In this document: one piece after another, positions 1-64,000 of the stretch
How positions within the stretch are numbered: position 1 is the stretch's first letter
How the letters are laid out: the number at the start of each line of letters is the position of its first letter
Assembly (NCBI GenBank): GCA_013314775.1
Contig: JABUFB010000014.1
Coordinates: forward strand, 124,001 to 188,000
Direction: 5' to 3'
Length of the DNA stretch: 64,000 nt
Source of the DNA: Armatimonadota bacterium
Lineage (GTDB): Bacteria; Armatimonadota; Zipacnadia; Zipacnadales; JABUFB01
Made by a program: the position numbers and the translations under genes
The notes under the pieces: model-generated
The model's database searches: none
What the model saw: only the letters and a program-made list of their open reading frames with translations
What the model was told of the DNA's origin: nothing

Positions 1-2
1 GC

Positions 3-383
3 GACTTCGAGCAGGATACGATCAGTCTTCATATTGGTCCGAGCGCAGGCAACCCCTCGATGCCCGACGACGTCTACGGCATCAAGTTTGACGAGCTGAG
101 CGGAGAGATCGTGGTCACGTTCGAGTTCTACAGCTATCGGAACCCGGTCTGGGGTGACTTCTACTCCAAGTGTGGCAACACCGGCGGCATACAGAACACG
201 GCGTGGAACAAGGGCCTCACGGACAACGACACCGACCCGAACCTCGCACCCAGCAACGGCTCGCTGAACTACCACGTCCTGCGGCCCAACGGCCAGACCC
301 AGGACATCCCGGAACCCGGCACAATGGCGCTGTTTGGGCTTGGGCTGGTTGCGGCGGCCTTCATGCGACTTCGAAAGCGCTGA
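3..383 (+). CDS. PEP-CTERM sorting-domain protein (5' truncated)
   Basis: The reading frame is open from the left edge, so the start lies outside the window and only the last 126 residues are visible. The C-terminus shows a PEP-CTERM signal: a Pro-Glu-Pro motif, about 15 hydrophobic residues, then a short Arg/Lys tail (LRKR). In known systems exosortase (EpsH) recognises this signal and processes exported proteins in diderm bacteria that make exopolysaccharide. The part before the signal is acidic and Gly/Asn/Asp-rich, typical of an extracellular domain, but I recognise no fold. No exosortase gene lies in the window. A hairpin follows the stop. The PEP-CTERM assignment is firm; the function of the exported part is unknown. 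Confidence 0.85.
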   Translation, partial: DFEQDTISLHIGPSAGNPSMPDDVYGIKFDELSGEIVVTFEFYSYRNPVWGDFYSKCGNTGGIQNTAWNKGLTDNDTDPNLAPSNGSLNYHVLRPNGQTQDIPEPGTMALFGLGLVAAAFMRLRKR

Positions 384-410
384 GACGCGGATTCAACTCT
401 CGACCTTTGG

Positions 411-452
411 AGCCCGGCACCCCGCGAAGCGGATGCCGGGCTCTATTCTTTA
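411..452 (+). terminator. Rho-independent terminator after PEP-CTERM gene
   Basis: An inverted repeat has arms agcccggcac (411-420) and atgccgggct (433-442), with one wobble position, and is followed by a T-rich tract. It lies 28 bases after the stop codon of the PEP-CTERM gene. Confidence 0.7.
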
Positions 453-527
453 TCCCGGGACGTTTCGCATACCGGCTGTCTCAGCGGGTAAAATGAATTG
501 AGGAGAAGCAGTCAGGAGGTGGCTCAG

Positions 528-1001
528 ATGTTGATGACAAGACCTTTTCCGACGATTGTCCTGGTGATCGTGTTTTCCCTGACTGCGCTGATTCTGACCC
601 AGCGCGCGGTGGCCCAGGTGTACTTGCCCTATGGCGGTCAGGGGTACTACGGCTATGACGGTCAGCGCTACGGATACGGCGGGTACTACGGGTACGATGA
701 TTATGACTACGACTATCCCCGCCGCCACCACTACTACTACTGGCCCCAGCGAGACCTGCTGCCTCACTGGTATGACGGGCCCGACCCGGGCATCTACTGG
801 AACGAGAAATCCTGGCAGGGCCAGTACGGCTATTCGAGGCCACGGGTGCGTGACCGTCGCTCGTTCAGGTCCGGTTACGATGGTCCTGTCCGCACCTATC
901 CGGGCGGCCCGGTGATTGGCCGCGACGACGATCCGCCCGAGAGGAAGGGGCACAGTCTGCGCGGGCAGCCTGGCGGACGGGGAAAGTTGCGAACCGGATA
1001 G
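528..1001 (+). CDS. Secreted Tyr/Gly-rich low-complexity protein
   Basis: 157 residues if translation starts at the ATG at 528, which has a strong Shine-Dalgarno aggaggt at 514-520; an in-frame TTG at 498 is less likely. Residues 1-29 form a signal peptide (basic start, long hydrophobic core, Ala-Val-Ala before the likely cut). The mature part is rich in Tyr, Gly and Asp, with short YGG/YGY/YDD repeats over about residues 30-75 and a His-Tyr run, then a basic, Pro- and Arg-rich tail. I know no catalytic motif or family for it. Such composition is typical of cell-surface or matrix-associated proteins, but no function can be assigned. Confidence 0.7.
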   Translation: MLMTRPFPTIVLVIVFSLTALILTQRAVAQVYLPYGGQGYYGYDGQRYGYGGYYGYDDYDYDYPRRHHYYYWPQRDLLPHWYDGPDPGIYWNEKSWQGQYGYSRPRVRDRRSFRSGYDGPVRTYPGGPVIGRDDDPPERKGHSLRGQPGGRGKLRTG

Positions 1002-1211
1002 GCTGAAGAGGATCCGGCATTCAGCGACTGCACGTCTGTTCACAGGGATAGCGCTGGTTCAGTGGACGGTAGCCGGCCGGGACTCACATGTCGCGGCCCT
1101 TTTCAGCACTAGGTTCCGGGGCTGATGAAGGCCCGGGCGGGGGCCATGGCGAAACAAGGCTTCATGCACAATGATCCCCGACCGACTTAGGGCGCGATTC
1201 AGGGTGATAGA

Positions 1212-2231
1212 ATGTCCGACAACTTGAGAGTGCTGGTCCTCGGATGCGGCTCCATCGGCGAGCGGCACATTTGCTGTCTTACGCAGATGGGCGGTGTGGA
1301 GGTAATCGCCTGTGACACGCGGGCCGAGAGGCTGGCCGCGATGAGCGAGCAGTACGGCGTGTCCGAGACGGTCTCCAGCTATGACGAGGTGGATCTATCG
1401 GATGTCCTGGCGGTGATGATCTGTACACCTTCCGACCAGCACATCGGCCCTGCGACGCGTGCGGCAGAAGCCGGCTGCCATCTGTTCGTCGAGCCCCCCC
1501 TCGCATTCTCCATGGACGGGGTCGATGCGCTGATCAATCTGTGCCGGCAGCGCGAACTGGTCTTCCAGGTGGGCTATTTCATGCGGCATCACCCGAACCT
1601 CAAGGAGATCAAAGCGCTGATCGAGATCGGAAAGATCGGCAAGGTGAACACGGTCCAACTGAAAACCAGCCACTTCATCGGCAAATGCTGGTCGGGATCT
1701 CCGGAGGTCTTCTGGGCCGACGCAGCCACCGGCGGCGGTGTTATCCGGGACGCCTCTCAGGGTCTCGACCTGATCCAGTGGCTCGTGGGAGCGGTTAGTC
1801 AGGTCGCGGCAATGCGCGCCCGCTTCATGCCGGACGTTGACCCCGATGTGGAAGATGCCGCCGCGCTCATCCTGCGCTTTGCGAATGGGGCGTTAGGCAC
1901 AGCCATTCTTAGTCGCTGGCGACAGAACTTCAAGAGCGGCCTGGAGCTCGACGGCACTCTGGGGAGCATCGAGTGGGCATACGAGTCCGGTGAGGTGCGG
2001 CTGTATACCGAGGAGGACAAGTCCTGGCGCACCCACCAGGTGGAGGTTGAGCAAGACGACCTCTTCATTGCGCAGGCCCGAAACTTCGTAGCAGCGTGCA
2101 GGGGCGAGCAGACGCCGGCGGCGACAGGAATGGATGGCAAGCGGGCTCTCATGGCTGCGCTGGCGGCGCAGGAAGCGGCAGAATCGGGTGGCCTCGTGGA
2201 GATCCCCTGCTGCTGCATGTGTGGCGATTAG
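1212..2231 (+). CDS. Gfo/Idh/MocA family protein with altered catalytic motifs
   Basis: 339 residues, normal family length. The N-terminal Rossmann fold has the nucleotide-binding motif GCGSIGERH near residues 11-19. The C-terminal half follows the alpha/beta dehydrogenase-like domain. In active members the EKP motif supplies a lysine and a later D-x-S-H-E-L-D type motif supplies a histidine. Here these read E-P-P (residues 94-96) and D-A-S-Q-G-L-D (residues 180-186), so both usual catalytic residues are missing. The protein may bind NAD(P) and a sugar without normal catalysis, or use different chemistry. The start ATG follows agggtgatag, which can pair with the extended anti-Shine-Dalgarno. 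It stands alone and converges with the PFK gene. Confidence 0.88.
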   Translation: MSDNLRVLVLGCGSIGERHICCLTQMGGVEVIACDTRAERLAAMSEQYGVSETVSSYDEVDLSDVLAVMICTPSDQHIGPATRAAEAGCHLFVEPPLAFSMDGVDALINLCRQRELVFQVGYFMRHHPNLKEIKALIEIGKIGKVNTVQLKTSHFIGKCWSGSPEVFWADAATGGGVIRDASQGLDLIQWLVGAVSQVAAMRARFMPDVDPDVEDAAALILRFANGALGTAILSRWRQNFKSGLELDGTLGSIEWAYESGEVRLYTEEDKSWRTHQVEVEQDDLFIAQARNFVAACRGEQTPAATGMDGKRALMAALAAQEAAESGGLVEIPCCCMCGD

Positions 2232-2263
2232 CGGCCGGCGGCGGGTAGTCTGTCGGGAACGCG

Positions 2264-2318
2264 AACCGGGGACCGGCTCATCCTCTCGTGCAGAGAAGAT
2301 CAGCGCCGGTCCCCGGTT
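2264..2318. terminator. Bidirectional hairpin between convergent genes
   Basis: A perfect 13-bp inverted repeat (aaccggggaccgg at 2264-2276, ccggtccccggtt at 2306-2318) lies between the stops of two convergent genes. It can serve both strands. The T-run is short (gtttgt). Confidence 0.65.
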
Positions 2319-2341
2319 GTTTGTGACGGGATGCATCCTGC

Positions 2342-3577
2342 TTACTTGGCGCGAACGTAGGGCTCCAGTTTCTTGGTCACGAACTGCTTGCGCAGCCGCG
2401 GATAGACAGGCAGGTCACCGAACTGCGGCTCATCGAGACCCCTCATGAGAGGCTTGACGTAGTCGATGAACTCCTGGGTGACCCCGTTCTTGCGCTCGTT
2501 GATCCACTCGGCCGGCACCAAGCGTGTCTGGTCGGCGACGCTCATCAGCGAAGTGGTTTCGGTCTCGAACACAAAGGGATCACTGCTCTTGCGCTGGATG
2601 GTGATCATGACGTCGGTCTCGCCATTGCAGGCGCGTTCGACGGCATTGGCGCCCACGGCGTAGGCCTCGTCGATATCCACCTGGGACGCGCACCAGGCGA
2701 AGCAGCGTTGCAGGTTGCCCAGCGTGTCATGGCGTGCGCGTACTCCGATCTCTTCCTCGATCATGTTGCCGAGGGCCTGGGCCACACCGCCGAGACGTGC
2801 ATGACCGAACTCGTCAACCTTCGCGGAGGTGGTTGCGAGATCGGTCTCCGCGAAACTGAAGCCCTCAGACACTGCGACCACGAGGTAGCCATGCTTGTCG
2901 TAAATCTCCTTGCAGTCAGCAAGGAACTCGTCAGGATTGACCTTGACCTCGGGCAGATAGACGAGATGCGGAGCCATGTAGTCATCCAGGCGGCCTGCCT
3001 GGGTGGCGCCGGTCAGCCAGCCCGCGTTCCGGCCCATGACCTCGACAACCTCCACGTTTCCGAATGCTTCTGCGTCCTTGGACGCAAACTGCACGCAGGC
3101 AGCGGCGTAGCGCGCTGCGGAGCCGAACCCGGGGCAGTTATCGGTAACGACCAGGTCGTTGTCGATGGTCTTGGGGATGCCGATGACCCGCATTTCCCAG
3201 TCGCTGGTCTTGGCAAGCTCCGAGATCATGTGGCAGGTGAGCTGTGAATCATTGCCGCCATTGTAGAAGAAGTAGCGGATGTTGTGGGCTTTGAACACTT
3301 CCATGCAGCGCTCGAGGTCCTGGGGCTTTGGTTTCAGCCGGCAGGAGCCCAGAGCGGCCGAGGGCGTGTACTTGAGTTGCGAGATGACATCCGGCGTCTC
3401 ACGGAAGAGGTCGAACATGTCCTCGTTGAGCACGCCGGTGAGGCCGTGGACCGCACCGTAGAACTCCTCGATTTCGTCGCGCTTCTCCGCAGCCTGGACT
3501 GCACCCACGAGACTGGCGTTGATAACGATGGTTGGCCCACCGGACTGGCCGATGAGCGCGTTGCCCTTGAGTGGCAT
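2342..3577 (-). CDS. pfp: 6-phosphofructokinase, pyrophosphate-type
   Basis: 411 residues. It phosphorylates fructose 6-phosphate in glycolysis. The N-terminus has the phosphate-binding QSGGPT motif. Two positions that separate ATP- from PPi-dependent enzymes both read as the PPi type: the GGxD loop is GGND (residues 107-110, Asp where ATP enzymes have Gly) and the catalytic loop is PKTIDND (135-141, Lys where ATP enzymes have Gly). The substrate motif MGRNAGWL follows. If PPi is used, the step is reversible and saves ATP. The start ATG has a strong aggagg Shine-Dalgarno, and a promoter lies just upstream. It is monocistronic. Confidence 0.92.
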   Translation of the reverse strand: MPLKGNALIGQSGGPTIVINASLVGAVQAAEKRDEIEEFYGAVHGLTGVLNEDMFDLFRETPDVISQLKYTPSAALGSCRLKPKPQDLERCMEVFKAHNIRYFFYNGGNDSQLTCHMISELAKTSDWEMRVIGIPKTIDNDLVVTDNCPGFGSAARYAAACVQFASKDAEAFGNVEVVEVMGRNAGWLTGATQAGRLDDYMAPHLVYLPEVKVNPDEFLADCKEIYDKHGYLVVAVSEGFSFAETDLATTSAKVDEFGHARLGGVAQALGNMIEEEIGVRARHDTLGNLQRCFAWCASQVDIDEAYAVGANAVERACNGETDVMITIQRKSSDPFVFETETTSLMSVADQTRLVPAEWINERKNGVTQEFIDYVKPLMRGLDEPQFGDLPVYPRLRKQFVTKKLEPYVRAK

Positions 3578-3634
3578 TCTGCCTGTACCTCCTGGTATAT
3601 GAACGCGTGCTGGTTAGGGCCAAAGATTATACTC

Positions 3635-3664
3635 AATATAATTGCGCGCCGAGTCACAAGTCAA
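3635..3664 (-). promoter_or_regulatory. Sigma70-type promoter for PFK gene
   Basis: On the minus strand, TTGACT (3659-3664) is separated by 18 bp from TATATT (3635-3640). A second TATAAT lies 3 bp beyond. The site is 58 bp upstream of the PFK start codon. Confidence 0.6.
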
Positions 3665-3717
3665 GGCAGGACGCGGCCGGCCTGGGAGCATCGGCTTGGT
3701 GGGAAGTGTGCCGGCTT

Positions 3718-3869
3718 CGTGTGTGGCCAGGCGTCGGGTGGCCGCGGTGTTGAGGCCCGGCCGTGTGCGGTCAGGCTCCGGGGGGGAATAGCCACCGGTG
3801 GAAGCCGGGAATTCCGTTCTCAGGCATGGGCCATAGGCCCCGGTTACAGACGGTTGCCCGCTCCGCGGC
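3718..3869 (+). repeat. Dispersed intergenic repeat, copy A
   Basis: The first roughly 53 bases (3718-3770) align at about 80 percent with 37174-37225, sharing cgtgtgtggcc, cgcggtgttg and ggccgtgtgc. A second block (3837-3869, starting cccggttacag) resembles 37349-37381. The middle is variable. The second block overlaps the 3' end of the M28 peptidase gene on the opposite strand. The element type is unknown; I see no transposase or clear terminal repeat. Confidence 0.45.
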
Positions 3870-5004
3870 CTTTGGGGCAGGAAGGGCCCGCCAGCGACAT
3901 TCCAACACGCTCCAGGCCGGCGGAACGCATGCTCATCGGCCTCAGGGGCGAGCGGCTTCTTCGCGATCCCAAGAACCGCGCACTGTCAATAGAGCATGAC
4001 ACTGCGCAAGGGCTTACAGCGTATTGGTCCAGAAAGCTGAGGCAGAGCCGAGCGGCGGCGCTGAGAGCACTGCCCTGGATGAATCTCGACATATCACGGT
4101 CGGAGTGCCAGTGTGGATCATCCCCGAACTGGGTCAGACACACCGATGGAACACCCGCAAGCTCAAAGGCTTCGTGGTCGCCGTAAGGGAAGCAGTCTTT
4201 CAGGGACAAGGAGATGCGGGCCTGATCGGCGGCGCATGAGAGCTTCCGGCGCGCCTCGTCCGTGCCCAGGCCGATGCGGCACGCATGCAAAGGCGCGCCG
4301 AGCCCCACCATATCCACGTTCAGCATCGCCCGGATTCCAGCCAGGTCCGCATCCCTGGCCCTGCGTACGTAGTAGTTGGAGCCCACATGGTGCACCGGCG
4401 GGTCCCCGCAGAATTCCTCGGCACCGAAGAATACCAGGCGCACCTCGCAGGGCAGGTCGGCTGTCCGCAGAACGCGGGCGAGCTCGAGAAGGACGGCGAC
4501 GCCGGATGCATTGTCGTTGGCGCCGGGGGATGTCTCCCTGCCAACCACGGAGTCATAATGCGCGCCCAGGAGCAGGGCTCCTTCTCCCGCTCCCGGCAGA
4601 ACCGTCTCGATGTTGCGCGTACTCGTTCCCGTGAGCCCGATTGCGATCCGGTCCTGAACCCGTGCTTCGACCCCGATCTCACCCAGTCTATCCAGGATGT
4701 AGTCCCCGGCCTGCCGCTCCGCACCACTACCGCCCCTGCGAGGGCCGATTCGGTCCGCAAGCGCCCGCACGTGGCCCAGCATGTTGGCTTCGCTGTGGGC
4801 GTCCAGGCGATCGGCGAGGCACGCACCAGGCGCGTCGCGGCCCCGCAGCTCCCGGCTTTCGGCGCATGCAACTTGTTCGCTGACTGGGGTATTGCCGCAT
4901 GACTGGAGCAGCACCGCCCGTGCGAGCAGGAGTGCACATGGGATCGCCAGCGCAATCCCCCGCAGGCCCGACCGGCCTGTCCCTCGTGATCTGCTTCGCC
5001 GCAT
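3844..5004 (-). CDS. M28 family metallopeptidase, putative lipoprotein
   Basis: 386 residues from the ATG at 5004; an in-frame GTG at 5091 would add 29 residues with no clear benefit. The N-terminus is basic, then hydrophobic, ending in a possible lipobox (LLQSC), so the protein is probably exported and lipid-anchored. The M28 zinc site is complete: AHYDS (His, Asp), an Asp in PGANDNASG, the Glu-Glu pair in FGAEEF, the Asp in NVDMVG, and the last His in the HWHSD segment. Members are aminopeptidases or carboxypeptidases with two zinc ions. The last roughly 50 residues are Arg/Ser-rich, do not look like the family, and overlap an intergenic repeat. It is divergent from the neighbour at 5113. 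Confidence 0.85.
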   Translation of the reverse strand: MRRSRSRGTGRSGLRGIALAIPCALLLARAVLLQSCGNTPVSEQVACAESRELRGRDAPGACLADRLDAHSEANMLGHVRALADRIGPRRGGSGAERQAGDYILDRLGEIGVEARVQDRIAIGLTGTSTRNIETVLPGAGEGALLLGAHYDSVVGRETSPGANDNASGVAVLLELARVLRTADLPCEVRLVFFGAEEFCGDPPVHHVGSNYYVRRARDADLAGIRAMLNVDMVGLGAPLHACRIGLGTDEARRKLSCAADQARISLSLKDCFPYGDHEAFELAGVPSVCLTQFGDDPHWHSDRDMSRFIQGSALSAAARLCLSFLDQYAVSPCAVSCSIDSARFLGSRRSRSPLRPMSMRSAGLERVGMSLAGPSCPKGRGAGNRL

Positions 5005-5112
5005 GTTCGCGCGCCACTGCAATCCTCGTGCCCAATGTGGTCCGAGACAGAGGAGGAGATCAGGACCCACCGCGGAAGAGTCTCGCACCAATGGGTGAGG
5101 AGAGTGGACGCC

Positions 5113-6891
5113 ATGCGAAGAGCTGCACGTATCGGGCTGTCGATCCTGTTTGCGGTTTCAGCATTCACCGGCCTGCAGGCCCAACCGGCCGAGAAGAAAC
5201 TGATCGAATATGGCTGGGACGTCCCGCCTCCGAGTTTCGTGGCCGACAACATCCGCGCGATGGAAGAACGCCCCTTCGACGGGCTGATCATGAGGGTCCA
5301 GCCGATTGGGAGCATCTTCACCAACCGGAAGTACGAGGAAAGCCAGGTGGCAGGGGAGTTCGAGGCTCTCGGACGCATCGAATGGCAGCGCTTCACAGAC
5401 AACTTCATCATCATGTACGCAGCCTCGACCATGGACTGGTTCAGCGATGCTGACTGGGATTGCGTGCTTCACAATGTACGTCTCTGCGCAAAGGGGGCGA
5501 GAATCGGGCGCTGCAAAGGGCTCTGCTTCGACGCTGAGCCATACGGCAAGAACCCGTGGATCTACCCCCAGCAGGCACAAGCGGGCACGAGGAGTTTCGC
5601 CGAGTACCAGGCCATGGTGCGCAAGCGTGGGGCGCAGTTCATGGATGCCATTGAGGCCGAGATGAAGAACCCGGTCCTCCACACCTTCTTCCTTCTTAGC
5701 TACTTCGGGGATCTGGTGTCGGAGACCGACCCTGCGAAGCGAGAGGCCGGCCTGATCAACCGCCATTACGGTCTGCTGCCCGCGTTCATCGAAGGCTTGC
5801 TGGATGCCGCTGACCCGGGGACTGTGATCACCGACGGTAACGAATCCTCTTACTATTACACCAAGGCGGAGCAGTTCGAGAAATCGCGCGACCTGATGCG
5901 AGACCAGGCGTGGAAGATGCTGTCGCCTGAGAACCAGGCGCGCTACCCGAAGCACGTCCAGGTGAGCCAGGCGCTCTACGTGGACCATCTCTTCGATTTG
6001 CGTGTGCGCAAAAACATCAGCGAGTTCATGACCCCTGAAGAGCGCGCGCTGTGGTTCGAGCATAACGTTTACCATGCGCTATCCACGGCGGACCGCTACG
6101 TCTGGCTGTACAGCGAGCGCATGAACTGGTGGCTTGATCGCGACGTTCCCGCGCTGCTTCCGGTGGCCATCAAGCGCGCGCGGGCGAAACTGGCGGCCGG
6201 CGAGCCGCTGGGATTCGACCTGAGCGCGGTGATCGAGGATGCAACCGAGCGGCGTTCCGCGATGCTCGCGGCCACTTTGGTTCGTCGATCTGCGGATGTG
6301 GCCCCGGTTCCGCAAGGGCAAAAGCCGGTCATCGACGGCGTGCTCGATGACCCGCTCTGGCGTTCGGTGAGCGCAATGGAAGCGTTTGTGCCGTACATCG
6401 GGATCAAACCCGATCCAAAGCTCGCGGCAACTCTGGCTTGGGCAGCTTATGACAAGGACAATTTGTACATCGCCTTCTACTGCTCCGAGCCAAACCCGGC
6501 CGGCGTCAAGGTCATCGGTTCGGCGCGGGACCATGACGTCTGGAACGGCGACAGTGTCGACATATTCCTGTCTGCCGGACAAGACCGAAAACCTTACTAC
6601 CACCTGATTGTGAACCCCGACGGGGTGCTTTGGGACGCTGCCTGCGACGGGTCAGACGACCTCAGTTGGAGCCCTGACCTGGGCGTGGCGACGCACCGCG
6701 ATGCGGGGTACTGGTCGGTGGAACTGGCACTTCCCTGGAGGGCGCTGAACAGGGAAGCTCCCGTGGCGGGACAGAGCCTGTACGCGAACCTGTGCAGGCA
6801 GCGAATTACTGGCGGCGAGCAAACCTGCTGGTCTCAGTGCGTTGGCGGGTTCGTCGAGCCGGACAACTTCGGACAGTGGGTTTTCCGGTAG
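5113..6891 (+). CDS. Secreted protein with C-terminal CBM9-like domain
   Basis: 592 residues. The ATG at 5113 is chosen because it follows a gtgaggagag ribosome site and begins a clean signal peptide ending near LQAQ. Residues about 25-400 form an alpha/beta region with TIM-barrel-like features that I cannot place in a named glycoside hydrolase family. Residues about 415-590 match the carbohydrate-binding family 9-like pattern ([11 protein letters not shown], an NGDSVDIF segment, WSVELALPW). These modules occur in exported proteins that handle plant or microbial polysaccharides. It is followed by a ThuA-like gene and another CBM9-like gene on the same strand. Confidence 0.75.
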
Positions 6892-6995
6892 CCGGTTTCG
6901 GCCATCTGAGGGCAGGTGCGGTGGGGCATTGCAGAGAAGAACACGTTGAAACAACGGAGGGCGCCGTTCCTGCCCGTCGAACCGAGGGATGTCGT

Positions 6996-7715
6996 ATGGC
7001 GCTGAGCGTGACGCTCTGGAACGAGTTCAGGCATGAAAAGCAGCTCGATGCCTGCCGCGAAATCTACCCTGATGGAATGCATGCTGCGATTGCGGATTAC
7101 CTCGCGCGCAACACTGATTTCAGGCTGCGGCTGGCCTGTCTTGATGAGCCTGAACATGGCTTGACAGAGCAGGTGCTGGAGGACACGGACGTTCTCATCT
7201 GGTGGAGTCACGTGGCGCAAGACGAGGTGAGCGATGAGGTCGCGGATCGCGTCTGCACTCGCGTGTTGGCAGGGATGGGACTGATCGTGCTCCACTCGGC
7301 TCTCAAGAGCAAGGTTTTCATGCGGCTGATGGGCACCACCTGCGACATCAAGTGGCGCGAGTCGGGGGAAAAGGAGCGGCTCTGGGTCGTGGCCCCTGGG
7401 CACCCGATTGCCGCCGGACTCGGCGAGTATATCGAGATACAGAACACCGAGATGTACGGGGAGCATTTCGATATCCCGGTTCCTGACGAGCTTGTGTTCA
7501 TCAGTTGGTTCCCTGGTGGCGAGGTGTTCCGCAGTGGCTGCTGTTTCAACCGGGGAAACGGACGCATATTCTATTTCCGTCCGGGCCATGAGACTCATCC
7601 CGTGTACCACAACGAGGAAGTGCTCAAAGTCATTCTGAACGCGATCAAATGGGCAGCCCCCAGTGGCGGCCCACAGTTCCGGCGGGGCAATGTGCCGCCG
7701 CTGGAACAGATCTGA
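6996..7715 (+). CDS. ThuA-like domain protein (trehalose-utilisation/GATase-like fold)
   Basis: 239 residues with start ATG at 6996. The sequence follows the ThuA family: a short beta strand with VTLWNEF, a DVLIWWSH segment where class I glutamine amidotransferase-like folds carry the nucleophile loop, LIVLHSA, a PGHPIAAGL motif, and a C-terminal [11 protein letters not shown] block. The catalytic Cys of true amidotransferases is absent, as usual in ThuA proteins. ThuA-type proteins occur in sugar catabolic loci beside Gfo/Idh enzymes; their reaction is poorly defined. The stop overlaps the ribosome site of the next gene, so the two are probably cotranscribed. Confidence 0.88.
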
Positions 7716-7724
7716 GGTCCGCCA

Positions 7725-8597
7725 GTGACCCTTCCTGTGGGACATCGCGGATATGCGCAGGCAGTGAAGCCGACATTCCTGGCGGCTTTGGTCTGCCTGG
7801 CTTTCATCCTGCAGACAACGCAAGCGAACGGGCATCATCCCCCCGGGGTTGAGTACAAGATATTCTGCTTTCCGGATGATGCGCTGCCCGTGATCGACGG
7901 GGATGGGGGCGACTGGGAGCGTGTACCGGCGGCGTACACTCTGGACGGCAGCTATCTACGGGACACGGTGATGGGGAAAGAGGACCGGATGTCGCCAGAT
8001 GACCTGCGCGTCGAGGTCACTGTGGGATGGAGCCCGGCCACTAACCGGTTGTACTTTCTTTACCGCGTCTGGGATGATCTACATAACTTCCGGGAGGACT
8101 GGGGCGATATTTTCGAGGTCGTGCTTGACGCCGATCATTCGGGAGGCCAGTACCACAGCTACCCGGACGTGACGCCCGAAGTTGAGGAAAAGCTCAAGAG
8201 TACACACTGTCAAAACTACCACATCTTCACCCCACCAGGGCCGGGCAGGCCGTGGGCCTGGGTCTGGGGGTCACAGCAGTGGCTGGTGGAGAAACCGTGG
8301 AGTGAGCATGCGTACAAATATGACTTTGGGCCGGGCGAGGCGGGCCCGCTGTGCCTGGAGTTCAGCATCAGTCCGTTCAACTACGCGAGTTATCTTGGCC
8401 CGGAATACAGTGCCATCCACAGGCTGATAGCCGGCGAGATTGTTGGGCTTTCATGGTCCGTACTCGACTACGATGAGGACGATCAGCGCTACGAGGGTTT
8501 CTGGAACCTGTCGCACAACACACGGATGGACCGTACTGCGGACCTGTTGCCCAACTTCAGGCTGATGCCGCCTGAGCCCGATGATGGCCCCAAGTAG
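7725..8597 (+). CDS. Secreted CBM9-like domain protein
   Basis: 290 residues from a GTG at 7725, preceded by gaggt inside the end of the ThuA-like gene. A signal peptide spans about residues 15-35. The rest is one carbohydrate-binding 9-like domain: VIDGDGGDWERVP, a LYFLYRVWDD strand, GDIFEVVLDAD, and a C-terminal block with WSVLDYDEDD. No separate catalytic domain is visible. It is likely an exported sugar- or glycan-binding protein working with the upstream CBM9-like gene. Confidence 0.75.
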   Translation: MTLPVGHRGYAQAVKPTFLAALVCLAFILQTTQANGHHPPGVEYKIFCFPDDALPVIDGDGGDWERVPAAYTLDGSYLRDTVMGKEDRMSPDDLRVEVTVGWSPATNRLYFLYRVWDDLHNFREDWGDIFEVVLDADHSGGQYHSYPDVTPEVEEKLKSTHCQNYHIFTPPGPGRPWAWVWGSQQWLVEKPWSEHAYKYDFGPGEAGPLCLEFSISPFNYASYLGPEYSAIHRLIAGEIVGLSWSVLDYDEDDQRYEGFWNLSHNTRMDRTADLLPNFRLMPPEPDDGPK

Positions 8598-8625
8598 ACG
8601 ATTCGCATCAACGGGCACATGGCGT

Positions 8626-8655
8626 TTGCGTGTCGCCGTTCTTTTGTGCTAAAAT
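8626..8655 (+). promoter_or_regulatory. Sigma70-type promoter
   Basis: TTGCGT (8626-8631) and TAAAAT (8650-8655) are 18 bp apart. Transcription would begin near 8662, about 140 bases before the next coding start and only about 80 bases before an intrinsic terminator. Confidence 0.6.
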
Positions 8656-8661
8656 GGGTTT

Positions 8662-8741
8662 GGCGTAGGGTGAGCCCGCTTTGACCCGGGCCCAGACGCT
8701 TCGGATGCATTGGGCAGGCCGTTAGTCTGTCGGCCTTTTTT
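8662..8741 (+). ncRNA. Candidate small RNA or attenuated leader
   Basis: The roughly 80-base interval between the predicted start point and a T-run terminator can fold into a gcccg/cgggc hairpin, a gccca/tgggc stem, and the terminator hairpin (aggccg at 8716-8721, cggcct at 8731-8736, then Ts). It has no plausible open reading frame. It is either a free small RNA or a conditional terminator in the leader of the downstream lipoprotein genes. I recognise no named RNA family. Confidence 0.4.
8716..8741 (+). terminator. Intrinsic terminator upstream of lipoprotein gene
   Basis: A 6-bp GC stem (aggccg/cggcct) with a 9-base loop is followed directly by six Ts. It lies 59 bases before the next start codon, so it could attenuate that gene or end an RNA starting near 8662. 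Confidence 0.65.
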
Positions 8742-8799
8742 CATGTCCGGCTGTTTCCGGAGTCCCGTGGCCCCGGTCCAGTCCCGGGAGGATCCCAGC

Positions 8800-10575
8800 A
8801 TGCGCAATCGGGCGCGAGCATTGCTACCAGCGATCGTACTCTGCATCGCAGCACTGGTCTTCATCGCCTTGTCTGGCACGGGTTGCGGCAAGAAGGGTGA
8901 GGATGCCGCAGGCGGGGCCCCGGCTGGAGGGCCCGAACAGATGATGGCGGGCGCTCCGGGTGGAGCACCGATGGGCATGCCCGAAGGTGGTGGGACGCCC
9001 GGTGGTCCCGCTGGTCCTCCTGGAGGTCCGGGCGCGCCTGGTGGCGCACCACCGGCAGCCGGCCCGGGTGGCCCTGGCGGCCCCCCTGAGGGTGCTGGCG
9101 GTCCCGGCGGCCCCGGTGGCCCCGGTGGTCCGGGAGGACCCCCTTCCAAAGATGGCGGCGGCGGGGGAGCTGACGGAGGTCCCCCAGCTCAGCCGGCAAA
9201 GGTGGAGAAGGCTGCTCCCGCAACTGCCGAGCAGGTCGAGGCGGTTGAGGAAGCTCTCGGCATACTGCGAACCTTCCTGACTCGCGAAGCTCCGGCCCCC
9301 ACTGCCACTGACAAGAAGAGCGAGGATGAGGCTGACTCCAAGGCCCCGACGGCAAAGGCCTCCTCGGGCGGCATGAAGTTCGCCCAGGCCGGTGGACCGG
9401 GTGGACCGGGTGGACCGGGTGGACCGGGTGGACCGGGTGGACCGGGTGCCGGCGGTCCTGGTGGACCGGGGGGAGAAGGTCCGGCAGCGGGAGCGGCTTC
9501 CGCTGCAGACGGCGTTCCCCCGCTGGCCCTTGCAATCGCTGTCAAGCGCGTCTGTCAGAAGACCCGCGGCATACAGATGAACCAGCAGAAGTGGTTCCAC
9601 GAATACTGGTTCTTCATGGCCCGCTCACTGCTCGAAGAGGTCCAGACCAAGTACGGCGATTTTCCGCTGGCGCAACTTGCCCACGCCGCCCAGACGAAGA
9701 GCGACTGGGAAGGCTACCTGTGGCATTGGGCGATGCGTACGATGCTGGCGCAGACTGATTACTCCGACCTGCTGGACTGCGCTGATGCCATCGCCAAAGC
9801 GCGCGTGGGGCTGGCCGCAATCCACGCGATTTGCCGCTATGGTCTTCTGATGGAGGACGTGGACGCAACCAAGGTCGGCCGCATCATCTCCCCAACCATC
9901 TCCCACACCATCAACACAATCCGCGTCAGCTTCGGGAACGCGAACTACGACCCGGCAACGATCGTCCGCGATGAAACCAAGCGCAGTCGCCTGATGGTCG
10001 AAGTGTTCGACAACTACCTGAAGTGGGGACACAACTGGCACTGGGAGCGGTCGCGCAACTGGGCTTACCTGTCCCGTGTCTCTGCGAACGTTCCTGCTTA
10101 CACTTGTGATTCCTGCGGTCGGAAGCTCACACGAGACGGGCAGATGTGGCGCTGTCCGCGCTGTGGCAAGGCAACCCGCCCTGCCATCCCCGGAACTTTC
10201 GAGGTTGTCGAACCCCACGGATGTCTGGATTGTGGCTATCGCGACCAGTACCGGGTATCCGCTGTCCAGTGTCCATCCTGCTACGCGAGTCCCGATGGGC
10301 GTTACCGTCTCACCCGCTCTTGGAATTCGCCGACGTTCGCAAGGCGCCAGCAGGGGATGAAGAACGCGCAGAAGGCCCACAAGACGGCCGAGGCCGTATT
10401 TGCGAGCAGTTCAGTGCTTCCGACCAAGGCCGACCGGCAGGCGTATGAAGCCTGGGTTGCGGTATCTCCGGCTCCCGAACGCGTGCCGTCGCTGCACCAG
10501 ATGGAGCTTGAGGCGCACGAGGTTCGCCTGCGAGCCGCAGCTATACCGAGTGATCGTCAGCCGCAACGCAACTAA
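8800..10575 (+). CDS. Putative lipoprotein with Gly-Gly-Pro tracts and zinc-ribbon knuckles
   Basis: 591 residues; start ATG at 8800 with gggagg upstream. The N-terminus is a lipoprotein-like signal ending at a Cys in SGTGC. About residues 30-130 and 195-225 are made almost entirely of Gly, Pro and Ala, largely GGP triplets. About residues 240-430 form a Trp- and His-rich alpha-helical region without a family I know. Residues about 435-510 hold four CxxC knuckles (CDSC, CPRC, CLDC, CPSC), the spacing of two zinc ribbons. Zinc ribbons are normally cytoplasmic, so their presence behind an export signal is odd. It is followed by a related gene 54 bases downstream. Function unknown. Confidence 0.75.
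   Translation: MRNRARALLPAIVLCIAALVFIALSGTGCGKKGEDAAGGAPAGGPEQMMAGAPGGAPMGMPEGGGTPGGPAGPPGGPGAPGGAPPAAGPGGPGGPPEGAGGPGGPGGPGGPGGPPSKDGGGGGADGGPPAQPAKVEKAAPATAEQVEAVEEALGILRTFLTREAPAPTATDKKSEDEADSKAPTAKASSGGMKFAQAGGPGGPGGPGGPGGPGGPGAGGPGGPGGEGPAAGAASAADGVPPLALAIAVKRVCQKTRGIQMNQQKWFHEYWFFMARSLLEEVQTKYGDFPLAQLAHAAQTKSDWEGYLWHWAMRTMLAQTDYSDLLDCADAIAKARVGLAAIHAICRYGLLMEDVDATKVGRIISPTISHTINTIRVSFGNANYDPATIVRDETKRSRLMVEVFDNYLKWGHNWHWERSRNWAYLSRVSANVPAYTCDSCGRKLTRDGQMWRCPRCGKATRPAIPGTFEVVEPHGCLDCGYRDQYRVSAVQCPSCYASPDGRYRLTRSWNSPTFARRQQGMKNAQKAHKTAEAVFASSSVLPTKADRQAYEAWVAVSPAPERVPSLHQMELEAHEVRLRAAAIPSDRQPQRN
9391..9444 (+). repeat. Six tandem copies of a 9-bp unit
   Basis: The unit ggtggaccg is repeated six times without a mismatch and codes for Gly-Gly-Pro. 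Because the unit is a multiple of three, gain or loss of copies would keep the frame. Confidence 0.95.
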
Positions 10576-10629
10576 ACGGGCAAGGTCGGGCATGGTCACC
10601 TGCCCGGCCCCCAGTCCGGAGGGCGCTGG

Positions 10630-11844
10630 ATGAGACACCGCCTGATCATTGCAGCCATCTTGCTGACTATTCCGGTGCTGCTCGTTGGGTGCAAAGAGGA
10701 GCCCGAGGCGGAGGCTTCCGCGCCACCACCTCCGGACCCGGGTTGGCCCAGCTACTCGCCGATGGCTGCCGCCATCGAGTTCGAGTTGCAGGAGGCCCAT
10801 TATCATATCCGCAAGGGCCGGTACATGGCGCCGGACAGCTATGGCAGCGAGGCAGAAATGCCCGCTGCGATGGGCTACACCCAGTGGGCTTTCGCCAATG
10901 CCACGCGCCTGTACGAATCTCCCCAGTCTGCCGCTGACGACAAGCAGAAACTTGAGATCGAGACCAAGCGCAACAGTCTTTTCGCAGGTGCGACTGACGC
11001 CGCAGATCATCTCATCCTCGAACATGGCGGCCGCTTCTCAGTGCCCCACGGTTATGTACCGCGGTGCAAATGGTGTGGGCTTCCCATGCCCAAGAGCCTC
11101 ATGCGCTGGCCGATGGAGGATGGGGAGAAGCGAGTCGAGTGTCCGCGCTGCGGCGCCCGCGACTCATTCCCCACTGGCCTGATCTACCGTTGCCCGAACT
11201 GCCACGACGTGGTTGCCGGAACACAACTCGGGCCGCGCTGCCCGACGTGCAGCCGCAAGTGGGCAGGGGCTGAGAAGCATTGCTCTCGTTGTGGTTACGC
11301 GACGAGCGTCCTCAGCCGACAGGGCCAACGCTGCCCCAACTGCAAGGCCAAGTGGAACTTCGACATACCCTTCGGCAACTGGCCATCTCGTGCGCCGATC
11401 CCGGTGGACTTCACCGGCTCAGGCGAAGGCGACCGGTGCACCGCCTACACTGCAGTTACGGGGAGACGCTGTCCGAACAAACTGCCCTCGCACTCGAAAG
11501 ACAAGGCCGATCTGGCCTGCTGGTACCATCGTGGCCAGAAACAGCGTGACGAGGTTGCCGCCTCGGGTGGCGGCGCACCGGCGGGCGCTGGTGGCGCCGG
11601 CGCGGCCGGTGGGATGGGCGGCGGCATGGGTGGTCCCGGCGGACCGCCTGGAATGGGCGGACCTGGTGGGCCTCCCGGCATGGGTGGTCCCGGCGGACCG
11701 CCTGGAATGGGCGGGCCCGGTGGACCTCCCGGAATGGGCGGACCGGGCGGGCCTCCGGCCGGCATGGCGCCTGGTGGTGCGGGCGGGCCTCCCGGCGGCG
11801 CTGCGGCCGGGCCTCCTCCGGGTGACATGGGTGGCGCAGAGTAG
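10630..11844 (+). CDS. Lipoprotein with three zinc-ribbon pairs and Gly-Pro-Met tail
   Basis: 404 residues; ATG at 10630 with ggaggg at 10618-10623. A standard lipobox (LLVGC) ends the signal at Cys21. Residues about 145-240 contain six CxxC knuckles (CKWC, CPRC, CPNC, CPTC, CSRC, CPNC), enough for three zinc ribbons. Residues about 270-300 hold a different Cys/His motif, C-x-A-x-T then GRRC and a final CWYH, resembling the short zinc motif of DUF5763-type proteins. The last roughly 90 residues are repeats of GGPGGPPGM. It shares architecture, in another order, with the gene just upstream and is probably cotranscribed with it. Role unknown. Confidence 0.8.
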   Translation: MRHRLIIAAILLTIPVLLVGCKEEPEAEASAPPPPDPGWPSYSPMAAAIEFELQEAHYHIRKGRYMAPDSYGSEAEMPAAMGYTQWAFANATRLYESPQSAADDKQKLEIETKRNSLFAGATDAADHLILEHGGRFSVPHGYVPRCKWCGLPMPKSLMRWPMEDGEKRVECPRCGARDSFPTGLIYRCPNCHDVVAGTQLGPRCPTCSRKWAGAEKHCSRCGYATSVLSRQGQRCPNCKAKWNFDIPFGNWPSRAPIPVDFTGSGEGDRCTAYTAVTGRRCPNKLPSHSKDKADLACWYHRGQKQRDEVAASGGGAPAGAGGAGAAGGMGGGMGGPGGPPGMGGPGGPPGMGGPGGPPGMGGPGGPPGMGGPGGPPAGMAPGGAGGPPGGAAAGPPPGDMGGAE

Positions 11845-11906
11845 CGCCACGCAGCCCGGGCGGTTCGGCGCGCGTTGCCGCATAACTCAAGCCTAACAGC
11901 GTACCA

Positions 11907-11940
11907 GGCCGCGCACATCCTGCGCGGCCCTTACTTTCAG
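11907..11940 (+). terminator. Intrinsic terminator after lipoprotein pair
   Basis: A perfect 9-bp stem (ggccgcgca at 11907-11915, tgcgcggcc at 11921-11929) with a 5-base loop is followed by cttacttt. It ends the two-gene lipoprotein unit. Confidence 0.75.
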
Positions 11941-11950
11941 GGTGATAGGC

Positions 11951-12829
11951 ATGTTCAAACTCAGCGTCATCAGCGACGAAATCTCCCAGGACTTCCAGCG
12001 AGTCGTCGATGTCTGCAAGGAGTATGGGGTCGCTATGGTGGAGCCGCGGTCGGTGTGGGACACTCCGCCGCACAAGCTGTCTGACGACCAGCTCGCCCAG
12101 ATGAAGTCGATCATGGATGCGAGCGGGTTCAGCGTTCCCTGTATTGCATCTCCTTTTCTGAAGTGCGATCTGGGAGACGCAGACCAGTACAAGGAGCATC
12201 TGGCTATCTTGCGCCGCTGCATCGAGATTGCGCACCGCTTCGACTGCAAGATCATCCGCGGGTTCACTTTCTGGAAGACCGGGCCGGCCCAGGGAGTCTG
12301 GCAGCAACTTCTCGACGCCTATGCCGAGCCGATCCGCATCTGCGAGCAAGAGGATGTGTACATCGGAATCGAAAACGAAGCATCTACCCATATCGCTACC
12401 GCTGCCGAAGCGGAGGCAATGTACAAGGACCTCGCCAGTGACCGCGTCCGCGCTATCTGGGACCCGGCAAACGAGGTATATGCCACCGATGGTGAACTAC
12501 CTTTCCCGAACGCCTTTGAGCGGATGAAGCCCTACATGATCCACATGCACATCAAAGATGCTGTCCGCGACCCGCAGGCTGAGGGAGGCGCCCGTTGCGT
12601 CCCGGTGGGTGATGGCGGTTACATTGACTACCCTGCGCAGTTCCAGGCGCTCGTGGATATGGGATACGAGGGGGCCTGCAGCCTGGAGACCCACTGGCGG
12701 CCCGGGTCTCAGCTGGATGAGGAGACTATGAACAAGCCAGGAGGCGCGGCCTTCTCCGCCGGCGGCGAGCAGGCCAGCCGCATCTGTTTCGAGAAGATAC
12801 TCGAGATGATCGCGAACCTGAAGGCTTAG
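11951..12829 (+). CDS. Sugar phosphate isomerase/epimerase-like TIM barrel
   Basis: 292 residues from the ATG at 11951; a GTG at 11942 is possible. The upstream agggtgatag repeats the ribosome site seen at 1201. The protein fits the xylose isomerase-like AP_endonuc_2 family: SVISDEISQDF at the start, a KIIRGFTFW strand, IGIENEAS with the metal-binding Glu, a WDPANEV loop, HMHIKDA with metal-binding His and Asp, and SLETHWRPGS with the last Glu. Members isomerise or epimerise free or phosphorylated sugars with a divalent metal. It stands alone between two hairpins. The substrate cannot be read from sequence. Confidence 0.85.
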   Translation: MFKLSVISDEISQDFQRVVDVCKEYGVAMVEPRSVWDTPPHKLSDDQLAQMKSIMDASGFSVPCIASPFLKCDLGDADQYKEHLAILRRCIEIAHRFDCKIIRGFTFWKTGPAQGVWQQLLDAYAEPIRICEQEDVYIGIENEASTHIATAAEAEAMYKDLASDRVRAIWDPANEVYATDGELPFPNAFERMKPYMIHMHIKDAVRDPQAEGGARCVPVGDGGYIDYPAQFQALVDMGYEGACSLETHWRPGSQLDEETMNKPGGAAFSAGGEQASRICFEKILEMIANLKA

Positions 12830-12855
12830 GCTCTCCACCGAACGCTATCGGATGC

Positions 12856-12883
12856 ACCGCCCGGGACCGTCATCCCGGGCGGT
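12856..12883 (+). terminator. GC-rich hairpin after isomerase-like gene
   Basis: A perfect 11-bp stem (accgcccggga/tcccgggcggt) with a 6-base loop begins 27 bases after the stop. The following T-run is weak. Confidence 0.55.
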
Positions 12884-12926
12884 TCGGTAACTGCCGTAAT
12901 GTTGCTATGCCGGCCTGCGTGGCATC

Positions 12927-12955
12927 TTTACGCGTGTGTCAGCGGGCTGTATACT
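12927..12955 (+). promoter_or_regulatory. Possible promoter for L,D-transpeptidase operon
   Basis: TTTACG (12927-12932) and TATACT (12950-12955) are 17 bp apart. A start point near 12962 would favour the ATG at 13013 over the in-frame one at 12899. Confidence 0.4.
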
Positions 12956-13012
12956 CATGTCCGTAATGGGTCGGCCCGGCAGACACTCCCCACCAGAGCG
13001 TCCGGCAACCGC

Positions 13013-14071
13013 ATGCCAAGGCACAACTCAGGCCGGCAATGTCTGAGCAATGGAATCCCCCTCGCTGCGACAGCTGGGATACTCTTTGTACTCATCTGGG
13101 GTGTGGACCTGCGGCTGTCACTGATGCCCTCTCTGTTCGTCGGAGACTGGCCGACTGAACATCCGACCGCCAAGGTGAAACCCAGGCTCTGGGCTTATGT
13201 CGACACCGCCGCCCTGGTTCCCGACGCAGGTATCGTGGCGCCTGCGAGCACGTCCCTGTATGACGACGTACCGGCGTATGAGACGCTGGGGAGGAATGAT
13301 CTGGTCGCCCGGATCGCGCGTATCCGGGGCGGTCTCGGCCCCCTGTTGACAGCCAAGGTCCACGAAGGGATGGCAGCCGTCAGCCTTCGTGACCTCTGCG
13401 CGAGACTGGGCAATCAATTCACCTGGGACGGTGCTGGCGTCGCCTTGGTGTCCGGCGATGAGGGTGTCACCGAGTTCGCGCCAGGTTCGCGCACGGCGCG
13501 GCGCAATCTGAACAGTATAGGTCTTCCAGCCCCGCCGTTCGTGGACGGCAACGACCTGTACGTTCCGGTCCGCAGTGCGGCAGCAGCACTCGGTCTTGAG
13601 TTGACCCAGGAACGGGGCGGCTCCATAGTGTGTCTGAGCCGCGGCACCAGCACGGTTCGGGCCCTCATCCCGGCGCAGGCCTTCAGCATCGAAATCGACC
13701 GTTCAGACCGTTGGCTCCGGGTCTTCTATGCCGGGGAGTTGGCCAAGCATTACCGTGCGTGTACGGGTGCGGGCCAGAACACACCTGTGGGGCGGTTCTA
13801 TATCCAGAGCAAATGTGTGTGGCCCGGTTGGCGCGCGTACTGGGGCGAATTCATCCCTGGGGGCAGCAGCCGCAATCCTCTCGGCGCCAGGTTCATAGGC
13901 ACGTCGGCCAGGGGACGCGTCACCGGCTGGACCATCGGGATACATGGGACGAACCAGCCTTCATCCATCGGGCGCAGGATATCGGGTGGCTGCGTCCGTC
14001 TGCTGAACCCCGACATCATCGAACTGTACGAGGTCATACCGATCGGCACTCGGGTTACGATCCACGAGTGA
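13013..14071 (+). CDS. L,D-transpeptidase (YkuD) with copper amine oxidase-like N-terminal domain
   Basis: 352 residues from the ATG at 13013; an ATG at 12899 would add 38 residues without a good signal. A hydrophobic segment near residues 15-30 is a signal or membrane anchor. Residues about 110-220 look like a copper amine oxidase N-terminal (stalk) domain with the pattern LYVPVRSAAAALG. The C-terminal YkuD domain has the catalytic motif: His in IGIHGT near residue 310 and Cys in SGGCVRL near 326. Such enzymes form 3-3 peptidoglycan cross-links or attach proteins to peptidoglycan outside the membrane. acpS follows 10 bases later, suggesting an operon. Confidence 0.9.
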   Translation: MPRHNSGRQCLSNGIPLAATAGILFVLIWGVDLRLSLMPSLFVGDWPTEHPTAKVKPRLWAYVDTAALVPDAGIVAPASTSLYDDVPAYETLGRNDLVARIARIRGGLGPLLTAKVHEGMAAVSLRDLCARLGNQFTWDGAGVALVSGDEGVTEFAPGSRTARRNLNSIGLPAPPFVDGNDLYVPVRSAAAALGLELTQERGGSIVCLSRGTSTVRALIPAQAFSIEIDRSDRWLRVFYAGELAKHYRACTGAGQNTPVGRFYIQSKCVWPGWRAYWGEFIPGGSSRNPLGARFIGTSARGRVTGWTIGIHGTNQPSSIGRRISGGCVRLLNPDIIELYEVIPIGTRVTIHE

Positions 14072-14081
14072 ATGCGCAAGG

Positions 14082-14492
14082 GTGAACCTGATGATCCTCG
14101 GTGTTGGCACGGACATCTGCTCGGTCAAGCGAATGCAGTACATGACCGAGAAGTATGGCGCTCGATTCCTCGACCGCGTCTTCACACCTGAGGAGCAGGA
14201 ACGTGCCCGGCGCAAAGCGGGGTGGGCCGAGAGGTTGGCCGCGCGCTTCGCGGCCAAGGAAGCTACCATGAAGGCACTGGGAACGGGCTGGGCGTGTGGC
14301 GTGCGCTTCCTCGACATCCACGTGACCAATGAGTTTGGGGGACGCCCTGTTGTGCGCCTCGTGGGAACCGCCGCGACCTGGGCGGAGTCCATCGGTGTAA
14401 CGCGCATCCATGTATCGCTTTCTCACGAACGCGAGCAAGCCGTTGCATTTGTGGTTCTCGAGGCGGCCGACGGCCGACCCTGGACCGACTGA
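14082..14492 (+). CDS. acpS: Holo-[acyl-carrier-protein] synthase
   Basis: 136 residues from a GTG at 14082, or 133 from the ATG at 14091. AcpS moves the 4'-phosphopantetheine group of CoA to a serine on acyl carrier protein, which fatty-acid synthesis needs. Motifs are complete: GVGTDI with the Mg-binding Asp near the start, RFAAKEATMKALG with the metal-binding Glu and catalytic Lys, and VSLSHE near the C-terminus. Length is normal. It lies in a tight plus-strand run with the L,D-transpeptidase upstream and an LptF/G-type permease 60 bases downstream, a cell-envelope and lipid grouping. Confidence 0.95.
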   Translation: MNLMILGVGTDICSVKRMQYMTEKYGARFLDRVFTPEEQERARRKAGWAERLAARFAAKEATMKALGTGWACGVRFLDIHVTNEFGGRPVVRLVGTAATWAESIGVTRIHVSLSHEREQAVAFVVLEAADGRPWTD

Positions 14493-14552
14493 CGTGGGTC
14501 GCGCGCCCGGTTTCTGCACATTGCCGGTCCACCCCACCAAATGGGTCCCGCC

Positions 14553-15629
14553 ATGCGTCTGATCGATAGATATGTCCTGCGACTGATGGTCATGCCGACG
14601 CTCATCGGCGTCGCAGTCTTCATGGTCATCATGCTGTCCGAGACGGCAATCAAACTCGGCGATACGGTTATCGGCCTTAGGGTTCCCCCCGCTCTCATCG
14701 GTCAGTACTTCCTCTTCAGGCTCCCGCGTGTGTTCGCCTGGTCTCTTCCCGTCGGCATTCTCGTTGGCGCCGCCATGGTGACGACGCAGATGGCGAGAGC
14801 CGGAGAGGCGACTGCCATGCGGGCCGGCGGAGCGAGCTTGCGGCGCATCTGGATCTCGATCATCGTTCTCGGGATGGCGGCAACCGTGGTTTCGTTCGCA
14901 GTCGAAGAGTTCCTGGTACCCGGCGCAAATGCCCGTGGCACCAAGGTCTTCAACACCATGACCCGCACCCAGCCCGTCATGGAATCACGAAGCGACCAGG
15001 TTTTCCGCGACGAAAAGGGACGCATCATCTACGTCGGGCACATGGATGTGGTCAGCAACGAGCTTCAGAATGTCCTGGTTGTTGACCAGAGAGACGACGG
15101 CAGCCCCGGCGTCATCACTGCGGCCCGACGCGCCGAACGTCAGGGCAAAGAATGGATGCTGCGTGAGGGTATCCGGCTGCGGGTGGGGACTCATGGGGGG
15201 GAGCTTGGGCCGTGGGAGCCGTTCGAAGCAGAGGCAATCAGCCTGTGGAGCGCCCTGGACGAGTACTACAGCGACCAGCGAACGGATTACGAGATGAGCG
15301 CCCGTGAGATTCGCGAGCGCGTGGACCTGCTGCGTTCATCGGGCCAGGACCCGCAAAGGTGGGAAGTGCGGCTCCAGTTCCGCTACTCCATGCCCGTCGC
15401 GTGTCTGGTCTTCGCCATGGTCGCGGCACCCCTGGGCATGCGGTTCGCTCATCTGGGCAGCTTCGTGGGGATCGTTATTTCGATCCTGGTGGTCTTCCTG
15501 TATAACGGCGTGCGATCGTGGGGTCTCGCATTCGGCCTCGTGGGCGACCTGAACCCGATCGCGGCCGCCTGGGCGCAGAACATCATCTTTGGGTCATTGG
15601 GCCTTTGGCTGGTGCTGAGGGCGCGGTAG
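14553..15629 (+). CDS. LptF/LptG family permease
   Basis: 358 residues, the normal length for YjgP/YjgQ permeases. The start is probably the ATG at 14553 (an ATG at 14541 adds 4 residues). Three membrane segments lie in the first 120 residues (MPTLIGVAVFMVIML; FAWSLPVGILVGAAM; ISIIVLGMAATVVSF), then a periplasmic beta-jellyroll-like domain of about 150 residues, then three membrane segments. LptF and LptG work with LptB and LptC to lift lipopolysaccharide to the outer membrane, so the gene supports a diderm envelope. Only one copy is here; I cannot tell LptF from LptG. It converges with the PfkB gene. Confidence 0.88.
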   Translation: MRLIDRYVLRLMVMPTLIGVAVFMVIMLSETAIKLGDTVIGLRVPPALIGQYFLFRLPRVFAWSLPVGILVGAAMVTTQMARAGEATAMRAGGASLRRIWISIIVLGMAATVVSFAVEEFLVPGANARGTKVFNTMTRTQPVMESRSDQVFRDEKGRIIYVGHMDVVSNELQNVLVVDQRDDGSPGVITAARRAERQGKEWMLREGIRLRVGTHGGELGPWEPFEAEAISLWSALDEYYSDQRTDYEMSAREIRERVDLLRSSGQDPQRWEVRLQFRYSMPVACLVFAMVAAPLGMRFAHLGSFVGIVISILVVFLYNGVRSWGLAFGLVGDLNPIAAAWAQNIIFGSLGLWLVLRAR

Positions 15630-15640
15630 TGCCTCGACGG

Positions 15641-16564
15641 CTAACTGGACAGGAGCTCTTCCATGGCAAGCCGGTTTAGCCTGTGGGCCGATGTGCCCTG
15701 ACCGCCCGCCACGATTGCCCCCACAGCGTTTCCCCATCGCAGGGCATCGGTCCCGCCGAGCCCCGCCAGAATCGCCGCCAGAAAGCCCGCGTTGAAAGCA
15801 TCGCCGCAGCACGTGGTATCGACAACCTCGACACAGAAGCCTTCGGAGCGGAACTCGCCCGACGCACCGACCAGGAAGGACCCGGCCGCCCCCAGCTTGA
15901 GGGCAACCGTGGTTCCCTCTCGGGCAAGGCAGCGTGCGGCCTCGAGCGGGTCATCGATGCCCGAGATGGCGGTGGCCTCCACCTCGTTCGGGAGGAAGTA
16001 GTCGACTGCGCGGATCGCTTCGCGCACCCTGGAGTCCCATTTCTGAGATGGATCGAACCCGGTATCCAGAGAGCTCGTGATGCCCAGTTCGCGCGCTCGG
16101 AGACAGATGTCGGCGACAGCGGGCCGCAGCTTGCTCTGCAGGAAGTAGCTCCCGATATGAATGTGCCGGGCCTTGAGAAGGAGATCATCTCCAACATCGG
16201 CGCCAGACAGCGAATCGATAGTGCCCAGGTAGGTCACAAAAGCCCGGTCGTGGGGACCGGATATTGAGACGGTCAGTCCGGTGCGCAGCGACCCATCACG
16301 GATGATGTGCGCGGTGGAAACGCCATTGGCGGTTAGACCCTCGAGCACGAATGTTCCGAAGTCGTCCTCACCGACCCTGGCCCGCAAAGCCGATCGCAGG
16401 CCGAGCCGCGCCGCGAAAGTGGCAACGTTCGCCGTGCAGCCACCAAGATGCATCCCCATCGCCTCAGCCAGGACTTCCTCGCCGAAGGCGGGCAGGCGAG
16501 TGACCCCGGCCAGAATCAGATCGACGTTGACGTCGCCGATGCAGAGAATGTCGTGATCTTTCAC
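15641..16564 (-). CDS. PfkB family carbohydrate kinase
   Basis: 307 residues from a GTG at 16564, preceded by gagggag. The ribokinase-like fold is clear: CIGDVNVDLIL at the start, a substrate-binding Gly pair in LGGCTANVATFAARLG, FLPNEVEA, and a C-terminal DTTCCGDAFNAGF. The last motif normally reads D-T-x-G-A-G-D; the anion-hole Gly-Ala is replaced by Cys-Cys here, while the catalytic Asp remains. The enzyme should phosphorylate a sugar or nucleoside with ATP, substrate unknown. It is the last gene of a minus-strand run (HAD phosphatase, beta-propeller, kinase). Confidence 0.9.
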   Translation of the reverse strand: MKDHDILCIGDVNVDLILAGVTRLPAFGEEVLAEAMGMHLGGCTANVATFAARLGLRSALRARVGEDDFGTFVLEGLTANGVSTAHIIRDGSLRTGLTVSISGPHDRAFVTYLGTIDSLSGADVGDDLLLKARHIHIGSYFLQSKLRPAVADICLRARELGITSSLDTGFDPSQKWDSRVREAIRAVDYFLPNEVEATAISGIDDPLEAARCLAREGTTVALKLGAAGSFLVGASGEFRSEGFCVEVVDTTCCGDAFNAGFLAAILAGLGGTDALRWGNAVGAIVAGGQGTSAHRLNRLAMEELLSS

Positions 16565-16631
16565 TTGGCACTCCCTCGTTACCGGTGGGCACTGGAGATG
16601 CGCCGGGGCCTTGGGTGCTGCTGAGCATTGT

Positions 16632-18020
16632 TCAGGGGCCGTCTGCGCCGGGAGCGCCCCCCAGAGGCGCACGCCGGACCTGGACGCCCACGAGTTCCCC
16701 GGCCCATTGCGTGCCCTGAACCCATGCAAACAGCCCGGGAAGCGGTTCGAGTTCGGCTCGCAGAGCAGTTCGCGCGGCATCAGGTCCCGGCTTGGAGATG
16801 CGGCTGAGTACCCGCGCCTGCGTCCCGATACTGACCGCCTCGGCGATCGCTCCCTCGGCGCCAGGCAGTATCCTGCGCACGACGAACTGCCCCTTGAGGG
16901 TCTTCCAGACGGGCTCTTTGACGCGTCCGGATGAATCGAAGTGCAGCTTACTCGCGACCCACACCTGCTGGCCCGGTTGCGGGCGCGCATCCTTCGGGTA
17001 GCGCACGCGAATGGTGACCTCCTCCAGCCCGACCTGCACCCGCCGGACTTGCCCGGTCTGGCCTGCAGCCCGCCAGTAGAGGATCTCGCTCCCATCTGGC
17101 GCCCAGCTCATGCCCAGAGGCGCAGATGAGCTTGGGCCGCCGCTGTCCAGGGCAGTACCCACGATTTGGCGACGCTCCTGAGTGGGTGGCCATGCACACC
17201 ACAGCCCGGCGTTCGTTGCGTATGCGAGAAGGCTTCCGTCCGGGGACCAGCATGCCGCCCCTACGCTCTGAGCCAGTCGGATGGGCGCCAGGGACGACAG
17301 GCCTCCCAGCCAGAGCGACGCATCTGCATCGAAGAAGCAATAGAGCGCGGAGTCAGGGGACGGCCTCTCATCGTCGAAGTCCGCGCTGACTTCCTCTGGT
17401 CTGCCTGTCAGTGACAATCGGAAGCACCGTTTCTCATTGCCGGCCCAGACTGCCACGGGGTCCCATCCCAGCCACTGTCGGAGCCGCACCCACTGGCCGC
17501 CACGAATCTGTACCATCGGCCGTCGCGCACCTGTGGCGGTGTTGATCGCGACCGCGGTGCAGTCCTCACCATCCTGCATCAGAGCGACCAGAGTGTACTG
17601 CGAAGGCCACGCGAGATGCATGGCGGGGCCCGCTTTGACGGGGTCTCCCACGTACCGTCTTGCGCCGCCTGCGACTGCGGTGAGCGCGAGCTGGCTCCAG
17701 CCATTGCCGGTCGCCACCCAGTAGGCGATCATTTGCCCGTCCGGTGACAGGGCAAAATGAGGCGTGGCGGCATTCTCCAGGCGCAGTTGGGCTCCGCGTT
17801 CCGTGCAGATCATGATCGCCGGCACGTGAGGCCAGCGCTCCCAGCCACCGATGACCACACCCTTCCCTGCAGGCAGCCAGGCAGCGCTCTCACCAAGGGT
17901 TTCCGCCACAAGCTGGTCATCCAGCGCAACCAGCTGCCGGAACTGGGTGACGTCAAGCCCGGAAACGGCAGGCTGCGCCAACGCGATGCAGGCGAGGAAG
18001 AGCAGTATGTACCGGGACAT
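16632..18020 (-). CDS. Secreted WD40-like/TolB-type beta-propeller protein
   Basis: 462 residues. The ATG at 18020 is preferred because it follows ggagagga; a TTG lies two codons upstream. Residues 1-22 form a signal peptide ending VSG. Repeated blades carry the WD40-like/TolB pattern: a Pro-Asp-Gly turn and short hydrophobic strands (SPDGQMIAYW, WSPDGSLLAYA, WAPDGSEILYW). The C-terminal roughly 130 residues contain a separate beta-rich domain with VRYPKDARPQPGQQVW. Exported propellers usually bind proteins or glycans; no enzyme motif is seen. The PfkB gene follows 67 bases downstream. Confidence 0.75.
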   Translation of the reverse strand: MSRYILLFLACIALAQPAVSGLDVTQFRQLVALDDQLVAETLGESAAWLPAGKGVVIGGWERWPHVPAIMICTERGAQLRLENAATPHFALSPDGQMIAYWVATGNGWSQLALTAVAGGARRYVGDPVKAGPAMHLAWPSQYTLVALMQDGEDCTAVAINTATGARRPMVQIRGGQWVRLRQWLGWDPVAVWAGNEKRCFRLSLTGRPEEVSADFDDERPSPDSALYCFFDADASLWLGGLSSLAPIRLAQSVGAACWSPDGSLLAYATNAGLWCAWPPTQERRQIVGTALDSGGPSSSAPLGMSWAPDGSEILYWRAAGQTGQVRRVQVGLEEVTIRVRYPKDARPQPGQQVWVASKLHFDSSGRVKEPVWKTLKGQFVVRRILPGAEGAIAEAVSIGTQARVLSRISKPGPDAARTALRAELEPLPGLFAWVQGTQWAGELVGVQVRRAPLGGAPGADGP

Positions 18021-18104
18021 CGGCAAATCCTCTCCAGTGGAGCTTCGGTTGCATCAAAACAGTAGAATGTAACTGCCCCTGCTGTCGTGCGTCACAGCGG
18101 CGGG

Positions 18105-18908
18105 TCAGGCGAGCACGAACTTCTCAATGGCTTCGGCGACGCCTTCCGGACCACTGTCGGGAACGTAATCTGCGGCAGCCTTGACGGGCTCCTGGGCATG
18201 TGGCATCGCCACCCCGAAGCCCGCCATCTCAACAAGCTGCAGATCGTTGAGCATATCCCCCATGCCCATTGTCTGCGACATCGGGATCCCGAGATGCGAA
18301 GCAAGCCAGCGCAGAGCATTGCCCTTACCCGCGTCTCGGCTCAGAAACTCGATGTACTCCGGCATGGACCGGGTGACCATCACACGGTCGCCGAAGTTCG
18401 CGCTTGCTTCGCTGAGCACATCCATGGCGTCGTCCGGGGGGACGCAGATCAGGAGTTTGATGGGGCTTTCGCCGTCAAACCGTCGCATATCCCCCGCGGG
18501 CACGGGCGCCAGTCCGGTGCGACGGTAGTAGAGCAACGCCCAGTGGGACACGCGAGTGACATACATCGTGTCGCCGAGATAGTAATGCAGGTGGTAGCGG
18601 CGATCAATGCAATAGCGCACCACCTCGCGGGCGAGGTCAGCCGGAACCGGCTCCTGGTAGAGTGGCACGGGGTCCCCCGGAACACGGATGACGGCTCCGT
18701 TGAAGGAGATGATCGGCACACCGTGCAGACCGAGCCGCTCCACGAAGGTCTCCGCAGATACGTGAGGGCGGCCTGTGGCGATTGCCACCGTCACTCCCCG
18801 GGCCGTTGCCGCCTTGATTGCGCGGATATTGCGTTCCGACACCTCGTGAGCACCCACCACGAGGGTCCCATCTAGATCGATCCCTATGAGGCGTATTTCA
18901 GGCTGCAT
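18105..18908 (-). CDS. HAD superfamily hydrolase, Cof/YidA type
   Basis: 267 residues, typical of the Cof-type IIB subfamily. Motif I is DLDGTL with the nucleophile Asp and the acid/base Asp near residues 11-13; motif II is the Thr in IATGRP; motif III and IV lie in GKGNALRWLA and GMGDMLNDLQLVE. The middle cap (about residues 85-185) is the alpha/beta type IIB cap. Members remove phosphate from small sugar phosphates, nucleotides or cofactors such as FMN; the substrate cannot be predicted here. It lies between the beta-propeller gene and the MtaA-like gene on the same strand. Confidence 0.9.
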   Translation of the reverse strand: MQPEIRLIGIDLDGTLVVGAHEVSERNIRAIKAATARGVTVAIATGRPHVSAETFVERLGLHGVPIISFNGAVIRVPGDPVPLYQEPVPADLAREVVRYCIDRRYHLHYYLGDTMYVTRVSHWALLYYRRTGLAPVPAGDMRRFDGESPIKLLICVPPDDAMDVLSEASANFGDRVMVTRSMPEYIEFLSRDAGKGNALRWLASHLGIPMSQTMGMGDMLNDLQLVEMAGFGVAMPHAQEPVKAAADYVPDSGPEGVAEAIEKFVLA

Positions 18909-19055
18909 GCGTCAGTCTCCCAGACGCCAACAGACCCGGCGGAATGCACCACCGGACCCGGCGCGATGCACAGGCTATCCTGTCTGACAGCCCCCAGAAT
19001 ACCACATTCGGCCCACCGGGCTGAAGGGCGACGGAGATTGATCCCGACTGCCACG

Positions 19056-20084
19056 TCAGGCGCTCCGCGCCTGCTCGACCGAAGACACAATTGCCTGCAG
19101 GTTGACCGTGGGTGTGGTCAGCGGCACTGCACATTCGGGGCCGATGATTTCAATGCCTTGCGCAAGGCATTCACGCACTTCGCGCGCCACATCATCCGGT
19201 GTACCCCGAAGCAACGTGTCCGGGTTGTTGATGTTGCCCATGAGCGCGATGCGGCGCGATCCATCGTCCGTCCGACCCTCGGCGTCCACGATCTCACGGG
19301 CTCTCCGCGCGGGGACTTTGGAGTCGAAGTGAAAACAGGCGAAGCCCGTGTGCGCGATCGCTGCCAGCCTGTCTGCCGTGTTGCCGCAGATGTGGAGTAT
19401 GACCGGTCCCGGAATGGCAGCGGCCAGTTCGCAGTGAATTGGCCAAAGCATTTCACGATACGTCGCTCCGGATACAAGGTCGCCGGTGGCGTGATCAGCC
19501 AGCGTGATCGCGTCTGCACCCGCCTCGAGCTGCGCCTTTGCGAACAAGACGGCGACCGGCTGCAGCCGGCGGAGAATGTCGCCGACCTGGGCCGGATCGT
19601 CGATGGTCATCATCAGGAAGTCCTGGACGCCGAAAAGATGGTAGGCAAGTGTCCAGGGGCCGAAAACCTTGCCGATCAGGGCCACGTCCGGGTACTGTTT
19701 GCGCAGAATCCGCAGGGCATCGAGGACGACCCGGCAGGCAGGATGGCTGAGAAGGTCCGAGGGTATCCGGATGTCGTCGACCGTGCGACACAGTTTGCCG
19801 ACGACGTCGGGCATAAGGTCCCGGCGGCCCCAGTCCACTTCACAGCCCAAAGCCGCTGCCTCCTGCTGCACGGAGAAAACGGGCGCGATCGTGTCATAGC
19901 CGAGAATGTGGTGGCCCGCCGCAGCCAGACCGGCCATGATCTCGGCATCCAGATGGGCCTCCGGGAACCAGCACCCGGTCTGTTCCATGAGTTCCACGGT
20001 CGCGACCGACACCGCATTTCCGACAGATGTGCGGTCCGCGGGCTGTTGCGCGAGACAGGCCATGAATCGCTGGCGATGGGTCAT
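19056..20084 (-). CDS. MtaA/UroD-like corrinoid methyltransferase family protein
   Basis: 342 residues from the ATG at 20084, which follows ggagg. The TIM-barrel uroporphyrinogen decarboxylase fold is seen (MTHRQRFMACLAQQPADR start). The zinc motif of methylcobamide:thiol methyltransferases is present: His-x-Cys in LHICGNT and a later Cys in GPECAVPLTTP. The arginines HemE needs for porphyrin binding are not evident, so this is more likely a methyl-transfer enzyme than a heme enzyme. No corrinoid protein or reactivation factor lies nearby. It diverges from the DUF6785 gene, whose promoter lies at 20198. Confidence 0.82.
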   Translation of the reverse strand: MTHRQRFMACLAQQPADRTSVGNAVSVATVELMEQTGCWFPEAHLDAEIMAGLAAAGHHILGYDTIAPVFSVQQEAAALGCEVDWGRRDLMPDVVGKLCRTVDDIRIPSDLLSHPACRVVLDALRILRKQYPDVALIGKVFGPWTLAYHLFGVQDFLMMTIDDPAQVGDILRRLQPVAVLFAKAQLEAGADAITLADHATGDLVSGATYREMLWPIHCELAAAIPGPVILHICGNTADRLAAIAHTGFACFHFDSKVPARRAREIVDAEGRTDDGSRRIALMGNINNPDTLLRGTPDDVAREVRECLAQGIEIIGPECAVPLTTPTVNLQAIVSSVEQARSA

Positions 20085-20197
20085 CTGGTCCTCCGTCTGC
20101 CCAATCCGCTCGCACCGACCTTTGGCGAGCACGCGGGTCTCTGGTGGAGGGGCCTTTCCCCGGCGGGAGCGCGAAATCCTGCCGCTGAGTTCCACGC

Positions 20198-20226
20198 TTG
20201 ACCACTGCAATGGTGGCCTTTAGAAT
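20198..20226 (+). promoter_or_regulatory. Sigma70-type promoter for DUF6785-like gene
   Basis: TTGACC (20198-20203) and TAGAAT (20221-20226) are exactly 17 bp apart. A start point near 20233 gives a leader of about 27 bases before the TTG start codon. Confidence 0.6.
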
Positions 20227-20259
20227 GAGCCGTATTTTGCGCCCACTGGGAGGGTCGAT

Positions 20260-22185
20260 TTGCAGTCGCCCCGCGGCCGTGGCGTCACGCTCAGATCGGT
20301 TCTGATCGGTCTGATCCTGATGGCTGTGAACGTCTACTGGGTGACCATCGTCGAGGTGCGATGGTACTCGCTGGACGGCTCGTGCCTGCCCCTCTTTATC
20401 ACCCCGGTCTTCCTGCTCTTCTGTCTCGCGGTGCTCAACCTCATTCTGATGCGTTTCTGGCCGCGACTGGCCTTCAATCAGTCCGAACTGCTCGTGACGT
20501 ATTTGATGGTGGTCATCTCCGAGACGTTGGCCGGCCACGATTTTGTGCAGAATCTGTTCGGAGTGATCGGGCATCCGTTCCGCTTCGCAACGCCCGAGAA
20601 CAAGTGGGAGGACCTGTTCCTGCAGTATGTGCCCGACTGGCTGACGGTCTCCGACGAGGTGGCGCTCCGGGGTCTGTATGAGGGCGACGAAAGCTGGCTC
20701 AGCCCGGCGATGTACAGGCCGTTCCTGCCTGCCCTCATTGCCTGGGGCGGCTTCCTGCTTGTGCTGATCTTCGTAATGCTGTGCATCAACGTCCTGGTGC
20801 GCAAACCGTGGACGGAGCACGAAAAGCTGTCCTACCCGCTGATCGTCCTGCCCCTGGAGTTGACTCGTGGACAGGAGACCGCCCGGTTCTTCCGCAACCG
20901 TCTTATGTGGGCCGGGCTTGGCGTCGCTTTCGTGATCGACCTGGTGAACGGCTGTTCAGCCATCTGGCCGCAGATCCCGGAGATCAAGTACATCAAGCTA
21001 TACGAACTGTCCCAGCACTGGCCGTTCCGTCCGTGGAATGCGACGGGCTCCACTCGCCTGGGCATGTACCCCTTCGCTATCGGCCTGGCCTTCTTCCTGC
21101 CATCCGACCTGAGTTTTTCCTGCTGGTTCTTCTATGTCATCTCCAAGCTGGAACGGGTCCTCGGCGCGACGATGGGCTGGGAGCTGGTGAAGGGCTTTCC
21201 GTATTTGAACGAGCAGGCAGCAGGGGCCTGGGTCGGCCTGGGCCTCATCGCGATAATCGCTACGAAGTCCCACCTTTTCGAGGTCTGGCGGCATGTGATG
21301 GGCCACAAGACCACCTTGAATGACGCGGATGAGCCCATGAGCTACCGGACGGCCCTGGTCGGAATTGCCGTGGGGATTTCCGCTCTGGGGGTCTTCTGTA
21401 GCTATGCGGGCATGTCCCTGGGCACGATCATCGGCTTCTTCGCTATCTTCTACCTGCTTTCAGTGGCGATTACTCGGGTGCGCGCGGAACTGGGCACACC
21501 TCATGAGATCTACTTCGTGAATCCCCACCGAGTGATGGTCCAGGTGGCAGGCGTGGGCGCCTTCACCATTCGCGATCTGACGGCGTTGTCCGCGACCTAC
21601 TGGTTCAATCGCGGCTATCGCTGCCACCCCATGCCGTGCCAACTTGAGGCCTTCAAGATGAGCGAGTTCGTGGACCTGGACCGCAAGTGGCTGGCTCGGG
21701 CCATCATGATCGCCACCATCGCGGCCATCGTGCTCAGCTACTGGGCTAACCTGCATATCACCATGCGCGAGGGCGCTTCGGCACGGTGTCAGGGCTTCAA
21801 GTCGTGGGTGGGCTGGGAGACTTACAACCGACTTGCGGGCTGGCTGCAGACGCCGGAGCCCACCAACTACCAGGCCATTGCGTTCATGGTTATCGGCGGG
21901 GCGATCGTGTTCGCACTCAAGTCGCTCAGGTATCGCTACACTGGGCTTCCTCTCCACCCGGCGGGATACGCGCTGGCCATTTCCTTCGCGATGGACTACT
22001 TCTGGTTTGCGTTCTTCGTAAGCTGGCTGGTGAAGACTGTCATCCTGCGTTACGGAGGGCAGAAAGCTCATCGGAACGGGATCTGGTTTTTCCTGGGGCT
22101 CCTTCTGGGCGACTACGTTTTCGGCTCGATCTGGGCCATTATCGGGCCGGCCTTTGGCATCCGCAACTACAAGATATTCATCTGA
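20260..22185 (+). CDS. Multi-pass membrane protein, DUF6785/DUF6784-like
   Basis: 641 residues from a TTG start at 20260 behind gggaggg. About 14 hydrophobic segments are spread through the protein: two near the N-terminus (VLIGLILMAVNVYW and LFITPVFLLFCLAVLNL), then pairs along its length. Between them are conserved-looking polar loops (KPWTEHEKLSYPLIVLPLEL; VNPHRVMVQVAG). The pattern fits the DUF6785-type membrane proteins common in Armatimonadota and Planctomycetota. They loosely recall oligopeptide transporters, but no substrate is known. It stands alone under its own promoter. Confidence 0.7.
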   Translation: MQSPRGRGVTLRSVLIGLILMAVNVYWVTIVEVRWYSLDGSCLPLFITPVFLLFCLAVLNLILMRFWPRLAFNQSELLVTYLMVVISETLAGHDFVQNLFGVIGHPFRFATPENKWEDLFLQYVPDWLTVSDEVALRGLYEGDESWLSPAMYRPFLPALIAWGGFLLVLIFVMLCINVLVRKPWTEHEKLSYPLIVLPLELTRGQETARFFRNRLMWAGLGVAFVIDLVNGCSAIWPQIPEIKYIKLYELSQHWPFRPWNATGSTRLGMYPFAIGLAFFLPSDLSFSCWFFYVISKLERVLGATMGWELVKGFPYLNEQAAGAWVGLGLIAIIATKSHLFEVWRHVMGHKTTLNDADEPMSYRTALVGIAVGISALGVFCSYAGMSLGTIIGFFAIFYLLSVAITRVRAELGTPHEIYFVNPHRVMVQVAGVGAFTIRDLTALSATYWFNRGYRCHPMPCQLEAFKMSEFVDLDRKWLARAIMIATIAAIVLSYWANLHITMREGASARCQGFKSWVGWETYNRLAGWLQTPEPTNYQAIAFMVIGGAIVFALKSLRYRYTGLPLHPAGYALAISFAMDYFWFAFFVSWLVKTVILRYGGQKAHRNGIWFFLGLLLGDYVFGSIWAIIGPAFGIRNYKIFI

Positions 22186-22553
22186 CACCTCCCTCCGACA
22201 GCACCTCACACCTGTGCTTTCGCTTGAGATTGCATTGAGAAAGCGCACGGGCCAGATGGGAGAGCACCCAAGACGTGGTTTCGCGGACATGCCGTCGCCA
22301 ATGGGCGCGCTCCGCTGCGCGGGTATGCCGTTCTTCCAGGGGCCGTTGGGCGGTCTTCGGGCGCAGATGTCCAAGTGTTGCGGCCCACTTCGCGGGCCTT
22401 ACCCCCGGGCTCATGGTGTCTGGCCCGCTTCGCGAGCTGTGAGGTTACGGCAGTGCCCCTTTTTGATGCCGGATGGAGCCGAAGAAGGGGACGAAGCCCC
22501 GGCGCGACCGAATCCAGCTGCTTTCGGGGGACGCATCCGGAACCTTCCGTGGT
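22186..22553 (+). other. Non-coding region with GC-rich inverted motifs
   Basis: About 370 bases without a credible gene. It contains a weak hairpin just after the upstream stop (agcac/gtgct at 22200-22218) and short palindromes such as the cttcgcggg-containing blocks near 22385-22440. These resemble intergenic palindromic repeats seen elsewhere in the window, but I could not align it convincingly to them. Confidence 0.4.
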
Positions 22554-22582
22554 TTGACAGGTGACCTGTGCGATGCTATAGT
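22554..22582 (+). promoter_or_regulatory. Near-consensus sigma70 promoter for BY-kinase gene
   Basis: TTGACA (22554-22559) and TATAGT (22577-22582) are 17 bp apart. The leader to the ATG at 22690 would be about 100 bases and includes a small cggc/gccg hairpin followed by TTTT near 22625-22641. Confidence 0.75.
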
Positions 22583-22689
22583 ACCCATGCCCGGGGTGTG
22601 CGCGCTGCTGTTTGTTCAATAACCGGCGTGCGGCCGTTTTACTGGATACCTGTCCGCAGGTTCGAACCACCGACGGGGAAGCCCACAGC

Positions 22690-24819
22690 ATGCAAAGCAA
22701 TACGCCCCGTTTTGACGTACGGGACTACTTCCGCATCATACAGAAGCGGAAGTGGTTCATCATCCTCGTTGGTCTGGCCGCCATGCTCATCGGCGGCCTG
22801 TACGCTATCAGCTACCCCAAGAGTTACCGTGCCACTGCCCTGATTCTCGTGCAGCAGCGCCAGGCCGGCGTTGTCTGGCTGACCCCGTCCGATGGCAGGG
22901 GACGCGGTGGCGGCGACGAGGGCACTATCGCGCTCGAGACCCAGGCCAGCATGATCATGGGAAACCAGCTGGCGGAGAGAGTCGCGGCCGCGCTCAAGGA
23001 AAAGCGCTCCGGCGAGCGGGTTCTCACCGACGCTCAGGAAGTGCAGTCGTCGCTCACGGCCTCCACCATGCAGCCTGACCGCATCCGCATCGAGGCGGAG
23101 GCGCCCATCGAGCGCAATGCCATCGCTTTCGCGCGGGAAGCTGCGGACCAGTTCGTCATCATGAACACCGAGTTCAAGCGCGCCCAGGACAGGAAGGCCC
23201 GCGAATACCTGGAGGAGCAGCTCGAACGAACCCAGGAAGGCCTCGCGCAGATCTCGGAACAAATCATGGAGTTCCAGAACCGGACCGGCGTCTACACGGA
23301 CGACGCCGGCGCGGCATCGGCCGTGGAGGCGATGAACCGTTATCAGGCGGCGCGCGCTGATGCATTGGCTGAACTCGCCGCGGTGGAGGCTCAGCTGCAG
23401 CTTGCTGAGAACATGTTGTCCCAGGCGAAATCTGGACAGAACAAGACCCAGACAGTCCCGAACCCGACAATGAGTGTGCTGCAGAACCAGCTGATCACCG
23501 CGGAGGTGACGCTGGCGGAACTCAAGACGCGCTACACTGATTCCCACCCTGCGATTAGTGAAGCAAAGGCTCGCGTCACGGCTCTTCGGGATCAGATCAA
23601 GACCACTCCGCCAACCATTGAGGTCCCATATGGCATGATGGGGACCGAGTCCGCGACGCTGGCGGAGCGTCGCGACAGTCTCCTTGCCCAGCGCGTGGAA
23701 CTCCAGGCGCGTATCCGGGCCATTGAGAACGTGGAGCGGCAGGTGAACGCGCAGGCAGCGGGGATCCCGGCAAAGCAGGCGGCGCTCAATCAGCTCCGGG
23801 CGCGCAGCGATCTATTGCGGCAGACCCACGAGCGAATACTGGAGGAGTTGGAGAACCGGCGCCTGTCGGAAGAGGCCAAAAGTGGGACGGCGATGGTCTT
23901 CGACAGCCCGACCCGCGCGGTCAGCACCAGCCCGTCTGTAAGTCGCGGCCTCCTGTTCGCCGGTGTCCTTGGCCTAGTCGCAGGCATCGCTCTTGCCCTG
24001 GTGCTGGAGGCCCTGGACGATACAATTCACACCCCCGAGGATATCACGCGCGACATCGACATCAACTTCCTGGGCATGGTTCCCCTGCTGGACACGGGAG
24101 TCAACGAGCTGATCACCATCTCGGCACCGAAAAGCCCACCAGCCGAAGCATACCGGACCCTGCGCTCCAACATCAACTTCAGCCTGCTTGAGGACCCGGC
24201 GAGCATGTTCCTGGTCACCAGCGCGGGCAGCGGAGAAGGCAAGACCGTCACGGCGTCGAATATTGCGGTAGTGTTCGCCCAGGCGGGCCAGAGTGTGATC
24301 GTGGTGGATACCGACCTGCGCCGGCCCACCTTGCACCGACTGCTACACGGGGATTCCTCGCGCGGTCTGACCAACATTCTCGTGGGCGAGGCGAGCATTG
24401 AGGACGTGCTTCAGGATACGCATGTTGAGGGCCTGAAGCTCATCTCCAGCGGTCCCCTTCCACCCAACCCCGCGGAGATGCTGGACTCCGATCCAATGCG
24501 GCGGTTGATCCAGGACCTCAAGGAGTACGCCGACATTGTCATCTTCGACTCACCGCCTGCGATCGTTCTCACGGACGCGGTGGTGCTGTCTTCCAAGGTG
24601 GAGAGGACGATTCTGGTCGCGGAGGCCGGACAGGTCACCAAGGAAGCCTTCGGGGAGGCCGTGCGGCTCATCCGGAATGCTCGCGGCAACTTGCTCGGCG
24701 TGGTGTTGAATAAGCTGCGACTGAGCGCCAGCGACTACTACTATTACTACTACTATTACGATTACAGCCACGAGAGTCCGCGGGTGATCGCTCCTCCGGG
24801 GGCGGATACCGAGGTGTGA
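22690..24819 (+). CDS. Wzc-like polysaccharide co-polymerase / bacterial tyrosine kinase
   Basis: 709 residues from the ATG at 22690. Residues about 15-60 start a Wzz domain with the first membrane segment (FIILVGLAAMLIGGLY). Long coiled-coil regions fill about residues 150-410, and a second membrane segment lies near 420-445. The BY-kinase domain follows with Walker A GSGEGKT (near 512-520), Walker A' VIVVDTDLRRP (near 538) and Walker B VIFDSPP (near 617). The C-terminus has eight tyrosines in a row plus one more (near 682-692), the expected autophosphorylation cluster. Such proteins set exopolysaccharide chain length and export. No glycosyltransferase, polymerase or export gene lies beside it. 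Confidence 0.93.
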   Translation: MQSNTPRFDVRDYFRIIQKRKWFIILVGLAAMLIGGLYAISYPKSYRATALILVQQRQAGVVWLTPSDGRGRGGGDEGTIALETQASMIMGNQLAERVAAALKEKRSGERVLTDAQEVQSSLTASTMQPDRIRIEAEAPIERNAIAFAREAADQFVIMNTEFKRAQDRKAREYLEEQLERTQEGLAQISEQIMEFQNRTGVYTDDAGAASAVEAMNRYQAARADALAELAAVEAQLQLAENMLSQAKSGQNKTQTVPNPTMSVLQNQLITAEVTLAELKTRYTDSHPAISEAKARVTALRDQIKTTPPTIEVPYGMMGTESATLAERRDSLLAQRVELQARIRAIENVERQVNAQAAGIPAKQAALNQLRARSDLLRQTHERILEELENRRLSEEAKSGTAMVFDSPTRAVSTSPSVSRGLLFAGVLGLVAGIALALVLEALDDTIHTPEDITRDIDINFLGMVPLLDTGVNELITISAPKSPPAEAYRTLRSNINFSLLEDPASMFLVTSAGSGEGKTVTASNIAVVFAQAGQSVIVVDTDLRRPTLHRLLHGDSSRGLTNILVGEASIEDVLQDTHVEGLKLISSGPLPPNPAEMLDSDPMRRLIQDLKEYADIVIFDSPPAIVLTDAVVLSSKVERTILVAEAGQVTKEAFGEAVRLIRNARGNLLGVVLNKLRLSASDYYYYYYYYDYSHESPRVIAPPGADTEV

Positions 24820-24860
24820 TCTCGTGGCCCGGCAGCCACGGTGCTGCGTAGAGACCAACC

Positions 24861-24897
24861 AACTGCGACCGGCTCTTGAAGGGAGCCGGTCGCAGTT
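24861..24897 (+). terminator. Long perfect hairpin between BY-kinase and next gene
   Basis: A perfect 15-bp stem (aactgcgaccggctc at 24861-24875, its complement at 24883-24897) has a 7-base loop. No T-run follows, so it may be a weak terminator or an mRNA-stability hairpin. It lies only 22 bases before the next start codon. Confidence 0.6.
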
Positions 24898-24919
24898 CGC
24901 GTACCTGACGGCCGTCCAG

Positions 24920-25750
24920 ATGCCCCGCTCATTGGCGAAGCCCCTGACCGTCGCGGCACTCATTGTCTGCGCTTGCGGCCTTCACGCCTCCGAACGTGAG
25001 TCGGCAGTGACCCTTGATCCGTCCGGCCAGTCCTGGCGAGTGGTCATCACCGGCGGCGAGTACGACGCTGCCGGGTGTCTGCGGAATGCCGGTGTTTCCG
25101 TGTGCAGCATGTGCGGCGAGAGTGTCTGGTCTGAGTTTCCCCTGTCTCTGCACCCCTGGATGGTGCGTTCGGGGCGGTTCGCCGGACAGCGGGTCGTCCT
25201 GATCGGGGTGCGCAAGCCCGCGGTTTTCGACCCTGTGGAGCGTGTGCGGCCCTTCCTCTATTCGGTGGAGCCTGGGGGGCAAGGACTGCGTAAGGTCTGG
25301 CTGGGGACCAGTCTGTCGCGGCCCTTTGAGGATGCCGACTTCGGAGATCTGGATGGGCAGGGTGAGGACGAACTGGTGGCAGTCGAACGCACTCTTGTCG
25401 GTGGCTGGGAATTGGGGGCCTATCGTTGGCGCAGTTTCGGGGTCGAGGGCATTGCGCGCTCACATGGAATTGCGCGACCGGAGGCTCTTCGCTGCTCGGA
25501 CGTTTGGCCAGGAGCCGGGGAAGAGGTCGTGGTCCTGTCTCGGAGCGGCCCGCGATGGCGCTTCGAAGCCTTCGCGCTGGTCGCAGGGGGCCTGGTTCCG
25601 GTCTCCTCAGTGGCGGCAACGGTCACACGGGACGACGTCAGTTGGGAACTCCTCACCGGCGACGGCGAGAGGCCGGGAGCGGTGCGCCTCTCAAGGCCGG
25701 GACTCAGTCGGGACCTGTCGTTCCGTCCGATCTCCAACAACCAGAACTGA
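24920..25750 (+). CDS. Secreted FG-GAP/VCBS-like repeat protein
   Basis: 276 residues from the ATG at 24920; no strong ribosome site is visible, so the start is uncertain. The N-terminus is a signal peptide ending near LHAS. The middle has an Asp-rich calcium-loop-like repeat (DFGDLDGQGEDELVAVE) of the FG-GAP/VCBS type, and another weaker block near DVWPGAGEEVVVLSR. This suggests an exported beta-propeller or part of one. It lies downstream of the BY-kinase gene after a strong hairpin, so it may or may not share the transcript. No enzymatic motif is seen. Confidence 0.6.
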   Translation: MPRSLAKPLTVAALIVCACGLHASERESAVTLDPSGQSWRVVITGGEYDAAGCLRNAGVSVCSMCGESVWSEFPLSLHPWMVRSGRFAGQRVVLIGVRKPAVFDPVERVRPFLYSVEPGGQGLRKVWLGTSLSRPFEDADFGDLDGQGEDELVAVERTLVGGWELGAYRWRSFGVEGIARSHGIARPEALRCSDVWPGAGEEVVVLSRSGPRWRFEAFALVAGGLVPVSSVAATVTRDDVSWELLTGDGERPGAVRLSRPGLSRDLSFRPISNNQN

Positions 25751-25752
25751 AG

Positions 25753-25780
25753 GACGCCCCGCGGGTGTTGCCGGGGCGTC
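25753..25780. terminator. Hairpin between convergent genes
   Basis: gacgcccc (25753-25760) pairs with ggggcgtc (25773-25780) just after the stop of the FG-GAP-like gene and before the stop of the convergent DUF3160 gene. It can act on both strands. Confidence 0.6.
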
Positions 25781-25807
25781 GCGTCTGTGCGAGGGTGTTA
25801 CGCGAGA

Positions 25808-27907
25808 CTACGGGACGATGAAACTCCCGGTCCATTCCGGCATGGGCGGCGCGGTTCCCTCGCGCAGCATCTTCAGCCACTTCTCATCGGTGAGACGGTC
25901 GCTGACGGGCCATTTGAACTCGTGGTAGCTCATGACACCACCTTTGGCTACCTGCAGCCCTCCAGCGGGGTGCGGGGTAATCACGTAGATGCGGTAAGCC
26001 CACCCCGGCCCGACCTCGAGGCACTGGCCAAAGCTGGTGTGGATATCGGCGATGGTGGCGATGTTCCGGTCGGCCTCGCTGGTGATCTCGAACCACCGCA
26101 TGTACGGGTTGTCGGCTGCCACCTGGACCGTGAGCCGCTCGAGCTCCCCTCCGAAGTATTGAATACGCCAGTAGTCGTCCTTGCTGAGGGGGATGTTCCG
26201 CAAGTGCCTTTCGGCGCACTCCTTCAGGAACATGAGCATCCCGCCGAACTCATCGCAGTTGGCTTCGATGCGCTCCGTGAGCAGGCCGTGCTCTTTGAGA
26301 CCGTCCCGGAGCAGGCGCGCGAGGTAGCCCAGTCTCCCGAAGGTCAGCGGATACGGCTCGACGTATCCCTGCACCGCCTTCGGCTCGTCCCCACCCATCT
26401 CTGCGCCTGACGGCTTCCCATAAAGGATGGTGTCATGCCGCAACTGCGCCCAGCTTCCCAGGCTGGTAACGAGTTCTTTGTCCAGCCAGGCGACGCTGCG
26501 CATGAAGGTCGGATAGCCCTCGCCGGTGGGGGCAAGAAGTGGTTTGAGCGCGTGGAGCCATCCGTAGTAGGTGTTCTGCCACCAGTCGGTTTCTGGGAGC
26601 GCGGCGAACTCGTTGCAGACTTTGGTGAGCTGGTCGGTGTATCCCTCGAAGCGCCCCTGTTTGAGCTGGCCCAGGAGCAGGTCTTCGGCCCGTGTGGACC
26701 CGAGCACTGCCATGACATCGAGACCCATCGGGAAATAGCGCTGATTGCCCTCATCGTCGCCTCCGACCAGCGGGTATACCAGTTGCTGCAGCGCATAGGA
26801 ATCCGGAATGAACCGCTGGCCCATGAACCGGAACTGGCGGCCCTGTGGCGGCGGGTGCAGTACCGTTTCCAGGTTTCCCTGTTCGTCGGCCTGCTGGAAG
26901 GCCGGTGCGATGCGCGGAGCGGGAAGTACCGCTCTGGCGCGGCGGATGAACTCGTCCAGGAGCACCGGGTCGCCGAGGTTGTCCAGCTTCGGGCCGAAAA
27001 CATCCACGGCGATGGGCTCGTAGTCGCGCCAGGTCAGGTCATCGGCAGTGCCCACGAGATACGCGGTCGGCTCATAGATGCGCTCCCAGAGGCTGCGGGC
27101 CCAGTCGTTGCTCCGCAGAATCCGGGTTATCAGCAGGGCCTGGGCGCAGTGCCGGCGGATCAGGTCCGGGTTGTCCTTCGGCTGATCCAGCTCCAACGCG
27201 GTCAGCCCGTACCACATCATGGCCATGAAGTACTTGGTGAGCTCAGGACTGCGGGTGTAGTGGCCGCGGGGGATAAACTGGTCATAGTGAACCGTGCGCT
27301 CGAACAAGGGGGACATGGAGCGTCCGCCGGCGCTCTTGATCAAAGCCAGCTCCTGCTCGGCCATGCCCGTTGCCGGCGGGAAGGGCTGGTTGCCCACGGT
27401 GGGCTCCTTCCCGGTGAGCAAGTTGCGGGCGACCATGAAATAGGCGAGATTTCGCAGCGCGGCGTCCCGTATGATGCCGTCCGTGTTGGCGAGATTGCTC
27501 AGGCTCTGCCCCGTGCAGAACTGGGTTAGCTCAGTGCAGAGGGTCAGCAGCTTCTCCTGCTCGATGGTCCGCAGGGCGAAGTCAAACAGGACGTGATAGG
27601 CCTGAAGCACGGAGTCGACTGTGATGAAGTTAGGGATCGGGCCGAGTTCGGAGTCTTCGCCATATTCCTCGTACAGGAGGAACATCTGCTCCGCGTCGTC
27701 AGGGACGACCACGAAGCCCTTCCTGGCCAGCGCCGCCAGTTGGGCGTCGCTGAGACCGGTGATCTTCTCCATGTGGCGTACGCCGGACAGGTCTGCCGGT
27801 ATCTGGTAGGCATCGACTGACGGCTGCACGTTGGACTCGTACTGGGCAGGGATGGCGAAGGCCAGCCGGACGGTGGTTGCCAGCAGCAGTGCAATGCAGA
27901 TTCGCAC
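25808..27907 (-). CDS. DUF3160 domain protein, secreted
   Basis: 699 residues. A signal peptide covers residues 1-19 (LLLATTVRLAFA). The body matches the DUF3160 pattern: GFVVVPDDAEQMFLLYEEYG, PNFITVDSVLQAYHVLFDFALR, a central YFMAMMWYGL segment, RYFPMGLDVMAVLGS, and a C-terminal NPYMRWFEI block. The family is largely alpha-helical, extracytoplasmic and of unknown function, common in environmental bacteria. It diverges from the CBM9-like gene at 28110 with about 200 bases between, which hold the promoter for that gene. Confidence 0.88.
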   Translation of the reverse strand: MRICIALLLATTVRLAFAIPAQYESNVQPSVDAYQIPADLSGVRHMEKITGLSDAQLAALARKGFVVVPDDAEQMFLLYEEYGEDSELGPIPNFITVDSVLQAYHVLFDFALRTIEQEKLLTLCTELTQFCTGQSLSNLANTDGIIRDAALRNLAYFMVARNLLTGKEPTVGNQPFPPATGMAEQELALIKSAGGRSMSPLFERTVHYDQFIPRGHYTRSPELTKYFMAMMWYGLTALELDQPKDNPDLIRRHCAQALLITRILRSNDWARSLWERIYEPTAYLVGTADDLTWRDYEPIAVDVFGPKLDNLGDPVLLDEFIRRARAVLPAPRIAPAFQQADEQGNLETVLHPPPQGRQFRFMGQRFIPDSYALQQLVYPLVGGDDEGNQRYFPMGLDVMAVLGSTRAEDLLLGQLKQGRFEGYTDQLTKVCNEFAALPETDWWQNTYYGWLHALKPLLAPTGEGYPTFMRSVAWLDKELVTSLGSWAQLRHDTILYGKPSGAEMGGDEPKAVQGYVEPYPLTFGRLGYLARLLRDGLKEHGLLTERIEANCDEFGGMLMFLKECAERHLRNIPLSKDDYWRIQYFGGELERLTVQVAADNPYMRWFEITSEADRNIATIADIHTSFGQCLEVGPGWAYRIYVITPHPAGGLQVAKGGVMSYHEFKWPVSDRLTDEKWLKMLREGTAPPMPEWTGSFIVP

Positions 27908-28029
27908 GGGAAACGCCCCCTGTGTGGATGTGCGGCGATGTCTGCGGTGTGTGGCTCCTTATTCGCCGTCGCGGTTCGGGTTTCCTGCGCGCATTGTGCG
28001 GGCCCTGCCGGCCACCACGGCCGGCCTGC

Positions 28030-28059
28030 GCTTGACGCTGGAGTCGCTTCGTGGCTAAT
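28030..28059 (+). promoter_or_regulatory. Sigma70-type promoter for CBM9-like gene
   Basis: TTGACG (28030-28035) and TAATAT (28054-28059) are 18 bp apart, 50 bases before the ATG at 28110. Confidence 0.55.
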
Positions 28060-28109
28060 ATGGGTTACGGCACAGCAGCAGATCACCGCACCCACACCGG
28101 AGGCCGCGC

Positions 28110-30320
28110 ATGCGTCTGCGCGCACTGTTGCACCTGTCACCGCTTCTTGTGGCCCTTCTGCTCACTTCCGCGTGGGCCGCGGTGGCGCAGACTCAGGTCC
28201 GTCCGGCCGCAGAACCGGGTGGCACGATCCCCCCGATCATTTACAAGCGTGGTGAGCGGCCCCCGGACTCGCAGTACCTCAAACTCACCCTTCCGGGCAC
28301 CGGCTTCGGTGTGGATGAGCGCGGGCTGGTGGACCCGGGCGGCGCGAGCCACCTGAACATCCCTCTCGGGTACACGCTGGCATCGGGTCAGTTCGTGGGC
28401 AGTCTATGGGGCCTGGATACCGGTGACGAGTGGTCGGGGGTCGGAAGCGCGACAATCGGCCTCAGCAGCCCCGAACGCGGCATATCCCTGACCCTCTCGG
28501 GTTCGGATCGCGGCGGATCGGACGCCTTCAGCGGCCACGTGCAGGCCCAGCTCTGGCCGGAGACCCGGCACATCCCTGCGGTCTCGGCGGGCGTTTTCGA
28601 CGCCTTCGACCACTACGAACGCAGCTACTACCTTGCGGCCACAAAGCGCCTGGGAAGAGTGCACCCCAAGCGAGTGACTTTCGGCGCCACGTCGCCTTCG
28701 TGGCCACCGGGCCCGTCTGCTCCGAAGGTGGAGGACCCGCGGACCTGGGGTGCTCTTGCGTTCCTGGCACAGGGCGCTGGGTCGGCGGAGAGCGGCGACG
28801 CGCCCGATCGGATTGACGTCCCTTTCAGCGAGTATCCCGCTATTCTTGATGGCATGATTGGTCGCGAATGGGAGGACGCCGCGCTGGTGCGGCTGGCCCT
28901 GCCCAACTCCGAGTTCCTGATCGTCGGTCTGAAGCGCGACGCTGCAGCGCTTTATTGCGTACTGGCGGTTCCGTCGACAAGGGGTATTCCCGACGGTTCG
29001 CGGGCCGAGATATGTTTTGAGATCCCGCGCGCGGGTGCGGATACGCTCGGGGAGACACATCGACAGTTCGCGCTTGTCTGGAATGCGCGCAAGCAGACTG
29101 CGCGGCAGCTGTTCGGCGGCCTGAAGCGCGGCCAGTGGACGGAGTGGGACTGTCCGCCTCCCGCAGAGGGTCAGCCGCGGTCGTATGAAGGTGCGGTATC
29201 CAACGCCGGTGACGGCGCCTGGCGTTTCCCGGTGTTTGAGTTTTCGATTCCCCTGGATCAGCTGGGCCCGGATGCCGACGCGGCGCCGCTGGGTTTCTGC
29301 GCGCTGGTGAATCTGCCCGGAACACAAGCGCCCGGCGTGCTCCAATCCGGGCCGGAATACCGCGTCCAGTGGCCATTTGGGCGTGGGTCATACCAGCAGA
29401 ATGCGTCCGAGCAGGTGTTCGCGCGCCGCCCGGATCTCTGGGGACAGGTGCTGTTCGATAATCGGAGGGTTCGAGGCGATCGCCTACACGCGGTCGCCAC
29501 CGATACGCCGCCGACTGAAGATGGGTTGTTGGCGGACGGCGAATGGGCGAGTGCCGACAGAGTTGAACGCGAGGTGGCACCCGGTGTCACCCAGACGGTC
29601 TACCTGCAGCGCAGCCGGGACTTCCTGCACCTGGCTTCGGCGTGGCAGGTGTCCGCGGGTGAGTGGCAGGATCAGGTTGTGGACATCATGGTTGATCCAC
29701 TCGGGGACCAGGGCATCTGGCCACGAAGTGACGACCGCCTGCTGCGGGTAAGCCTGACGAAGGACGGCCGGGCACTGGAGAGCCTTTTCTGGCATCCACG
29801 GCGGAAAGCATGGGTGCCGGCGGACCAGTTGCCACCGCTGCCGTATGGAATGGAGCACGCCGCCGTCAAACCGGTGCCCTTCGAGGCTCAGGGCGCGGTT
29901 CACGCCGGCACTGACGGGGTTCGGAGCGTGGTGGAAGCCCGGATACCCCTGGCGGCATTGGGCATCGATGTTGACAGCGCCCCCAACCAGATCGTCGGGC
30001 TTGCCGTGGAGACCCGCGTGACGGCAATCCCGGCCAATCTTATCAGCCCGGGGAGCCTGGTGGAGAAAGACAGCGGCAAGAGCACCTTCGTCACCGCCGG
30101 CTGGGGTTCAGGCGCTTTCGACGATCACCTGTTCTACGGCGTGTCGCACCCCATCGGCAGCTATCGGGGCATCGCGGAATACGACGGTGATGCGGTGAAC
30201 GTGGGCTTCACGGGAGCTCTTGACCGGGACAACAAGCTGCGCTTCACCCTGGGCTGGAGCGAGCCGGATGATGTGGAGGGTACGCCAATTCTAGGGGCGA
30301 GCTGGAACACGGACTTCTGA
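28110..30320 (+). CDS. Secreted protein with two CBM9-like domains
   Basis: 736 residues; ATG at 28110 behind ggagg. A signal peptide ends near residue 25 (AWAAVAQ). About residues 40-190 are a beta-rich region of unknown type. A first carbohydrate-binding 9-like domain lies at about 225-430 (ILDGMIGREWEDAALV, an ISLE-type hydrophobic core, FEFSIPLDQLG), and a second at about 460-650 (EDGLLADGEWASADRV, VVDIMVDPLG, VVEARIPLAALG). The C-terminal roughly 60 residues (GFTGALDRDNKLRFTLGW) look like outer-membrane-type beta strands, so surface attachment is possible. It is monocistronic, ending at a strong terminator shared with the convergent gene. Confidence 0.75.
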   Translation: MRLRALLHLSPLLVALLLTSAWAAVAQTQVRPAAEPGGTIPPIIYKRGERPPDSQYLKLTLPGTGFGVDERGLVDPGGASHLNIPLGYTLASGQFVGSLWGLDTGDEWSGVGSATIGLSSPERGISLTLSGSDRGGSDAFSGHVQAQLWPETRHIPAVSAGVFDAFDHYERSYYLAATKRLGRVHPKRVTFGATSPSWPPGPSAPKVEDPRTWGALAFLAQGAGSAESGDAPDRIDVPFSEYPAILDGMIGREWEDAALVRLALPNSEFLIVGLKRDAAALYCVLAVPSTRGIPDGSRAEICFEIPRAGADTLGETHRQFALVWNARKQTARQLFGGLKRGQWTEWDCPPPAEGQPRSYEGAVSNAGDGAWRFPVFEFSIPLDQLGPDADAAPLGFCALVNLPGTQAPGVLQSGPEYRVQWPFGRGSYQQNASEQVFARRPDLWGQVLFDNRRVRGDRLHAVATDTPPTEDGLLADGEWASADRVEREVAPGVTQTVYLQRSRDFLHLASAWQVSAGEWQDQVVDIMVDPLGDQGIWPRSDDRLLRVSLTKDGRALESLFWHPRRKAWVPADQLPPLPYGMEHAAVKPVPFEAQGAVHAGTDGVRSVVEARIPLAALGIDVDSAPNQIVGLAVETRVTAIPANLISPGSLVEKDSGKSTFVTAGWGSGAFDDHLFYGVSHPIGSYRGIAEYDGDAVNVGFTGALDRDNKLRFTLGWSEPDDVEGTPILGASWNTDF

Positions 30321-30352
30321 TCCTTGTTGACACTTGACCTGCTTGAGTACAG

Positions 30353-30382
30353 GCGCCCGGTTCTGGTGACCGGGCGCTTTTC
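30353..30382 (+). terminator. Strong intrinsic terminator
   Basis: A perfect 9-bp stem (gcgcccggt/accgggcgc) is followed by TTTTCC. It lies between convergent genes. Confidence 0.85.
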
Positions 30383-30409
30383 CTTGCTGGGGGCCACTGG
30401 GTTCTGCGG

Positions 30410-32797
30410 CTACTCTTCCTCTTCGCCGCGCCAGGACCCCTGGGTCTGGCAGGCCTTGAGACAGCCCTCGAGAATGCACGTGAAATGCTTCTGGATCGGG
30501 TCCTTCTGTGCGAGCCCCTCCATGATGTGCTCGACGGTCACCTTCCCCACCGGGGGACGGACATCGGTGCTCTGGCCTCCCCACTTGGGGCCCTCATCAC
30601 CAACGAGCGCATACCGCTTGGCGAACTCGCACCGCAGGCGATCCCACCGGGCGATGGCTCCCTCGTACTGCCCGCAGCCCACCACAACCGTCTCGTCGTC
30701 GTTCAGCGCCATGACCGGGCAAGCTTCGATACAGGGCGCCTCACACTGTGCGCAGGGCCAGTCGTCGGCATCCAGCGGTTTGTCGGTGGGAAGTGGAGCG
30801 TCGGTGACCACGGCGATAAAGCGCTGGGTAACGCCATATTCCGGTGTGATCGGGGCGCCGTGCAGGCCGATGGTCGCCAGACCTGCGGCGGTTGCGGCGA
30901 AGCGGTTGCCCAGGGCGTCCGGCTGAAGCCCGCGGGGATTTGCGACGAGGCTGCCGGAGCCTGACAGGTCGGTGGTGATGGCGGCCTTGTAACCCATCTC
31001 CTCCAGTCGCCGGGCCGCTTTCACCGCCATGTACCGCAGCCAGCGATTCACCTGGTATGTGGCGTAGGAGTACGGGCCGACTGCCTGCGCCGGGGGTTCA
31101 GCGGCGCGCTCCAGGTTACCGAAGGGGAAATGGTAGCCGATGACCAGGACGCTCTTGGCGCCCTTGAGGTGATCGCGCACCCGCATGAGTCGGGCGCTCT
31201 CATTGGGACGGCTCTCGGGCTTCGCGGGACCGTGCATGGGTCCGGCGTCTACGACGTTGACCTTGAGTTCGGCCTCATCGATGAAGGACGCATACTGGTC
31301 GATGAGCCGGTCCACGCATGCGGGGTCAGCCACCCCCACCATGTCCGCGCCTTCATCCAGAAGAATCGCCTCCAGACTCAGCCGCGCTTCCTCCATATCC
31401 GACGGGCGCTCCGGCTTGACCGGGTGTACGCGCTTTCCCGGTTGCAGATAGGCACCGGTGGCGAGGCATGCCCATTGTACGCGGGTCCCGAATGCTTCGG
31501 TCTCGGCGCGATTCTTGTCGTTCATGCGCAGCGCCAGCCCCGATGCCATAACCGCCTTGCCCAGGTCGATATCATGCCCCGGAACCGCCGAGTAGCCCAC
31601 GCTCTCCAGATAGCGGCAGGCATCCAGCTGCATGAATCCCAGCCAGTCCGACAGCGTGGAGGCCACGAGGCCCACCGGGGTCGCGCTGTCTGCGGTCGAC
31701 CCGGGACTCTGCAGTGACGCGGGGAAGCGGCATGCGAATACCACCAGAGAATTGGCGTCGGGCAGGTGCCGGCGCACAGCGAGACCGAGCTTGTCCCACT
31801 CATGGGGCCCGCAGACCGCCGCCATATCCGCTTCGTGGTCGAACAGGATGCGGTAGACGTTTTCGGTGGCATGTCTGTCGGGGCATGCAGGGCGCCTCGC
31901 GGTCTGCCAGTCGGGGTCAATCCCGACTCTCCTGCGCCGGAACGGGCGGCAGAAGTCGGGGTCTTCTAGCCGCAGGTGTGGGGGCAGGCAAAAGCGCAGA
32001 CACGAGCCTTCGGTGCCTCCACGGCGGCCGTGGATCGCGAGGTGCTCCAGGATGGTCTCCTCGGTAACTGCTTCGGGTGTCTCCAGGTCGATGCTCAGGC
32101 CGAAATGCTCGGCCCACGCGCAGCGCCACTTGTTCTTGTTAGCGTAGCGGAAGGTCTTGCCGCCAATCTCAACCTCGACCTCGGGCCCCAACTCCTGATC
32201 AAGCGCACCCATCGGGCACCACTTGACGCACTGCATGCACCGGTCGCAGAGTGGGTCACCGTCATACATGGGGGATGGTTCGAGGTCGGCGTCGGTGACG
32301 AGGCAGCACAGGCGCTGGCGCGGCCCGTATTCCGGCGACAAGAACAGCCCGCTGTAGCCGATCTGTCCAAGCCCGGCGGCGGTGGCAGCGTGGATGTCAG
32401 AAAGGTCCGGCGCGAAGCTTGCTTCCACCTCCTGGTAAGGGCGAAAGCGCCATACATTGGTGGCGGGTATCGCTACCACATTGTACCCCTGCTCCTCGAT
32501 GAACCGCGCCACCTGGAAGGAGATGCATTCCAGCTTGGTGTTCATGGTGCCCTGGATGTTGTATGGCCCACCGTGATGGGGCTGGTTCTCCCCATTCTCT
32601 TCGCCACCCAGTTCCACCGCGGCGTCCGGGTGGTGGATGCCGATGACGAACACGCACCGCGCCCCCGGTAGGTGCCCCTCGGGTGACATCATCAATGGCG
32701 CGTTCTTGTAGCGCGCTGACGGAGCAACGCCGACCAGATCAGCGCCCAGTTCCAAGGCCATCGCCTTCACGGCATCGGTGAGGGCAACATCGGGCAT
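30410..32797 (-). CDS. Three-module QueG-like (epoxyqueuosine reductase-like) iron-sulfur protein
   Basis: 795 residues, about twice the length of QueG. The opening motif of QueG-like proteins, a Gly-Ala-Asp followed by Val-Gly-Val-Ala, occurs near residue 20 and again near 484; a degenerate form (ADMAAV) occurs near 322. Module 1 has a 4Fe-4S cluster site CDRCMQCVKWCP (183-194); module 3 has CAQCEAPCIEACP (near 679) with further Cys near 775. Module 2 lacks a ferredoxin motif. True QueG uses cobalamin and two clusters to reduce epoxyqueuosine; the B12-binding region cannot be confirmed here. Members outside QueG include reductive dehalogenase relatives. It is followed by no related gene. A redox enzyme with B12 is the best guess. 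Confidence 0.75.
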   Translation of the reverse strand: MPDVALTDAVKAMALELGADLVGVAPSARYKNAPLMMSPEGHLPGARCVFVIGIHHPDAAVELGGEENGENQPHHGGPYNIQGTMNTKLECISFQVARFIEEQGYNVVAIPATNVWRFRPYQEVEASFAPDLSDIHAATAAGLGQIGYSGLFLSPEYGPRQRLCCLVTDADLEPSPMYDGDPLCDRCMQCVKWCPMGALDQELGPEVEVEIGGKTFRYANKNKWRCAWAEHFGLSIDLETPEAVTEETILEHLAIHGRRGGTEGSCLRFCLPPHLRLEDPDFCRPFRRRRVGIDPDWQTARRPACPDRHATENVYRILFDHEADMAAVCGPHEWDKLGLAVRRHLPDANSLVVFACRFPASLQSPGSTADSATPVGLVASTLSDWLGFMQLDACRYLESVGYSAVPGHDIDLGKAVMASGLALRMNDKNRAETEAFGTRVQWACLATGAYLQPGKRVHPVKPERPSDMEEARLSLEAILLDEGADMVGVADPACVDRLIDQYASFIDEAELKVNVVDAGPMHGPAKPESRPNESARLMRVRDHLKGAKSVLVIGYHFPFGNLERAAEPPAQAVGPYSYATYQVNRWLRYMAVKAARRLEEMGYKAAITTDLSGSGSLVANPRGLQPDALGNRFAATAAGLATIGLHGAPITPEYGVTQRFIAVVTDAPLPTDKPLDADDWPCAQCEAPCIEACPVMALNDDETVVVGCGQYEGAIARWDRLRCEFAKRYALVGDEGPKWGGQSTDVRPPVGKVTVEHIMEGLAQKDPIQKHFTCILEGCLKACQTQGSWRGEEEE

Positions 32798-32838
32798 ATC
32801 GGTTCACCTCGTGGTGTGTGGGGCAGTTGCGAGTATCA

Positions 32839-35136
32839 TCATCGGTGTGGGTGCGCAAAGTCCTGCGGGTGTTGGCCGGCCAACGAGCGTCCGAGGGCTG
32901 TGAGAGCGATGACGATGAAGACAACGCCCTCGGTAGGCAGCACGGCGAGGTTACCCGCGTCCAGGTATCGGCAGATGGCCAGCGCCGCGTGGCGGCTGAC
33001 TGGCGGGCAAGTCTCGCAGGTGAGGATGGCGTCGGCGATCTCCCGGGCGGCGGTCGCGAAGCGCCCGGTTTCGTCATTTGCAAGGGCTTCGGCAGCGGAT
33101 CTTGCCGCACGGGCGATTGCCGGTCTGAGCTCCGCCGGGCACCGCCTGGGAGAGCGCAAGAGCCGGACGATGCGCTGCATCATGGTTTCCCCCAGGGCCG
33201 CGCGCTGCAGGTCATCAGCGTTGGCGAGCCGGTAAAAGTGGTTCTTCTCGCCCAGCACCCGGCCTACGCCGTTGAGCACCTGCATGCGGACCACCGGCTG
33301 GTGCAGACGGGGAAGTCCCGCGAGGATGGGCTCCACCAGCTCCAGTTCCTCGCGGTGGGTCGCGGCTTCCACGAGAGTGGGGAAGAGGTCGCGGTCGAAG
33401 GGGCCCTGAAGCGCTTCAAGGAGTGTGCGGGATGCCTCGGGATCGCTGATCTCTCCCAGGGCCATGGCCGCGCTGGTCCGGACGCGCAGGTCGGGGTCCT
33501 GAAGTGCGCGCAGCAGCTTGGCTGAAGCGGACACGTCTCCAATCTTTCCCAGCGCCTCGGCGGCCTGTGAGCGGATGTCGGATTCCTCGTCTTCCAGGGC
33601 TTCGAGCAGGGGGTCCACCGCCTCCCGGAAATGCCCTTCGCCCAGACCTCGCGCGGCTTCCGCACGGACCTCGGGGCTCATATGGCCCAGGGCTTTCACC
33701 AGAGGTGTCACGGCGAGTGGCGTCCCGGACCGCCCGAGATCCCGAATCGCCCGCGCTCGTCGGCTGTCTTCCTTGCTTACGCTGTACAGCGCGAAATTGT
33801 AGGCGAAGCTCAGCAGGTTGCCCCGGAATTGTCCGAGGAGATAAAGAGGCGAGGTAGCTTCGGACTCCACGAGCAGCGCGGAAATGATAATGGGCAAAAT
33901 GAAGACGCATCCGGCGAGACCGAAGATGATCTGGATTGACGTGAACTCCAGTCCGGCAATCTCCATCGTTGCGGGAAGGTGATTGCGCAGGTAGCCGCCC
34001 ACGAAGGGTCCCGCAGCAGACGCAAGAGCGGACATGCCTGTCCAGTTCGCCCAGTAGGGACTATTGTCCTGGCCCTGGGGGACGATCTTGTACAGCAGGC
34101 TGCTGATCGCCACCGACAGGCCGGAGATGGACAGGCCATTGAGGACGCAGGCGATGGGAACGACCCAGCTGCAGTTCTCGGCGGTGGTGAAGACCCACAA
34201 GAGCGGTACCGCCATGCCCGGTACAATGAGCAGCTGCGCGAGGGGCTTGGAGCCGTAGCGCTGTGCCAGCGGGCCAAAGGACAGGTATCCCGCGACCATG
34301 CAGAAGAGGGTGATATTGGTGTAGATGGCGATCCGGCTGTACGTCATGTCCAGGTAATTGAGCATGTAGATGGCGTAGAAGGCGCCGGCCAGAGACATGC
34401 CAACGGTCCAGGACGATGCGAAAATCGCGAGCCGGGTGAAGCCGGGAGTACGCCATGGCTCGGCGAAGCTGCGCAGAAAGCTGCCGCCCTCTTCCACTTC
34501 CATGCGCGGCATGGGGGTCACGAGCAGCAGCCAGTAACCCGCGAGGCCGGCGATCCAGCCCACGATGAAAACGAGTGAGAAGCCGCGGAGGCCCGGCACG
34601 CGGTCTACCCATTGGCTAGCCGCGTACAGGTAGATCATGGAAGTCACCGTCAGGATGAACATGCGGCGCCCGGTGTACGTGGCCCGCACGGCTTCGGGCA
34701 GCACATTGCTCAGCCATGAGCTGAACATGGGGCTGACTGTGTGGCCGATGAGATAAGCGGTGACCAGAAGGGCGCTGACCCCGATGAACCGCAGTTCGGG
34801 CGGCGCCAGGGCGAGAAGCACCACGCAACTGGCCGCAGTTATCTCCAGGTGCCCCATGGTGACCATGAACAACCGGCGATTGCGAATGCGGCGGGTCACG
34901 TAGAAGCTGAGCATCTGCGAAACGCCAGCGAGCGAGGAGAGGCTCACGAGGAACGCGATCTGCGCTTCCTGAAGGCCGATCTCGGATGCGAACCCCGTGA
35001 ACAGCGACCCGGCCACCGTAGCGTTCGGTCCGTAGATGGACCAGAGCGCACCGCAGAGCACGAAATGCCGCAGAGCGTGAGCAATCTTCTGTTGCGACAG
35101 CTTCTGGCTTTCCATTGTCCTCGTCGCGTTGTGCAT
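32839..35136 (-). CDS. MFS transporter fused to HEAT/PBS-lyase-like repeats
   Basis: 765 residues from position 35136; an ATG seven codons in (35115) is an alternative. About residues 20-455 hold twelve hydrophobic segments with an MFS layout, including a loop with RRIRNRRLF after the second or third helix. Residues about 458-700 are tandem HEAT repeats of the PBS-lyase type (AVTPLVKALGHMSPEVRAEA, AVDPLLEALEDEESDIRSQA, ASAKLLRALQDPDLRVRTSA), each about 30 residues. A short hydrophobic end follows. The repeats should be cytoplasmic and could bind a partner that controls transport. The substrate is unknown. A strong promoter lies upstream on the minus strand. Confidence 0.85.
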   Translation of the reverse strand: MHNATRTMESQKLSQQKIAHALRHFVLCGALWSIYGPNATVAGSLFTGFASEIGLQEAQIAFLVSLSSLAGVSQMLSFYVTRRIRNRRLFMVTMGHLEITAASCVVLLALAPPELRFIGVSALLVTAYLIGHTVSPMFSSWLSNVLPEAVRATYTGRRMFILTVTSMIYLYAASQWVDRVPGLRGFSLVFIVGWIAGLAGYWLLLVTPMPRMEVEEGGSFLRSFAEPWRTPGFTRLAIFASSWTVGMSLAGAFYAIYMLNYLDMTYSRIAIYTNITLFCMVAGYLSFGPLAQRYGSKPLAQLLIVPGMAVPLLWVFTTAENCSWVVPIACVLNGLSISGLSVAISSLLYKIVPQGQDNSPYWANWTGMSALASAAGPFVGGYLRNHLPATMEIAGLEFTSIQIIFGLAGCVFILPIIISALLVESEATSPLYLLGQFRGNLLSFAYNFALYSVSKEDSRRARAIRDLGRSGTPLAVTPLVKALGHMSPEVRAEAARGLGEGHFREAVDPLLEALEDEESDIRSQAAEALGKIGDVSASAKLLRALQDPDLRVRTSAAMALGEISDPEASRTLLEALQGPFDRDLFPTLVEAATHREELELVEPILAGLPRLHQPVVRMQVLNGVGRVLGEKNHFYRLANADDLQRAALGETMMQRIVRLLRSPRRCPAELRPAIARAARSAAEALANDETGRFATAAREIADAILTCETCPPVSRHAALAICRYLDAGNLAVLPTEGVVFIVIALTALGRSLAGQHPQDFAHPHR

Positions 35137-35236
35137 GTCAGTGTCGCAGGTTCGTCAGCAACGAAAACGAAAGCCACCTCGGGATTTCGAAGTGGCGTCG
35201 GTTGGCGGGCTGCGGGGATTGCGCCCGACGGGTGGA

Positions 35237-35265
35237 ACAGTAGCCCCTGCCCCGCCCTGTGTCAA
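35237..35265 (-). promoter_or_regulatory. Sigma70-type promoter for MFS-HEAT gene
   Basis: On the minus strand, TTGACA (35260-35265) and TACTGT (35237-35242) are 17 bp apart. The leader to the start codon is about 95 bases and contains a gccac/gtggc hairpin near 35174-35196. Confidence 0.65.
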
Positions 35266-35353
35266 TATGCACCATTGGGCTAATCGGGAGGGAGGACTCC
35301 GGCTGTAAGCTGTCTAACTACCGTGACACGATACATCCAGAGGGGAGCAGGCA

Positions 35354-36166
35354 ATGACCGGTCACTGGCTGAGGCTGAACAAGCTGTTTTCCGAAGGCAA
35401 GCGTGCCGTGGTGGTTGCGGTTGATCATGGCGAGTTTTTCGGGCCCACGCCCGGAATCATCGACCTTCCCCGGGTGATCTCTGCCGTCGAGGCAGCCGAC
35501 AGCATCCTGCTGTCACCCGGCATGATGGCCCACTGCGGCAGCGTTTTCAGCCGGCGCGGGGCGCCCCTGGCCATGGTGAGGCTCAACTGGAGCACGGTCT
35601 TCTGTGAGCAATGGGACTACGACCGCGCACGCACCGCTCCGGTGGTCACTCCACTGGAAGCTCTTGCCATGGGCGCGGATATCTGCCTGGCATCACTCAC
35701 GCTCACCACTGTTGACGAGACCCAGGACGCCCGAAATGTCGAGATATTCGCGCAGATCGCATCGCAGAAACGGGACTGCGGGATTCCCCTTGTGGGGGAG
35801 TACTATCCGGCGGCGGTGGGAAGGCTCTCGCCGGATGAACTCCATCAGCGGGTCTATGTGGCCTGTCGGGTGCTGGCGGAACTCGGCGCTGACGCGATCA
35901 AGACCTTCTACACGGGGGAGCGGTTCGCGGAAGTGGTTGAGTCTGTGCCGATCCCCGTCCTGGCGCTCGGGGCCGAGAAGTTGCCCACAGCAGCGGATGC
36001 GTTGAAGCTCGCGCACAATGCGGTGATCGCCGGCGCCCGCGGAGTAGTCTTCGGGCGCAATGTCATCCAGGCGTCAGATCCGGCCCTGTTCCTCCAGGGC
36101 CTGAAGATGGTGGTCAAAGAGGGTGCGACACCCACCGAAGCGGTGACAGGCCTTGGGCTCGATTGA
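35354..36166 (+). CDS. Class I fructose-bisphosphate aldolase-like (DhnA/LsrF family)
   Basis: 270 residues; ATG at 35354 behind gaggggag. The TIM barrel of the DhnA/DeoC group is shown by VVVAVDHGEFFGP near the start, a catalytic Schiff-base Lys in ADAIKTFYTG, PIPVLALG, and GARGVVFGRNVIQ near the C-terminus, where the phosphate is bound. Members include class I FBP aldolase and the autoinducer-2 enzyme LsrF. With PFK elsewhere in the window, a role in sugar phosphate cleavage is plausible, but the substrate is not fixed by sequence. It converges with pcm. Confidence 0.88.
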   Translation: MTGHWLRLNKLFSEGKRAVVVAVDHGEFFGPTPGIIDLPRVISAVEAADSILLSPGMMAHCGSVFSRRGAPLAMVRLNWSTVFCEQWDYDRARTAPVVTPLEALAMGADICLASLTLTTVDETQDARNVEIFAQIASQKRDCGIPLVGEYYPAAVGRLSPDELHQRVYVACRVLAELGADAIKTFYTGERFAEVVESVPIPVLALGAEKLPTAADALKLAHNAVIAGARGVVFGRNVIQASDPALFLQGLKMVVKEGATPTEAVTGLGLD

Positions 36167-36181
36167 GCCGCGTCGGTTTGC

Positions 36182-36952
36182 TCATTCCGTCTGTTGCTGC
36201 ACCTCACCGGTCATTGGAACGAACATTACCGGGAATACGCCCCTGCTCTCGAGCTTGCCGTTGCGTTTGGTGAGCAGGCGCAGCTCCTGGCCCCAGTCGG
36301 TGCCTACCGGGATCACCATCCGCCCACCTTCCCTGAGTTGTTCCACCAGCGGCTTCGGCACCTTTTCCGGGGCGCAGGTCACCATGATCCCGTCGAAAGG
36401 CGCGTGTTCGGGCCAACCTCGGTAACCATCCCCGATACGCACTTCGACCCTCTCCACGCCCAGACGCTTCAGGGTTTCGCGGGCTCTGTTGCCCAAATCG
36501 GGCACGATTTCAATGGTGTACACCCGCTTGCACAGGGTCGCCAGCACCGCAGCCTGGTACCCGGAACCGGTGCCGATCTCAAGAACCACGCTGTCCGGGC
36601 GAGGCTCGATCAGTTCGGTCATCACCGCAACGATCGAGGGCGCGGAGATGGTCTGATCGTGGCCAATGGGCAGCGGGTGGTCGGCGTAGGCGTAACCCCA
36701 CAGTTCCCGGGGGACATACTCGTGACGGGGCACCGTGCGCATCGCCTCGATGATGCGCTCTGTCTTCAGGAACCCCTGAGCGATCAGGTCATCCACCATG
36801 CGTTCACGCGCGGCCTCGAGGGAGGCCGGGTCCGTGGGCGCTGGAGCATCATGCTCGAGCTGGGCACGGGCGCAACCGGCCGCCGAGAGGGCAAGCCAGA
36901 CCAACGCCAAGGCTCCCGAAATACCCATGTGGTTGGAACAGGCCCGGCGCAT
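36182..36952 (-). CDS. pcm: Protein-L-isoaspartate O-methyltransferase, lipoprotein form
   Basis: 256 residues. The ATG at 36952 is chosen because it follows a perfect aggaggtgat ribosome site; upstream in-frame starts are poorly placed. A lipoprotein signal ends in LSAAGC, so this enzyme is probably exported and lipid-anchored, unlike the usual cytoplasmic Pcm. The catalytic part is complete: PRHEYVP, IGHDQTISAPSIVA, the SAM-binding motif LEIGTGSGYQAAVL, VYTIEI and GGRMVIPVG. It repairs isoaspartyl residues using SAM. The need for SAM outside the cytoplasm is puzzling, but similar signal-bearing Pcm proteins are known in Gram-negatives. Confidence 0.9.
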   Translation of the reverse strand: MRRACSNHMGISGALALVWLALSAAGCARAQLEHDAPAPTDPASLEAARERMVDDLIAQGFLKTERIIEAMRTVPRHEYVPRELWGYAYADHPLPIGHDQTISAPSIVAVMTELIEPRPDSVVLEIGTGSGYQAAVLATLCKRVYTIEIVPDLGNRARETLKRLGVERVEVRIGDGYRGWPEHAPFDGIMVTCAPEKVPKPLVEQLREGGRMVIPVGTDWGQELRLLTKRNGKLESRGVFPVMFVPMTGEVQQQTE

Positions 36953-36985
36953 GGCCATCACCTCCTGAGCACTCTCCGTGTCCAT

Positions 36986-37789
36986 GCGCTTACTATCTTC
37001 TTCGCGATCTTCACTCCGACTCCTGCCAAGACTTCTGCGACGTGGCGGAGAGTTAGGAAGGTTTGGGAGCGTGGGGCGTTGAAACTATCGTGGCATTGAC
37101 CGGATCGGCAAGGCCGCCTGGGTGTGCAAAGCAAACCCGGTACCGTCGGTCTCCTGGAGATGCATGTCAACCGCGTGTGTGGCCGGCGTTCGGTGCCCGC
37201 GGTGTTGGCGCCGGGCCGTGTGCTGTGGGCCGCAGGATTGGGCCACAAGCCCCGCGAGGGCGGCTGGACCCGGTGCGTGGAGAACGGCCTGCCGCCCCCA
37301 TTCGCGGACACAATGTGCATCGCGGGGCGGCAATCCGGGGGGCTTCCGCACCCGGCTACAGGCTGTCGCTTGCTCGACGGGCTGTAAGCCAACGCGATAT
37401 GCGCAAGGAGACCAGCGCTGATGATCGGGCCCCCTCCGCGGGCTGTGGAGAAGGGGCTTAGGGCGAAGGGCATGCTGAACGCGAAGTCGGCTTCAGCCGG
37501 CACGCATCCTGCAAGAATGTTGCTCCTGGACGCGCAGCAGGCTACCTTGGGGAGCGTGCGGATTGCACTCTACTGAGTCATCTCGCACCAGCGGTCGCAA
37601 AGGGGTATTGGCGGCGTTTGCGTCCACGAGCTATGAATATTGTGGGTCTGAATCTGTGGCCGGACATCGCTGATGGGCTGACTGGATGGAAAGGCGAGAC
37701 GGGTCGGGTAGCGGCCGTACAATGCAGACAAGGATAGATCTGCGCCCGGCGGATGGACCGGGCATCCATAATACCAGGGAGTGAAGCCG
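36986..37789. other. Long intergenic region without a credible gene
   Basis: About 800 bases. Open frames on both strands have no family resemblance, no good ribosome sites and Cys/Arg/Pro-rich composition. The region contains copy B of a dispersed repeat (37174-37385) and may be a decayed gene or a repeat cluster. Nothing else can be named. Confidence 0.5.
37174..37385 (+). repeat. Dispersed intergenic repeat, copy B
   Basis: 37174-37225 aligns with 3718-3770 at about 80 percent, and 37349-37381 resembles 3837-3869. The blocks are in the same order and orientation but the middle differs in length and sequence. Confidence 0.45.
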
Positions 37790-39034
37790 ATGTCGTCGGA
37801 GCTCGCGATCAACGGGGGACCCAAGACCCGGGAAAAACCGTGGCCGACCACGGGCAACGCCTCGGGCCGTCTGTTCGGACAGGAAGAGATAGAACTGCTG
37901 ACCGAGGTGATCCAGTCGGGCAACCTGTTCCGCTACGGCGGGAAGATGGTAGACCAGTTCGAGCAGGAGTACGCCGCGACTGTCGGCATCAAGCACTGCG
38001 TTGCGGTGACCTCGGGCAGCGCGGCAATCCATTCCGCAGTGGCGGCGCTGCAGCTTGAGGTCGGCGACGAGATTATCACCACCACGGTCACTGACATCGG
38101 ATCGGTCATGGGCATATTGTGGTGCAACCAGATCCCGATCTTCGCCGACGTGGACCGGCGGACCATGATCATGCGCCCGGACGCAATCGAGGCGCAGATT
38201 ACCGACCGGACCCGGGCGATCATCGTGGTCCACCTGTTCGGACAGCCCGCGCCCATGGACGAGATCATGGCAATCGCCGAGAAACACAACCTCTACGTGA
38301 TCGAAGACTGCGCCCAGGCTCACGGCGCGGAGTTCGACGGCAAGCCAGTCAGCACCATGGGGCACCTGGGCTGTTTCTCGCTCCAGCAGAGCAAGCAGAT
38401 GACCACCGGTGACGGCGGTATGGTCGTCGGGAATGATGACGAACTGATGAACCGCGTCCGGATGTTCCACGACAAGTACTATGAGCGCGGCGGCGAAATG
38501 CGCGGCTACACGCGGTTGGGCATCTGTTACCGGATGAACGAGCTCACCGGCGCTGTTGCCCTCGCGCAGACCCGGAAGCTGCCGGAGATCCTGCGGCGCC
38601 GCAGGACTTCGGCAAATGCGTTGCTGGAGAAGATCAGCACGATCCCGGGGATCAAGCCGCCGTGGATTCACCCTCTCGCAAACCACGCATGGTGGATGTT
38701 CTCCTTCCAGATTGATGAGGATGTGCTCAAGTGTGACCTGCCCACCTTCCGGTCGGCGATCCAGGCTGAAGGGCTTCCCTTCAGCACCGGCTATGCGGGC
38801 GGCATCCCGATCTGCATGTACCCGGTCTTCCAGGAACACAGCGCTTACGGCAGCGGCAGCTTCCCCTGGGAGCCGCCGTACGGCCGCAAGGTAGAGTACA
38901 AACCCGAGGACTACCCGGACACCTACTGGGCCCAGGCGAACACCTTCATCACCAGCTGGAATGAGGGCTTCACCGAGGAGGACGTGGACGATATCTATCG
39001 CGGCCTGAAGAAGGTTGCGGAAGCCTACAGCTGA
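37790..39034 (+). CDS. DegT/DnrJ/EryC1/StrS family PLP aminotransferase
   Basis: 414 residues. The ATG at 37790 is spaced well from agggag; a GTG at 37781 is in frame. The fold-type I aminotransferase shows VTSGSAAIHSAVAALQ, GDEIITTTVTD, VIEDCAQAHGAEFDGK with the PLP-nitrogen-binding Asp, and SLQQSKQMTTGDGG with the PLP lysine near residue 203. Members transfer an amino group to keto sugars for surface glycans or antibiotics, or act as 3-dehydrases. The start of the island and the sugar genes downstream suggest an amino-sugar role, but no nucleotide-sugar genes are adjacent. Confidence 0.9.
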   Translation: MSSELAINGGPKTREKPWPTTGNASGRLFGQEEIELLTEVIQSGNLFRYGGKMVDQFEQEYAATVGIKHCVAVTSGSAAIHSAVAALQLEVGDEIITTTVTDIGSVMGILWCNQIPIFADVDRRTMIMRPDAIEAQITDRTRAIIVVHLFGQPAPMDEIMAIAEKHNLYVIEDCAQAHGAEFDGKPVSTMGHLGCFSLQQSKQMTTGDGGMVVGNDDELMNRVRMFHDKYYERGGEMRGYTRLGICYRMNELTGAVALAQTRKLPEILRRRRTSANALLEKISTIPGIKPPWIHPLANHAWWMFSFQIDEDVLKCDLPTFRSAIQAEGLPFSTGYAGGIPICMYPVFQEHSAYGSGSFPWEPPYGRKVEYKPEDYPDTYWAQANTFITSWNEGFTEEDVDDIYRGLKKVAEAYS

Positions 39035-39392
39035 CCCCAGTAACTAGCGCAAAGCGGATGGACGAAGGCGGACGGCCGATGCGCGATTACCGTCGGCCTT
39101 CCTTCGCGTGGGGCGGGCGTCTCGCCCGCCGGCCGTTCGCCTTCGGTCGTCTGTGCCCTATGCCGTCAGCGGGACAGGCGATCCTGCCTGTCGCCGTTTG
39201 CCCGTCCCAGCCCGCGCTGAAGCACGGGGCTATGGGCCTTCGGCCGTGGGTCCTCCCGGATGAACAGGGCGTTCGTACCCAATGCGCTGTTACTCAATGT
39301 GTGACCTGCGAACCGGGTACAGGCACCCATCTCTCAGACTGCGGCGAGACGGGATGCCAGTCCCCGGTTCGCCGCACAACAAATGGCGGCGC
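39035..39392. repeat. Intergenic palindrome cluster including palindromic element copy 1
   Basis: About 360 non-coding bases. 39308-39372 is a 65-bp palindromic element whose ends gcgaaccgg and ccggttcgc pair perfectly; inside, gggtacaggcaccc faces gggatgccagtcccc. It matches, inverted, copies at 44853-44905 and 51439-51488. A separate 17-bp stretch (39275-39291) is identical to 51483-51499. Short GC-rich stem motifs fill the rest. Confidence 0.7.
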
Positions 39393-41579
39393 CTACCGCA
39401 GTATCAGCGGGAGATTGGCGTTCACCAGTTTCGCTCGTTCCGCGAAGTCGGTCCACACCTCGTCGCGCACATTCACCCACCCAATGTTGTGGCATTCGCC
39501 GCCGTCCTTGCCGCCATCGAAACGCCCCGTGGCCGGCTCGTCGATGTATTCGAACCAGTGTGCACCGATGAAGTTGGGAAGCGCGAAGCCATCTGCAAGA
39601 TAGTCCTGGTAGGCATCACCGCGTTCAGCCTGGGTGGCGAAAATGCCCTCCACTTGCCGGAAGGGAAGGCCCGCATCCTCCGCCTGGAAGTGGAACTCCC
39701 CGGCGATCCAGGGCTTGTCCGTGTCGACTGCCCCGTTCATCACGGGCCTGCGAGGGCTCAGGCCGTAGATGGTGGCGCTCACCACGTCATTGTAGCGGCT
39801 CTCAGCTCGGATGACCTCCGCCGGGGCGCCCTGGGAGTGGCGCGCGCCCAGAAGCAGGTGGTTGGGGTCGTTTCGGCGGATCGCTTCGGATGTGAGGCGA
39901 AAGTACCGGTCGGCGAAGAGATCAAGAAACGCAGATGCGTCCTTGCGCGCTCCGGGCTTGTTGGGCAGCTTCTCGCCGTTTTCGCGGATGGCGCCGAAGC
40001 CGGCCCAATCGGTGCCCCAGGCGGCGTTGAGGGCCTCGATATTCCCATACCGGGCCGCCAGGAAGTCCACCCAGGCCGCCTTTGCCGCAAGGCCTTCTGG
40101 CGCGGCGTGAATGCAGCTCACGAGGTTCATCCCATTCTGCCAGTCGCCATACCAGCCCATTTCGTTCGCCGTGAACCAACCGATGAGAAACGGGTCATCC
40201 TTCGCCTTCGAGGCGCCGCGTGAGTTGGCCTCCACAGCGCGTTCGAAAGCAGGGGCGAACACATCCGGCACGTTGAGGTACCCATCGCGGGTCGGGATCT
40301 TCGGCGTGTCGCCCCATCCTGCCGCGAAGTTCACATACGCAATGCCCATACTGCCCGACCAGGCAGCCGCGGTGTTGATCCGCCAGTCCGCGAGGCGCCG
40401 ACGGGTCTCGGCTTCCCAGTGTTTGCGCCAGTCCGCGCCGAACTTGAGGATCAGGCCGCGCACATAGGGGCTAAAGACCAGCCCGGTTCCCGGTTCGAGC
40501 CCGTAAGCCTCATAGCCGTAGGGCGGATCCCAGGCATCCCTGAAGCGTGGGTCGTCCTTCTCCGCGATGACATCCGCGAACAGATGCTCGCGTTTCGATA
40601 CCCGCGTGTATGAGTCCCCAAGGCTGATGACGCAGATGCCGACGGACAGCATCGGGTGACCGTCCGGCGTGACCAACACCTGTCGGTCTCCGAGCCTGTC
40701 CAGCCTGAAGAAACCGGTCGCGGGAAGTTGGATGTCCATCCGGCCCCCGTAGCGGTCGAGAGACGGCAAGGCCGCCGAAGCATCAGTGTCACTCTCTGCG
40801 CGCACGGCGCGGGACTTGCGCCCGCCCCGGAGCAGTTCATCTACTGCGACGACGCAGTAGACGTACTGCGTCCCCGGCTGCGCGGAAATGTCCACGAAGC
40901 GGTTCACCGGGAAGCGCGCGATGCGCCGTTCGGTTTCGCCACGGGCGCGGCGGAAGATGTCGTAGCACCGGGCGCCAGGCACTTCGGTCCAGTGGAGCGC
41001 TACCCCGTCCGATACTCCGCGGGCCGAGAGTTCCGGAGCGGCCAGGCGCGGGAGACTGACCAGGCGGATACTCGAGAACCGCACTGGCAGCGGCTCGTTG
41101 GGGCTATAGGCCAGAAACCAGAAACGCTCCACCCGGGTCACGTCGATGGCCGTCCCACACCAGGCGCCCTCGTCTTTCCCATGGATCATGTTGAGAATGG
41201 GGATGCGTATCTCCGTCCACACTCCCGGCGGAATCCTGCGTGCCGGTTTGTGGGCCTTGCCGTGGGAGTCTTCTATGCCCACCTCGATCGTTGCCGCGTG
41301 CGGGCCATCATTGCGCAGGCCCACCACCAGGAAGGCTGCGCGAGACCAGTCTTGCACTTCGGGCAACTCGTACCGCGCGCTGGGCCAGTCGCTCACGGGC
41401 TTGAAAAGCAGGCGCAACGCCTTGTCGCCCGGGGCGGGCCCGTCGCCGATGCTGACCTCACTGTCACCCGAGGTGAAAGCGGTGATGACCGTCTCATCCG
41501 AAAGATCACAGACGGGAGTGTCCGCGTAGCCCAGGGACATGAAGGATGTGGCGAGCACGACTGCTGTCAGCAAAGACAT
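39393..41579 (-). CDS. Secreted clan GH-A-like glycoside hydrolase with CBM and FnIII domains
   Basis: 728 residues with a signal peptide ending near GYADT. About residues 25-180 are a jelly-roll carbohydrate-binding-like domain; about 185-275 look like fibronectin type III (ALHWTEVPGARCYDIFRR, TQYVYCVVAVDE). The TIM barrel covers about 290-725. Two acidic residues sit where clan A enzymes have them: the Asn-Glu in GWFTANEMGW as acid/base and the Glu in PWIAGEFHF as nucleophile. The closest known types are GH42- or agarase-like, but the family is not certain. It cleaves a polysaccharide or oligosaccharide outside the cell. It lies at the 3' end of the minus-strand block. Confidence 0.78.
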   Translation of the reverse strand: MSLLTAVVLATSFMSLGYADTPVCDLSDETVITAFTSGDSEVSIGDGPAPGDKALRLLFKPVSDWPSARYELPEVQDWSRAAFLVVGLRNDGPHAATIEVGIEDSHGKAHKPARRIPPGVWTEIRIPILNMIHGKDEGAWCGTAIDVTRVERFWFLAYSPNEPLPVRFSSIRLVSLPRLAAPELSARGVSDGVALHWTEVPGARCYDIFRRARGETERRIARFPVNRFVDISAQPGTQYVYCVVAVDELLRGGRKSRAVRAESDTDASAALPSLDRYGGRMDIQLPATGFFRLDRLGDRQVLVTPDGHPMLSVGICVISLGDSYTRVSKREHLFADVIAEKDDPRFRDAWDPPYGYEAYGLEPGTGLVFSPYVRGLILKFGADWRKHWEAETRRRLADWRINTAAAWSGSMGIAYVNFAAGWGDTPKIPTRDGYLNVPDVFAPAFERAVEANSRGASKAKDDPFLIGWFTANEMGWYGDWQNGMNLVSCIHAAPEGLAAKAAWVDFLAARYGNIEALNAAWGTDWAGFGAIRENGEKLPNKPGARKDASAFLDLFADRYFRLTSEAIRRNDPNHLLLGARHSQGAPAEVIRAESRYNDVVSATIYGLSPRRPVMNGAVDTDKPWIAGEFHFQAEDAGLPFRQVEGIFATQAERGDAYQDYLADGFALPNFIGAHWFEYIDEPATGRFDGGKDGGECHNIGWVNVRDEVWTDFAERAKLVNANLPLILR

Positions 41580-41737
41580 GAAAGGGCCTCCAGTTCTCTC
41601 TGCGGGTCACTGAGCGGCAGCAGGCGCGGGCAATCCATTGCTCTCCGCAACCATGGGCGACTATCGCTGTGCACACTCAATCGGCCGCGCTTGGACCGCG
41701 GGGGCTACCGGGAATCTCGCGGGCGCAGACGCAGGGG

Positions 41738-43528
41738 CTATCCGCTCACGACCGCTTCCAGCATACCCTCGCAGTACTCCCCGAGATCCTCGCCGTCGAA
41801 GATGACCCGCAGTGTCCAGATCGCCCGCGAGGGGGGATCAAGGCCCGCTTCGGGGCTGATCGTCAGCGGCACCCGCGCGCGTTCCTTCGGGCCCAGTTCG
41901 ATCTCGAGCATCGCCGGACGCGCGTGGAAGCCTTCCGGCAGGCAAGGCTGGGCGCGGACGACGACGAACTCATCCAGCGGGTTCACCACCCGCACTTCCA
42001 GGTGGATGCGCTCCTGTACCTGGGCGCGATACGGGTACACCGAGATCAGGAAGGGGTTGATGCCCAGGGACGGGTGCTTTCGGCCAACGAGCGCGCGCAG
42101 GGAGTTGTGGAAGTCGGCGGCATGGGGCTCGAACCCGTCGCAGGCGGCCCGGGTTATGGGCCACGGGTGAACGTGGGCCGCTGCCAGAAGTCGGGGCTGG
42201 TACTTGCGCAGGAGTCTTGCGCCCACAAGGTAGCCGCCGTCCACGTCAAACCAGTTGCGCCAGTCCGGGTCGGTGGGACGGATGGTCGTGTGGTCCGCCT
42301 CCCAGTACAGGGCATCTCCCGAAAACAGCACCATCTGTTCGTCTATTTCGCAGAAGTACACCGCATGGTACTCGGTCTGGCTGGGGAAGAAATGGGGGAA
42401 GATGTCGAAGCCGCGCCAGCGCATGGGCATGCCCTCGCGCATGACCATATCCACCCTGTAGGGGCGGTCATGCAGGCAGTTGAGGCTGTAGCCGTGGGGC
42501 CGCTCGAGTACATCTACCATGCACTCGTGGGTCGCCAGTTTCGTGCCGTACTTTTCCACCAGCCAGTCGTAGCCCATGAGGTGGTCATCATGGTGGTGGG
42601 TGATGATGCACCACTCCACGTCGCGGATGCCCTTGTCCGCGAGCACCTGCTCGAAGTTCTCGGGATAGCTCACTCCGGCGTCGAAAAACACTGCCGCACC
42701 GTCATCATCCACGATGGCATACTGGATCCGATTGGTGGCGCCGCGCAGGTGCGGCGTGATCGGGTCGAAATCGCAGACATGTCCCTGGGGTTGGTCGGGC
42801 CAGATCAGCCGCCAGCGGCTCCAGAAGTCGCCGATGCGATCCAGGGCGGCCTTGGCGGCGCTCATCACGTTTTCGCGGCCAATCACGGGATCGCCATGGG
42901 CCGGGAGCAGGACGTCGATATCGCCGCTCGCAAGCCACCCGACCCCACGTCTCAGGGCGTGTAGGCCCTCCATGAAGTTGTAACTGCGCTGCAGTTCATA
43001 GATGGAATGCAGCGTCCCGTCATGCTGCAGGATATCGCCCGAGACCAGCATGCGCGTGTCACCGTCGATGATAAGGTACCCCATGCCGCCCGGAGTATGG
43101 GCGCCGATGTGTTGCGCGTAGACATAGGGCTTGCGCCACGGCCGCGGCAGCTCTCCATCGGCAAGACGCATCGTTACGGGGATGTTCAGGCGCGGGCACA
43201 GGAAGCGTTCGTAGCCGGCGTAGCCATGGGCCACCTGCAGTTCCTGCCAAATGCCCTCGGCATTCTCCAGGTACGGCGCGTCGTGCTCTCCGATGGCAAC
43301 CGGCAGCCCCGGGTATGCGTGGTGCCCGAACACCCGGTCACGCCGGTAGTCAGTGTGCAGCACCAGCGACGGGGCCCTCATGCCTGCGGTCTCCATGGCC
43401 CCGAGCACCGCACCGGAGCCCAGGTCGAAAAGCCCGGTCTCCCCGTCATCCCACTGGATTACATACACGTTCACCGCATCGCGGTAGAGGCTGATCTTCG
43501 GCAGGACTGGAATGAGCGACTGGCTCAT
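41738..43528 (-). CDS. Tandem metallo-beta-lactamase-fold protein, first domain degenerate
   Basis: 596 residues; ATG at 43528 behind aggagag. Two MBL-fold domains are joined. In the first (about 1-225) the HxHxDH site is reduced to LHTDYRRDR near residue 57, but later motifs HTPGGMG, VSGDIL and LLPAHGDP remain. In the second (about 265-465) the site is intact: THHHDDH near 305-311, then LFSGDAL and AAAHVHPW. The C-terminal roughly 110 residues are a beta-sandwich of unknown type. The second domain should hydrolyse something with zinc or iron ions. The gene follows the acyltransferase-like gene by 26 bases, so they share an operon. Confidence 0.82.
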   Translation of the reverse strand: MSQSLIPVLPKISLYRDAVNVYVIQWDDGETGLFDLGSGAVLGAMETAGMRAPSLVLHTDYRRDRVFGHHAYPGLPVAIGEHDAPYLENAEGIWQELQVAHGYAGYERFLCPRLNIPVTMRLADGELPRPWRKPYVYAQHIGAHTPGGMGYLIIDGDTRMLVSGDILQHDGTLHSIYELQRSYNFMEGLHALRRGVGWLASGDIDVLLPAHGDPVIGRENVMSAAKAALDRIGDFWSRWRLIWPDQPQGHVCDFDPITPHLRGATNRIQYAIVDDDGAAVFFDAGVSYPENFEQVLADKGIRDVEWCIITHHHDDHLMGYDWLVEKYGTKLATHECMVDVLERPHGYSLNCLHDRPYRVDMVMREGMPMRWRGFDIFPHFFPSQTEYHAVYFCEIDEQMVLFSGDALYWEADHTTIRPTDPDWRNWFDVDGGYLVGARLLRKYQPRLLAAAHVHPWPITRAACDGFEPHAADFHNSLRALVGRKHPSLGINPFLISVYPYRAQVQERIHLEVRVVNPLDEFVVVRAQPCLPEGFHARPAMLEIELGPKERARVPLTISPEAGLDPPSRAIWTLRVIFDGEDLGEYCEGMLEAVVSG

Positions 43529-43554
43529 GGTGCTCTCCTGAGACGGGTTTGAGT

Positions 43555-44826
43555 TCAGCCGAGGTCCGACGGCGGGAAATGGGACAGGTAGAACTGGGTC
43601 CCGAACTTGTCCATATCATCGGCCAGGAAGAACATGCCCTCGACGATGAACCGTCCCCCGGCTTCGAGGTGTCTCAGCACGGCTCTCTGCAGGCTGGTCT
43701 CCCTGGGTGCTGTGGACAGGTCCGGGTCCTCGTCGTAAAAGATAAAGTACAGTCCGGATCGTCGGCTCGTGGGGATAGGGAAGAGGTACAGCTCCTTCTG
43801 CCAGAGGACCATGTTCGAGTCCGGTCGATAGAAGTCGGCGATCTCCGGGTTGAGAATCCATGATCCGCAGGCAAACCCGACGAAGGGCCGCTCGGGGAAG
43901 TACTCCCGGAAGAACGCAATCGCCCGCTCCATGGTGTCCCGGCAGGCTTCCGGGGTCATGTTCCCGCCGCCGGGGATATGGACGTCCAGCACCGGATCGC
44001 CGGCGGTCAACACCTGCTTCCATTTCGACAGGTCCAGCGTCACCGGCTCGCGCAAGCCCACCCCAGCAGGGGAGATGGGACAACCGCGCACCGTGCTCTC
44101 GCCGGCCTCAATGTGCGCCACCCAGCCTTCGGGGTCCGGGTCTTCGGCAGGGCGCATGTCCAGCATGCCATCGGCAGCGAAACGGGTGCCGTCGGATGCA
44201 AGCGCAATCACCTCGCCTGTGTCGCGGTGCCGGTACGCCGTGAGGCCGCCGCGGAAGGGCCGAACCATGTATTCCATCCTGCCCACGCGGAACAGATCGC
44301 CATTCGCGTAGAAGCGCAGCCAGTAGATGGTCCGGGTGTATGCGCCCAGATTGCCGTTATTGTGGAAGGCGTAGTACTCGGTGAGGGCTTCAAATCGCCC
44401 GCAGCTGTCGCGCGAGATGGCTTCGGGTACCCCACGCTCCCGGTGGAAAGCCGTGGCCAGCGGAACCACGCCCAGCGCAACCAGCAGGTACAGGACGCCG
44501 CAGCGCTCTTCCCCGAGAATGTGCGCCAGCGAGGGCCACTGTCGGATTTTCTCGGCCGGGTACTCCTGGTGCCGGAAAAGGCATTCGTGGCAATGCCATG
44601 CGTAGAGCTTGAGCGCGGGACACTGACGGATCTGCTCCGCGGTCTGCAGGATCAGCGGCTCATGCTCCGGCGCGACGCTCACCCAGTCACGGGATATGCG
44701 GATAGTGTCCGGGTCCAGCAGGCTCGGGTTCTCCGGCAGGCTCGCGACGTCTTCCTCCCAGTGGGGCTCGAAGACGTCGCGGTAGTCCTCAATGCCAAGC
44801 GTCGACAGGAACTGGTCAAGCTGCAT
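43555..44826 (-). CDS. Acyltransferase-like protein with NAT_N/GNAT_C domains
   Basis: 423 residues. The C-terminal half follows the pattern of the GNAT-like C-terminal domain (PF18164 type): VLDVHIPGGGNMTPEACRD, then a Phe- and Trp-rich segment with FVGFACGSWILNPE, and MVLWQKELYLFP. The N-terminal half resembles the partner N-terminal NAT domain (QCPALKLYAWHCHECLFRH). These proteins are predicted acyltransferases, substrate unknown. The start ATG sits 26 bases after a palindromic element (44853-44905) that separates it from the UroD-like gene. The MBL-fold gene follows 26 bases downstream. Confidence 0.68.
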   Translation of the reverse strand: MQLDQFLSTLGIEDYRDVFEPHWEEDVASLPENPSLLDPDTIRISRDWVSVAPEHEPLILQTAEQIRQCPALKLYAWHCHECLFRHQEYPAEKIRQWPSLAHILGEERCGVLYLLVALGVVPLATAFHRERGVPEAISRDSCGRFEALTEYYAFHNNGNLGAYTRTIYWLRFYANGDLFRVGRMEYMVRPFRGGLTAYRHRDTGEVIALASDGTRFAADGMLDMRPAEDPDPEGWVAHIEAGESTVRGCPISPAGVGLREPVTLDLSKWKQVLTAGDPVLDVHIPGGGNMTPEACRDTMERAIAFFREYFPERPFVGFACGSWILNPEIADFYRPDSNMVLWQKELYLFPIPTSRRSGLYFIFYDEDPDLSTAPRETSLQRAVLRHLEAGGRFIVEGMFFLADDMDKFGTQFYLSHFPPSDLG

Positions 44827-44852
44827 GTGATCCGCTCGCTTTCTACGGAATC

Positions 44853-44905
44853 GGGAGACTGGCAGCCGGTCCGGGCCTCGTCCTAAACCGGTGCCTGTAT
44901 CCGGG
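44853..44905 (+). repeat. Palindromic element, copy 3
   Basis: gggagactggcagcc (44853-44867) and ggtgcctgtatccggg (44890-44905) match the ends of the copies at 51439-51488 and 39308-39372. The two ends are imperfect inverted repeats of each other. It lies in the 93-base gap between the UroD-like and acyltransferase-like genes of one operon. Confidence 0.65.
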
Positions 44906-44919
44906 GGCGCCTTTGGCCC

Positions 44920-45978
44920 CTACGCGTAACTGCCCTCTTCCCGCGCGATATCCAGCGCCAGGCGGTAGTTCTCCAGCGGCACCGTGGGCGGGATTGAGTG
45001 GTCGGAGTGGAAGATGTAGCGCCCGCCTTCCGCGGCGCAAGAGACCTTTGGACGCACTTCAGCCTCCACCTCCTCCAGGGTTCCGCCGAGTCTTTCCACA
45101 CTGATGTTGCCGAAGAGCGTGATCTGATCGCCGTACAGCGCCTTCAGCGCGCAGACGTCGCTGCCCGCGCGGGATTCCAGGGGCTGCGCGCAGGCATACC
45201 CGGCCTCGATCAGCAGGGGGACGAAATCGGTGACATTGCCGCAGCAGTGGTACATCGGAACGATGCCCCGCTCCCAGCAGGCGTCGGTGATACGCCGCAG
45301 GCTGGGCAGCACTATCTCCCGGAAGAGCCTGGGCGAAAAGAGCATTCCGTTGCGGTAACACAGGTCCGCGAAATGCCACAGGGCGTCGGGTTTGGCGATT
45401 TCGCAGGCCGCATCGATGAGGTCCAGGTTCAGGCGCGTCTGGTACTCCACCATCTCGGCCACTACATCCGGGTGATCCATCATCATCTGTAGCGCGCGCT
45501 CGAAACCCATGGCCATAAGCGCCCACCAGATGGGCTCCGAGGGGACCATGGCGAACCAGTGGCCGGCCGCATTGTACTGGGCCACGAGTTCGCCATAGTT
45601 CGCGGGAATGCGGCCCGGCGAGAACCGCAGGCGCTCTCGGTAAGTCCGCCAGTCGTCGGGAGTGTTGATGAGATACTCGACTTTGTGCGGCGTGGCGGTC
45701 TTCGACTTCCACCGCCATTCGGTGACGCCATCTGCATTCCGCACCAGCGATCGGTCTTCGTAGTCCTCCAGAGTCTCTTCAGGCAGTGTGAGCGACCCAT
45801 CGAACCAGCTCGTCCCGATGGGGTCCATGTCCAGCCACACCAGGGGGTCAACATCGTCCGGCATGCCCTCGCTCCGCCAGCGCTCCAGGGTCTCGGGCCA
45901 GATGCAGATCTCGCAGAGCGGGATTCTGTCGGGCAGTTCGCCGGTGAGGGCCCGGCGCATCCGTTCGCGACTGGTCAT
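44920..45978 (-). CDS. UroD/MtaA-like family protein
   Basis: 352 residues; ATG at 45978 behind gaggag. The start MTSRERMRRALTGELPDRIP is the usual opening of UroD-type TIM barrels. A zinc-type His-x-Cys lies in MYHCCGNVTD, but the later Cys expected of MtaA enzymes is missing; the segment reads FHSDHSIPPTVP, so another His or Asp would have to complete a metal site. HemE porphyrin-binding arginines are not evident. Relatives in sugar and glycan loci are of unknown function. DUF1846 lies 63 bases upstream, so it is in the minus-strand operon. Confidence 0.8.
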   Translation of the reverse strand: MTSRERMRRALTGELPDRIPLCEICIWPETLERWRSEGMPDDVDPLVWLDMDPIGTSWFDGSLTLPEETLEDYEDRSLVRNADGVTEWRWKSKTATPHKVEYLINTPDDWRTYRERLRFSPGRIPANYGELVAQYNAAGHWFAMVPSEPIWWALMAMGFERALQMMMDHPDVVAEMVEYQTRLNLDLIDAACEIAKPDALWHFADLCYRNGMLFSPRLFREIVLPSLRRITDACWERGIVPMYHCCGNVTDFVPLLIEAGYACAQPLESRAGSDVCALKALYGDQITLFGNISVERLGGTLEEVEAEVRPKVSCAAEGGRYIFHSDHSIPPTVPLENYRLALDIAREEGSYA

Positions 45979-46041
45979 GTGTGGCTCCTCGGGGAAGGAA
46001 TTGGGGCGACGCCTTGGCCGAGATCACGCCTCCGCTGCTCC

Positions 46042-47565
46042 TCACCTCAGGAAATACCCCTGCGAGGTGGGGTTGGCGTCGGTGGTCATGCTGATTCCCA
46101 GTTTGCGCAGGCCGTATTCGTCGCCCGCGCCCGGTTCGTGGGTGAGATGCATCTGAGTCCCGCGCAGTTCGGGCAGTTTCTCGATGCCCGCTTTCGCCGC
46201 AGGGTTGGTGGCCGCGCTGATGCCCAATGCCACCAGGACCTCCTGCACGTTGAGGCTGGGTGACGTGGCGCCCAGGTAATTGGCCTTCAGGTCGGTGAGG
46301 CTCTGAATCACGGAGCTCGGGAGCAGGTGCATGCTGTCAGGGATGCCAGCGAGGTGCTTGATCGCATTGATGATTGCCGCGGATGCCGAGTGGAACAGGG
46401 GCGAGTTCTTCCCCGTGACGATGGCCCCGTCCGCGGTCTGGAGCGCCGCGCCGCAGTAGAATCCGTCCTTCCCGCCGCCGGCTTGCTCAGCCCGGGCGGC
46501 GGTCTGCCGGGCAGGGAGAACCACCGGGCGGTCGGTGGGGCCCACTTCGAGGCGCACCATGAGGCTCTCGGCGCGCTCCAGGACCTTGTGGCTGCACAGG
46601 CCCCGGCGCTGCTCCCAGAAATGCCGGAAGTACCTGCGGATGACCTCCTGAACCGAGGCCTCGCGCACCACGGCGTCGTCGATAATGCCCGCTCCGGCGC
46701 GGTTCACACCCATGTCCGTGGGCGACTGGTACACCGGCGTGCCCGGCGCGGTCCCGGCAATGCGGTCGATAATGCGTTTGAGGATCGGGAAGCTCTCAAC
46801 GTCGCGGTTATAATTCACAGCCACCTTCCCGTAGGCCTTGAGGTGGTGCGGGTCCACGAGCACAATGTCACCCAGGTCCACCGTTGCGGCCTCGTACGCG
46901 AGGTTCACGGGGTGGTCCACCGGCAGGTCCCAGATGGGGAATGTCTCGAACTTCGCGTAGCCCGAAGTCCGGCCCTGCTGGTGGTCGTGGTACAGCTGAG
47001 AGAGGCAGGTTGCCAGCTTGCCGCTTCCAGGGCCGGTGCCGGTGACCACAACCAGAGGCGCCTCGGTCTCGATGAAGGGATTGCGGCCGAATCCGTCCGC
47101 CGACACGATGAAGTCCACATCGCTGGGATAGTTGGGGATCTCGAAGTGCGTGTAGACGGCGATGCCCTGTCCCTGCAGCTGCTGAGTGAGCCGGTCGCAG
47201 CCACGGCCAGGCGTGTATCGCGTGATGACCACCGCTTTCGTGGGTATTCCCCAGTCCCGCAGGTCGTCGATGGCCTTGAGGGTCGCGAGATCATAAGTGA
47301 TGCCGAAGTCCCCACGAATGCGCCCGTGCTCGATGTCCTCGGAACAGACGCAGAAGATCACCTCGATCCGGTCTCGCAGGTCTTGCAGGAGACGCATCTT
47401 CACGTTGGGGTCATATCCAGGAAGGACGCGCATGGCGTGGAAATCGAAGGTGAGCTTGCCCCCGAACTCAAGATAGAGCTTACCTTGGAACTGTTCCACC
47501 CGTTGGAGAATTGCGTCTGTCTGTTCCCGAAGATACTTTGCATTGTCGAAGCCCTGTCTGGCCAT
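46042..47565 (-). CDS. DUF1846 family protein
   Basis: 507 residues, the family length. Nearly the whole sequence follows the DUF1846 (UPF0371) pattern: GFDNAKYLREQTDAILQRV at the start, LYLEFGGKL, FDFHAMRVLPGYDP, FCVCSEDIEHGRIRGDFGITYD, VVVTGTGPGSGKLATCLSQ with a P-loop-like Gly-rich turn, and PVYQSPTDMGVNRAG. Proteins of the family are best known from Firmicutes and have no assigned reaction; the Gly-rich motif suggests nucleotide binding. It is the first gene of the five-gene minus-strand block and diverges from the sugar ABC genes. Confidence 0.93.
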   Translation of the reverse strand: MARQGFDNAKYLREQTDAILQRVEQFQGKLYLEFGGKLTFDFHAMRVLPGYDPNVKMRLLQDLRDRIEVIFCVCSEDIEHGRIRGDFGITYDLATLKAIDDLRDWGIPTKAVVITRYTPGRGCDRLTQQLQGQGIAVYTHFEIPNYPSDVDFIVSADGFGRNPFIETEAPLVVVTGTGPGSGKLATCLSQLYHDHQQGRTSGYAKFETFPIWDLPVDHPVNLAYEAATVDLGDIVLVDPHHLKAYGKVAVNYNRDVESFPILKRIIDRIAGTAPGTPVYQSPTDMGVNRAGAGIIDDAVVREASVQEVIRRYFRHFWEQRRGLCSHKVLERAESLMVRLEVGPTDRPVVLPARQTAARAEQAGGGKDGFYCGAALQTADGAIVTGKNSPLFHSASAAIINAIKHLAGIPDSMHLLPSSVIQSLTDLKANYLGATSPSLNVQEVLVALGISAATNPAAKAGIEKLPELRGTQMHLTHEPGAGDEYGLRKLGISMTTDANPTSQGYFLR

Positions 47566-47708
47566 GAAACGCTCCTGACGCGCGCCCGCCCTGCCGCCGG
47601 GTCCCTCGCTCCCAGCGGATCGGCGCTGGATGTTCCTGCTGCCCGCTGGCGGGGATGTTCCACAGGCGGCGGGTGCGAACCTGCCGGGTGACCAATGAAG
47701 GACTCGCA

Positions 47709-47756
47709 GGGCCCGAGAGAGAATTGTGAGCTACTTCTCTCTGCATCAGCGGGCCC
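47709..47756. promoter_or_regulatory. Nested inverted repeat in divergent promoter region
   Basis: Left arm gggcccg-agagagaa (47709-47723) pairs with ttctctct (47735-47742) and, past a 7-base bulge, cgggccc (47750-47756). It lies between the divergent DUF1846 and sugar-binding-lipoprotein genes. It may be an operator or a leader hairpin. Confidence 0.5.
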
Positions 47757-47795
47757 GGAGTGGCCCGTCATTCCCGTCTTCGCGAGGTGTCCACG

Positions 47796-48860
47796 ATGAA
47801 ACGCCTTCTGCTCGCCGCGCTGGCGGTCGCCTGCGTCGCGTACCTGGCGTCCTGCGCACCGAAACCGACGACCTCCGGGCAGACCCCGGAGGAGATGGCG
47901 GCTGGAACGTCGCAGGCCCCCAAGCCCGAGGACGCGGCCGCCGGTGAGAAGAAGAAAATCGCGGTGATCCCCAAGGGCACCACCCACGAGTTCTGGAAGT
48001 CCATCCACGCCGGGGCGATGAAGGCGGCAGACGAGCTCGGCGTGGAGATCATCTGGAAGGGACCGCTCAAGGAAGACAACCGTGACGACCAGATCAAGAT
48101 CGTCGAGGACATGACCAACCTCGGTGTGGATGGGATCGTTTTGGCTCCGCTGGATGACACGGCACTGCGCCTTCCGGTTGAAGAAGCCACCCGCAAGGGC
48201 ATCCCGGTGGTCATCATCGACTCCGGCCTGAAGAGCGAGGACTATGTGAGTTTCGTGGCCACCGACAACCACCACGGCGGGGAGCTTGCGGGTGAGCATC
48301 TTGCGAAGCTCCTGAACGGCAAGGGCAAGGTGGTCATGTTGCGGTACGCCGAGGGGTCGGCGAGCACCAATGAGCGGGAACAGGGCTTCGTGGACGCCAT
48401 CAAGAAGTCGCCGGGCATTGAGCTTGTGAGCAGCAACCAGTACGGCGGCGCTACCACGGAATCTGCACAGAAGGCCAGCGAGAATTTGCTCGCGCCGTAC
48501 AAGTCCGCCGACGGCAAACTCAGCATCGATGGCATCTTCTGCCCCAATGAGTCCACCACATTCGGGATGCTGCGCGCCCTGCAGGACGCCCGTCTCGCCG
48601 GCAGCGTGAAGTTCGTGGGCTTCGACAGCTCTGAGAAACTGGTGGACGCCCTCGCGGCCAAGGAGCTGCACGGGCTGGTCTTGCAGGACCCGATGAACAT
48701 GGGCTACCTTGGGGTGAAGACCATGGTGGCGCACCTCAACGGAGAGACGGTGGAAAAGCGCATCTCTACCGGCGAGACCCTGGCCACACCCGAGAACATG
48801 AACGAGCCTGAGATACAGGCTCTGCTGAAGCCGGACTACCAGAAATGGCTGAAAGAGTAG
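47796..48860 (+). CDS. Sugar ABC transporter substrate-binding lipoprotein (RbsB-like)
   Basis: 354 residues from the ATG at 47796 behind gaggtg. The lipobox LASC gives an acylated Cys at about residue 20, then a Pro/Ala/Glu linker. The rest is a type 1 periplasmic-binding fold (Peripla_BP_4): KIAVIPKGTTHEFWKSIHAGAMKAADELGV, VDGIVLAPLDD, IPVVIIDSGL, and a second lobe with DGIFCPNESTTFGML and FVGFDSSEKLVDAL. It should bind a monosaccharide such as ribose, xylose or similar for the ATPase and permease encoded just downstream. The next gene overlaps it by 16 bases. Confidence 0.93.
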   Translation: MKRLLLAALAVACVAYLASCAPKPTTSGQTPEEMAAGTSQAPKPEDAAAGEKKKIAVIPKGTTHEFWKSIHAGAMKAADELGVEIIWKGPLKEDNRDDQIKIVEDMTNLGVDGIVLAPLDDTALRLPVEEATRKGIPVVIIDSGLKSEDYVSFVATDNHHGGELAGEHLAKLLNGKGKVVMLRYAEGSASTNEREQGFVDAIKKSPGIELVSSNQYGGATTESAQKASENLLAPYKSADGKLSIDGIFCPNESTTFGMLRALQDARLAGSVKFVGFDSSEKLVDALAAKELHGLVLQDPMNMGYLGVKTMVAHLNGETVEKRISTGETLATPENMNEPEIQALLKPDYQKWLKE

Positions 48861-50392
48861 AGGACGTGGCGCAGCCGCGACTGCGCATGAACGGCATAAG
48901 CAAGCGATTCGGGGTCACGGTGGCCCTGGATGGAGTGGACCTCTCCGTGCGTGAAGGGGAGGTCCATGCGCTTGTGGGCGAGAACGGGGCGGGTAAGAGC
49001 ACTCTCATGAAGGTGCTGTCCGGTGCGATCCAGCCCGACGCCGGAAGCATCACCCTGGATGGCAGGCCCTTCCGTCCCCGCGGGCCCCTGGAGGCGCGCC
49101 GGGCAGGGGTAGCCATGATCTACCAGGAACTGTCCCTGGCGCCGCACCTGACGGTTGAAGACAACATCATGCTCGGGGCCGAGCCCACGCGGCTTGGGTT
49201 CGTGCGGCGGTCGGTGGTTCGTGCCGAAGTCTCTCGTGCCATGGAGCAGTTCACCCATGCCGGCATCTCGCCCACCGCGAAAGTCGGTTCTCTGTCGCCC
49301 GCAGAGCAGCAACTGGTGGAGATCGCCCGGGCGATTGCGGTGGGCTGCAGGGTTCTCGTGCTGGACGAGCCTACCAGCAGTCTAACTTCCCGCGATGTGG
49401 AGCGCCTGTTCGATCTGATCGCACGGCTGCGCGCAACCGGGCATTCCATCGTCTACATCTCCCACTTCATTGAGGAAGTCAAGCGTGTCGCGGACCGGGT
49501 CACGGTGCTGCGCGACGGATCGGTCGCGGGTTCCGGCGACGTGGGCGACCTGTCCATCGCTGACATCGTGAGTCTCATGGTGGGGCGCGAAATCGCCGAT
49601 CTGTATCCGAGATCGCCCCGCGAGCCCGGCGAGACGGTGCTGGAAGTGGAGGACCTCGCGGGTATCCGGCTGCCTGTTGGCGCGGGCCTGAATCTGCGCC
49701 GGGGCGAAGTCCTCGGGATTGCGGGCCTGGTGGGAGCCGGAAGAACCGAGCTTATCCGCGCCATTTTCGGCCTGGACCCGGTGCGCTCCGGGCGGGTAAG
49801 GATCGGGCAGTACTCCGGCCCCGCTTCGCCGATGCAACGTTGGCGGCAGGGCGTGGGAATGCTCAGTGAAGACCGTAAGAACGAGGGCCTCGCGGTGGGC
49901 CTGAGCATCACGGACAATGTGACCGCGTCGCGGCTCGAGGGCTTCGGGCCCGCCGGTCTCGTGCTTCCCAGGTTCCAGGATCAGGCCACGCGGCGCTGGG
50001 TAGAGGCTCTGGGCATCCGCTGCACCAGTCCGCGGCAGCGAGTGAACAGCCTCTCCGGCGGCAATCAGCAGAAGGTGGCCCTGGCGCGTCTCTTGCAGCA
50101 CGATGTGGATGTGCTGCTGCTCGACGAACCCACGCGGGGCATCGACGTGGCCAGCAAGGCGCAGATATACCAGCTCATTGATCGCCTCGCATGTGGGCAG
50201 TCGGCGGACGGAACCTCATCGGGGCGGCCGCGCGCAGTGCTGATGGTGAGCAGCTACCTGCCGGAACTGCTGGGCGTCTGCGACCGCATCGCCGTGATGT
50301 GCCGGGGCAGACTGGGCCCCGCGAGACCCGTGTCCCAATTGAACGAGAGGCAGATCATGCTCGAAGCAACCGGTCAGGAGCTACCGTTGTGA
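48845..50392 (+). CDS. Sugar ABC transporter ATPase, RbsA/XylG type
   Basis: 515 residues with two ABC domains, the usual length for RbsA-like proteins. The first has GENGAGKST, a modest signature region (SPAEQQLVEIARAI) and VLVLDEPTSSLT. The second has a changed Walker A (GLVGAGRTE) as in the family, then LSGGNQQKVALARLL and VLLLDEPTRGIDV. One polypeptide thus supplies both nucleotide-binding domains for a homodimeric permease. The start at 48845 overlaps the lipoprotein gene by 16 bases; the permease start overlaps its stop by 4. Confidence 0.95.
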   Translation: MAERVEDVAQPRLRMNGISKRFGVTVALDGVDLSVREGEVHALVGENGAGKSTLMKVLSGAIQPDAGSITLDGRPFRPRGPLEARRAGVAMIYQELSLAPHLTVEDNIMLGAEPTRLGFVRRSVVRAEVSRAMEQFTHAGISPTAKVGSLSPAEQQLVEIARAIAVGCRVLVLDEPTSSLTSRDVERLFDLIARLRATGHSIVYISHFIEEVKRVADRVTVLRDGSVAGSGDVGDLSIADIVSLMVGREIADLYPRSPREPGETVLEVEDLAGIRLPVGAGLNLRRGEVLGIAGLVGAGRTELIRAIFGLDPVRSGRVRIGQYSGPASPMQRWRQGVGMLSEDRKNEGLAVGLSITDNVTASRLEGFGPAGLVLPRFQDQATRRWVEALGIRCTSPRQRVNSLSGGNQQKVALARLLQHDVDVLLLDEPTRGIDVASKAQIYQLIDRLACGQSADGTSSGRPRAVLMVSSYLPELLGVCDRIAVMCRGRLGPARPVSQLNERQIMLEATGQELPL

Positions 50393-51405
50393 GCGCACCC
50401 CGCCGCCCGACTGAGGCCGAAAGCACCAGCCCGATGAGTCGCGTGGCGATCTTCGCTGCGACCTGGGTGAATGTCCTCGGGCCGCTGGTGGGGCTCGCGG
50501 TAATCTTCACCCTGTTCGCGGCGATCGGCCCGCCGGGTTTCTCCAGCGCGGCGAACCTGGAGACCATCGCGCGGCAGACCGCGATCGTCGGCGTCGCAGC
50601 CTTGGGCATGACACTGATCATGATCCTGGGCGGCATCGACCTGTCCGTGGGGTCCGTGGTGGCCCTGACTACCGTGGTCATCGCCTGGCTGCTTCAGGAG
50701 GCGCAGACATCGGCTTTGCTGGCCGCACTGGGCGGGATCGCTGCCGGGGTGCTGTGTGGCCTTGTGAGCGGGACGCTGATCACGCGCCTGAACGTGGTGC
50801 CATTCATCGTGACCCTGGGTATGATGCTGGTGGTCCGAGGCATCGCCAAGGCCCTGGCGAATGAGCAGAAGATCGACGCACCGCTCACGTGGCTCAAGGA
50901 ACTGCTGGCGTCGTTGCCCCCCGAACGCCGGGCGATGCTCCTGCCGCCCGGGGTATGGCTTGTCATCGTGCTGGCGCTGGTGGTGGCGGGACTGCTGCGG
51001 TACACGCGGCTGGGCCGGCACATTTTCGCCATCGGCTCCAACGAGCAAACCGCACGGCTGTGCGGAGTTCCGGTGCAGCGGGTGAAAGTGGTCACATATA
51101 CCCTCGGCGGGCTGTTCTTCGGGCTTGCAGGGCTGATGCTCTTCTCGCGACTGACGGTGGGCGATCCGACGGCGGCGGTTGGGCTTGAGCTGGACGTCAT
51201 CGCTGCCGTAGTCATTGGAGGCGGCAGTCTTGCAGGCGGCGAGGGGTCGGTCCTGGGCTCCCTTGTGGGCGCGCTGATTATGAGCGTGATTCGATCGGGC
51301 TGCTCGCAGATGGGCTTGAGCAACTGGGTCCAGGAACTGGTGACTGGAGCAGTGATTGTGGTCGCGGTGGCCCTGGATCGCCTGCGACACAGAAGACTGA
51401 CCTGA
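50389..51405 (+). CDS. Sugar ABC transporter permease, RbsC type
   Basis: 338 residues from a GTG at 50389 that overlaps the stop of the ATPase gene (GTGA) and follows aggag. About eight to ten hydrophobic segments match the BPD_transp_2 family: LGPLVGLAVIFTLFAAIG, GVAALGMTLIMILGGIDLSVGSVVAL (the conserved Gly-Gly-Ile-Asp-Leu-Ser-Val-Gly core), NVVPFIVTLGMMLVVRGIA, and a C-terminal GSVLGSLVGALIM. It forms the channel for the sugar bound by the lipoprotein. It is the last gene of the unit; an intergenic repeat cluster follows. Confidence 0.95.
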   Translation: MSAPRRPTEAESTSPMSRVAIFAATWVNVLGPLVGLAVIFTLFAAIGPPGFSSAANLETIARQTAIVGVAALGMTLIMILGGIDLSVGSVVALTTVVIAWLLQEAQTSALLAALGGIAAGVLCGLVSGTLITRLNVVPFIVTLGMMLVVRGIAKALANEQKIDAPLTWLKELLASLPPERRAMLLPPGVWLVIVLALVVAGLLRYTRLGRHIFAIGSNEQTARLCGVPVQRVKVVTYTLGGLFFGLAGLMLFSRLTVGDPTAAVGLELDVIAAVVIGGGSLAGGEGSVLGSLVGALIMSVIRSGCSQMGLSNWVQELVTGAVIVVAVALDRLRHRRLT

Positions 51406-51658
51406 GCTAAGCCGGGTGCCATATCACGCCCCGTTTCAGGGGACTGGCATCCGATTCCGAGTATCATCCGGAGGCGGTGCCTGTACCCAATGCGCTGTTT
51501 GCTTCACACTCTGCCGCCCCTTCGGGGCTAATGCGGCTATCAGGCTGCCGGTAACCCCGAGCTCACGCTGGTGGCAGATTGCTGCCGCCCCTTCGCGGCT
51601 GCTAAGTGGTGCACGTCACGCTCTGCAACGTACACACGAACTCCCCATGGAGACGCCC
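51406..51658. repeat. Intergenic repeat cluster including palindromic element copy 2
   Basis: 51439-51488 is the palindromic element (ggggactggcat ... ggtgcctgtaccc). It runs into a 17-bp stretch (51483-51499) identical to 39275-39291. Further on, tgccgccccttcg occurs twice (51512-51524 and 51583-51595) within short hairpins. No gene is present. Confidence 0.65.
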
Positions 51659-53638
51659 ATGCGATTACTCGTCCTCCCGCTCCTGATCACCAGCTTCCTC
51701 CCGGTCACCGCGGATGAGTTCGACGTGGCCCTCCTGCGACCAACGCGGTACCTCGCCGAAAACCCCGCGGGCGCCGATGATGTCCACACTTACCTGCAGA
51801 ATGTCCGCAATATCCTGGATCTGGCCGGCTTGCGGCACCACACGATTGATGAGGCAGAGGTCCTCGCCGGGAGCCTGTCCACCGCCGAATTCTTGATCTG
51901 CCCATACAACCCGTACATGACTGCCGAAGTCGCCAAAGCCATCCAGTCCTTCCTCGATGCCGGAGGGCATGCCCTGTTCTGTTACTTCTGTGAGGATTCC
52001 CTGCGCCGCCGCCTGGGCCTGGGAGAACTGCTCTATACTTCGGGAGGCGATGAGGGGCTTTTCCGCAATCTCGCCGCCACCGAATTTGCCCCGCGCGGAA
52101 TGCCCCAGACGGTTCGGCAGGGCAGTTGGAATGCGTACCTCCTGGCCTCGCTGGATGACAGCATATCCAGGCCGGTGCTGGAGTGGATCGCCGAGGACGG
52201 GCAGACCAACTCGGGCCCGGCGATGACCGTCTCATCCGAGGCCGCGTGGTTCGGGCACGTCATGGTCGGCGGGAATCTGCCCGAAAAAGCCCGGATGCTT
52301 CTGTCGGTGATCGGCAACTGGAACCCGAAGGTCTGGGATCGCGCCGTCCAGCACGCCCTGCGTCCAGACCTGGGATTCCGGTTCGCCGAGGACATCGCGG
52401 CGCTGCAGTCCATGGCCGAAGGTCGCCCCGAGGCTTCGGCGGCCGCGGGGCGACTCGCGACGGAGCACGAGCAGCTCCGGCGAGAGGCGGGAAAGGTCGA
52501 ACCCTGGGTGACGATTCAGGCAGCACAGGCCTGGCGGCAGGGCTTGCGAGACGTGTATCTCACCTGCCTGCCCTCGGCACCCGACGGTATGCGCGGCGCA
52601 TGGGTAGTCATGCCCGGCGGGTGCGGCGACTGGGGCTGGGAGAGGACCGCGCAGGTTGCCGCCGAGAACGGGCTGACGGATCTGTTCGTTCGCATCGAGT
52701 GGGGCGGCCGCGCCAGCTACCCCAGTGAGGTCATCCCGTCGCGCCTGGAGCCGGGTGAAACCGACCCCGTGGCCGAGGGCATTGCAGCCTGCCACCGGCA
52801 CGGGCTGCGTTACCACGCCTGGTTCATCAGCCTCAACTGGCGCATGCCCCCGCAGGACCTTGTGCAGGCGATCTCCGCGCAAGGCCTGTGGCAATATTCG
52901 CCCGAAGGGCTTGAAACGGTGCGCGAAGGTGGGGGCCGGTCGCACTGGCTCAACCCCTCAGAGCCCGGGGTCATCGACCTTCAGGCGCGGATGATGGCGG
53001 AAGTGGCGGCGAAGTATCCTGTGGATGGCGTGCACTACGATTACATTCGCTATGAGAACTACAACGGTTCATACGGTGAGCGGGACAGGGCGCGCTTCGA
53101 GGTCTGGGCCAATGTGAAGGTCCGTGATTGGCCCGCCGATGTGCTCCCTGCGTCCGGGGGCAAGCCTGCGGGACCGCTGCACGAAAAGTTCCTGGAATGG
53201 CGCTGCGAGCAGGTGAGCAACGTTGTCTTCGCTTCTTCCGCAGCCGTGCGAGCCGCTAACCCGAAATGCAGAATCTCGGCGGCAGTCTACCCGAGTTGGC
53301 CCTCGCACCGACTTACCGTGGGGCAGGACTGGGCCCGTTGGCTGCGCGAAGGTTGGCTGGATTTCGTGTGCCCCATGGTCTACGATGCCCCGAGCTACTA
53401 CGACCGCCACGTGGACCGGGTGGGCCGCCTGCGTGAAGCGGCCGGCGACCGTCCGCTCATGGTGGGCATCGGCTCGTGGCTCCACACGGACCCTTTGACC
53501 GTTGCTGAACAGGTTGTCGCGGATCGCGAACTGGGCGCTGACGGCTTCGTGCTCTTTTCGTACACGCCGGAACTGGGTGAGAGCTTCCTGCCGGCCCTGA
53601 AGCGAGGGGTGTTTGCCGTTCCCGCGAAACCCAGGTAG
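51659..53638 (+). CDS. Secreted GHL10-family glycoside hydrolase-like protein
   Basis: 659 residues. The ATG at 51659 is preferred: it begins a signal peptide (LLVLPLLITSFLPVTA) and follows ggag; an ATG four codons upstream is possible. About residues 20-300 are an alpha/beta domain recalling the GATase-like domain of some glycosidases (DVALLRPTRYLAENP, ADEV-type loops). The GHL10 TIM barrel (PF02638 type) spans about 310-650: GLTDLFVRIEWGGRASYPS, YHAWFISLNW, DGVHYDYIRYEN with acidic residues, and FVCPMVYDAP. It probably cleaves a glycan outside the cell. A DUF4091 gene follows 33 bases later. Confidence 0.85.
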   Translation: MRLLVLPLLITSFLPVTADEFDVALLRPTRYLAENPAGADDVHTYLQNVRNILDLAGLRHHTIDEAEVLAGSLSTAEFLICPYNPYMTAEVAKAIQSFLDAGGHALFCYFCEDSLRRRLGLGELLYTSGGDEGLFRNLAATEFAPRGMPQTVRQGSWNAYLLASLDDSISRPVLEWIAEDGQTNSGPAMTVSSEAAWFGHVMVGGNLPEKARMLLSVIGNWNPKVWDRAVQHALRPDLGFRFAEDIAALQSMAEGRPEASAAAGRLATEHEQLRREAGKVEPWVTIQAAQAWRQGLRDVYLTCLPSAPDGMRGAWVVMPGGCGDWGWERTAQVAAENGLTDLFVRIEWGGRASYPSEVIPSRLEPGETDPVAEGIAACHRHGLRYHAWFISLNWRMPPQDLVQAISAQGLWQYSPEGLETVREGGGRSHWLNPSEPGVIDLQARMMAEVAAKYPVDGVHYDYIRYENYNGSYGERDRARFEVWANVKVRDWPADVLPASGGKPAGPLHEKFLEWRCEQVSNVVFASSAAVRAANPKCRISAAVYPSWPSHRLTVGQDWARWLREGWLDFVCPMVYDAPSYYDRHVDRVGRLREAAGDRPLMVGIGSWLHTDPLTVAEQVVADRELGADGFVLFSYTPELGESFLPALKRGVFAVPAKPR

Positions 53639-53671
53639 GCCGGCGATAGAGAATGGACGAGGTGACCGGCG

Positions 53672-56461
53672 ATGCGCCGCGTGTTCCCACTGCTCTGCCT
53701 GCTCGTGGTTCCCGGGCTGTATGCCGACACCGTGCGCCTGCCGGTGATTGCGGACACTTCGCTCCAGGCGCATCAGTCCGAGGTCTCCTTCAACAGCGGC
53801 GCCAGTTCTAACATCCGCATCAAGGGCAATGAGCACTTCATGCTGGTCAAGTTCGACCTCGCGCCCATCAGGGGCTGGGATGTCGAGAGCGCCCGGCTCT
53901 TCCTGCATCCCTCGCACCCCCACATGCTGCGTACCGTGGGCATCTCGACCATTGCCACAGACTGGGAGGAGGGCACTGGCACCGGCGGTCCTGCGGAGAA
54001 CGGATGCACGTTCCTGCGGGCAAATCACCCCGACGGCTTTTGGGCAGGGCCGGGTAGCGACTTCACGCATGTCTCCCTCACCAACGGCAACACGCGCAGC
54101 TTCTACACCGATGTCAAGGGCGTTGCCGACGGCTGGCTGAGCATCGACATCGACCCGTGGCTGATCTACGCCATGACCTCGGGCGCTTCCTACGGTCTGT
54201 GCATTTCCGATGAGAAAGGCCAGACGCGTGCCAACAACGACGTCCATTCCAGGGAGCAGAACGGTTACCAGCCCTATCTGCTGGTTACTGGCGCACCGAG
54301 TCAGGCCGATCCTGACCGCCCTGAGATAGCCCTGATGCAGGCGCAACCCGAGTCCCGCGCAGCCGGCTACCAGACCGGCGCGCTACGCGTATCGTTGCGT
54401 ACAGAGGGGGCTTTCACGATCCGGGGGACGTATGCGAGGGAGGGCGAGGTTGGCTCCATGCCCATCCCCAGGCGACTCATCGGGCTGGCCGAAGATGGGT
54501 CTGCAACCCTCGTCATTCCGGGTCTCACTCCTGGCGCTTCGTACTCCATCAACGTGTGCGGAGTGGACCGGTATGGAAACCCGGGGCCGATGATCAGCAC
54601 GTTGGTGCGCGCGTCAGCTGCCCGGCCGATGCCGAATGCCCTGCCTGTGGCCGAGCGCGCGGAACCGCGCCCCAAGGACCCCCCGAAGGCCGGCAGCCTG
54701 TGCGCCTGGGCCTGCCCGGCAGAGTGCAAAGTGAACCCAGTGTCCGGCGCAGTGTTGGAGGACCGTGGTGCACAGGGCTACTCGGCGGACTCCGCGAGCG
54801 ACTGGCGCCGCGCAAACCCAGTGTGGGATGACGGGACCGTACGCCTCGCTGCCGCCCGGGGGGAAGTCCTCGCTTCGCAGGTGGTGGTGGAGAATCTGTC
54901 GGACCAGCCCCAACAGGCGAACCTGGAGTACGACCCTGCGGGCTTTTCGGCACAGTGCAGGGTATTCCGCAACTGGTACGTCAAGGACGGTGATTGGTTC
55001 GCCGAATACATGATTCCCATGGGCGATACCCCCGCGCAGATCCCGGCGCCCGACAATGCAGTCCCTGGCCAACGCAACCAGTCCTTCACGCTGATCTGGT
55101 GGATTCCGCCGGACACGACCCCGGGACTGCACCGGGTATCGCTGAAGGTGGGGGAGAGCCTCAGCCTACCCATCGAGATCGAAGTCCACGGTTTCACGCT
55201 CCCTGCCGAGACCAGTTTTGAGGTGGACCTGAACTGCTACGGACCGGTGTACTCCGACCGCGACTTCGACGAGTACCTGGAGCGGGAACGAGAGTACTAC
55301 CGGGCGGCTCACGCGCTGCGCTCGACGTTGAACCCGCTGCCGTATTCCCAGTCTGGCCAGACGTACCGGGGATTCGTGCCGACGCTGGAAGGCGCAGGGG
55401 CCGAGATGAAAGTGGTGGACTGGTCCGAGTATGACCGCCATTACGGGCCGTATCTTGACGGCAGCGCCTTCGGCGGAATCCGGGCGGGAGTGCCCATCAC
55501 CCACATGTATCTGCCTTTCCACGAGAACTGGCCTTCACCCATCGCGGAACACTATTCGGCGGGCAATGACATCCGCAAGTACCCGGACAACATCGTCGCA
55601 CACGCCCTGACTGCGCCTCCGGTGGAGGAGGCCTTCGACCGGGACTTCCAAGAGGCTTTCGTGGCGGTGACCCGGCAGTTCGTGGAGCACTGCAGGGAGC
55701 GCGGCTGGGACAAGACGGACATGCAGTGCTATCAGAACAACAAGTACTATTTCAAGGACGAGAAGACCAACTTCCGGGGCACTTCCTGGTGGTTGCTGGA
55801 TGAGCCCATGCACCGCGACGACTGGCTGGCCCTGCGGTTCTTCGCGCGAATGTTTCGTGAGGGCGCGGGGAGCAACGAAAGATTCGTGTACCGGGGCGAC
55901 ATCTCGCGTCCGCAGTGGCAGCGCGACTGGCTCGACGATCTGGCGGACGTGATCTGCGTGAGTTCAGCGCTGTTCACCGACACCTGGCACTGCCGGCGCA
56001 TGGCCGACCAGTGGGGTGCGGAGTTCTGGCACTACGGAACAGCCAACGACGTTCGCGCCGGCAATCTCAATGGTGTCGCGTGGGCGCTGCGGGCATGGAT
56101 CGGTGGAGCGGACGGCATCCTGCCCTGGAACACCATCGGTGGTGAAGGCGCCCTCATCAACCCCACCGCAACAGCGCTGCTCATTCCCGGGAGCAGGTTC
56201 GGTATCCGAGGGCCCCTGGTGAGCCTGCGCCTGCTCGCTCTGTGTCGCGGGCAGCAGGATGTGGAGTACCTCAACCTCCTGGCCGAGAAGCGCCGGGCGA
56301 GTCGAGATGAGATGCGGAGGCTGGTTGGAGAGCACTTGACTCTTCAGGGGGAACACCGGCAGGCGTGGGCTGATGATGCCGGGACAATGGACTTTGGCGC
56401 CCTGCGCTGGGAGGACTTCGACGGCCTGCGCAGGACAGTGGCGGCGGAGCTTTCGAGGTAG
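53672..56461 (+). CDS. Secreted DNRLRE and DUF4091 domain protein (GH123-like)
   Basis: 929 residues; ATG at 53672 behind gaggtga. A signal peptide covers residues 1-19. Residues about 20-210 match a DNRLRE/CBM96-like beta domain (VIADTSLQAHQSE, LVKFDLAPIRGWDVESARL, WLSIDID). About 225-310 look fibronectin-like. About 360-925 are a GH123/DUF4091-type region: a beta domain (SQVVVENLSDQPQQA), a TIM-barrel-like part with THMYLPFHENWPS and WWLLDEPMHRDDW carrying a likely catalytic acid, and the closing LRLLALCRGQQDVEYLNLL typical of DUF4091. GH123 enzymes are beta-N-acetylgalactosaminidases, but this protein's substrate is not clear. Confidence 0.8.
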   Translation: MRRVFPLLCLLVVPGLYADTVRLPVIADTSLQAHQSEVSFNSGASSNIRIKGNEHFMLVKFDLAPIRGWDVESARLFLHPSHPHMLRTVGISTIATDWEEGTGTGGPAENGCTFLRANHPDGFWAGPGSDFTHVSLTNGNTRSFYTDVKGVADGWLSIDIDPWLIYAMTSGASYGLCISDEKGQTRANNDVHSREQNGYQPYLLVTGAPSQADPDRPEIALMQAQPESRAAGYQTGALRVSLRTEGAFTIRGTYAREGEVGSMPIPRRLIGLAEDGSATLVIPGLTPGASYSINVCGVDRYGNPGPMISTLVRASAARPMPNALPVAERAEPRPKDPPKAGSLCAWACPAECKVNPVSGAVLEDRGAQGYSADSASDWRRANPVWDDGTVRLAAARGEVLASQVVVENLSDQPQQANLEYDPAGFSAQCRVFRNWYVKDGDWFAEYMIPMGDTPAQIPAPDNAVPGQRNQSFTLIWWIPPDTTPGLHRVSLKVGESLSLPIEIEVHGFTLPAETSFEVDLNCYGPVYSDRDFDEYLEREREYYRAAHALRSTLNPLPYSQSGQTYRGFVPTLEGAGAEMKVVDWSEYDRHYGPYLDGSAFGGIRAGVPITHMYLPFHENWPSPIAEHYSAGNDIRKYPDNIVAHALTAPPVEEAFDRDFQEAFVAVTRQFVEHCRERGWDKTDMQCYQNNKYYFKDEKTNFRGTSWWLLDEPMHRDDWLALRFFARMFREGAGSNERFVYRGDISRPQWQRDWLDDLADVICVSSALFTDTWHCRRMADQWGAEFWHYGTANDVRAGNLNGVAWALRAWIGGADGILPWNTIGGEGALINPTATALLIPGSRFGIRGPLVSLRLLALCRGQQDVEYLNLLAEKRRASRDEMRRLVGEHLTLQGEHRQAWADDAGTMDFGALRWEDFDGLRRTVAAELSR

Positions 56462-56557
56462 GCGCAATTCCGGAAGGTCATCTGCATTTCGGTGTTGAAC
56501 AATCCACCGCCCGGGTCTACCGGGCGCACACCAAAGCTGCCGCAGGAGGATGTACCT

Positions 56558-57523
56558 ATGAGCGACAAGATCAGGCTCGCCCTCGTCGGCGCCGGGGGCA
56601 TGGCGAATGGGGTCCATTACCCCTCGCTCGCCGTTTTCGATGACGTCGAGATGGTCGGTCTGTGCGACCTGGTGCCGGAGAAGCTGCAGGCCACAGCAGA
56701 GAAGTTCAAGATCGAGAAGACATACACCGACTACAAGAAGATGATAGAGGAAACCGCGCCCGATGGCGTGTACGTCCTCATGCCGCCCCACCATCTGTTC
56801 GACATCTGCATCCACGTGCTCAACAGCAAGCTGGCGCTGTTCATCGAGAAGCCGCCGGGGGTTACCGCCGAGCAGACCCGGCAGATGGCCAACTGCGCCG
56901 AGAAGAACGGGGTCGTGAGCCTGGTGGGGTTCAATCGTCGCTACAGCCCACTCATGCGCCAGTGCAAGAACATGGTGCTCGACCACGGCGGCCCCGTGAT
57001 CCAGGCAATGAGCAGCTTCTACAAGTGGCACACCGCCGGCCCGTACTACAATGGCGCAATCGATATCCTGAGCTGCGACGCGGTTCATGCGGTGGACGCG
57101 CTGCGTTTCATCGGCGGCGATGTGAAGAAGGTTGTTGGTGAAGTCAGTAACCAGGGCATGTCCTTCGACACCCGCTTCAATGCGCTGGTCGAGTTTGAGA
57201 GCGGCGGCGCGGGGGTCCTCATGACGAACTGGCGCGTGGGTGGACGCATCCACCAGTTCGAGATGCACGGCGAGGGAATCTCCGTATACGTGAATCCCGA
57301 CTTCCATGCGGATATCTACGTAGATGGCGCGACCAAGGCGAAGCGTATCACTACGCAGAAGGCTGCGGGCGGCAGCAAGGAGCCCCGCGTCTACTACGGA
57401 TTCGAGGGAGAAAACCGGGCCTTCGTGGACGCAATCAAGACAGGCCAGCAGCCCGAGACGTGCCTGGCCGACGCCGTGAAGACCATGGAGCTTGTGGATC
57501 GCATCTATCACAGCCCCCTGTAA
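56558..57523 (+). CDS. Gfo/Idh/MocA family oxidoreductase
   Basis: 321 residues from the ATG at 56558, eight bases after aggagg. The Rossmann motif is GAGGMANGVHYP. The catalytic lysine is in FIEKPPG and the conserved His in CDAVHAVDALRFIGG, so unlike the homologue at 1212 this one looks active. It should oxidise or reduce a sugar or inositol-like substrate with NAD(P). It follows the DUF4091 gene by 96 bases and is the last gene of the plus-strand carbohydrate run. Confidence 0.92.
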   Translation: MSDKIRLALVGAGGMANGVHYPSLAVFDDVEMVGLCDLVPEKLQATAEKFKIEKTYTDYKKMIEETAPDGVYVLMPPHHLFDICIHVLNSKLALFIEKPPGVTAEQTRQMANCAEKNGVVSLVGFNRRYSPLMRQCKNMVLDHGGPVIQAMSSFYKWHTAGPYYNGAIDILSCDAVHAVDALRFIGGDVKKVVGEVSNQGMSFDTRFNALVEFESGGAGVLMTNWRVGGRIHQFEMHGEGISVYVNPDFHADIYVDGATKAKRITTQKAAGGSKEPRVYYGFEGENRAFVDAIKTGQQPETCLADAVKTMELVDRIYHSPL

Positions 57524-57666
57524 GATGGTTCAAGAATCGGTGGAGGAATCTGGTTGAACATTGGCGAATAGTGTCTGCGTAAAATGCCGGAGCGGCGGTC
57601 GTGAGGAGTGGGTGCGGAGACACGATCCGTCGGAGAGTACACCATCACTGCGCTGGGAGGGAAACC

Positions 57667-57900
57667 ATGCGCCAACAGCAGGCCAGCCCACTGGCGATCG
57701 TCATCGCTATTGTGGTGCTACTCGTGGTCCTGTACGTCATCTTCAAACTCACCGTCGCACCGAAGCCGGCGCCTCCGAATGACGCTGGGATGCAGGGGCC
57801 TCCACCCGAATCGATGCCCGCCGGTTCAGGTGCGCCAGGCACGCCGGGACAACAGACTGCGCCTCCTCAAGGCGCCAGTCCGCCAGCCTCGGGTGGTTAG
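57667..57900 (+). CDS. Small single-pass membrane protein with Pro-rich tail
   Basis: 77 residues; ATG at 57667 with gggaggg upstream. A single membrane helix (AIVIAIVVLLVVLYVIFKL) occupies about residues 9-28, and the remaining 50 residues are rich in Pro, Gly, Ala and Gln. There is no known family. The ribosome site and coding-like use of the third codon position favour a real gene. It lies between the Gfo/Idh gene and the ABC ATPase, each with its own control region. Confidence 0.65.
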   Translation: MRQQQASPLAIVIAIVVLLVVLYVIFKLTVAPKPAPPNDAGMQGPPPESMPAGSGAPGTPGQQTAPPQGASPPASGG

Positions 57901-57923
57901 CAGCAGAGGCGAGCAAACACTGG

Positions 57924-57929
57924 TATAAT
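57924..57929 (+). promoter_or_regulatory. Possible extended -10 promoter
   Basis: TATAAT is preceded by TGG, giving the extended -10 form TGnTATAAT, with no good -35. Downstream, agcgttccgc (57932-57941) and gcggacgct (57971-57979) can pair with one bulged base. It would be a second promoter upstream of the stronger one at 57986. Confidence 0.35.
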
Positions 57930-57985
57930 CGAGCGTTCCGCCGAAGGCCCCCGGGTAAGGAGTCTGAGGTGCGGACGCTGCGTCG

Positions 57986-58014
57986 TTGACTTCGCCATTC
58001 GGCTCCACTATAAT
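57986..58014 (+). promoter_or_regulatory. Near-consensus sigma70 promoter for ABC ATPase gene
   Basis: TTGACT (57986-57991) and TATAAT (58009-58014) are 17 bp apart. The start point would be at about 58020. Confidence 0.75.
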
Positions 58015-58018
58015 TCCC

Positions 58019-58052
58019 ATGCCCGGCGAGTCTCACGCGACCGGGTGTTTTT
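58019..58052 (+). terminator. Terminator-like hairpin at the start of the ABC ATPase leader
   Basis: gcccgg (58021-58026) pairs with ccgggt (58041-58046), extended by wobble pairs, with a 14-base loop and then TTTTT. It begins almost at the predicted start point, so it may form an attenuator or end a very short RNA of about 35 nt. Confidence 0.5.
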
Positions 58053-58106
58053 GTGTTGAGCAGTCGAATCGCCCGCAGCAGTTGAGTCACAGGAGGATCA
58101 GCGACG

Positions 58107-59231
<1,125 letters not shown>

Positions 59232-59260
59232 ACTCCACTTGCCGCATCCGAATCGCTGTT

Positions 59261-59288
59261 CAGGGCTCCGGAATGATCCGGAGCCCTG
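59261..59288. terminator. Perfect hairpin between convergent genes
   Basis: A 12-bp perfect stem (cagggctccgga at 59261-59272, tccggagccctg at 59277-59288) has a 4-base loop. It lies between the convergent ABC ATPase and dynamin-like genes. Confidence 0.75.
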
Positions 59289-59325
59289 CGTATATTGCAT
59301 ACTGATTCGGGATAGCTCCTGCTCG

Positions 59326-61578
59326 TTAGTCCTCGGGCGCGATCGGCAAATGCCCGTGAGCGTCCTCCCAAATGCCCAGGAGCTCGCCGCGCAGCTGGGC
59401 CAGTGTTGCCGCCATTTCCTCGAGTTCCCGCGCCTCTTCAGGGTCATTCGCTGCGCCTTCGGCGTCTACCCGCTCCAGGGTGAGGTCGGCTGCGATCTGC
59501 TTCAGCCGGTCCATCAAGGTGCGCGCCCAGACCAGGGTGTTGAGCGGCGGCTGGGGGCTCTCAAGCTGCTCGAGCTCACGCGACGCCTGCTCACTGACGA
59601 ACTCCCTCAGTCGCTTGAGGAACCTGCGGGTGCGGATTGCCACGGCCTTTGAACGCTCGATATCCAGCGGCGTCAGGGGCGAAGCGATCCCCACCGGCGG
59701 TCGGCTGTAAAGGAGCACGTCTTCCAGCTGCTTCTCGGTTTCGAGCGCTGCGGCGTAGATCGCGACCAGCCGCTCGCGTCTGCGCCGCGCGGGACTGCCT
59801 TCGCTGAGGATATCGTCGAGCGCCTCGAGCTGCGCCTCCAGGAACTCCGCGCGTGCTGTAAGGTCTGCAAGCTCCTGGTCGCGGCGGTGGGCGGCGGCCT
59901 TGCGCTGCTCCACAAGCTGATCCAGTACGATGTCGATGTCGCCCAGGGCCTGTTCGAGGGTGGCCACGAGGGTGTCCATGTAGTCCTCGGCGCCCTGACG
60001 CAAGCGGCTCTCGAAGTCATACCGCAGTCGTCCGCAGGCTTGGTCGAACTGCTGCAACAGAACCTTCTCGCCTTCTCTCAGCATTGCCGCTTTCTTGCGC
60101 TCTTCACCCATCAGCGCCCAATGCCACTTGAACCCGGTGCCGAGTTGCACTTTCCAGGAGCGTTCGCGCCATTCAAATTTCGACTGGGTCGGCAGGACGA
60201 GAGCGTCAGCGATGCGAGGCTCGGGAAGGTCGAAATGCTTCCGGGCGGCGGCGTAAACCTGTGCAAGTTTCTCCTGGATGCGGTCGCCGAAACGTTTCAG
60301 CGCGTCCTCCAGGTCCGCTGCGAGTTTGCCCTGTTCCTCCTCGTCCTTCCAGGCCGCGATCGCCTTGCGCAGGTTCACTTCCAGGAATTCGTTCAGCTCA
60401 GCGTGGAGTTCCTCAAAACTCGAGAAGCGCGGTTCGTCAGCCCATTCGGTGTAGCGCGCCTTGAGCTCTTTCATCCCCGCGGCGCGCGCCATTTCGAAGT
60501 CTTCCTGCAGGCGGGTGCGCACCACCCGATCGACATTGGTGCGAACCAGAACCTTGCTGTCGTTCACCTCGTGCATGATCAGGTCTCGTTCGGAGCGAAA
60601 CAGCTTCACACTTCGCTGTAGTTCCTCGACGCTCAGCTCCAGGCTTCGGCGGTACAGGTCCACGGAGAGCTTGAGTTCCTCAGCCACCGCACCGGCGCGG
60701 CGCGCGATGGACTTCTGCAAGGTGGGCAGCAAGTCGTCTTCGGCGAAACGCTGCAGGCGGGCGGAGAGCCTGGCGATTCCTGATGCCTCCCATGCGCTGC
60801 GCTGGTCGGTACGGTTCGCCTCAACACCGCGGCGCGCGGACACCGGGAGGATCTCGAGGGCATCCTCCGGAAGAACCGTCGCGAGGACCTGGCGGGTGAA
60901 GTCCAGGGCCTCTTCACGTTCGGTGGGGGAGAGCTGGTCCACCTTGTTCAGGACCACGAAGATGCGTGATGTCCGGCCGAGAATATCCCGCACGAAGCTG
61001 AGCTCACTCTGACTGATGGGTGGGTCCGCTGCGAGCACAAGCAGGGCTCCGTCCACCTGGTCGAGGAAACTCTGGGTAACCTCGGTGTTGTGCTGGTAGA
61101 TGGAGCCCACGCCCGGGGTGTCCACCAGGAACAAGCCGGATGCCAGCAGCGGCGAAGGTACACGCACCTCCACAATCGCGACCTGCTTCACATTCTCGGG
61201 GTTGCCTGACTCGCTCACGTAGGCCGAGAGATCGCGCACCTGGATCTGCTCGCGCCGCCCGTCCTGAAAGGTGACACGGCACTCGACCTCGTTGCCGTAC
61301 CGCACCACCGTGATGATGCTGGTCAGTGGGACCACGGCAGAGGGCAGGATGTCGTGGCCGATGAGAGCGTTGATCATCGTGCTCTTCCCGCGCTTGAACT
61401 CGCCGAAGACCACGAGATTGAAGGCGCGGGCTGCCAGTTGCTCCTGGAGGCCTACCAGATTGCGCCAGTGACGGTCCGGACCGTGCTTAGCGGTGTAGTT
61501 GACCAGGCCGCGCACGACTTCCGTCAGGTCGACGGAGGCCCGCTCGCATGCCTGGATCAGCTCATGGGGTGTACTCAC
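59326..61578 (-). CDS. Bacterial dynamin-like GTPase
   Basis: 750 residues from a GTG at 61578 that overlaps the TatC stop (GTGA). The G domain is complete: G1 GEFKRGKST near residues 58-66, G2 Thr in VPLTSI, G3 DTPG near 152, and G4 NKVD near 210. After the G domain come long helical stretches (about 285-480 and 560-700), as in the dynamin stalk, with a hydrophobic stretch near 495 (WHWALMGE region) that is too short to be a clear membrane paddle. Bacterial dynamins remodel membranes or protect them after damage. Coupling to tatC by a 4-base overlap suggests shared expression. Confidence 0.88.
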   Translation of the reverse strand: MSTPHELIQACERASVDLTEVVRGLVNYTAKHGPDRHWRNLVGLQEQLAARAFNLVVFGEFKRGKSTMINALIGHDILPSAVVPLTSIITVVRYGNEVECRVTFQDGRREQIQVRDLSAYVSESGNPENVKQVAIVEVRVPSPLLASGLFLVDTPGVGSIYQHNTEVTQSFLDQVDGALLVLAADPPISQSELSFVRDILGRTSRIFVVLNKVDQLSPTEREEALDFTRQVLATVLPEDALEILPVSARRGVEANRTDQRSAWEASGIARLSARLQRFAEDDLLPTLQKSIARRAGAVAEELKLSVDLYRRSLELSVEELQRSVKLFRSERDLIMHEVNDSKVLVRTNVDRVVRTRLQEDFEMARAAGMKELKARYTEWADEPRFSSFEELHAELNEFLEVNLRKAIAAWKDEEEQGKLAADLEDALKRFGDRIQEKLAQVYAAARKHFDLPEPRIADALVLPTQSKFEWRERSWKVQLGTGFKWHWALMGEERKKAAMLREGEKVLLQQFDQACGRLRYDFESRLRQGAEDYMDTLVATLEQALGDIDIVLDQLVEQRKAAAHRRDQELADLTARAEFLEAQLEALDDILSEGSPARRRRERLVAIYAAALETEKQLEDVLLYSRPPVGIASPLTPLDIERSKAVAIRTRRFLKRLREFVSEQASRELEQLESPQPPLNTLVWARTLMDRLKQIAADLTLERVDAEGAANDPEEARELEEMAATLAQLRGELLGIWEDAHGHLPIAPED

Positions 61579-62525
61579 GTATTTGCTCCCTCGTCCTCAT
61601 TGGTCGCTTCGGGCTCTTGCTCGCCGCGGCTCGCTGTGTCCTGCGGTAGGGGGATTGCGTGGTCCTCAGCGTCGCCTTCCCAGTATTCGGCATAGATGCT
61701 TTCGCCGGGAACGGAACCAGGCCCATCGTCCCCACCAGTCTCGTCATCGGGCGGGGTCTCATCTTCGCCCTCAGGCGAAGGCCTGCGCTGCACTATCCCA
61801 ACAAGCGCCACGCTCAGCAGATACAACAGGATCATGGGGCCGGCGAGGATAGCCATGTTCACGGGGTCTACGGTGGGTGTGACAATGGCCGCGAAGACAA
61901 AGATGATCACGATCGCCTGCCGCCACCACCCCATCAGCTGCCGGCTGTTGACGATCCCCAGAAAACCCAGGAACATGAGCACTAGCGGCAGCTCGAATGC
62001 CAGCCCGAAGGCCAGCAGGAGGCGCATCGTGAACCAGAGATAGGGCTTGAGAGTGCGCTCAATCTCCACTCCAAGGCTCTGGTCCATGCGAAAAAGAAAG
62101 GCATAGGCGTTGGGCGAGACATAGTAGCAGAAGACAACGCCGCCAACAAAGAGCACGACTGCGAAGGGCCAAATGAGAATCAGGTACTTGCGCTCATTGT
62201 CTTCAAGGGCGGGTTCGATGAAACACCATATTTCGATGAGGATCAGCGGAAGGGCCAGTATAAGTCCCGCGAGCAGGGCGGTCTGGATTGCGATGGTGAA
62301 CCCTGCGGCGGGTTCGAAAACGCGGAAGGGAAGGTTCTCCACACCCACCCTGCGCGCACCCTCCTCCGCAGGATAGCGCAACACAGCCAGAATATCGTCA
62401 CGGTACGCCCAGCTGACAGCCGCACCCACACAAACGTAGACGAAGGATCGGATGATGCGCATCCGAAGTTCTTCAAGGTGATCGAAAAAGCTCAGTTCTC
62501 GGCGGTCGCGTTGGCGTGCTGCCAT
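61575..62525 (-). CDS. tatC: Sec-independent protein translocase TatC
   Basis: 316 residues, longer than the usual about 250 because of an acidic, Pro-rich C-terminal tail of about 70 residues. Six membrane segments and the family motifs are present: FFDHLEELRMRIIRSF at the N-terminus, an EIWCFIEPALEDNERKYL loop with the key Glu, and AAIVTPTVDPVNMAIL before the last segments. TatC recognises twin-arginine signal peptides and pairs with TatA/TatB, which are not in the window. It lies 9 bases after the GNAT gene and overlaps the dynamin-like gene. Confidence 0.95.
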   Translation of the reverse strand: MAARQRDRRELSFFDHLEELRMRIIRSFVYVCVGAAVSWAYRDDILAVLRYPAEEGARRVGVENLPFRVFEPAAGFTIAIQTALLAGLILALPLILIEIWCFIEPALEDNERKYLILIWPFAVVLFVGGVVFCYYVSPNAYAFLFRMDQSLGVEIERTLKPYLWFTMRLLLAFGLAFELPLVLMFLGFLGIVNSRQLMGWWRQAIVIIFVFAAIVTPTVDPVNMAILAGPMILLYLLSVALVGIVQRRPSPEGEDETPPDDETGGDDGPGSVPGESIYAEYWEGDAEDHAIPLPQDTASRGEQEPEATNEDEGANT

Positions 62526-62534
62526 ACGGGGCCC

Positions 62535-63518
62535 TCAGACTCCCACCACAGACTCGATCATCACATACCACGGGGCAGGTTCAGATTTCATTGCTTGCCG
62601 CGCTCGGTCGCTGAAAGGCATAGCAAGCGCCGCCTCGCGAACGGCTTGCTGGAAGCCCAGAGCGCAAAGCCGTCGGTAGAGAGGCGCCTGGGCGTCGACA
62701 ATGGTCAGGATGCGCTCCGTTGGCGCCGATGCCAAGAGTGCCTGCAGGTACGGCTCCGGTGGCTCGGGGCAAACGAGGTCACTTACTACCGTTGCGCGGG
62801 CGGTTTCACCGCCAACCAAGACCTCGACGGTCGCGAAGGCGCAACTCGCAATAGCAGCCCCGACAGCATCACGGATCACCATCAACTGGTCCGGGAGGCT
62901 CGCCGGACGGTTCAGGCGGTGCCAGGCCCACAGTTCGTCGCTGAGCGGTGCGTAACCGTCGAAGCCCTCGTATTCGCGGTCTGTCATAGCCCGGATGTCG
63001 GAATGGTCGGCTTCAGTGGCGGGCTCGGCCTTCAGGTCAGGCGAGGGGTCAGGCCGGTTGCCCTCCAGTGCCGCGCCGATTGCCCTTGGCTCGTATCCCA
63101 GGCGCTGGTAGAACGTGTACGGGTGGCCGTCCGGGTTGGTGTACAGGACTGCGGCTTCCGCGCCGGCATCCCGCATGATCCGGTGCGCATCTTCCATGAG
63201 CCGGTGCGCCAGACCCTTCCTGCGGTGTTCGGGCAGTGTGGCCACGGTGTCGATGATGCCGCAGGGCATCACGATTCCGCCCAGTCGCACGTCTTGGATG
63301 CAGACCAGCACGTTGCAGACCAGTTCGCCGTCCCACAATGCGGCGGTGCAGTACTCGGGCCTGCAGCCCGGGCGCTGGAGATACCACTGGATGAAAGCCT
63401 CATCCACCGGCATCGCGCCCTCGTATTCGGCGAAGGCGATGTTACTCAGACGCGCCAACTGGGCCGGAAGGTTCGGTACTTCCGCGTGGGTTGTGAAGCG
63501 GTATTCCGCACCGGGCAT
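62535..63518 (-). CDS. Eis-like GNAT family N-acetyltransferase
   Basis: 327 residues from the ATG at 63518; a GTG at 63545 would add nine. The N-terminal GNAT domain has motif A IIDTVATLPEHRRKGLAHRLMEDA with the CoA-binding R/K-x-x-G, then a C-terminal part of similar length that looks like a second, degenerate GNAT domain. This two-domain form recalls Eis-type acetyltransferases, which acetylate amines or aminoglycosides. The substrate is unknown. TatC follows 9 bases downstream, so it is probably the first gene of the GNAT-tatC-dynamin unit. Confidence 0.78.
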   Translation of the reverse strand: MPGAEYRFTTHAEVPNLPAQLARLSNIAFAEYEGAMPVDEAFIQWYLQRPGCRPEYCTAALWDGELVCNVLVCIQDVRLGGIVMPCGIIDTVATLPEHRRKGLAHRLMEDAHRIMRDAGAEAAVLYTNPDGHPYTFYQRLGYEPRAIGAALEGNRPDPSPDLKAEPATEADHSDIRAMTDREYEGFDGYAPLSDELWAWHRLNRPASLPDQLMVIRDAVGAAIASCAFATVEVLVGGETARATVVSDLVCPEPPEPYLQALLASAPTERILTIVDAQAPLYRRLCALGFQQAVREAALAMPFSDRARQAMKSEPAPWYVMIESVVGV

Positions 63519-63544
63519 GGATAAGGCACCCCCGGATGTCGACA

Positions 63545-63565
63545 CGCCGCCACCCGGAGGCGGCG
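63545..63565 (-). terminator. Possible hairpin downstream of TM2 gene
   Basis: A 7-bp GC stem (cgccgcc/ggcggcg) with a 7-base loop lies between the TM2 gene and the GNAT gene. No T-run follows on the minus strand. Confidence 0.3.
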
Positions 63566-63613
63566 GCGAAGACTGGACGTCGACGGCAATTGCCCATGCG
63601 GGCTACAGACAGC

Positions 63614-63847
63614 TCAGACGGAACCTTTTGAAGATGTGCAGAACCAGTTCCTGTAGTTCGCCTGGAACTCTGCATCGGACTTGACCAGGTACATTATGCC
63701 GTCCACGAGCCCGAGCACCGGCGGGATTCCGGTCCAGCAGAGCAGCAGGTAGATCAGGCCCTTCTCCACATTGCCCAGGTAGAAATGGTGAATGCCCAGT
63801 CCGCCCAGCAGAATCGCGAGAACCCCCGCCAGGATCCGGTCTTTCAT
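63614..63847 (-). CDS. TM2 domain-containing membrane protein
   Basis: 77 residues from the ATG at 63847 with gagggg upstream; the longer frame running to the right edge lacks a better start. Two membrane segments are present: ILAGVLAILLGGLGIHHFYLG and LIYLLLCWTGIPPVLGLVDGI, with a short loop between them. The GxGxHxFYLG motif and the Asp-Gly in the second helix mark the TM2 domain. Such proteins are small inner-membrane proteins of unclear function. A GC-rich hairpin lies at 63545-63565 downstream. Confidence 0.88.
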   Translation of the reverse strand: MKDRILAGVLAILLGGLGIHHFYLGNVEKGLIYLLLCWTGIPPVLGLVDGIMYLVKSDAEFQANYRNWFCTSSKGSV

Positions 63848-64000
63848 CGTGACCCCCTCGCAACGCAGTGTATTGGCGCTATTCTGAGGCGCAAGGCTCG
63901 GCCGACTTGACAAAGCATAGCACAAGCAGGGGACGCGAACAAGGACGGGCGCCAGGCGGTCCAGCAATCTGTCGCCCCTGTTCGCGGGCTCACTCGACAC

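Follow-up and report, generated by a model that had tools for sequence, protein, structure and literature searches.

A lineage-restricted pair of predicted lipoproteins with zinc-ribbon modules and Gly-Pro tracts in an Armatimonadota bacterium

In a 64,000-nucleotide stretch of DNA from an Armatimonadota bacterium (the window), two adjacent genes encode proteins, P1 and P2, that form a small lineage-restricted family, found, within the genomes searched, in five members of a single order. The pair falls in no named family of the libraries searched, yet it is assembled from familiar parts. Our best explanation, held tentatively, is that P1 and P2 are a co-expressed, lipid-anchored pair that acts jointly at the envelope as a scaffold or adaptor, not as an enzyme. 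The helical parts would be their conserved working core, the zinc ribbons optional metal-held clips outside the cytoplasm, serving protein interaction or stability, and the Gly-Pro tracts flexible spacers of a kind used by several envelope proteins of this genome. This proposal draws on features read from the sequence: lipoprotein signals, a pair conserved in the same order, ribbons that are optional, cysteines lost in concert and a genome in which neither DsbA nor VKOR was found.

The gene pair, its expression signals and its distribution

P1 (8800..10575; 591 aa) and P2 (10630..11844; 404 aa) are open frames arranged head to tail, P1 before P2, on the + strand of the window, to which all feature coordinates below refer, with a gap of 54 nt. 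Upstream of P1 lies a promoter with TTGCGT, an 18-nt spacer and TAAAAT, preceded immediately by TGTGC (8626..8655). In an alignment of the four genomes of the family, TTGCGT, the spacer and TGTGCTAxxAT are kept in all four while the flanking sequence has diverged; this promoter was not among the matches of a plain consensus promoter scan of the locus. The Shine-Dalgarno sequence GGGAGGA (8786..8792) and the ATG at 8800 are both conserved in the four genomes and support this start of P1; a longer, TTG-initiated frame from 8710 is unnecessary. A terminator-like hairpin 3' of P2 (11907..11929), detected by consensus scan, is identical in the genome of the same genus. We counted the conserved promoter and the hairpin, flanking genes 54 nt apart, in favor of a co-expressed pair, and P1 and P2 are probably co-transcribed.

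The 155-nt leader between the -10 region and the P1 ATG (8645-8799) is 97% identical in the two species of the genus, with only four aligned positions differing; synonymous divergence between the same genomes is 0.41 and 0.49 in the two genes. Rfam returned nothing but chance microRNA matches for the locus, and the leader folds no better than shuffled sequences (z -1.3), so its near-identity has neither an RNA family nor a stable fold as an explanation. The gene upstream of P1 (7725-8597), conserved in two of the other family genomes (G001 and G002), matches nothing in Pfam or NCBIfam at E 0.001 and resembles a carbohydrate-binding DOMON-type protein.

Related genomes carry the pair too, contrary to the absence that the original prediction had named as a refutation: both genes occur in 5 of 101, namely this genome (G000), one of the same genus (G001), two of the same family (G002 and G003) and one of another family in the same order (G036). 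Gene order is kept across the four family genomes, which represent three genera, and in G001, G002 and G003 the pair adjoins the same TIM-barrel gene. In G036, P1 and P2 are adjacent and in the same order though their other neighbors differ, so the unit of conservation is the pair itself. A P2 profile search of 291 genomes of the phylum gave no further full-length relative. Among the related loci are those of two MAGs of Candidatus Zipacnadia and of an Armatimonadetes MAG whose P1 is 93% identical, and we place the genome among Candidatus Zipacnadia (Armatimonadota). Comparison with G001 indicates that both proteins are under purifying selection (dN/dS 0.12 for P1 and 0.07 for P2). Since the pair is present in five genomes only, we regard its co-conservation as thin evidence for a shared complex.

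A helical core with optional ribbon modules

From its lipoprotein signal, P1 continues through a first Gly-Pro tract (8911..9189; 9-nt tandem repeats beneath the translation), a short charged/helical piece, a second Gly-Pro tract, (GGP)n (9388..9477; a 9-nt tandem repeat of 9.7 copies), a helical core (9499..10089), a zinc-ribbon module with four CxxC (10096..10284) and a helical C-terminus (10297..10572). In P2, the signal is followed by a helical part that starts with an invariant DPGWP (10741..11049), a zinc-ribbon module with six CxxC (11065..11343), a C-x-A-x-T...C...CxxH finger (11437..11529) and a GGPGGPPGM tail (11563..11841; a 27/54-nt tandem repeat). The original prediction, made from this sequence, had described two genes with four and six CxxC, the finger motif and GGP tracts, and all of these are where it placed them; the module order does differ between the genes, the tracts preceding the helical core in P1 and lying C-terminally in P2. 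Its view that the combination matches no known family also agrees with our HMM searches, in which neither protein reached the cut-off of any Pfam or NCBIfam family. No enzyme domain was found in either protein by the same searches; an enzyme fold in the P1 core that they missed is possible. A paralogous relationship between P1 and P2 finds no support, as profile comparison aligns their ribbons only (54 columns) and none of the helical parts.

The G036 orthologues separate core from accessory modules. The P1 alignment with G036 spans the helical core (38-39% identity), has a gap at the ribbon module and continues in the C-terminal helices, which are conserved throughout the family and into G036. 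An assembly break as the cause of the missing ribbon was rejected, as the gene lies on one continuous contig with its reading frame intact. The G036 P2 is complete at 148 aa, comprising a lipobox, DPGWP, the start of the helical part and then a Gly-Pro tail, with zero CxxC; the first half of the helical part is thus conserved through to G036, and against G001 the helical part has a dN/dS of 0.016. That so diverged a pair carries no ribbon at all leads us to conclude, on sequence grounds, that the ribbons are optional modules and that the lipoprotein and helical parts are the conserved core. Directly 3' of the ribbon-free pair lies a third short lipoprotein, mostly signal and Gly-Pro-Met tract (G036 L024:2006-2464).

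Structure prediction, proposed originally for both proteins, was run on their cores with four sequences in the alignment and gave a mean pLDDT of ~45. Helices are predicted in the P1 core, confidently only for approximately core residues 40-110, and the P2 helical part is modeled as three helices with low confidence. Structure comparison matched the latter model to designed helical repeats and to TPR and MIT bundles, at Z 8-11 across ~75-90 residues; scores of this size are frequent for helical bundles, and we take these matches as generic only. Pfam gave no TPR match in P1 or P2, and a sequence search of solved structures with P2 returned nothing credible. At this confidence, the models confirm neither helical folds nor ribbons in three dimensions, and they neither support nor exclude a scaffold or any of its rivals.

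Ribbon cysteines and the state they may adopt

The P1 knuckles are C436/439, C452/455, C475/478 and C491/494; those of P2 are C146/149, C171/174, C188/191, C204/207, C218/221 and C235/238, followed by the finger residues C270-x-A-x-T, C281 and C297-x-x-H300. Shuffles of the same composition average 0.26 (P1) and 0.59 (P2) CxxC, with 1 of 20000 and 0 of 20000, respectively, reaching the observed count. Both modules give zinc-ribbon matches below threshold, including DZR (PF12773) at 16.1 bits for P1 and 20.1 bits for P2 against a gathering threshold of 27.3; the P2 module of G003, searched alone, scores 22.4 bits, also below it. P2 retains all 12 CxxC cysteines across the four family genomes. 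In the G003 P1, all four cysteines are replaced in the second half of the module, with the first half untouched; in G002, all three cysteines of the P2 finger have become serine, and the finger is kept in G000, G001 and G003. Some cysteines outside the knuckles vary in the family alignments, and paired knuckles are kept or lost as a unit. DsbA and VKOR were searched for in the bacterium's own genome, and neither was found; control genomes gave matches. This result and the all-or-none loss of cysteines together favor metal-liganding cysteines, and the ribbons of P1 and P2 are likely metal sites.

The original prediction spoke of a metal-binding surface system, of which the metal sites fared better than the implied role. 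It is conceivable, and in our judgment unlikely, that the pair handles zinc or some other thiophilic metal at the cell envelope, capturing, storing or sensing it through its ten CxxC knuckles and C3H finger. The many knuckles per protein and the conservation of ribbon cysteines within the family speak for such handling. Against it, G002 and G003 each lack one site, zinc-ribbon sites are normally structural, and the genes around the pair in the window encode ThuA, a TIM barrel and an L,D-transpeptidase, with no metal transporter or regulator seen beside it. It is mainly because the G036 pair is ribbon-free, which speaks against metal binding as the core function, that we rank a scaffold above metal handling.

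In aerobic bacteria, exported cysteine pairs usually form disulfides, and the cysteines of P1 and P2 might likewise pair in an oxidizing periplasm instead of binding metal. We consider this quite unlikely, given that DsbA and VKOR were not found and that ribbons typically show such CxxC spacing and CPxCG contexts. Not finding these two proteins makes reduced, metal-bound cysteines plausible outside the cytoplasm of this bacterium. According to PMC10290634, Zipacnadia are Armatimonadota with an anaerobic, acetogenic or fermentative metabolism, and by kinship with them the bacterium is probably anaerobic itself. If true, the pair would be a clean case of metal-held ribbons replacing disulfides in the envelope of an anaerobe, based on ten CxxC knuckles in a conserved lipoprotein pair and a genome without detected DsbA or VKOR. 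As a system it is narrow, confined to five genomes of one order.

We judge it very unlikely that the knuckles bind iron and carry electrons at the envelope in the manner of rubredoxin. Such a role would suit the anaerobic, fermentative way of life that PMC10290634 reports for Zipacnadia and the weak matches to rubrerythrin-like and rubredoxin-like models; every one of these falls below its curated cut-off (NF033497, 17.2 bits against 32; PF21349, 12.1 bits against 26.5), no redox partner gene was seen alongside the pair, and the modules are optional. Attachment of heme c, as in a c-type cytochrome, was rejected since the only CxxCH (P2 188-192) is CPYCS in G003 and hence not conserved.

Envelope anchoring, Gly-Pro tracts and related systems

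The lipoprotein-type signals that had been proposed for both proteins were recovered by PS00013 in P1 (8800..8886, lipid-anchor Cys29), in P2 (10630..10692, lipobox LVGC, Cys21) and in all their orthologues, with a lipobox cysteine in every one; Cys21 of P2 is invariant in the alignment of five orthologues. Neither protein has a further hydrophobic stretch strong enough for a membrane helix. P1 and P2 are therefore best read as predicted exported, lipid-anchored proteins. The residue after the lipobox cysteine is Gly or Lys, not Asp, which under the +2 rule of E. coli directs a lipoprotein to the outer membrane, a rule that may not hold here. An LptF/LptG-like permease in the window (14541-15629), assigned by eye from sequence, is consistent with an outer membrane. 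That the N-terminal segments are instead uncleaved anchors holding cytoplasmic bodies, as the usual cytoplasmic location of zinc ribbons and the SGTGC lipobox of P1 in this genome, non-canonical at -3, might suggest, is highly improbable in view of the lipobox cysteine in all orthologues, a positive n-region ahead of a single hydrophobic stretch, which together predict a body outside, and Gly-Pro tails resembling those of envelope pilus proteins.

These pilus proteins are encoded in the type IV pilus operon on contig C9 of the same genome (L006:3648-7066), where proteins at the PilN, PilO and PilP positions, with long Gly-Pro-Met tracts, lie consecutively between PilM, which matches TIGR01175 above cut-off, and a PilQ-like secretin. 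The tails of P2 and the PilO-position protein share 87% amino-acid identity over 75 residues. At third codon positions of identical residues they agree in 40%, with ~29% expected from codon usage, and against G001 the P2 tail has a dN/dS of 0.06. A tail alike in protein and near-random at synonymous sites is, by these sequence comparisons, held at the protein level and is not a fresh DNA expansion. Several other genomes in the order likewise encode PilO-position proteins with Gly/Pro/Met-rich tails, and a few further exported proteins of this genome have Gly-Pro tracts. Another lipoprotein of this genome has a long Gly-Pro linker with a weak TPR match at its end (C14:81065-81129, L055). The combination singled out by the original prediction is thus present and less specific than it appeared: judged from these sequences, the tracts are not special to the pair and are a common tail of envelope proteins here. 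We think it hardly probable that extracytoplasmic ribbons are a general interaction module in Zipacnadia, allowed by an absent disulfide system, with the conserved Gly-Pro tail as a shared docking tag that joins the pair to the alignment complex of the type IV pilus.

For the scaffold or adaptor, metal binding, a physical partnership of P1 with P2 and the scaffold role itself are what we infer. Zinc ribbons are regarded as cytoplasmic structures, the premise on which the pair first seemed anomalous. Two exported proteins suggest that it is not strictly valid in this phylum. One, in G004 (C202, L077:1357-2016; the same gene at L085:1330-1989), joins a zinc ribbon (SRxGxxCPxC...W) to Cu_amine_oxidN1; the other, in G132 (C36, L078:1495-2694), has a sub-threshold STN-like part and C-terminal zinc ribbons above cut-off. 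Both signal peptides were assigned by eye. The G004 protein was the one convincing exported relative outside the family in a ribbon search of 291 genomes of the phylum; its ribbon stands in the query alignment, having first been found independently at E 3.3e-4. At the remaining loci inspected, the matches were weak and fell on zinc proteins that are unrelated or cytoplasmic. Among the papers listed by literature searches for exported zinc-ribbon lipoproteins, none described such a protein.

Like P1 and P2, the G004 and G132 proteins place a ribbon after a signal peptide, and the G004 ribbon shares SRxGxxCPxC...W with the third ribbon of P2. They differ in their partner domains, Cu_amine_oxidN1 and STN-like, with no sign of the P1 or P2 helical parts, and we counted exported ribbons with such other partners in favor of a scaffold. 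The PilO-position protein has a Gly-Pro tail near-identical to that of P2, and the PilN, PilO and PilP-position proteins have no domain in common with P1 or P2 seen outside the tail. DZR (PF12773) and related ribbons, among the best sub-threshold matches, have the same CxxC knuckles in CPxC(G) context at ribbon spacing; P1 and P2 score below their gathering cut-offs and, as predicted exported lipoproteins, carry the ribbons behind the signal. TcaA-type membrane proteins likewise hold a ribbon within a membrane-attached envelope protein. There, however, the ribbon is cytoplasmic and lies N-terminal to the membrane helix, whereas in both P1 and P2 the ribbons lie C-terminal to the lipoprotein signal.

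Follow-up and report, generated by a model that had tools for sequence, protein, structure and literature searches.

The 795-residue protein encoded on the minus strand at positions 30410-32797 of the window (the whole stretch of 64,000 nucleotides analysed here) is a three-module homologue of the class III cobalamin/4Fe-4S reductases. The reading favoured here, with good though incomplete confidence, is that of a soluble cytosolic, cobalamin-dependent class III reductase carrying two complete B12 and 4Fe-4S redox units on one chain. Modules 1 and 3 would probably be the two redox centres, with the middle module non-catalytic.

Three homologous modules and their spread

The gene is a single open frame, with an ATG at 32797, a stop codon ending at 30410 and no internal stops. 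The first-pass annotation had placed three copies of an opening motif at residues of about 20, 322 (worn) and 484, and these are present as GADLVGVA (residues 18-25), the worn EADMAAVC (322-329) and GADMVGVA (483-490). Module 1 (M1; residues 3-300, positions 31898-32791, minus strand), supported by hhalign and VIA, comprises a nitroreductase-type B12-binding core and a two-cluster ferredoxin tail. Module 2 (M2; residues 306-458, 31424-31882, minus strand), supported by hhalign, VIA and conservation, is degenerate and nitroreductase/CblD-like. Module 3 (M3; residues 470-785, 30443-31390, minus strand), supported by its own model and VIA, holds a second B12-binding core with a two-cluster tail. 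Module profiles were built from an alignment of 62 full-length relatives, the window's own gene included, and compared with hhalign. M1 and M3 matched with an E-value of 1.9e-58 (probability 100, 259 columns), M1 and M2 with 3.6e-27 (probability 99.7) and M3 and M2 with 1.5e-24 (probability 99.6). The best E-values in the shuffle control were 0.042 for M2 and 0.016 for M3 (30 column shuffles each), and the unrelated IclR family used as a control gave 0.09-0.18. A chance repeat is ruled out by the column shuffles, and the triplication, as the annotation had claimed, is real, including M2, which aligns with both M1 and M3 and has a nitroreductase/CblD-like fold.

A scan of species genomes with two peptide patterns yielded 96 related stretches, of which the best 80 represent 78 loci, most having one open frame, about 740-835 residues long when counted from the start chosen. 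When genes called in the loci studied were searched with the module profiles, at least 75 proteins from several phyla had the order M1-M2-M3, although a few of these share a genome or come from loci that overlap. The spread is a lower bound because it is based on the best 80 of 96 relatives from two peptide patterns. A fusion created by assembly, which the annotation had allowed for, is rejected because the same module order is found in 75 proteins and the closest relatives match it collinearly from end to end; the description as a fused multi-module enzyme is thereby upheld. Among the best 80 of 96, the bacterial range covers Armatimonadota/Zipacnadia/WS1, Oscillospiraceae and other Clostridia, Lentisphaeria, Kiritimatiellae, Phycisphaerae and other Planctomycetota, a spirochaete and Verrucomicrobia, with one split and one partial copy in Omnitrophota. 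The isolate Oligosphaera ethanolica DSM 24202 has two copies (L054, L080), and some match was present in 46 of 61 genomes, a set made up of the window's genome and those closest to it. The family is multi-copy in some genomes, and certain members (L088, L091) are divided between two frames. Mobile-element cargo was considered and rejected, there being no phage match and one partial plasmid match only, to a single-module protein of Monoglobus pectinilyticus.

Every module is under purifying selection. In comparison with L021, dN/dS was 0.038 for M1, 0.089 for M2 and 0.032 for M3, and with L022 the values were 0.072, 0.268 and 0.152, respectively. The best reading of the sequence data for M2 is of a module that is non-catalytic but selected. 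In a FastTree phylogeny of 110 module rows, M2 and M3 each formed one group (support 71 and 83, respectively), as did M1, whose group also held two M1 fragments from a split and a partial gene, and single-module paralogues lay apart from all three; the M2 branches are long and deep support is weak. This topology fits a triplication that would have arisen once, before the family spread. The single-module paralogues are often adjacent gene pairs. At 12 loci (L047, L077, L079, L081, L084, L087, L093, L105, L107, L109, L115 and L116) a paralogue pair was present whose members, on our own reading, belong to separate groups of the tree and are arranged in the same order; the base of one of these groups is poorly supported. 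L079 carries two paralogues of the first kind, and other paralogues, such as those at L042 and L104, do not follow the pair pattern.

Predicted fold, iron-sulfur cysteines and catalytic positions

For the whole protein, AlphaFold2 gave a model with a mean pLDDT of 95.1 and a pTM of 0.94. Its best matches among solved structures in Foldseek were NpRdhA (4.5e-14), PceA (9.6e-10) and QueG (1.3e-7). With VIA-align, the whole model gave Z 17.3 against PceA (rmsd 3.4, 232 aligned), 17.2 against QueG (rmsd 5.5, 235 aligned), 12.6 against NpRdhA (rmsd 12.7, 349 aligned) and 9.8 against CblC (rmsd 3.8, 178 aligned). The PceA and QueG values of about 17 refer to the M1 range of the model. M3 modelled alone (pLDDT 95.8) gave Z 17.8 against QueG, 16.9 against PceA and 16.1 against NpRdhA, the next family being CblC at 8.3. 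The PceA and QueG cores, and for M3 that of NpRdhA, therefore score 16-18, versus about 8-10 for CblC and 5-8 for nitroreductases in the next rows. In the models, a nitroreductase-type cobalamin-binding core is followed by a two-cluster ferredoxin region, the Z-scores including the ferredoxin part. From the PceA and QueG matches of the whole model and of M3 alone, M1 and M3 are each predicted to be a full class III core with a ferredoxin tail, and M2 a nitroreductase-type core only. The PceA alignment spans model residues 1-401, and we read this as part of M2 replacing the later chain of PceA and packing on M1 in the model. M2 (model residues 322-451) aligned to CblD (6x8z) with Z 8.9 (rmsd 2.8, 115 aligned), which is near the background of common nitroreductase folds, and the predicted likeness to CblD is therefore only a lead.

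The iron-sulfur cysteines support the loss in the middle module and the retention on either side that had been noticed at first pass. In M1, cysteines 184, 187, 190, 194, 226, 266 and 270 are each Cys in 62/62 rows, and in M3, cysteines 682, 685, 689, 693, 723, 779 and 783 are Cys in 61-62 of the 62 rows; among the invariant and near-invariant columns of the same alignment, none in M2 is a Cys. Two fully Cys-ligated [4Fe-4S] clusters need eight cysteines, and M1 and M3, with seven invariant cysteines per half, are each one short. The FeS1 motif of M1, C184-x2-C187-x2-C190-x3-C194-P (32216-32248, minus strand), has the spacing 2,2,3 in 62/62 rows. That of M3, C682-x2-C685-x3-C689-x3-C693-P (30719-30754, minus strand), is spaced 2,3,3 in 32/62 rows (one with a Cys replaced), 2,2,3 in 29/62 and 2,4,3 in 1/62. 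The motifs reported for RdhA are CXXCXXCXXXCP for FeS1 and CXXCXXXCP for FeS2 (PMC6797604). The former is matched exactly in M1 (62/62), with one extra residue in about half of the M3 rows, and the latter is absent from the second-cluster cysteines of both modules in the 62 rows. These are spaced C-x31-C-x39-C-x3-C in 46/62 M1 rows (similarly in the rest) and C-x27-29-C-x54-55-C-x3-C in most M3 rows.

The protein scores closer to reductive dehalogenases than to QueG, but below both cut-offs: the NCBIfam model TIGR02486 (reductive dehalogenase) gave 89.2 bits in two stretches against a cut-off of 160.35, and TIGR00276 (QueG) 54.4 bits against 200. Arg162 of M1 (32312-32314, minus strand; Arg in 62/62) occupies, in ungapped alignments, the position of PceA Arg305 and NpRdhA Lys488, and Arg659 of M3 (30821-30823, minus strand; Arg in 57/62) is aligned to the same position. 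QueG chains have a Tyr there in alignments to solved structures, in agreement with the QueG structure paper, according to which that enzyme lacks an equivalent of Arg305 (PMC4646009). Asn114 of M1 (32456-32458, minus strand; Asn in 60/62) is at the probable position of PceA Asn272 and QueG Asp130, the equivalence with Asn272 resting on our own sequence pairing. Asp610 of M3 (30968-30970, minus strand), placed at that position by a HMMER alignment to PceA, is Asp in 51/62 and Asn in 11/62 rows. No conserved Asp/Asn or Arg was found at the catalytic positions of M2 in the 62-row alignment. For the corrin-capping Tyr, the helix register in M1 is ambiguous, helix spacing bringing Asn86 or Tyr79 near, and in M3 Tyr576 or Tyr581 is possible. 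As class III has no sequence motif for cobalamin binding (PMC4646009), the predicted B12 binding rests on the fold.

The initial description of the protein as QueG-like thus holds for the fold, with core Z of 16-18, and fails for the enzyme, given 54 bits, an RDH-type Arg, QueH in the genome and the lack of a HEAT family match in the 795 residues (Pfam scan, E up to 1). The M3 model aligns to QueG residues 2-252, and the QueG HEAT domain (258-372) lies outside. Normal QueG is, as stated in the annotation, a single unit, but it is not the best baseline, since the cobalamin-binding domain is duplicated in NpRdhA and JtRdhA (PMC10463259), which also provides a precedent for a degenerate extra module.

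Genome context and gene neighbourhood

QueA (407 bits) and QueH (198 bits) are each encoded in the genome with scores over cut-off, whereas QueG has no match that reaches its cut-off, so that queuosine synthesis need not depend on the three-module protein, although a second epoxyqueuosine reducer is conceivable. Three cobalamin riboswitches over cut-off identify the genome as that of a cobalamin user, and the cofactor would be salvaged because CobQ had no match in the genome. Control of the gene by a cobalamin riboswitch was rejected, with zero Rfam matches in the window. Such a riboswitch was found at one of 12 relatives' loci (L064), downstream of the family gene and its following gene. The genome holds a second three-module copy (L099, on G000:C8), with an IclR gene directly upstream, and several single-module paralogues.

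Gene calls and Pfam place an MFS transporter fused to HEAT repeats (32839-35136, minus strand) 41 nt upstream of the three-module gene on the same strand, and the two are likely to be co-transcribed; the pairing was seen only in L021 and L022, two related genomes. The transporter gene is adjoined by a divergent DeoC/LacD-family aldolase gene (35354-36166, plus strand; Pfam DeoC E 3.5e-15), which also lies beside the pair in L021 and is a possible pathway partner. Elsewhere in the window there is a URO-D-type gene at 44923-45978.

Neighbouring genes at the relatives' loci were called with a simple longest-frame caller. IclR-type regulators make up 32 of the 1184 called genes; one lies within three genes of the three-module gene in 26/75 cases and, of the 71 cases with an upstream gene on the contig, 19 have it immediately upstream in the same orientation; an adjacent IclR is absent at most loci and at the window copy. 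Pfam scans covered 137 of 195 near genes and 133 of 302 far genes, nine near-duplicate or later-added loci having been left out. The near pool held 14 IclR, eight AraC, seven solute-binding, six URO-D, four sulfatase and three heparinase-type proteins. The far pool contained at most one IclR, two AraC and two solute-binding proteins, although its IclR count could be two: 133 of the 139 far genes drawn were scanned, L087:977-1759 being left out as an IclR beside another family pair and five more genes inadvertently. LacI regulators were also found nearby, and single neighbours included GH20, NAGLU, GH123, GH67-type, sulfatase, aldolase and dehydrogenase proteins and one pyruvate formate-lyase-like protein. 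The regulators, transporter and carbohydrate genes suggest inducible uptake and catabolism. The compound catabolised is probably of carbohydrate type, although this link is weak because many of these organisms are rich in carbohydrate genes.

Competing functions, proposed mechanism and meaning

It is rather unlikely that the protein is a catabolic reductive dehalogenase proper, acting on a natural organohalide, in which M2-M3 would correspond to the degenerate and active domains of NpRdhA, M1 being an additional copy. The best named family is TIGR02486, the catalytic Arg/Lys position is conserved, the FeS1 motif of M1 is identical and the sequence has no TAT-like start, as reported for catabolic RdhA (PMC6797604). 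The RDH cut-off is, however, not reached by this protein or by any of the 11 matches in the genome, the FeS2 motif is missing, and the two NpRdhA domains superpose poorly on M2-M3 as a rigid body (rmsd 12.7). The neighbours are sugar genes and regulators, and halogen-linked families number zero in the near pool's top 25. A role as epoxyqueuosine reductase, or as its functional replacement, is highly improbable in spite of the shared fold, which makes QueG the top structural match of M3 alone (tied with PceA). QueG function is rejected on the scores and on QueH in the genome, where QueA and QueH fill the step, and several paralogues per genome with IclR linkage are ill-suited to tRNA housekeeping; the Arg position, moreover, is one that QueG lacks.

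A cobalamin-handling or corrinoid-activating protein, resembling a CblC-CblD pair or a reductive activator of corrinoid methyltransferases, is improbable. M2 resembles CblD, the M1 and M3 cores resemble CblC (Z 8-10), CblC and CblD occur together in PDB entry 9mrs, and URO-D-type proteins are found nearby (6/137), with one in the window. These CblC and CblD scores are, however, near the level of common nitroreductase folds, and neither protein has the ferredoxin tails that M1 and M3 possess. Paralogue expansion and regulators point to catabolism, and corrinoid proteins numbered zero among ten scanned neighbours at the URO-D loci L058 and L091. The ten are of oxidoreductase, aldolase, deacetylase, peptidase, cyclase or unassigned type. 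A variant of the favoured reading, in which M1 only is catalytic and M3 is an electron-storage or structural copy whose clusters do not support turnover, is possible but doubtful. M1 is the most conserved module in comparison with L022, and the Arg and Asp positions of M3 vary. M3 nevertheless retains every Fe-S cysteine and a complete core, and in comparison with the nearest relative its dN/dS is no higher than that of M1.

For the class III reductase with two redox units, the observed architecture, predicted fold, conservation, spread and gene linkage are consistent with a mechanism in which cofactor binding, electron path, both active sites and substrate class are predicted as follows. A low-potential carrier would deliver electrons to the ferredoxin tails of M1 and M3, from which they would pass to base-off cobalamin in each nitroreductase-type core. 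Cob(I/II)alamin could then reductively cleave a carbon-halogen or carbon-oxygen bond, the conserved Arg and Asn/Asp assisting with protons. M2 would be a former copy that has lost its clusters and catalytic residues and may now serve as a pseudo-dimer partner packing on M1. As the most constrained module, M1 is the likelier main site, and M3 might take the same substrate or catalyse the following step. M3 may, from its sequence, be inactive in part of the family because Arg659 (57/62) and Asp610 (D or N) vary.

Of the nearest characterised systems, PceA (4UQU and related entries) has the same nitroreductase-type cobalamin core followed by a two-cluster ferredoxin and the same FeS1 spacing, and its Arg305 and probably Asn272 positions are kept in M1, but it is a single catalytic, respiratory unit with canonical FeS2 and a known halogenated substrate. 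NpRdhA (4RAS, 6ZXU) is cytosolic, has, next to its active domain, a further cobalamin-type domain, comparable to M2 preceding M3, and carries Lys488 at the Arg position, but consists of two modules with one active unit, lacks a complete N-terminal unit and superposes poorly on M2-M3. QueG (5D08, 5D6S) shares the core fold and two clusters, with the position of its Asp130 taken by Asp in M3, whereas it is one unit plus a C-terminal HEAT domain, has no Arg at the 305 position and acts on tRNA. CblC/CblD (MMACHC/MMADHC) pairs a B12-binding with a degenerate nitroreductase-type module, as M1 with M2, but has no Fe-S clusters and functions in cobalamin trafficking, and the likeness is near the nitroreductase-fold background.

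The three-module layout is found in anaerobic bacteria from several phyla, in which it would probably break a chemical bond in some food compound. More tentatively, it may define a new class III family with two complete catalytic units on one chain, with which anaerobic bacteria that degrade polysaccharides, among them gut Clostridia and Lentisphaeria, would reductively cleave two C-O (or C-halogen) bonds of a substrate derived from carbohydrate. In a sister system the two units would be separate subunits, whose adjacent genes keep a fixed order. No paper describing the three-module family was found in the open-licence PMC literature, searched mostly as titles and the starts of abstracts. The authors of the QueG structure considered that more uncharacterised B12/[4Fe-4S] families may exist, for which a sequence handle is missing (PMC4646009). 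The three-module family is a candidate of that kind, with a clear handle in its conserved three-module chain. If both sites work, it would be, within the literature searched, the first member of class III to have two catalytic centres per chain, and its substrate would tell whether class III does more than dehalogenation and tRNA maturation.

Genes near the putative three-module reductase family

Next to the gene for the putative three-module reductase, a single 765-residue frame (window 32839-35136, minus strand) joins an MFS transporter to a HEAT/PBS-lyase repeat domain, and this fusion is conserved in two relatives. A URO-D family protein is encoded at window 44923-45978 (minus strand), and in other genomes URO-D-type genes recur near the three-module family. 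In one relative's locus, L023, a glycyl-radical (pyruvate formate-lyase-like) enzyme gene (6957-9284) immediately follows the three-module gene; related frames are also present in the L054 and L089 loci. At L055 (8-7003), the family relative forms the end part of a 2332-residue open frame, which may be either a genuine fused gene or an extended frame that is open by chance.

Other features of the window

A Wzc-like polysaccharide chain-length/kinase protein (window 22612-24819, plus strand) carries eight consecutive tyrosines in its tail. A DUF3160 protein, with a Pfam match over its full length, is encoded at window 25808-27907 (minus strand), and a Gly-Met-Pro-rich tandem repeat of about five copies of a 27-base unit (window 11622-11756) lies close to the end of a reading frame.

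Paired single-module paralogues

Genes for single-module paralogues lie side by side in L047, L077, L079, L081, L084, L087, L093, L105, L107, L109, L115 and L116. In these 12 loci the pairs comprise one member from each of two tree groups, in a fixed gene order, and some pairs are accompanied by their own IclR gene. A literature search of open-licence papers, mostly of titles and the starts of abstracts, found no description of a two-subunit class III system of paired paralogues. It is likely that these pairs constitute such a system.
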